From a virus: a stretch of DNA of 21,026 nucleotides. The DNA is taken from positions 1 through 21,026 of the IMG/VR virus record IMGVR_UViG_3300024262_000308; one strand, written 5' to 3'. Positions 1-21,026 of the stretch are shown here, in pieces. The position numbers and the translations under genes are program-made. Position 1 is the stretch's first letter; each line of letters starts with the position of its first letter. The notes under the pieces are model-generated. The model worked only from the letters and a program-made list of their open reading frames with translations, was not told the origin of the DNA and made no database searches.

Positions 1-2
1 CA

Positions 3-2441
3 ATTTATGCAAATGCTGTATTATATGATAATTCGACTTATACTTCATTGGGTAATGTCGATGAAGCACTTGAAAAGATTTTTAACGAAAAATTTATAAC
101 ACCTACATTTGATACAACAGTTACAATTAATTATGCATTATTAGATGGAACACTTTTACAATTAGATGGTCATTCTACTAGTAAATGGATAAGTTGGAAT
201 GGAAGCACATTAGGATTAGGGAGTAATGGTGATAGTAATTCGATATTAAAAGTTGGACCAAAAACAACAACAGGTGCAGCTTTAACAAGTACACTAGATT
301 TACATTGGTTAACTGGTCCAGGTGTTGAAACATTAAGGTGGAAAACATATTCATCGAACACAGATGGTTATATTCAAGGATATACAGATGACGGTGGAAC
401 AATAAACACTAAAATATCAGCAGTGGGTGATAGTTATTTTAATGTTGGTGACTTTGGTATTGGAACTATACCTAGTGGTTCTTTTAAATTAGAAGTTGAT
501 GGTGCAATTGGTTCTAGTGGTATAATACAAGCTGAAGAAATATTTAAATCATCTGATAATTCTCTTTATTTGGGTACAGGTGCAGTTGGTACAGTATATA
601 TAAGACCAAATGTATATAATTCATCTACTTATGAAAGTATATTTTCAACATCATTAGCTACAATTGGTACACCAATGACTGTAGAAGGATTAATTAGTGG
701 TAGTACTATATCAATATCGGGTAATTTAAATGCAGGTGATACGACAATAACTGGTACTTTAGGTGCAGGGAATACTACAATTACTGGTACTTTAGGTATA
801 ACATCTACGACATTATTTACAGGTGTAGCAAGTTACACATCAATTGTACCTATTACCACTTATTCTGCTATTACACACAGAGAATATGTAGATACTGAAA
901 TAGCATTACATGCTGTAGGTCATTGGGCATCAGGTACAACATTTACACCGACAGATAAGGATGTTATAGTTTATAATTCTTTAGCAACATATTATGTAGG
1001 TATAAATAAACAAAACCCAACATATAATTTAGATGTAGTTGGTAATGCTCTAATATCTTCAACATTAGATGTTGGTGGTACATTAAATGCTAATAGTGAT
1101 ATATTCATTGGTGGAAGTAGTAATAGTAGAATATCTCATAATGGAACAGTACTCTTTATTGATAATGATGTTAATGGGGGTGAAATATATCTTAGAGCTA
1201 ACGATATAGGTGGAGTTGATCGAATGATGTTTCAAGGTAATCCTGATGGTTCAGCATATTTATATTATAATGGTTCAGCAAAATTTCTAACTACATCGGC
1301 TGGTATACAGGTTGCGGGTGCAGCAGATATAAATGGATCAATTGATGTTAGTGCAGGTGTTAATTTAGGTTCTGCTGCTACAAATGAAGTAGTGTTAAGA
1401 GGATCAACTGTTACAATAGCAAATTACGGTACAGTTGATTCTATAAATTTAATGTTTGCTGGTGCATCTGCTTTTGGGAATCAAGTAATAGCTATACAAG
1501 ATCATGATGTACCAAGAAAATTAACATTAAGAGGTCAAACTAATGATTCTACTTATGGTACTACTTACTATGGTGGTGATTTAGATATAATAGGTGGTGC
1601 AGGTAGTACAAGACTTATATCTAGTTATGGTGATGGTGCAAGAGGAGGTGTTGTTACTGTTGAAGGTGGTCGAGGGGGTGCTGGAAATAACCCGAGTGGT
1701 GGTAATGGTGGTGCTGGTGGTGAGACTATAATTAACGGTGGGAGAGCTGGAAACGGATTAATAAGTGATGGTGGATGGGGTGGAGCTCTACGATTAAACG
1801 GTGGAATCGGTGGTAACGGTGGAAGTGGATCAGGTGATAATGGTGGTGATGGTGGAAATGTTTATATTAATGCAGGAGCTGGTGGTACAGGAGCAGTCGC
1901 GGGGAGTGATGGTGATATTCATATAGGAGCATCAACTACAAATGCAATAACAGCAAGAGGTAATGAAATTACGACTTGTTTATATGCTGAAAAAACATTG
2001 ACACGTGCGATGACTATAAATTATGCGGAAGTTAATATATTTACAATTAGTATGACACATCTTGAATATTTGAGAAATTATAGTAACAAAGTATATAGAC
2101 TTAAATTTTGGTTGCATTACAGTACAAATGCCACTCCCGATTCTGTTAAAGTAACTATTAGAAAAGGAACGGATTATATTGGAGCTAGTGATATAACTAT
2201 GTCTAATGGTGATTTATCTTTATGGGAATTCGAATTTGGTGCTACATCTTCAACAATATCAATATGTCAAGCTTATGCTAAATCCAGTACAGATGAAGAT
2301 ATATATGAAATTTTTGGTGGTTACGGACATGGTACAAGTGCTAATATTTCTGTTTATGTTGAAGCTGGTTATGTAGGAACTGATACTTTGGTAGCCACAA
2401 TAACGAATATAACATTAGAACAAATTGAAACAGTAGCATAA
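3..2441 (+). CDS. Large tail-fibre / receptor-binding protein, N-terminus outside the window
   Basis: The frame is open to the left edge. Codons before the TTG at 48 translate as IYANAVLYDNSTYTSL and run into a stretch typical of phage fibres (YTSLGNVDEALEKI), so 48 is not the real start. About 813 residues are visible. They hold repeated beta modules of the type FGIGTxPxxxxKLEVDGAIG and YVGINKQNPTYNLDVVGNA, common in fibres and surface proteins of Bacteroidota and their phages. Two near-identical 33-base units (about 736-801) encode TTITGTLGAG-like strands. A glycine-rich domain lies at 1570-1925, followed by a C-terminal region of about 150 residues rich in beta-strand-like sequence. No S74 endosialidase-chaperone motif is visible at the C-terminus. 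The inferred role is an elongated trimeric fibre with a distal adhesin. Confidence in a fibre/structural role is high; the receptor is unknown. Confidence 0.8.
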   Translation: MYANAVLYDNSTYTSLGNVDEALEKIFNEKFITPTFDTTVTINYALLDGTLLQLDGHSTSKWISWNGSTLGLGSNGDSNSILKVGPKTTTGAALTSTLDLHWLTGPGVETLRWKTYSSNTDGYIQGYTDDGGTINTKISAVGDSYFNVGDFGIGTIPSGSFKLEVDGAIGSSGIIQAEEIFKSSDNSLYLGTGAVGTVYIRPNVYNSSTYESIFSTSLATIGTPMTVEGLISGSTISISGNLNAGDTTITGTLGAGNTTITGTLGITSTTLFTGVASYTSIVPITTYSAITHREYVDTEIALHAVGHWASGTTFTPTDKDVIVYNSLATYYVGINKQNPTYNLDVVGNALISSTLDVGGTLNANSDIFIGGSSNSRISHNGTVLFIDNDVNGGEIYLRANDIGGVDRMMFQGNPDGSAYLYYNGSAKFLTTSAGIQVAGAADINGSIDVSAGVNLGSAATNEVVLRGSTVTIANYGTVDSINLMFAGASAFGNQVIAIQDHDVPRKLTLRGQTNDSTYGTTYYGGDLDIIGGAGSTRLISSYGDGARGGVVTVEGGRGGAGNNPSGGNGGAGGETIINGGRAGNGLISDGGWGGALRLNGGIGGNGGSGSGDNGGDGGNVYINAGAGGTGAVAGSDGDIHIGASTTNAITARGNEITTCLYAEKTLTRAMTINYAEVNIFTISMTHLEYLRNYSNKVYRLKFWLHYSTNATPDSVKVTIRKGTDYIGASDITMSNGDLSLWEFEFGATSSTISICQAYAKSSTDEDIYEIFGGYGHGTSANISVYVEAGYVGTDTLVATITNITLEQIETVA
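1570..1925 (+). repeat. Glycine-rich alternating strand/GG-run domain in the tail fibre
   Basis: About 118 residues are roughly 40 percent glycine. Short hydrophobic strands (VVTVEGG, ETIINGG, ALRLNGG, NVYINAG, DIHIGAS) alternate with GGxGG runs at a spacing of about 20-24 residues. This looks like a glycine-rich solenoid. Packed polyglycine-II helices, as in the gp38 adhesins of some T4-like phages, are an alternative. The fold is inferred. Confidence 0.7.
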
Positions 2442-2445
2442 AATA

Positions 2446-2453
2446 TATAATAA
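2446..2453 (+). promoter_or_regulatory. Weak T4-late-like -10 element
   Basis: TATAATAA followed by an AAATAAA tract sits 15 bases before the ATG at 2469. It matches TATAAATA at 6 of 8 positions. Its layout (TATA, A/T octamer, AAAAATAAA tract, start) is like that of the better elements at 3719 and 8021. The evidence is weak in DNA this AT-rich. Confidence 0.25.
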
Positions 2454-2468
2454 AAATAAAATGAAATA

Positions 2469-3716
2469 ATGGGCGACAATATTATAACCCTTGATATAAG
2501 TAGTGTTGATTTTAATAAAGAGAAATTCAAAATGGTCGGTGGATTAAATCTAGATACTGTAAAGATAAAGTATAATTGGTTATTTAATGCACAGATGGAA
2601 GATGCTATTATAGGTGAAGATGAAAATGGTCTTGTTTGGTTTTCAGGAACTTGGGTATGTGGAACTTGGGAAGGAGGAACTTGGTACTCAGGTGAATTCT
2701 TAAACGGAAGATGGAAAGCAGGTGATATGTACAGTTATGATATTGATATGCGTTCATCACTATTAGGAATTTTAACAATAAATAGACAAGACATTACTAA
2801 AACAAGATTTAAAGCTGGTGAATTCGAAGGTGGAACATTTCATTACGGGATATTTGGACAAATCAAAAACGAAGATGACTTAGATATACCATATGAAATA
2901 GACAAAGAATGGATTATAAGTAACATAGAAGATTATGAAATTAGTGGTGAAACATTTGTTTATCAAGCTGTAACAGATTCAACAGTAACAGGTATAACTG
3001 GATATTGTACAAGTGGAGCATCAATATACGAAACCACAGGTACTACTTGTCCAACAGGATTCACATACACAACAGGTATAACACAAGAAATCGTAACAGG
3101 GTTAACTTGGTTCACATTAAGAACTGCTACTTTTGAAGGTGGTGTTTTTAATGGTGGATTAATAAATACAGCTTTCTTTAAAGACGGAAATTTCTATAAT
3201 GATTTTGCAAACAATATTATATGGTATAATGGGAATTGGTATAGTGGGGATTTCTTAATAGGTGATTGGTACAATGGATTCTTTTTAGGGGGTGATTTTT
3301 CTAATGGTAATTGGTATAATGGTACATTATCAACTAATGAAGATACATCATCAACAAGATTTGGATTAAATTATAAAGGAAGTGGAGCTACTTGGTATGA
3401 CGGTACGTTTTCAAATGGACAATTTCATTCTGGATTAAATGTAGTGGATGGTGTTACTAAACCATCATTAGATCATAGCTTATCCAAATGGTATGGTGGT
3501 ACATTTACAAACGGTGAATGGTTTGGTGGGTGTTTCTATAGTGGTAATTGGTTAACAGGTAGATTTTATTCGGGTATAATATATGACATCATATGGAAAA
3601 GAGGACATATTACTGATTGTATTTGGAAAAATGGACAGTTTCTTGATGGTACTATTAGTGGTGGTATCTTTGAAAACATGGATGTAACTAATGTTAGTTT
3701 TGGTTATGATATTTAA
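2469..3716 (+). CDS. Structural protein of aromatic/glycine pentapeptide repeats
   Basis: This 415-residue protein is built from five-residue steps of the form (W/F)-x-x-G-x, for example GTWVCGTWEGGTWYSGEF and NGNWYSGDFLIGDWYNG. Repeat blocks lie at about residues 56-87, 114-130, 221-286, 306-325 and 341-403. A Thr/Cys-rich, non-repetitive insert lies at about 140-215. The 5-residue periodicity with an inward-facing large residue resembles the pentapeptide-repeat right-handed quadrilateral helix, but with Trp/Phe instead of Leu/Phe at the core; MORN-like beta-hairpins are an alternative. There is no signal peptide. It lies 27 bases behind the fibre gene on the same strand and ahead of a small possible virion protein, so a tail-fibre accessory or adhesin role is likely. 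No enzymatic motif is seen. The exact function is unknown. Confidence 0.7.
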   Translation: MGDNIITLDISSVDFNKEKFKMVGGLNLDTVKIKYNWLFNAQMEDAIIGEDENGLVWFSGTWVCGTWEGGTWYSGEFLNGRWKAGDMYSYDIDMRSSLLGILTINRQDITKTRFKAGEFEGGTFHYGIFGQIKNEDDLDIPYEIDKEWIISNIEDYEISGETFVYQAVTDSTVTGITGYCTSGASIYETTGTTCPTGFTYTTGITQEIVTGLTWFTLRTATFEGGVFNGGLINTAFFKDGNFYNDFANNIIWYNGNWYSGDFLIGDWYNGFFLGGDFSNGNWYNGTLSTNEDTSSTRFGLNYKGSGATWYDGTFSNGQFHSGLNVVDGVTKPSLDHSLSKWYGGTFTNGEWFGGCFYSGNWLTGRFYSGIIYDIIWKRGHITDCIWKNGQFLDGTISGGIFENMDVTNVSFGYDI

Positions 3717-3718
3717 TA

Positions 3719-3726
3719 TATAAATA
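3719..3726 (+). promoter_or_regulatory. T4-type late promoter -10 element (TATAAATA)
   Basis: An exact TATAAATA lies in the 26-base gap between two genes, 16 bases before the ATG at 3743, followed by AAAATAAA. T4 late promoters consist essentially of this octamer, read by a phage sigma-like factor with its sliding clamp. Promoter function here is inferred from position. Confidence 0.45.
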
Positions 3727-3742
3727 AAAATAAATTATTGTT

Positions 3743-4159
3743 ATGCAGATTAGAAATTTTTCAACTTATTTAAACGAAGCACTTGATATGACTGAAATGG
3801 AAGAACAAGTAGGTGATTCATTCCCTGAATTAAAAATGGATTTATTAGTTTTAATAAATGATACACTTGAAACAGCAGCTAGTGAAGAAGTTAAAAAGGA
3901 AGATTTAAATACTTTTTTTACAGATTATATTACAACAGGTAAAGATGCTGATATGATAGATGAACTAATCGAAGATAATGATATTTTTAATTTTTATTTA
4001 AAACATCAATCAGATTTTGACGAATTATTAAATGATACCGGGTATATGAATCAAACACCACAACAAAATAATGTGTTTAGTTTATATGATGTTACTATTG
4101 ATGGTACGAAACAAGGTATATGGAATTTGATGGAAATTATGCAAAACGATCTTTTTTAA
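3743..4159 (+). CDS. Small possible virion-internal protein with a capsid-targeting-like N-terminus
   Basis: This 138-residue acidic, probably mostly helical protein has no family I recognise. Its first residues, MQIRNFSTYLNEA, match the pattern of T4 internal-protein capsid-targeting peptides: M, basic/polar residues, F, two residues, aromatic, I/L-x-E, A. In T4 the prohead protease cuts after such I/L-x-E sites; here that would be after Glu12. The gene at 18229-19518 starts in the same way. The C-terminal half is less charged and ends NLMEIMQNDLF. It is the last gene of the left + strand block, behind an exact TATAAATA element. It meets the next gene tail to tail, with stop codons overlapping by 4 bases and no terminator hairpin visible. 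The coding call is firm; the capsid role is inference. Confidence 0.65.
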   Translation: MQIRNFSTYLNEALDMTEMEEQVGDSFPELKMDLLVLINDTLETAASEEVKKEDLNTFFTDYITTGKDADMIDELIEDNDIFNFYLKHQSDFDELLNDTGYMNQTPQQNNVFSLYDVTIDGTKQGIWNLMEIMQNDLF

Positions 4160-4809
4160 TCTAAATAAACCCCATAATTAGGATTCTTCATAAGTTTAAG
4201 ATTTCTATTATTACTACCATCTCTTTCACTTACAACTTCTGATTCAAGAATATCTTTTCTATTTCTTCTATCAATAGAATATTTATTTTTATTAGATATA
4301 TTCTTTTTATTTTTATTTGCTTGACTATAAACATCTGTAACTTTTCCGTCACCTATATTAATATCTATTGTCGAATTATTATTTAATAAACTTTTATTAT
4401 ATTCGGATTGTGATTCTTCGATCAAAGCTTTTGTATTTAATTCATTAAGTCCAGCATCTATATCACTTTGAGATAAATTATTAGCATCTAAACCTTTATC
4501 TATTTTAGCTTGTATAAAGTTTGTTAATGCTTCCGCTATTTTAGCAAGAATAATAGCAACAACCGCAGCTAATAAACCTTTAAGTAAATTACCTAATAAT
4601 TTAGATAAATCAATAATCCAATACCCCAAACCAAACGGTTTAGGAATTTTAATAATCAATTTAGGTTTTGCTTCAGAAACTTCTTCATTATTCGTATTTG
4701 TATCTTCTTGTATTTCTTTTTTAGTTTCTTTGGAAACTTTTTCAGAATTTTCAAGATTAACACTTTCAACTGAACTTAAATCTGTTTCTTGGTTTTTTAT
4801 AGTTGCCAT
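4156..4809 (-). CDS. Unknown one-helix membrane-type protein, last gene of the baseplate operon
   Basis: This 217-residue protein has three parts. Residues 1-50 are charged and Ser/Asn/Glu-rich. Residues about 69-94 form a strongly hydrophobic stretch (LLGNLLKGLLAAVVAIILAK) long enough to cross a membrane, preceded by IPKPFGLGYWIIDL. The C-terminal half is Asn/Lys/Ser-rich with low complexity. Its ATG follows the stop of the spike gene with no spacing, so the two are translationally coupled. T4 has PAAR tips and lysozyme at this point of the spike, and neither is seen here. It might be a spike-associated membrane-interacting protein or a holin-like protein. One segment and a long charged tail are unusual for a holin. 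The function is unassigned. Confidence 0.6.
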   Translation of the reverse strand: MATIKNQETDLSSVESVNLENSEKVSKETKKEIQEDTNTNNEEVSEAKPKLIIKIPKPFGLGYWIIDLSKLLGNLLKGLLAAVVAIILAKIAEALTNFIQAKIDKGLDANNLSQSDIDAGLNELNTKALIEESQSEYNKSLLNNNSTIDINIGDGKVTDVYSQANKNKKNISNKNKYSIDRRNRKDILESEVVSERDGSNNRNLKLMKNPNYGVYLD

Positions 4810-5595
4810 TTATTTTGACTTCTTTGTTTTTTTACCTGTTGTATCATTTTCGGGGTATACAAATCCCGTATCATCGTGTTCAATGCCTGAAGTAGATGAA
4901 TCCCTTTGTAGTTTTTCTACTTTATTGTTATCCACTACATACACATTACTTGATACCATTTTACCTACATCCTTTAAGAATTTAGATAAGTGTGCATCAA
5001 TCTGTGGTTTTAATACAGGAGCTCCCATATTTCCTGTTAAATTTACAGGATTTAAGAGTAATTTTACAAATTGCATAAACCAATCTAATAAAAAGTGTTC
5101 ACCTAATATTACTCGTTGGTCTGCATTCTTACTTCCTAATGTTACCTTTTGTGCATTATCTTTAATTTCTAAATTAATACCTTCTTTATCTATTGTTAAT
5201 TTATTTAACAGATAGTCTAATGTGAGCTGTTCATTATCAGAATATATCCTAGTTTGGTGATCAAATAATAATGCTATAAAACCTTTATAATCTTCTTCAC
5301 TTAATGATTCTAATTTATCTTGTAAATTTATATTATACTTTTCAGTTGAAATATAAAAAGGTGAATACATATTACCATTTTCGAATGTAACATTAACGAT
5401 TTTACCCAATGCTGGTATTTCGAATGATTTACCATTCAAATCCGTGTAAGGATGCGACCAAGGGATGTGTTCTAGTGGTATTCTTTCAAATACGGACTGA
5501 ACCCTCACTTTGACTCTACCTAGTCTTTTTGGGTCGTTAATATCTTCGACTATACCAACATATATTTTACCTACATAACCAGTATCAGTAAACAT
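4810..5595 (-). CDS. Baseplate central spike base, gp5-like OB-fold protein
   Basis: This 261-residue protein has an N-terminal region (about residues 5-88) with the hallmarks of the T4 gp5/VgrG OB-fold: GKIYVGIVEDINDPKRLGRVKVRV, a PWSHP motif, an 'IPALGKIVNVTFENGN' strand pair and a YISTEKYN exit. A short run of beta-helix-like strands (LTIDKEGINLEIKDN, KVTLGS, RVILGE) follows at about 130-165. An amphipathic segment (FLLDWFMQFVKLLLNPVNL) and a Lys-rich tail ending KKTKKSK come after it. There is no lysozyme domain like that of T4 gp5, so any cell-wall-cutting activity must be elsewhere. It overlaps the upstream gene by one base (TAATG) and lies in the baseplate operon. The OB-fold/spike call is well supported; the C-terminal part is less clear. 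Confidence 0.8.
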   Translation of the reverse strand: MFTDTGYVGKIYVGIVEDINDPKRLGRVKVRVQSVFERIPLEHIPWSHPYTDLNGKSFEIPALGKIVNVTFENGNMYSPFYISTEKYNINLQDKLESLSEEDYKGFIALLFDHQTRIYSDNEQLTLDYLLNKLTIDKEGINLEIKDNAQKVTLGSKNADQRVILGEHFLLDWFMQFVKLLLNPVNLTGNMGAPVLKPQIDAHLSKFLKDVGKMVSSNVYVVDNNKVEKLQRDSSTSGIEHDDTGFVYPENDTTGKKTKKSK

Positions 5596-8003
5596 TATCT
5601 ATTATCATCTTTTTTATATAAATTACCTTTAGGTTCTTTGTCGTGGTATTCACCGTCTGGATGAACATCACCTTCAGGTTCTTTTGGTTCTACTTCTTCT
5701 ATTCTACCATAAACATTACCAGATGGTTTTTTAACACCGTCTACTAAGTCATCAGCACTATAAACTTCCCCTTTAGGTTCTTTGTCGTGATATTCACCAT
5801 CTTCGTGTAAATCACCATCTATTCCACCTGTAGGGTACTTTTGATTGTATTCACCATCTGGTTGTACATCACCGTCTGGGAATTTTAAATTATATTGTCC
5901 ATCTGGGTGAACATCACCACTTGGATATTTTTCGTTGTATGTTCCTTTTTCTTGTACACTTCCACTTGGTTCTTTTTCGTTATAAGTTCCATCTTCGTGT
6001 ACGTCACCATCTGGATATTTTTCGTTATATGTACCATCTTCGTGTGTATCACCATCTGGGTATTTTTCGTTATATGAACCATCTTCATGTACATCCCCAT
6101 CAGGATACTTTTCATTATAAGTACCATCTTCATGTACATCTCCACCAGGAAATTTAAGATTGTATTGACCATCTTCGTGTAAATCACCATCTGGGTATTT
6201 TTCGTTATATTCACCTTTTGGTTGTACAATACCTTCAGGGTATTTTTCATTATATTCACCATCTTCGTGTAAATCACCTGTAGGTTCTTTTTCATTATAT
6301 GAACCATCTTCGTGTCTACTTTCACCTGATGGTGCTTTTCCTTCTGTAAGTGCATCACCATAAAGATTTGAATTTCTTGGTAACGGTCCAGTATCACCGT
6401 AAAATGCATTTTTAGCTGCATTTTCAGCTTTTTCACCGAATGTATCACCTGCTTCATCCCAATAAATATTAACCCTACTACCTTTTTCAGCATTAGTATC
6501 AATATCAACACTAACATTATTTTTTAAATCATCTACAGCATTATCTAAGAACTTTTCAAATAAGAAACTTACTTTATTAATTGCTTGGAAAGGATCATCA
6601 TAATAAACATTCACTTTAGATAAAGTTATACCATTAAATCCAGGTATATCTAACCCACCTAATAATTTATCACTAACAAATCTTTGTGCTTGACTACTTA
6701 ATACAGTTACTTCTTCTTTCACTTTATTAATTAATACATTTCTTACATCTGAAATTTCATCGGTAAACGAATTCTTTAATTTTTCAGTATATTGTCCTAT
6801 TGGTCCTTTAGTTTTCTTCTTCGAACCCGCAGGTAAATTTTTAGGATAGAGTGTACTAACATTACCTTCTCCATCACTTAATGGATTACTTCTTTCTGCA
6901 TTTGCATCTTTTTCTAATTGTGTCTTTTCTTTTTGTTCATCTAATGAATTATAATCAGTACTAAATCTTTCATAACCTTCACTATCTAAATTAAGTCTTT
7001 CTCTTAAATCAATTGGAATTGCATTATCAATAGCTTGTGCTCCTGTAATTTTACTATAAGATTTATAATTAATAGAAAATGTTAGTGAAGCAGGGGTAGT
7101 TGTAGCACCACCGTCAAAACCAGATACTTTCACATCATTTCCAAAATTTCTTGAATTAAAAAAATCAAATTGACAGTCATGTAATACATATGCAAATTTT
7201 GATATACCTTGATTTACATACTTACCTTCAGTTGTAACCATATCCCTTGCATCTCTAAACATAATAGTAAGATTAAAACGCAATAGGTTATCAGGAATAA
7301 GATATCTATGTGTATCATATGAATATACTAAATTAGAATATAATTCAGACATATATTGTGTTAACATTGTAACATCTTCTGATAAAGTAAATGTTAATAC
7401 ATCTTCCGGATATGTAACTATCTTTTTAAATAATAAATCTAATCCACCAATTGAATTAATATAATGTCTTTTATATCCCGCTTCTTGGTTCAAATCACCA
7501 GGGAATATCTTTTGTACCATATTTACAAATTGTGAATACATTTCAGGTCTTTCGGATAATTCAGGAATTGAATCAGAATAAGAACTAAAAAACCCATTTA
7601 CATTGTTAAATAATGGTGAATCAATATAATCCATATATAAATCAAAAATAATAAACGTTGGGTCCTCTCTACTATCTGAATTATTATAACCAAATATATT
7701 TCTAAAATTATTTACTTGGGTATTTACTTGTTTAGATAATGGTGCTGATTTTTCTTGTGCATAAGCATTATCATTTGTTACTTCACTTGCACGTACAGAT
7801 TCACCGTTAACTTCAGTTAGTCCACCATATCTTTCTGTATATTGTGCATATCCATCAGCATAACCCAATGTTTTCTTAGTTGTAGGTGGATCAGAAGCAG
7901 GAACATTATTATCCACAGGATTACCATTAGCAGCAGTTTGTGCTGCAAGTAATTCTTGCATTTGCTTAGAAGATTGACTTCCTGGTAAATTATCTGCACC
8001 CAT
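5595..8003 (-). CDS. Baseplate tail-tube-fold protein with a 15-residue acidic repeat tail
   Basis: This 802-residue protein starts at ATG 8003 after an A-rich leader. Residues 1-90 are Gln/Ala/Asn-rich and probably flexible. Residues about 100-320 look like a myovirus tail-tube fold: VLTFTLSEDV, then NLLRFNLTIMFRDARDM, YVLHDCQFDFFNSRNFGNDV and LTFSINYKSY, the strand pattern of T4 tube, gp48 and gp54 proteins. Residues about 340-560 include a Lys/Glu-rich linker and a second mixed region (VNVYYDDPFQAINKVSFLFEKFLDNAVDDL). Residues 564-795 are a tandem array of HEDGxYNEKYPDGDV-type units. It lies between the hub and spike genes, so a tube-cap or hub-adaptor role similar to gp48 is inferred. The repeat tail is not a feature I know from T4 proteins. 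Confidence 0.7.
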   Translation of the reverse strand: MGADNLPGSQSSKQMQELLAAQTAANGNPVDNNVPASDPPTTKKTLGYADGYAQYTERYGGLTEVNGESVRASEVTNDNAYAQEKSAPLSKQVNTQVNNFRNIFGYNNSDSREDPTFIIFDLYMDYIDSPLFNNVNGFFSSYSDSIPELSERPEMYSQFVNMVQKIFPGDLNQEAGYKRHYINSIGGLDLLFKKIVTYPEDVLTFTLSEDVTMLTQYMSELYSNLVYSYDTHRYLIPDNLLRFNLTIMFRDARDMVTTEGKYVNQGISKFAYVLHDCQFDFFNSRNFGNDVKVSGFDGGATTTPASLTFSINYKSYSKITGAQAIDNAIPIDLRERLNLDSEGYERFSTDYNSLDEQKEKTQLEKDANAERSNPLSDGEGNVSTLYPKNLPAGSKKKTKGPIGQYTEKLKNSFTDEISDVRNVLINKVKEEVTVLSSQAQRFVSDKLLGGLDIPGFNGITLSKVNVYYDDPFQAINKVSFLFEKFLDNAVDDLKNNVSVDIDTNAEKGSRVNIYWDEAGDTFGEKAENAAKNAFYGDTGPLPRNSNLYGDALTEGKAPSGESRHEDGSYNEKEPTGDLHEDGEYNEKYPEGIVQPKGEYNEKYPDGDLHEDGQYNLKFPGGDVHEDGTYNEKYPDGDVHEDGSYNEKYPDGDTHEDGTYNEKYPDGDVHEDGTYNEKEPSGSVQEKGTYNEKYPSGDVHPDGQYNLKFPDGDVQPDGEYNQKYPTGGIDGDLHEDGEYHDKEPKGEVYSADDLVDGVKKPSGNVYGRIEEVEPKEPEGDVHPDGEYHDKEPKGNLYKKDDNR
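5619..6314 (-). repeat. Tandem 45-base / 15-residue acidic repeats
   Basis: Twelve consecutive units of consensus HEDGxYNEKYPDGDV run from 6314 down to 5763, with one 4-residue insert in unit 11. Two degenerate units and a final HPDGEYHDKEPKGNL unit follow. Each consensus unit carries about five acidic residues against one lysine. Units differ by many synonymous bases, for example cgtgt versus catgt for the same residues, so the array is old and conserved at protein level. Confidence 0.95.
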
Positions 8004-8020
8004 TTTAATTTCTTATTTTT

Positions 8021-8028
8021 TATCTATA
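8021..8028 (-). promoter_or_regulatory. T4-late-like -10 element, one mismatch
   Basis: On the - strand this reads TATAGATA followed by AAAAAATAAG, 17 bases before the ATG at 8003. It matches TATAAATA at 7 of 8 positions, with the same spacing as the exact element at 3719. It lies in one of the few gaps in the baseplate operon and may be an internal promoter. Confidence 0.35.
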
Positions 8029-8030
8029 TA

Positions 8031-9464
8031 TTAATATGTCTTATTAGGATCAAAATCATCATCATTAAAATTAAGTTCCCTTTTAACAAGCGTTACTTCT
8101 TGTTCAAAGCCACTCTTCTTATTAAATGTGTAATTAATAGCAGTAATTAACCAATCACCACTTAATCTTTGGTTTAATTTATCTTCATCAGATATGATAC
8201 CTGCTTTTTCGTCAACAGATTTTTGATCAAGCTTTTGTGTTTTATCACCTTGGAGATCAGCATTATCCATTTGGTTAGTCTTATAAAAATCAACTTTAAG
8301 CTTTTGAAATCTGTATAAATTGAAATTAGCTTTATTTATTGTAATCTTTAATTTTACTTTTTGTAAAAATTTTAAATTATTTTCATTATGTTTTGCTGAA
8401 TATAAATAATACTTATGTACATTATCTGTATCTGTTTTACCCATGTATTCACCATCAGCAGAATATTTTTGCATTTCTGATACTTCACCGATCCCACCTT
8501 TCATAATAATACTATTATTATCTTTCCCTGGTGTAGAAATACTATCTAATATAAGTTTATATAATGTGTTTCCATCAGTATCGTAATATGATAAATAATA
8601 TAAATAACCTATTTCTAAATTAATAGCTGTCGATCTATTTATCAAATCATATTTATCAATATAAGTATTGGTTGACATTACATCCGGATGATTCATTAAA
8701 ATCAACTCCTTTGTTTGTTCTTCTTCGTTTGGTGTATTAAAAAAATAATTATCACTTGAAACTGCAGTTTGACCATCAATATCTTCGGAAAGTGCTGTTT
8801 CTATATCAACATAATTCAAATTATAATAAAAATCTACATAAGCAAACATAAAAGATTCTTGTGACTTATAAGAATGTTTTATAATATTTTGAATATATTC
8901 TAAATATTGATCTGCTGGATTTATCCATACCATACTATCATCTGTACTGTCAATATTAGATGCAAAACCAAGTTCAGCTTCTTTAGCTAATGTTTTTAAT
9001 ACATTATAACTAGTATCTTTATGTGAAGTAAAAAATGTTTGATATAAATAACTAACATCTAAAATTCCAGATAAACCAAAAATAACATCATAATTATCAC
9101 CTGGTCTAGATTTAATAGGATTGATATCAGTTATTTTGAAATCCATTCTAATTGGCATTAATATATCACTATCAGCTTGAATAAAAACTTTAAGAATTGT
9201 ATCATCAATAGGAAACAATGGATCAATCAATTGTCCTGATGTATCCCTAAATTGAATATATATTCTAGGTAGAAATTGGTCATTAAATAACTGAAGCATA
9301 ATCGTTTGATCCGCTTCTATAGCTAATTTACCAATTTCGATATAAGGTGTGCGACCAATATCTTTTGAAAATTCTTCAATTTTTGGGTCTTTATTACCTT
9401 TTTGTACTAATTGGAAATCAATTTCTTTTAATTTAATACTTGGTCTATCTATTACTGTTATCAT
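8031..9464 (-). CDS. Baseplate hub protein, gp27-like
   Basis: This 477-residue protein lies between the LysM-like gene and the tube-fold gene, one base behind the former (TAATATG), so the two are coupled. Residues about 50-150 read as a beta domain (IMLQLFNDQFLPRIYIQFRD, then TDINPIKSRPGDNYDVIFGLSG). Residues about 150-220 carry a pattern I associate with T4-type hub proteins: a stretch on unravelling of an LAKEAELGFASN helix, WINPADQYLEYIQNI, and a SFMFAYVDFYYNLNYVD strand. The C-terminal region ends in LSGDWLITAINYTFNKKSGFEQEVTLVKREL, the usual 'final strand pair' of gp27/gpD-type hubs. The hub sits above the spike and forms the ring that joins spike to tube. The family call rests on pattern and context, without an alignment. 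Confidence 0.7.
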   Translation of the reverse strand: MITVIDRPSIKLKEIDFQLVQKGNKDPKIEEFSKDIGRTPYIEIGKLAIEADQTIMLQLFNDQFLPRIYIQFRDTSGQLIDPLFPIDDTILKVFIQADSDILMPIRMDFKITDINPIKSRPGDNYDVIFGLSGILDVSYLYQTFFTSHKDTSYNVLKTLAKEAELGFASNIDSTDDSMVWINPADQYLEYIQNIIKHSYKSQESFMFAYVDFYYNLNYVDIETALSEDIDGQTAVSSDNYFFNTPNEEEQTKELILMNHPDVMSTNTYIDKYDLINRSTAINLEIGYLYYLSYYDTDGNTLYKLILDSISTPGKDNNSIIMKGGIGEVSEMQKYSADGEYMGKTDTDNVHKYYLYSAKHNENNLKFLQKVKLKITINKANFNLYRFQKLKVDFYKTNQMDNADLQGDKTQKLDQKSVDEKAGIISDEDKLNQRLSGDWLITAINYTFNKKSGFEQEVTLVKRELNFNDDDFDPNKTY

Positions 9465-9465
9465 A

Positions 9466-9936
9466 TTACTTGAATTTATTCATAATTGTAATCTTCTTCT
9501 TGTTATAATTTATATCAATTGCTTTTAGATTACCTGGTTTAATTGAGGGTGGTAATGATGCATTTGGGTCTTGTCTAGAAGATTTACTTTTATTCACATT
9601 TAATATCTTTTTCTTAGTTTCTTCATTTGTTTCTACATCCCTTTTATATAAAACACCCAATTCATTAGATGTATAAGCATAATATATTTCATCACCTGTT
9701 TTAACAGAAAAAGGATTAATGATACCATTTTGTGTCATCATTTCTTCCATAAATTTTGTATTACCATATATATGTTTACATACTAAATCTAATCTACTAT
9801 CATATTCTTCTGGAACTATATATTTACTATAGATAGCTTCAATATCATTTACCATAGTTTTTTCGAAGAAATCATATAGTACGTAACCATCTTTGGATAC
9901 TTTTTGGTTTGTGTTATTATATGTGTAAAATTCCAT
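9466..9936 (-). CDS. LysM-like baseplate protein, gp53-like
   Basis: This 156-residue protein begins MEFYTYNNTNQKVSKDGYVLYDFFEK. Residues about 44-88 resemble a LysM module: EYDSRLDLVCKHIYGNTKF, then a helix, then INPFSVKTGDEIYYA, the usual 'xVKxGDxIxxP' ending. In contractile-tail baseplates a LysM protein of this size (T4 gp53 is about 200 residues) attaches wedges around the hub and is commonly encoded just before the hub gene, as here. The tail of about 60 residues is Lys/Asn/Ser-rich. Spacing to the upstream gene is two bases. It is probably structural rather than a cell-wall hydrolase. Confidence 0.7.
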   Translation of the reverse strand: MEFYTYNNTNQKVSKDGYVLYDFFEKTMVNDIEAIYSKYIVPEEYDSRLDLVCKHIYGNTKFMEEMMTQNGIINPFSVKTGDEIYYAYTSNELGVLYKRDVETNEETKKKILNVNKSKSSRQDPNASLPPSIKPGNLKAIDINYNKKKITIMNKFK

Positions 9937-9938
9937 AA

Positions 9939-11393
9939 TTAAACTTTTTTGTATTGTCTTTTATATTCGATTCCGAACATATTTTCTATTTCTTGTTTAC
10001 CGATATTTCTACCTTGTTCTAGATTAACTTTAACGGTCATATACCTTGACATATCATTATATGCTAATTCATTTCCCATTGTAACATCTAAACTAGTAAC
10101 TTTAATATTATTCATTGATAACAATGGTGCATAAGGATTACCTATTGTTAAATGCCAAGGTGTTGCTGCTTCACCTGTTAATTGATTCAGAGCTCCACGA
10201 ATAGGCCATTGGTATCTTGCTATAGTTGATGCTAACACAACGGAAATGAAATTTTGTACAATTCCAAGTGTTTTTTGTTGTGCTTCTGCTTTTTCTAATT
10301 CTTTACTTTTCTTTCTAGCTGAAGTATCTGTAGTATCGGTTTCGACTACATTTCCATCATCTCCTTTATCAACTACTTTTGAAACTATAGAATTTAATGA
10401 TTTAATTACTGTTTTAATTGTTAATTCCATTAGTTGCTTCCATCCTTCAGGATTAGAAGGGTTATTATTAGCTTCATTAATCTTTCGTGATATAGCACTT
10501 CCTGCTTTACCTAAAAATCTCATATTAGATGTACCCATTGTTAGCATTGTTGTAAGTATGTCACTCATTGCCGCACCTGCATCAATCCCACCGATAAATT
10601 TTTGTTCATATACTGTTTCCAAATTAAAGGTAAAGTTAGATAACACACCTTGTTCTTCATGAGCTCTTGTTATACCTTCTCTTAATAGGTTAGCATCACC
10701 AATTGGTAAATTAGTTGCACTATAATCAGTTAATCCCATATCTTTAAGTAAACCAAACATAAAACCTGTTCCCCATCCTGGGATTGGGAAGATTGCACCG
10801 ATATCAAAACCAAATTCTTTTTGAATTATTTCTCTTGCTAAAACGTGTAACCATTTACTTTGTGTTTTCCAAACTTCATTAACATTAAAATTTAATAAAT
10901 CATTTTCAGGTTTCACCCAACCTATAACAGTTGAAATTGGTTCAACAGGTAAATCAGTTAAATCAACTGGAACTACTGTACCTTCAGGGAATCTTCTTAA
11001 TATCATTAATCTGTTTATTGGGTATACACCAATATCTCTAAGGTATGTTAAATCGGATGCTTTTATTTTTAATGCTTTTGATTTGTTATTTTCACCATTA
11101 AAGGTTTCTAATAAATCAATATATGGGTTTTTACCTGCTGTACCATATGCAGCATTCACATTAGATTTAATGTAATTTTTTATAGATGAATTAGTAATGG
11201 TATATTTGTTGAATTTCCAAGCTTCCTCTGTTTCATCATATTCAATTTTATTATTAACTGATTGTGCAGGGTTATTGGTACTTTTTACCTGGGAAGAAAC
11301 ATTTTCGTTTTTCCTACTTGCATCTTGATTTGTATTAAATTGGTTTGCTATTTGCTTACTCGTTTCAAATAAAAACCCCATTTCATCGAACAT
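9939..11393 (-). CDS. Baseplate tail-tube initiator-like protein (gp54/gp48-type)
   Basis: This 484-residue protein is the first gene of the baseplate operon. Residues 1-60 are polar and low-complexity. The middle includes a Gly/Pro-rich helical region (FGFDIGAIFPIPGWGTGFMFGLLKDMGL) and a Lys/Glu segment. The last 74 residues match the C-terminal pattern of T4 tube-initiator proteins: TPWHLTIGNPYAPLL, then SLDVTMGNELAYNDMSRYMTVKVNL, then GRNIGKQEIENMFG. In T4, gp54 and gp48 sit on the hub and nucleate the tube. Two tube-fold genes in one operon (this and 5595-8003) agree with a gp54/gp48 pair, although which is which cannot be decided here. It is preceded by an exact TATAAATA element at 11433-11440. 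Confidence 0.65.
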   Translation of the reverse strand: MFDEMGFLFETSKQIANQFNTNQDASRKNENVSSQVKSTNNPAQSVNNKIEYDETEEAWKFNKYTITNSSIKNYIKSNVNAAYGTAGKNPYIDLLETFNGENNKSKALKIKASDLTYLRDIGVYPINRLMILRRFPEGTVVPVDLTDLPVEPISTVIGWVKPENDLLNFNVNEVWKTQSKWLHVLAREIIQKEFGFDIGAIFPIPGWGTGFMFGLLKDMGLTDYSATNLPIGDANLLREGITRAHEEQGVLSNFTFNLETVYEQKFIGGIDAGAAMSDILTTMLTMGTSNMRFLGKAGSAISRKINEANNNPSNPEGWKQLMELTIKTVIKSLNSIVSKVVDKGDDGNVVETDTTDTSARKKSKELEKAEAQQKTLGIVQNFISVVLASTIARYQWPIRGALNQLTGEAATPWHLTIGNPYAPLLSMNNIKVTSLDVTMGNELAYNDMSRYMTVKVNLEQGRNIGKQEIENMFGIEYKRQYKKV

Positions 11394-11432
11394 AAATATA
11401 ATTGATTTGATTTTAATCTACTTAAATAAAAA

Positions 11433-11440
11433 TATTTATA
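11433..11440 (-). promoter_or_regulatory. T4-type late promoter -10 element (TATAAATA) for the baseplate operon
   Basis: The - strand reads TATAAATA 39 bases before the ATG at 11393, in the 65-base gap between the orphan gene and the operon. This is where the promoter of a six-gene virion operon is expected. No other promoter-like element is seen in the gap. Confidence 0.45.
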
Positions 11441-11458
11441 TTATATATAAAATTTGAT

Positions 11459-11860
11459 TTAGTAACTTTTGAGTATTTGGGAAGCATCGAATATATTCAT
11501 ATTTTCCAATATAGATTGGTTAATATAATCGTTATCTTTAAACTCATCATAAAAAATTAGAATGTTAAAATTCATATTATTAGATGAAAGTATTTTCTTT
11601 ATTTTAAACACTTCTTCTATATCAAAGTCTTTATTACTAAAATTAGGTATATAATAGACATCTTTGTTCTTGTCCATTGAATGCTTAATACGTGTATAAA
11701 TAATTAAATTAAAATATTCTCTATAAGTTTCATAGTCATCTACTTCATAATCATCAAGTAGAAATTTTATATCTATAATAACTTTATTCTTTATCTTATT
11801 GACTTTTATATACTTATCAAATCTTTTTCTATTTTTGGTGAAAACGAGGTAAAAATCCAT
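11459..11860 (-). CDS. Hypothetical protein upstream of the baseplate operon
   Basis: This 133-residue protein is rich in Lys, Asp, Asn, Ile and Tyr and has no family I recognise. Its alternating strands and helices (KVIIDIKFLLDDYE; DVYYIPNFSN; FNILIFYDEF) suggest an alpha/beta fold, loosely like a Rossmann or P-loop-kinase core. There is no Walker A motif or catalytic signature. It is transcribed away from the recombinase gene across a 167-base divergent gap, and toward the baseplate operon, from which a late-type promoter separates it. It may be an early or middle gene. The coding call rests on the long open frame, codon use like its neighbours, a TAA stop and gap-filling position. Confidence 0.6.
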   Translation of the reverse strand: MDFYLVFTKNRKRFDKYIKVNKIKNKVIIDIKFLLDDYEVDDYETYREYFNLIIYTRIKHSMDKNKDVYYIPNFSNKDFDIEEVFKIKKILSSNNMNFNILIFYDEFKDNDYINQSILENMNIFDASQILKSY

Positions 11861-11910
11861 ACAAATCTTTTAGATTCTTTTTTAATATATATTGATTACA
11901 TTAAGTCTAA

Positions 11911-11939
11911 TTGACAAAAATAGTGAAAAGAAATATCTA
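11911..11939 (+). promoter_or_regulatory. Possible sigma70-like promoter for the recombinase operon
   Basis: A perfect TTGACA (11911-11916) is followed after 17 bases by TATCTA, a poor -10. It lies in the divergent gap, 88 bases before the recombinase ATG. No clear Bacteroidota-type TAnnTTTG -7 element is seen in the gap; TAGATTTT near 11959 is the closest. The call is tentative. Confidence 0.3.
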
Positions 11940-12027
11940 AAAACAATAAACTTTTTATAGATTTTCATATAAAATTAGTAATTGAATTCTGATACCTATC
12001 AAGATTCAAAAAAATAATATTTCATAA

Positions 12028-13230
12028 ATGGCTAAATCAAGCAAGAAGAAATCATTTTCGGTTTCTCAAATGTCACAGTTAATTGACAAAATTTCCGATG
12101 AAACAAAGATCATAATTGAAGATAGTACAGAGCAAGGATATATAAATACTGATATTTATATTATGAATGCTTTATTATCTAAAAGCATCCTTTCGGGTGG
12201 TGTATGTGATGATAGAATTACTATTTTCGCAGGTCCACCAAATACAGGTAAATCTTATCTAATTTATAATATTGCACGAAACGCGCAAAAAGCAGGTAAA
12301 TTTATTTTATTTATTGATACGGAACATTCTGTCAGTAGACAAGTATTACAAGGATTTGGATTAGATACGAATGTAGATAATCTTAAATTAATTTCTTCTA
12401 ATAAAGTAGAAGATTTAAAAATCTTTTTAACTAAATTTTTAGATGGTCTTAAAACCGCTAAAGATGATGGTGCAGAAATCCCAGAAGTTGTTATCTTTTT
12501 AGATTCTATTGGACAGTTAGCATCAGAAAAAGAAAAGCAAGATGCACTTGATGGTAAGAATAAGCAAGATATGACCAGAGCAAAATCCATTAAACAATTG
12601 TTTAGGGTTATTAATTCTGACTTAGGTTATCTTGGTATTCCTATGATTGCAACAAACCACACATATGAAGATACTACTGCATTCTTCCCTATTCAAATTA
12701 TGAGTGGTGGTAAAGGTGCTGAATATTCAGCTTCAACTATTGTGTTCCTTTCTACTGCTAAATTAAAAACAGGTAGAGAAGATGAAATGGATTTAAATTC
12801 ATCTGGTGTTATTGTTACAGCACAATCAAGAAAGAATCGTATAGCTAAACCAAAGAAAGTTAAATTTGAAATTGATCATGAATATGGTACAAACAAATTT
12901 AAAGGATTAGAATATTTCTGTACACCAGAAAATTTCGAAAAGGTTGGAATAGCAAAAGGAAAGAAATCTGAAGAAGATGGTGTTATCGGTCTTAATCCAG
13001 GTGGAACACGTTGGTATGTAAGACATTTAGATAAGTCGTTTTTCGAAAAACAACTTTATACACCAGAAGTTTTCACACAAGAAGTTCTTGAAGCATTAGA
13101 ACCAATCATTTACAAGTATTTTGATTATTCTTCTTTCGAAGAACAACAAAGTTTTGTCGAAAAAATGGAGAAAGATGAAATAATAGAAGATAAGGATTTT
13201 GATGAAATCGACAATGATGATTTATTTTAA
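12028..13230 (+). CDS. uvsX: UvsX/RecA-family recombinase
   Basis: This 400-residue protein is close in length to T4 UvsX (about 390). The RecA core carries Walker A GPPNTGKS at residues 69-76. The ILFIDTEHS segment at 93-101 includes the catalytic-type glutamate, and VVIFLDSIGQL (Walker B) is at 154-164. MIATNHTYE and a SGGKGAEYSAS loop, like the UvsX L2 region, follow. The C-terminus is acidic (DEIIEDKDFDEIDNDDLF), as in UvsX and RecA. It would coat single-stranded DNA and catalyse strand exchange for recombination-dependent replication and repair. It is first in a + strand operon with the replicative helicase 25 bases downstream. The start ATG follows an A-rich leader with no Shine-Dalgarno. 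I see no intein or truncation. Confidence 0.92.
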   Translation: MAKSSKKKSFSVSQMSQLIDKISDETKIIIEDSTEQGYINTDIYIMNALLSKSILSGGVCDDRITIFAGPPNTGKSYLIYNIARNAQKAGKFILFIDTEHSVSRQVLQGFGLDTNVDNLKLISSNKVEDLKIFLTKFLDGLKTAKDDGAEIPEVVIFLDSIGQLASEKEKQDALDGKNKQDMTRAKSIKQLFRVINSDLGYLGIPMIATNHTYEDTTAFFPIQIMSGGKGAEYSASTIVFLSTAKLKTGREDEMDLNSSGVIVTAQSRKNRIAKPKKVKFEIDHEYGTNKFKGLEYFCTPENFEKVGIAKGKKSEEDGVIGLNPGGTRWYVRHLDKSFFEKQLYTPEVFTQEVLEALEPIIYKYFDYSSFEEQQSFVEKMEKDEIIEDKDFDEIDNDDLF

Positions 13231-13255
13231 ATCATAAAAAATAATTAGAAACTTA

Positions 13256-14599
13256 ATGGCTGATGCTGCTAATGTGAATTTAGAGAAAGCTTTTTTTGCT
13301 AAAATTCTAAATGAACCAGAACAATTTTATAAAGTAAAACCACACTTTTTTGTAAATGAACAAATTCGAATTGTATATGATACGATAAGAACCGAATATA
13401 CAACTGCTACAAATAAAGTTGTACCTTCCCCTGCACAAATATGGACAATGGTATCATTAATTGATACGGAAAAAAAGGTAACAAAGGAATCACTTAAAAT
13501 TTTATTAAAAGAAGATTTATCTGCATACGAAGATGAATGGTTATTAACAAGATTCAAATCTTGGAAAGTATCTAAACATACTAGGGATCAGTTAAAAGAA
13601 TCAATTGATTTAATACAAGGAATGGATGAAATCAATTATGAAAATGTAATGGATATTGCATTGAGACTTAAAGATAAATTTGCAGAAATTGATGCTTTAG
13701 GAAATGATGATGATGATTTAGGTGATGATTTTGATGAACCCGAATCCCATAAACAACTTATTTCAGAGAGAAAAATGCCTAGTGGTTGGTCTAATATAGA
13801 TAAGATTATGGGTGGTGGTTGGGATCACTCTACATTCAATATAATAATGGGTGAAACTAATGTTGGTAAATCAATGTGGTTACAGAACATAGCGGCTAAA
13901 TTAACTGATATGGGATATAATGTTGTATTTGTAACATTGGAAATGTCAGCTAGAAAGTGTATAAAACGTATGGGTGCTATGCGATTAAAAATCCCTATTG
14001 ATGATTATGATACTTTAAGTAAAGATGCAATGTATATGAAGAGGAAAATTAACGAAGTTAAAAATCTCACACCAGCGAATCAACTTTTTGATGGTGGAAA
14101 ACCAGGTAGATTATTTATTAAAAAGTATCCAACAAGTGATTGTACTGTTACTGATTTAGAAAACTTTATTAAAAAATTCGAAGAAACAAAACGAATTAAG
14201 ATTGATGTTATGCTTATTGATTATATTAATCTTATGTCAATTGAAAAGGGTTATGGATTAGATACAATGTTATACTTAAAAGGAAAGCATTTAGCTGAAG
14301 GATTAAGAAGGATTGGTGATAAGTATGATATATGTATGATAACAGCTACACAAACAGATAAATCCGTATGGGGTGCGTCAGATATCAACCTTGATGATAT
14401 ACCAGAAAGTAAAGCAATTGCTGAATCAGCAGATAGTGTGTGGGCAATTATTAGAAATTCCCAAATGAAAAAGGAAAATATCTACAAATTAAAAATATTG
14501 AAATTAAGAGATGGAGAACATCACGAAGAACAGATAAAATTTGATTTCAATAATAAATATCTGACAATGGATAACGATATATTGTTAGGATCAAAATAA
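13256..14599 (+). CDS. DnaB-family replicative helicase (T4 gp41-like)
   Basis: This 447-residue protein has a small helical N-terminal domain (about residues 5-145). It ends in an acidic linker (GNDDDDLGDDFDEPE) before the RecA-like motor domain. GWSNIDKIMGGGWDHSTFNIIMGETNVGKSMW carries Walker A (GETNVGKS, 199-206). VVFVTLEMSARKCIKRMGA is the typical DnaB segment after it. DVMLIDYINLM at 317-327 is Walker B, and MITATQTDKS is the H3-type motif. Length and layout fit T4 gp41 (about 475 residues), the hexameric helicase that unwinds the fork 5' to 3'. It sits 25 bases after the recombinase and 14 bases before an acidic unknown protein, probably in one transcript. Confidence 0.9.
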   Translation: MADAANVNLEKAFFAKILNEPEQFYKVKPHFFVNEQIRIVYDTIRTEYTTATNKVVPSPAQIWTMVSLIDTEKKVTKESLKILLKEDLSAYEDEWLLTRFKSWKVSKHTRDQLKESIDLIQGMDEINYENVMDIALRLKDKFAEIDALGNDDDDLGDDFDEPESHKQLISERKMPSGWSNIDKIMGGGWDHSTFNIIMGETNVGKSMWLQNIAAKLTDMGYNVVFVTLEMSARKCIKRMGAMRLKIPIDDYDTLSKDAMYMKRKINEVKNLTPANQLFDGGKPGRLFIKKYPTSDCTVTDLENFIKKFEETKRIKIDVMLIDYINLMSIEKGYGLDTMLYLKGKHLAEGLRRIGDKYDICMITATQTDKSVWGASDINLDDIPESKAIAESADSVWAIIRNSQMKKENIYKLKILKLRDGEHHEEQIKFDFNNKYLTMDNDILLGSK

Positions 14600-14613
14600 A
14601 AAAAATATAAAAG

Positions 14614-15336
14614 ATGTCAAAAGATAAAAATTATATAGATTTTGATGATAAAAAGAAAAACGAGAAATTTAATGTGGATGAAATAGAAGATATTGAAATA
14701 ATTGAAGATGATGAAATATCAGAAGATGATGAAATATCAGAAGAAGATTATGATATCGAAGATGATAATTTTGATGGTGAATCTGATGAATCGGAAGAAG
14801 ATTACGACAATTATATCGAAAACACACCCACAAAAGAAGAAAAGTTTGATTTATTATATCATTTAAATACAAACAAACACAGACAAGAAGGAAAACACAG
14901 GTTAAAAAGAGATACTATTTTCAAAGGTAAACTAGATAAAAAACCAGATGAAGATGGATACGGATTAGAACAAGATGATTATGGCGATATATCAACTTTT
15001 TTCGATTATGAATCTGAACAATATTCTAATAGTCTCGACCAAAACAATTTAACAAAAGATGTTTATGAAGTTCTAAATGATAAAACAGACTTAGACTTTA
15101 AACAAAATAGGAGAAAACCTAATAAAGAAACCTTTAATAATTATTACAACCTTTTATTAAAAGAATTAGGATTTAGATACACTAAATCTGAAATTTTTGT
15201 TGAATTGTCGTATTATTTTACTGATAATATATTCAATATGTTTAAATTATTAGACAAAAGACCTGCTACTATTATAATAAAGGAACTAACCCAAAGAGGT
15301 TATTTGAAAGATTTAGATGGGATAAACTTTCTATAA
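14614..15336 (+). CDS. Unknown acidic protein between helicase and ribonucleotide reductase
   Basis: This 240-residue protein has two parts. Residues about 15-75 are almost wholly acidic (DEIEDIEIIEDDEISEDDEISEEDYDI, in short repeats) and surely disordered. Residues about 165-240 form a compact, probably helical domain (FNNYYNLLLKELGFRYTKSEIFVEL, then FNMFKLLDKRPATIIIKELTQRGYL). I do not recognise the family. Its position directly behind the helicase, with spacings of 14 and 20 bases, suggests a replication accessory role such as helicase loader or single-strand-binding partner. An acidic arm that contacts basic partners is common in such proteins. No catalytic motif is visible, so the role is inferred only from context. 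Confidence 0.65.
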   Translation: MSKDKNYIDFDDKKKNEKFNVDEIEDIEIIEDDEISEDDEISEEDYDIEDDNFDGESDESEEDYDNYIENTPTKEEKFDLLYHLNTNKHRQEGKHRLKRDTIFKGKLDKKPDEDGYGLEQDDYGDISTFFDYESEQYSNSLDQNNLTKDVYEVLNDKTDLDFKQNRRKPNKETFNNYYNLLLKELGFRYTKSEIFVELSYYFTDNIFNMFKLLDKRPATIIIKELTQRGYLKDLDGINFL

Positions 15337-15356
15337 AAATAAAAAGAACAAAAAGA

Positions 15357-17879
15357 ATGAACAGTTACAATAGAAAAGAAGTTGAAAAGGAAGCCATAAA
15401 ATATTTTAAAAATGATACACTATCAAGAGATGTGTGGATCAATAAATACGCATTAAAAGATTCGGATGATAATATTTATGAATTAACACCAAATGATATG
15501 CATAATAGACTTGCTTCAGAACTAAATAGGATTGAAGAGAAATATCCAAACCCACTATCGAAAGATAAAATATTTGATTTATTAAAAGATTTTAAATATA
15601 TTATACCTCAAGGAAGTCCAATGTCAGGAATTGGTAATAATATGCAAGTAGTATCATTATCCAATTGCTTTGTAGTCGGAAACCAATCTGATAGTTATGG
15701 TGGTATAATGGAGATTGATCAAGAACAGGTACAGTTAATGAAGCGTAGAGGTGGTGTAGGACACGATCTAAGTCACATTAGACCTAATAAATCACCAGTT
15801 AAAAACTCCGCACTCACATCAACAGGTGTAGTTCCATTTATGGAAAGATATTCTAATTCTACTAGGGAAGTTGCACAGGATGGAAGAAGGGGTGCATTGA
15901 TGTTATCAATTTCCGTTGAACATCCAGATGCAGAAGATTTTATTGATGCAAAAATGACAAAAGGAAAAGTTACAGGTGCTAATGTGTCCGTTAGAATAAA
16001 TGATGAATTTATGAATTGTGTTTTAAACGGAAACCCATATACACAAAAATTTCCTATTGGTTCAAAAGAACCACAATATACAAAAGAAATAGATGCAGGG
16101 AAATTATGGAAGAAGATTGTACACAATGCGTGGAAATCTGCTGAACCTGGTATTTTGTTTTGGGATACAGTACAAAGGGAATCAATACCTGATATGTATC
16201 CTGAACATGGATTCACAACAACATCAACAAACCCATGTGGTGAAATTCCATTATGTCCATATGATTCTTGTAGACTTTTAGCGATTAATTTATATTCATA
16301 TGTAACAAATCCATTTGAAGATAATGCTACTTTTGATTTTGAATTATTTTCAGAACATACACAATATGCACAACGATTTATGGATGATATCGTGGACCTG
16401 GAAATCGAAAAGGTTGATAAGATACTTGAAAAAATTAAAACTGATCCTGAACCGGATGAAATTAAAGCTGTAGAAATTAGACTATGGGAAAAAATTAAAG
16501 AAAAATCACACCAAGGAAGAAGAACAGGTTTAGGGATTACTGCAGAAGGTGATATGTTAGCTGCACTTGGTTTTAAATATGGTACAAAAGATGCTACTGA
16601 GTTCTCTGTAAAAGTACATAAAACTTTAGCAGTTAGTGCATATAAGTCATCTATTACTATGGCTAATGAACGTGGTGCATTTGATGTATGGGATTTTGAT
16701 AAGGAATTTGAAAACCCATTTATGCAAAGGGTATGGAAAGAACTTCCAAAAGAATATCAGGATATGTATATGAAAACGGGAAGAAGAAATATTGCACTTC
16801 TTACAATTGCACCAACGGGTTCAGTTTCCATTATGACACAAACAACATCAGGGATTGAACCTGTTTTCTTACCAGTATATACAAGAAGAAGAAAGATTAA
16901 CCCTAATGACAAATCAAATAAATCAAATTTCGTTGATGAAGTAGGTGATCATTGGGAAGAATATAATGTTTTCCATCCTAAATTTAAAGTTTGGGCAGCT
17001 CTAAAAGGTTATAATGTAGATGAATTAGAACATATGAAAGCAGCAGAAATACAACCTATTATTGAAGCTTCACCTTATTTCGGTGCAACTTCTAATGATG
17101 TTAATTGGTTAGAGAAAGTAGAAATGCAAGGTAAAATCCAAAAATGGGTTGACCATTCTATTTCAGTAACAGTTAATCTTCCAAACAATGTAACCGAAGA
17201 ATTAGTAGGTAAAGTATATGAAGCTGGTTGGAAATTTGGTTGTAAAGGTATAACAGTTTACCGTGATGGGTCAAGAAGTGGTGTTTTAATATCTAAAGTT
17301 GAAAAGAAACCTAATGTATTCCAAGAAAATAATGCACCTAGTAGACCTAAATCATTACAATGTGATGTAATTCGTTTTACTAATAAAGGTGAAAAATGGA
17401 TTGGTTTCTTAGGACTTTTAGATAATAGACCGTATGAAATTTTTACAGGTTTACAAGAATCTGTTAACATACCAAATTATATTGAATCTGGTGAGATCGT
17501 TAAAAAGAAAAATGCTGAAACTGATGGTCATTCAAGATATGATTTAAAATATATTGATAAAGATGGATACCCACAAGAATTCAGAGGACTATCAAGAGCT
17601 TTCAATCGTGAATTTTGGAATACTGGTAGATTAGTATCCGGAATACTAAGACACGGTATGCCACTTCCAAACTTAATGGCATTATTAGATAAACTAGATT
17701 TTGGTGATTCTGAAATAATTGCTAGTTGGAGAAATGGTGTGAAGCGTATGATTAAGAAATACATCAAAGACGGTACTAAGATTTCTGGTGAAGAATGTCC
17801 TGAATGTCATTCACATAACATAGTATACAAAGAAGGTTGTAAAACTTGTTTAGATTGTAACTGGTCTAAGTGTGATTAA
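15357..17879 (+). CDS. nrdJ: Class II (adenosylcobalamin-dependent) ribonucleotide reductase
   Basis: This 840-residue protein is similar in length to NrdJ of Bacteroidota. It converts ribonucleotides to deoxyribonucleotides using a cobalamin-generated radical. The core carries LSNCFV (Cys104) and STNPCGEIPL (thiyl Cys294, Glu296). DSCRLLAINLYS supplies Cys305 as the likely disulfide partner of Cys104. GRRTGLGITAEGDMLAALG and ALLTIAPTGSVSIMTQTTSGIEP are further conserved blocks. The C-terminal region (about residues 670-840) has the extra domain of this subclass and ends in a cysteine cluster, CPECHSHNIVYKEGCKTCLDCNWSKC, that may bind zinc and relay electrons. No small subunit or activase is needed or seen. 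The thioredoxin at 19601-19954 is the natural reductant. It follows the unknown gene by 20 bases and ends at a strong terminator. Confidence 0.93.
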   Translation: MNSYNRKEVEKEAIKYFKNDTLSRDVWINKYALKDSDDNIYELTPNDMHNRLASELNRIEEKYPNPLSKDKIFDLLKDFKYIIPQGSPMSGIGNNMQVVSLSNCFVVGNQSDSYGGIMEIDQEQVQLMKRRGGVGHDLSHIRPNKSPVKNSALTSTGVVPFMERYSNSTREVAQDGRRGALMLSISVEHPDAEDFIDAKMTKGKVTGANVSVRINDEFMNCVLNGNPYTQKFPIGSKEPQYTKEIDAGKLWKKIVHNAWKSAEPGILFWDTVQRESIPDMYPEHGFTTTSTNPCGEIPLCPYDSCRLLAINLYSYVTNPFEDNATFDFELFSEHTQYAQRFMDDIVDLEIEKVDKILEKIKTDPEPDEIKAVEIRLWEKIKEKSHQGRRTGLGITAEGDMLAALGFKYGTKDATEFSVKVHKTLAVSAYKSSITMANERGAFDVWDFDKEFENPFMQRVWKELPKEYQDMYMKTGRRNIALLTIAPTGSVSIMTQTTSGIEPVFLPVYTRRRKINPNDKSNKSNFVDEVGDHWEEYNVFHPKFKVWAALKGYNVDELEHMKAAEIQPIIEASPYFGATSNDVNWLEKVEMQGKIQKWVDHSISVTVNLPNNVTEELVGKVYEAGWKFGCKGITVYRDGSRSGVLISKVEKKPNVFQENNAPSRPKSLQCDVIRFTNKGEKWIGFLGLLDNRPYEIFTGLQESVNIPNYIESGEIVKKKNAETDGHSRYDLKYIDKDGYPQEFRGLSRAFNREFWNTGRLVSGILRHGMPLPNLMALLDKLDFGDSEIIASWRNGVKRMIKKYIKDGTKISGEECPECHSHNIVYKEGCKTCLDCNWSKCD

Positions 17880-17902
17880 GAAAATTAGTCACTTCCTTTC
17901 GG

Positions 17903-17939
17903 AAACCACTATAAATAAAGATTTATAGTGGTTTTTTTT
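17903..17939 (+). terminator. Strong intrinsic terminator after the reductase
   Basis: A perfect 14-base stem (AAACCACTATAAAT with ATTTATAGTGGTTT) closes a 4-base AAAG loop and runs into eight T. It lies 23 bases after the reductase stop and ends the recombinase-helicase-reductase transcript. A smaller TTCC/GGAA hairpin sits just before it. Confidence 0.92.
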
Positions 17940-17955
17940 ATTATTATTTGTAGTT

Positions 17956-17982
17956 TTGAACTTTTTTATTCTAATATATAAT
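17956..17982 (+). promoter_or_regulatory. Possible promoter for the histone-H1-like gene
   Basis: TTGAAC (17956-17961) is followed after 15 bases by a perfect TATAAT (17977-17982), 19 bases before the ATG at 18002. The gene lies between two terminators, so it needs its own promoter. The short spacer makes this element uncertain. Confidence 0.4.
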
Positions 17983-18001
17983 ATAAAATAAATAATAAAG
18001 A

Positions 18002-18193
18002 ATGGAACACATAATAACTTTAGAAGAATTGCAAGAACTATTAGAAGAAGCAAAGTTAGATTATATAAAAGTATATGAACGAGATAATAAAGCCGCAGCT
18101 ACTAGATTAAGAAAAACATTAGCAACAGTATCAAAACAATGTAAAGTTGCACGAAAGCAAGTAATAGAACATAAAAGGTCTATACAAAAATAA
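18002..18193 (+). CDS. Small histone-H1-like (Hc1-type) DNA-binding protein
   Basis: This 63-residue protein is basic in its second half. The stretch DNKAAATRLRKTLATVSKQCKVARKQVIEHKRS follows the pattern NKAAGxRARKxxxxxxxxxKxxRKxxxExxK of the short Hc1/histone-H1-like proteins of Bacteroidota and of similar small proteins in phages. Residues 5-28 form an acidic helix (ITLEELQELLEEAKLDYIKV). It would bind DNA non-specifically, either as a phage chromatin protein or as a packaged protein. It stands alone between a terminator upstream and a bidirectional terminator downstream, so it is a separate transcription unit and probably strongly expressed. The start is preceded by AATAATAAAGA without a Shine-Dalgarno. 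The family call is from pattern memory; a general helical protein is the alternative. Confidence 0.65.
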   Translation: MEHIITLEELQELLEEAKLDYIKVYERDNKAAATRLRKTLATVSKQCKVARKQVIEHKRSIQK

Positions 18194-18194
18194 A

Positions 18195-18225
18195 AAAAAA
18201 GGGAAGCTAATCACTTCCCTTTTTT
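18195..18225. terminator. Bidirectional intrinsic terminator between convergent genes
   Basis: GGGAAG (18201-18206) pairs with CTTCCC (18214-18219) around a 7-base loop. The stem is flanked by an A-run on the left and a T-run on the right, so it can stop transcripts from both sides: the histone-like gene (+) and the 429-residue protein (-). Confidence 0.9.
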
Positions 18226-18228
18226 GTT

Positions 18229-19518
18229 TTAGTTTGTTCGATAAATATAATACCAGGTATCATTATATTGGATTTCATTTTCTTCACCATCATATCCAGC
18301 TAATGAATGTCCTCTACCATCTGAACTTTTAACAGCATCTTTTACTTCATCCATATCAATAAAATCTTCAAGCATATCATTAAGTGCTTTTCCTTCATAT
18401 CCAAGATGATTTTTTAGATAATCAACAGGATCGTTTGCTAATTCATCTTTTTTATCACTCATAAATCGTTCTAAATCATCTTCGTCAACTTCCATATTAT
18501 CTTCATCTTCTCTAATATCTTCAATTTCAGTTTCTAATTCTTCTATTTGTTCATCTAATTCATCAGCACCTTCATCACTTGAATCTAAATTATCTCGTTC
18601 TTCTTCTAATTTAGCTTTTTCTTCTTCTTTTTCTTCAATTTCTTTTTCTGCACTTGAAATCAATACACCTTCAATACCATAATTACTCCATTCATCCCTG
18701 TAATGATCTTCTTCACCTTCCATAAAATATTCAGCAAATCTTTCACCGTCAATATAATTTTCAATAAAACCTGGTGAAAATGAATCCATACCTAATTCAT
18801 CCATTATACCATCTTGATATTCATCGAAAGCTTTATCTGCTTCATCATCATCACCTACAGCATATGATTCATATTTTGAACCTTTTAAATTTGTAAATTG
18901 TGACATACCATAAAAACTATAACTTTCAGGTTCTAACCAATAAATTGTCATATCATCATCTACATTATTTTCATCTTTTAAAAATTTTAATAATGCTTCT
19001 GCTTTGATTTTTAAATCTTCATCATCTTCATATTTTTCTTTCATTATGCTTTCTATATATGAACTTGTTGGTAAGAATGATCTACTTAAACCATATTCAC
19101 TAACATTATGAATCCAATTTGAGATAGACATATCTGAAAGTAAGCTTTTAATTTTTTCTTTTGGTGGTAAAAAAGTATCGTCTAAACTATATTTTTTAAT
19201 ATCTCTTAACCTATCCCTAATATCATCTGATAAATATTCTTCGATTTCTTCTCTAGGTGGAAGGTAGCTACTATCTAATCCTAAATCTTTATTTTTATCT
19301 AATATTTCTTGGGTGTTAAAATCTTTTAAAAAATTTTCAATTTCTTCTCTAGGTGGAAGGTAACTACTATCTAACCCTAATGATTTAATCTTCATTATTT
19401 TATCTTCAACATTTAATTTAGCTAAACTACTTCTTACTGCATCATCTGATTTTGGTTTCATCTGATCAGTTAACCCCTCAGATATTAAAAAAAGACGGAA
19501 TGATTTTAATACTTTCAT
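18229..19518 (-). CDS. Unknown protein with capsid-targeting-like N-terminus, four helical repeats and coiled coil
   Basis: This 429-residue, very acidic protein starts MKVLKSFRLFLISEG. That resembles T4 capsid-targeting peptides ending in I/L-x-E, with cleavage possible after Glu14. Four repeats of 31-32 residues follow, with cores at about 47-64, 79-96, 110-127 and 142-159 (LGLDSSYLPPREEIENFL type). Residues about 190-285 form a domain with Tyr/Phe-rich motifs (FSPGFIENYIDGERFAEYF). Residues 289-350 are a Glu-rich coiled coil broken near 311-318. The end (GRGHSLAGYDGEENEIQYNDTWYYIYRTN) looks like a small beta domain. I recognise no enzyme. It has no close partner: a hairpin terminator separates it from thioredoxin upstream. 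The inference is a virion-internal protein delivered with the DNA, or a decoy-type acidic protein. Confidence 0.7.
   Translation of the reverse strand: MKVLKSFRLFLISEGLTDQMKPKSDDAVRSSLAKLNVEDKIMKIKSLGLDSSYLPPREEIENFLKDFNTQEILDKNKDLGLDSSYLPPREEIEEYLSDDIRDRLRDIKKYSLDDTFLPPKEKIKSLLSDMSISNWIHNVSEYGLSRSFLPTSSYIESIMKEKYEDDEDLKIKAEALLKFLKDENNVDDDMTIYWLEPESYSFYGMSQFTNLKGSKYESYAVGDDDEADKAFDEYQDGIMDELGMDSFSPGFIENYIDGERFAEYFMEGEEDHYRDEWSNYGIEGVLISSAEKEIEEKEEEKAKLEEERDNLDSSDEGADELDEQIEELETEIEDIREDEDNMEVDEDDLERFMSDKKDELANDPVDYLKNHLGYEGKALNDMLEDFIDMDEVKDAVKSSDGRGHSLAGYDGEENEIQYNDTWYYIYRTN
19042..19380 (-). repeat. Four 31-32-residue helical repeats
   Basis: The cores at 19327-19380 and 19231-19284 encode near-identical peptides (LGLDSSYLPPREEIE) and share most bases. 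Those at 19138-19191 and 19042-19095 are diverged (YSLDDTFLPPKEKIK, YGLSRSFLPTSSYIE). This gradient points to a recent duplication of the first unit. Confidence 0.9.
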
Positions 19519-19548
19519 AGATATTAATTACTTTTGTAATGTATATAT

Positions 19549-19583
19549 AAAAAAAATGAGCATCTAATTAGATACTCATTTTT
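19549..19583 (-). terminator. Terminator after thioredoxin
   Basis: ATGAG (19556-19560) pairs with CTCAT (19575-19579) around the palindrome ATCTAATTAGAT, with a single C/A mismatch. It is flanked by seven A on the left and five T on the right. For the - strand thioredoxin transcript the A-run becomes the U-tract. It lies 20 bases after the thioredoxin stop. Confidence 0.75.
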
Positions 19584-19600
19584 AAAATGTATTATTTACC

Positions 19601-19954
19601 TTAATCTACTTTTAATACATCTGTGAATGCTGTTTTAAAAGTGTCTTTAGGTAATGCACCCATAGCCATCTGTGGTAATTCACCCATAGGGATGAAAAGG
19701 ATTGAAGGAATACTTTGTATTCCAAACATACCAGCTAATTCATGTTCATCTTCTGTATTAACTTTGTATATGTCAATTTTACCATCATATTCGGTTGCTA
19801 ATTCTTCAAGAATTGGTGCAATTGTTTTACAAGGTCCACACCATTCAGCATAAAAATCTATTACTGCTGGTCTTGATCCTTCGAACTTCCAATCTTTGTT
19901 ATCTTCGAAATTAAATACTTTCTCTTTAAATGTTTCTTTTGTTAAATGTTCCAT
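19601..19954 (-). CDS. trxA: Thioredoxin
   Basis: This 117-residue protein has the complete thioredoxin core: AVIDFYAEWCGPCKTIAPILEEL, with the WCGPC redox site at about residues 38-42, then DIYKVNTEDEHELAGMFGIQSIPSILF with the cis-proline (SIPS). The N-terminal 25 residues (MEHLTKETFKEKVFNFEDNKDWKFEG) extend the usual first strand and helix. It reduces disulfides. Within this genome the expected client is the class II ribonucleotide reductase at 15357-17879, which needs a thioredoxin each turnover. It is transcribed alone from a leader of about 150 bases shared divergently with the ferritin-like gene, and ends at a hairpin terminator. Confidence 0.95.
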   Translation of the reverse strand: MEHLTKETFKEKVFNFEDNKDWKFEGSRPAVIDFYAEWCGPCKTIAPILEELATEYDGKIDIYKVNTEDEHELAGMFGIQSIPSILFIPMGELPQMAMGALPKDTFKTAFTDVLKVD

Positions 19955-20050
19955 AATTTTACTTTGTTTTTGTTTGTTTTTATTTTTATTTAGTCTTAAT
20001 TAACGCTTATATATCAAAATCCATACCATCATATTAATATATACTTAACA

Positions 20051-20107
20051 TGTCATTTTGTCCTATTTTATTTGACACAACTGACACAAAAATTAAAATT
20101 TGTCATT
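20051..20107 (+). promoter_or_regulatory. TGTCA-type inverted repeats overlapping a TTGACA promoter
   Basis: TGTCATTTTGTC (20051-20062) faces GACACAACTGACA (20074-20086) as an imperfect inverted repeat. TGTCATT recurs at 20101-20107, next to the ATG at 20108. TTGACA (20072-20077), then 16 bases, then TAAAAT (20094-20099) gives a sigma70-like promoter whose transcript would begin almost at the start codon. This may be an operator overlapping a promoter. Confidence 0.4.
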
Positions 20108-20563
20108 ATGGATGTCATTAAATATTTAGAAGAATCAATAAAAATAGAATTAAATACAGCTAAATTGTATTTTGTGTTTTCTGATTATTTTAAAGAAGAT
20201 TATGATTTTTGGTGGACAATAGCTAATGAAGAATTGAATCATGCTGCATTATTAAAAGCAACGATTAAATTTGCGGAGATAAATGATCTACCCGAAGGAA
20301 TGATATTAGATAATATAGGTGAAATGATTGATTTGAATAAAAAAATTGATGAAGTTATTGAAACTTTCAAATCAAACCCTTCAAGACAAGCATCTTTTGA
20401 AATAGCACTTAATATAGAAACTTCAGCGGGTGAATCACATTACCAAGAATTAATGAGTAAACACACCGATAATGAAATTATTAAGTTGTTCCAATATTTA
20501 AATAGAGAAGATATTAATCATTATGATAGGATAAAGGGTTATTACAGTAAACATATTTTATAA
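20108..20563 (+). CDS. Ferritin-like diiron protein (rubrerythrin-type four-helix fold)
   Basis: The start is taken at ATG 20108 (MDVIKYLEES), not at an in-frame TTG 36 bases upstream that lies in the promoter region. The 151 residues form four helices with a plausible diiron set. Glu14 is in helix 1, Glu42-x-x-His45 in helix 2 (EELNHAALL), Glu104 in helix 3 (IETSAGESHYQEL) and Asp135-x-x-His138 in helix 4 (EDINHYDRI), with Asp in place of the usual Glu in the last ExxH. There is no rubredoxin domain. Ferritin-like proteins of this size handle iron or peroxide or act as oxidases; which applies here is not shown. It is divergent from thioredoxin and overlaps the glycosyltransferase gene tail to tail by 6 bases. 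Confidence 0.75.
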   Translation: MDVIKYLEESIKIELNTAKLYFVFSDYFKEDYDFWWTIANEELNHAALLKATIKFAEINDLPEGMILDNIGEMIDLNKKIDEVIETFKSNPSRQASFEIALNIETSAGESHYQELMSKHTDNEIIKLFQYLNREDINHYDRIKGYYSKHIL

Positions 20564-21025
20564 ATAGTTTTCCATTACATTAAAATAATTTTCTAATGTA
20601 CGGTAATATGGTTCTCTTTCTCTGAATTTTTTTATTCTATAATCATAAGAATCTTTTAATTCATTATATTTTTCTAATATTTCATCCATATCCAAGCTCG
20701 GTACATTGTTTCTAAAGCTTATAGACGTATCATCGTTCACAGATACCCCATTACCCCGCACAAGCTCATTAAGTCCACCAGAGGTCACATATAGGACCGG
20801 GAGACCGCATTTAATAGCTTGACAAGTAACCTTTGATCCAGCATCACGGTAAAACAAGGAAATAAACAAATGTGATTCACCAATTATAGTAGACATTTGT
20901 TTTTGATTTTCAATATAACCATGTTTAATCATATTACCTGGTAAATCAATATCACATTTACCAATAAGGTGAATTTCTTCTTTAATATTCTTTGCTAATT
21001 CGATTAAATACCCTAATCTTTTTCC
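20558..21025 (-). CDS. Glycosyltransferase, GT4-like, C-terminal part only
   Basis: The frame runs off the right edge. The ATG at 20932 is internal, because residues before it (GKRLGYLIELAKNIKEEIHLIG) continue a GT-B donor-binding domain. About 156 residues are visible. HLFISLFYRDAGSKVTCQAIKCGLPVLYVTSGGLNELVRGNG is the nucleotide-sugar site of family 4. The usual E-x7-E pair is D-x7-Q here (Asp of RDAG and Gln of QAIKCG). The codon composition is also odd: 20700-20880 is about 42 percent GC while the flanks are about 22 percent. Phage glycosyltransferases modify phage DNA, host surface sugars or virion proteins; the target cannot be told from this part. The stop overlaps the neighbour's stop by 6 bases. 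Confidence 0.85.
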   Translation of the reverse strand, partial: GKRLGYLIELAKNIKEEIHLIGKCDIDLPGNMIKHGYIENQKQMSTIIGESHLFISLFYRDAGSKVTCQAIKCGLPVLYVTSGGLNELVRGNGVSVNDDTSISFRNNVPSLDMDEILEKYNELKDSYDYRIKKFREREPYYRTLENYFNVMENYL

Positions 21026-21026
21026 A

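Follow-up and report, generated by a model that had tools for sequence, protein, structure and literature searches.

The junction between the baseplate and the tail tube of phage T4 holds six copies of gp54 (PMC3004832), a protein of 320 residues that carries no repeat arm. At the opposite end of a contractile tail, the ring-forming tail terminator gp5 of XM1 docks its C-terminal tail, which is single, short and free of repeats, on a neighbouring subunit by beta-sheet augmentation (PMC10457771). In-frame repeats that create disordered regions in the proteins of giant genetic elements, and that resemble short linear motifs, have been described for the archaeal Borg elements, where the repeats are perfect and recently formed (PMC9879509). 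The viral protein analysed here has features in common with all three, namely a tube-fold domain (as gp54), a C-terminal tail on what is most likely a ring protein (as XM1 gp5) and a long disordered in-frame repeat (as the Borg proteins). Unlike the Borg repeats, its units are old and strongly diverged at synonymous sites; unlike in T4, its gene directly precedes the spike gene instead of following gp48. The original remark that no such tail is known in T4 gp48 or gp54 holds for gp54.

The window, i.e. the whole stretch of DNA that was analysed, is an entire IMG/VR virus record of 21,026 bases. The features on which the argument rests are the following:

9466-9936, minus strand: small baseplate wedge-type protein (phrog_7145 'baseplate wedge subunit', E 1.9e-6)
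8031-9464, minus strand: protein 5' of the array gene, a hub by position only (phrog_35886, function unknown, E 1e-19)
5595-8003, minus strand: array gene, 802 aa, encoding a disordered N-terminus, a tube-fold domain, a helical linker and a repeat arm (open reading frame, AF2 model)
7029-7667, minus strand: tube-fold domain, residues 113-325 (AF2 pLDDT, structure matches, conservation in 73 loci)
6516-6983, minus strand: predicted helices linking domain and arm, residues 341-371, 402-447 and 471-496 (AF2, low to medium confidence)
6603-6611, minus strand: NVY motif, residues 465-467, in a position resembling that of the single PxNVY of short relatives
5820-6314, minus strand: eleven units in strict 15-residue register, residues 564-728 (lag identity, Tandem Repeats Finder)
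5763-5807, minus strand: twelfth unit HEDGEYHDKEPKGEV, separated from the eleven by a 4-residue insert (DGDL), residues 733-747
5619-5663, minus strand: lone thirteenth unit HPDGEYHDKEPKGNL, residues 781-795, leading into the terminal GNLYK
4810-5595, minus strand: spike gene with an OB domain (Phage_base_V, E 1.3e-9; phrog_430, E 3e-13)

The array gene had been placed between hub and spike. The spike side of that placement stands, and the two genes even share one base (5595); a search of the spike for an enzyme domain returned the OB domain only. The hub side is positional: the protein encoded at 8031-9464 matched nothing in a profile comparison with solved structures and showed no similarity to T4 gp27. 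A gp48 identity for the 484-aa protein of the window was likewise rejected, the comparison giving no match. Between this 484-aa protein and a RecA/UvsX-like gene lies a conserved gene for a protein of 131-133 aa and unknown function (11459-11860, minus strand; L003:3824-4219 and L018:1504-1902 in the related loci, which are referred to by L-numbers) that carries the motif KNRKxFDKYxKxNxxxNKxIIDIK.

The AF2 model of the array protein, built from a 40-sequence alignment, has a pLDDT of mostly 81-97 over residues 121-320, with 60-65 around 251-270. The best solved Foldseek match to the domain model is 9f4a_BQ (E 3e-4), by sequence a homologue of T4 gp54, which also ranks first in VIA-align (Z 10.3), followed by a T4 baseplate chain (9.9), the tubes of phi-kp24 (9.4) and phiKZ (9.2) and the T4 tail tube (7.9). 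Among the matches listed, with Z from 10.3 to 5.3 over residues ~112-325, almost all are tube, baseplate-tube or Hcp proteins. The model thereby supports the predicted tube fold and assigns the domain to the tail-tube superfamily (gp19/gp48/gp54/Hcp/eCIS tube). Within it gp54 appears to be the nearest structural relative, though not uniquely, as the phi-kp24 and phiKZ tubes lie within ~1 Z; a profile comparison of the array protein with T4 gp54 detected no similarity at the sequence level. Most likely we are dealing with a subunit of the T4 gp54 type, which initiates the tube or joins it to the baseplate and sits in a ring beside hub and spike.

Homologues of the domain, including its invariant columns, were found by a profile scan in 73 IMG/VR loci, which are metagenomic (one of them, L016, is incomplete). 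By tblastn, the domain is also encoded by a 735-kb phage (E 3e-34) and by records of 636, 634 and 642 kb, and it is further present in gp255 of Sphingomonas phage PAU, in the Tenacibaculum phages pT24 (BPT24_163) and PTm1, in the Lak phages and in Flavobacterium phage MaF61 (ORF80). In nearly all complete family loci the next gene downstream begins like an OB-fold spike. The window protein is a member of this family of PAU gp255 and huge-phage homologues, for which every annotated record examined gives no function, the entries being hypothetical or unannotated; among the papers listed in our literature searches, none was recognised as showing by proteomics that the PAU or Tenacibaculum homologues are part of the virion. 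Most family members are without arrays, and only L009, L010 and L012 share the repeat of the window.

That repeat is real, and its location at residues 564-795 (6314-5619) agrees with what had been predicted. Over its best 60 residues the lag-15 identity is 0.83, whereas 50 shuffles gave no more than 0.27 at any lag, and Tandem Repeats Finder reports periods of 45, 90 and 135 bp at 5853-6315. The twelve consecutive units that had been counted become, in our count by eye, eleven in strict register, a twelfth after the insert and an isolated thirteenth, with KPSGNVYG in the linker between the last two. Between units, 71% of the bases and 67% of the residues are identical, with pS 0.56, pN 0.23 and a ratio of 0.41, and this heavy synonymous variation bears out the earlier claim of selection on the peptide. 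None of the library families covers the repeat: matches in Pfam and PHROGs are at chance level, and NCBIfam offers only collagen-like adhesins far below their cut-offs (NF046116, 29.2 bits vs 500; NF038329, 22.5 vs 325), matches that, like those to collagen-like tail fibres, are compositional. A scan of 84,980 cellular species genomes found no relative, and a search of IMG/VR only the three kindred contigs.

In the full model the tail has a pLDDT of 30-64, and of 31 when modelled alone as a monomer, which predicts that the C-terminal 239 residues form an intrinsically disordered arm. The folded stalk that had been envisaged, or a repeat of the triple beta-spiral type, finds no support in this monomer model, although the arm may still fold as an oligomer. 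Elsewhere in the window, a 240-aa protein (14614-15336, plus strand) has a strongly acidic N-terminus of low complexity, EIIEDDEISEDDEISEEDYDIEDD, and an 18-bp tandem repeat is present there in the DNA.

The YNEKYPxG array is limited to one clade of four loci (window, L009, L010 and L012; support 100/98). All four members have retained it, with varying length. P1, G3, G9, Y11, N12 and K14 of the unit are invariant or nearly so in the four proteins, Y/F15 is kept and the cores are 35-47% identical, whereas positions 4-8 vary (DVHED, DVHID, DLQDD, TREEK). Positional orthology unit by unit between the window and L009 was rejected, with p 0.03 only. In L012 the arm ends in ENVY, and in the other three loci in a GN[VIL]Y-type motif.

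Nor is the tail a one-off: at the corresponding position, relatives have arms made of other repeats. The 735-kb phage and its relatives carry an arm of 14-mers (PPVSGTIDTSFTPH) there, the 636-kb phage one of 15-mers (PNEDVNPVKNFKYVN) and L024 one of 36- to 37-mers, and 19-, 22-, 26- and 43-mers occur elsewhere in the family. The homologue of Prevotella phage Lak-A2 (MK250019; L084:7533-11693, 1386 aa with TAG read as Gln) has at least 18 units of type PEFNLDKSDQNYVS plus a second 14-mer array; its two long 14-residue arrays are of the NYVSPEMNLDHNDM and SIANMDMTTLNQNV types. Homology between these arrays was considered and rejected: hhalign found nothing between clades, and in column-permutation tests the window array resembled neither that of the 14-mer clade (p 0.83) nor that of Lak (p 0.63), a p of 0.01 against L004 being one of several comparisons and suggestive only. 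With array classes assigned by eye from periodicity scores, an array must have been gained or lost at least 8 times to fit the well-supported branches of a tree of the domain alone. A repeat arm on the presumed tube-ring protein is, in other words, a recurrent feature, and the repeats differ between clades.

What the arm may do can be judged in part from its charge. The tail of the window is strongly acidic, as had been noted, although the computed net charge is -40 over 229 residues (His excluded) rather than about -45. The figure of about -4 per unit fits only the consensus HEDGTYNEKYPDGDV; ten consecutive units average -2.8. Together with the -75 over 740 residues of the Lak homologue and the likely position of the ring beside the channel, this acidity would suit arms that fill the lumen of the tube or hub until ejection, mimicking the charge of DNA. 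In the same array of the three relatives, however, the charge per unit is only -1.5, -1.6 and -0.5, so that acidity is local and is not what the array conserves, and the region after the domain is even positive in L004 (+6), L056 (+27) and L065 (+29). By our own estimate, the channel would moreover be crowded if it had to take six such arms, each of 239 residues, besides a tape measure. Acidity is therefore unlikely to be the point of the tail, be it as a DNA mimic or as the ion-binding stalk also proposed, and a filler of the lumen comes last among the explanations that we consider.

Nor does the array look like mere slippage in AT-rich phage DNA that lengthened a tolerant, disordered C-terminus, an improbable account to which we give only slightly more credit. 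It would explain why the repeats differ between clades, why they are often gained or lost and why some units are identical in DNA (units 549 and 564 of L009; units 701 and 716 of L004). The latter show that units do get duplicated, and the statement that selection does not act on copy number was accordingly too strong. Against neutral growth speaks the constraint on the units of the window clade (pN/pS 0.40-0.57) in spite of their age (pS 0.35-0.57), as does the retention of the array by every member of this well-supported clade. Taken over both this clade and that of the 14-mers, pN/pS is 0.35-0.57; L004, with 0.92, is alone in its near-neutral look.

A different kind of clue comes from the array-free tails. 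Short relatives have a single PPxNVY and often a single FFYD[IV]RG near the C-terminus. The FFD-type motif, which many relatives have once near the C-terminus, is present in 12, 5 and 7 copies in L024, L034 and L074, respectively; the arrays of these three (L024:5434-8613 for the first) are built round FFD[KIV][MR]G, with single copies in L005 and L051. Likewise, L065 has four copies of KYPAP, and L037 and L072 have one each. The tails contain 79 N[VI][YF] motifs vs 21 in shuffled tails, 73 vs 11 of the FFD type and 6 vs 0 KYPAP; since the motifs were read from the sequences before counting, and homologous single copies were counted repeatedly, the shuffles gauge enrichment and are not an unbiased discovery. 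In two other clades, then, the array appears to be a multiplied short motif. The window unit itself did not pass the corresponding test for an origin from the single PxNVY motif of the family (column-permutation p 0.44, 0.43, 0.92 and 0.09, with scores no higher than those of column-permuted units), so that the argument from amplification is borrowed from the other clades. At the extreme C-terminus, motifs of the N[IV][YF] type recur in L007 (ENVYN), L076-L079 (ENIFD, DNIFD) and PAU gp255 (L082:7770-9011; ENIYGQS), which suggests a docking motif conserved as far as a cultured phage.

As judged from these sequences, the fact that a motif repeated in two other clades is single in relatives favours either a docking arm or a spacer. 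In the latter case the units would bind nothing, and the arm would be a flexible tether from the ring domain to the C-terminal anchors of the NVY type. The predicted disorder, the terminal motifs (window clade, L007, L076-L079 and PAU gp255) and the different array lengths in the four loci are what one would expect of a tether, and the conservation of P, G, Y and N may just as well serve to hold a spacer in soluble, extended form. A near-invariant G-x-Y-N-x-K-[YF]-P-x-G, in the arms of proteins with cores only 35-47% identical, would be needless for a mere spacer, however, and we consider this explanation doubtful and second in rank. Our first choice, held tentatively and at somewhat less than even confidence, is that the tube-junction ring bears a multivalent docking arm. 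In its favour are the predicted disorder, the constraint on the peptide, the recurrence of repeat arms and the arrays of other clades that contain a motif which is single in relatives. Each PxGxxxxxGxYNxK[YF] unit would then act as a single short linear motif and may hold a putative partner, some protein of the tail tip or of the nascent tube, and repetition would raise avidity and reach; if the ring is hexameric, as that of T4 gp54, about 70 motifs would surround the base of the tube. It is from the conserved peptide that we infer binding, and against it stands the fact that many relatives manage array-free.

One candidate for the partner of the arm is the protein encoded 3' of the spike (4156-4809, minus strand). 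Its gene occurs in all four array-bearing loci (L009:8527-9498; L010:8840-9091; L012:9182-10066, the last copy incomplete). The protein has a hydrophobic stretch in the window and L009, a C-terminal motif KYSxD[RK]RNRxD[IV]LxS...NPNYGxY in the window, L009 and (as a variant) L010, and a weak match to LPD14 below the cut-off. Also present in L009 and L010 are counterparts of a 415-aa protein with dense W/F-x-x-G repeats (GTWxxGTWxGGTWYSGxF; window 2469-3716, plus strand), which adjoins a glycine-rich, fibre-like protein (window 3-2441).

The spikes of the four array-bearing loci have an OB domain only, and those of some near relatives carry VanY/M15 (L017 and L018) or, in L011, a weak match to lysozyme. 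Such a difference, and the weak compositional resemblance of the tail to tail fibres and collagen-like adhesins, could point to a brush or adhesion arm on the surface, touching host glycans or the envelope near the tail tip. The resemblance lies far below curated cut-offs, however, and a tie of the array to a short spike (raw counts 7/15 vs 6/41, with the classes assigned by eye as above) was unsupported on independent branches in a test of low power. We regard a surface arm as unlikely; like neutral growth and a lumen filler, it is less likely than the docking arm, which we rank first, and the spacer, which follows.

A broader version of docking may be considered, with more reserve than for the window itself: in huge and Bacteroidota-type phages the C-terminal arms of the junction ring may serve as an interchangeable scaffold for multivalent docking, in which each lineage amplifies its own motif for its own partner at the foot of the tail tube. 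The family is present in phages of 634, 636, 642 and 735 kb and in the Lak megaphages, and it points to a recurrent tail part that T4 lacks, namely a junction ring of the tube from which long repeat arms extend. Through it one could approach the building or loading of giant tails, and ask in a concrete case whether repeat arms act as docking scaffolds in virions.
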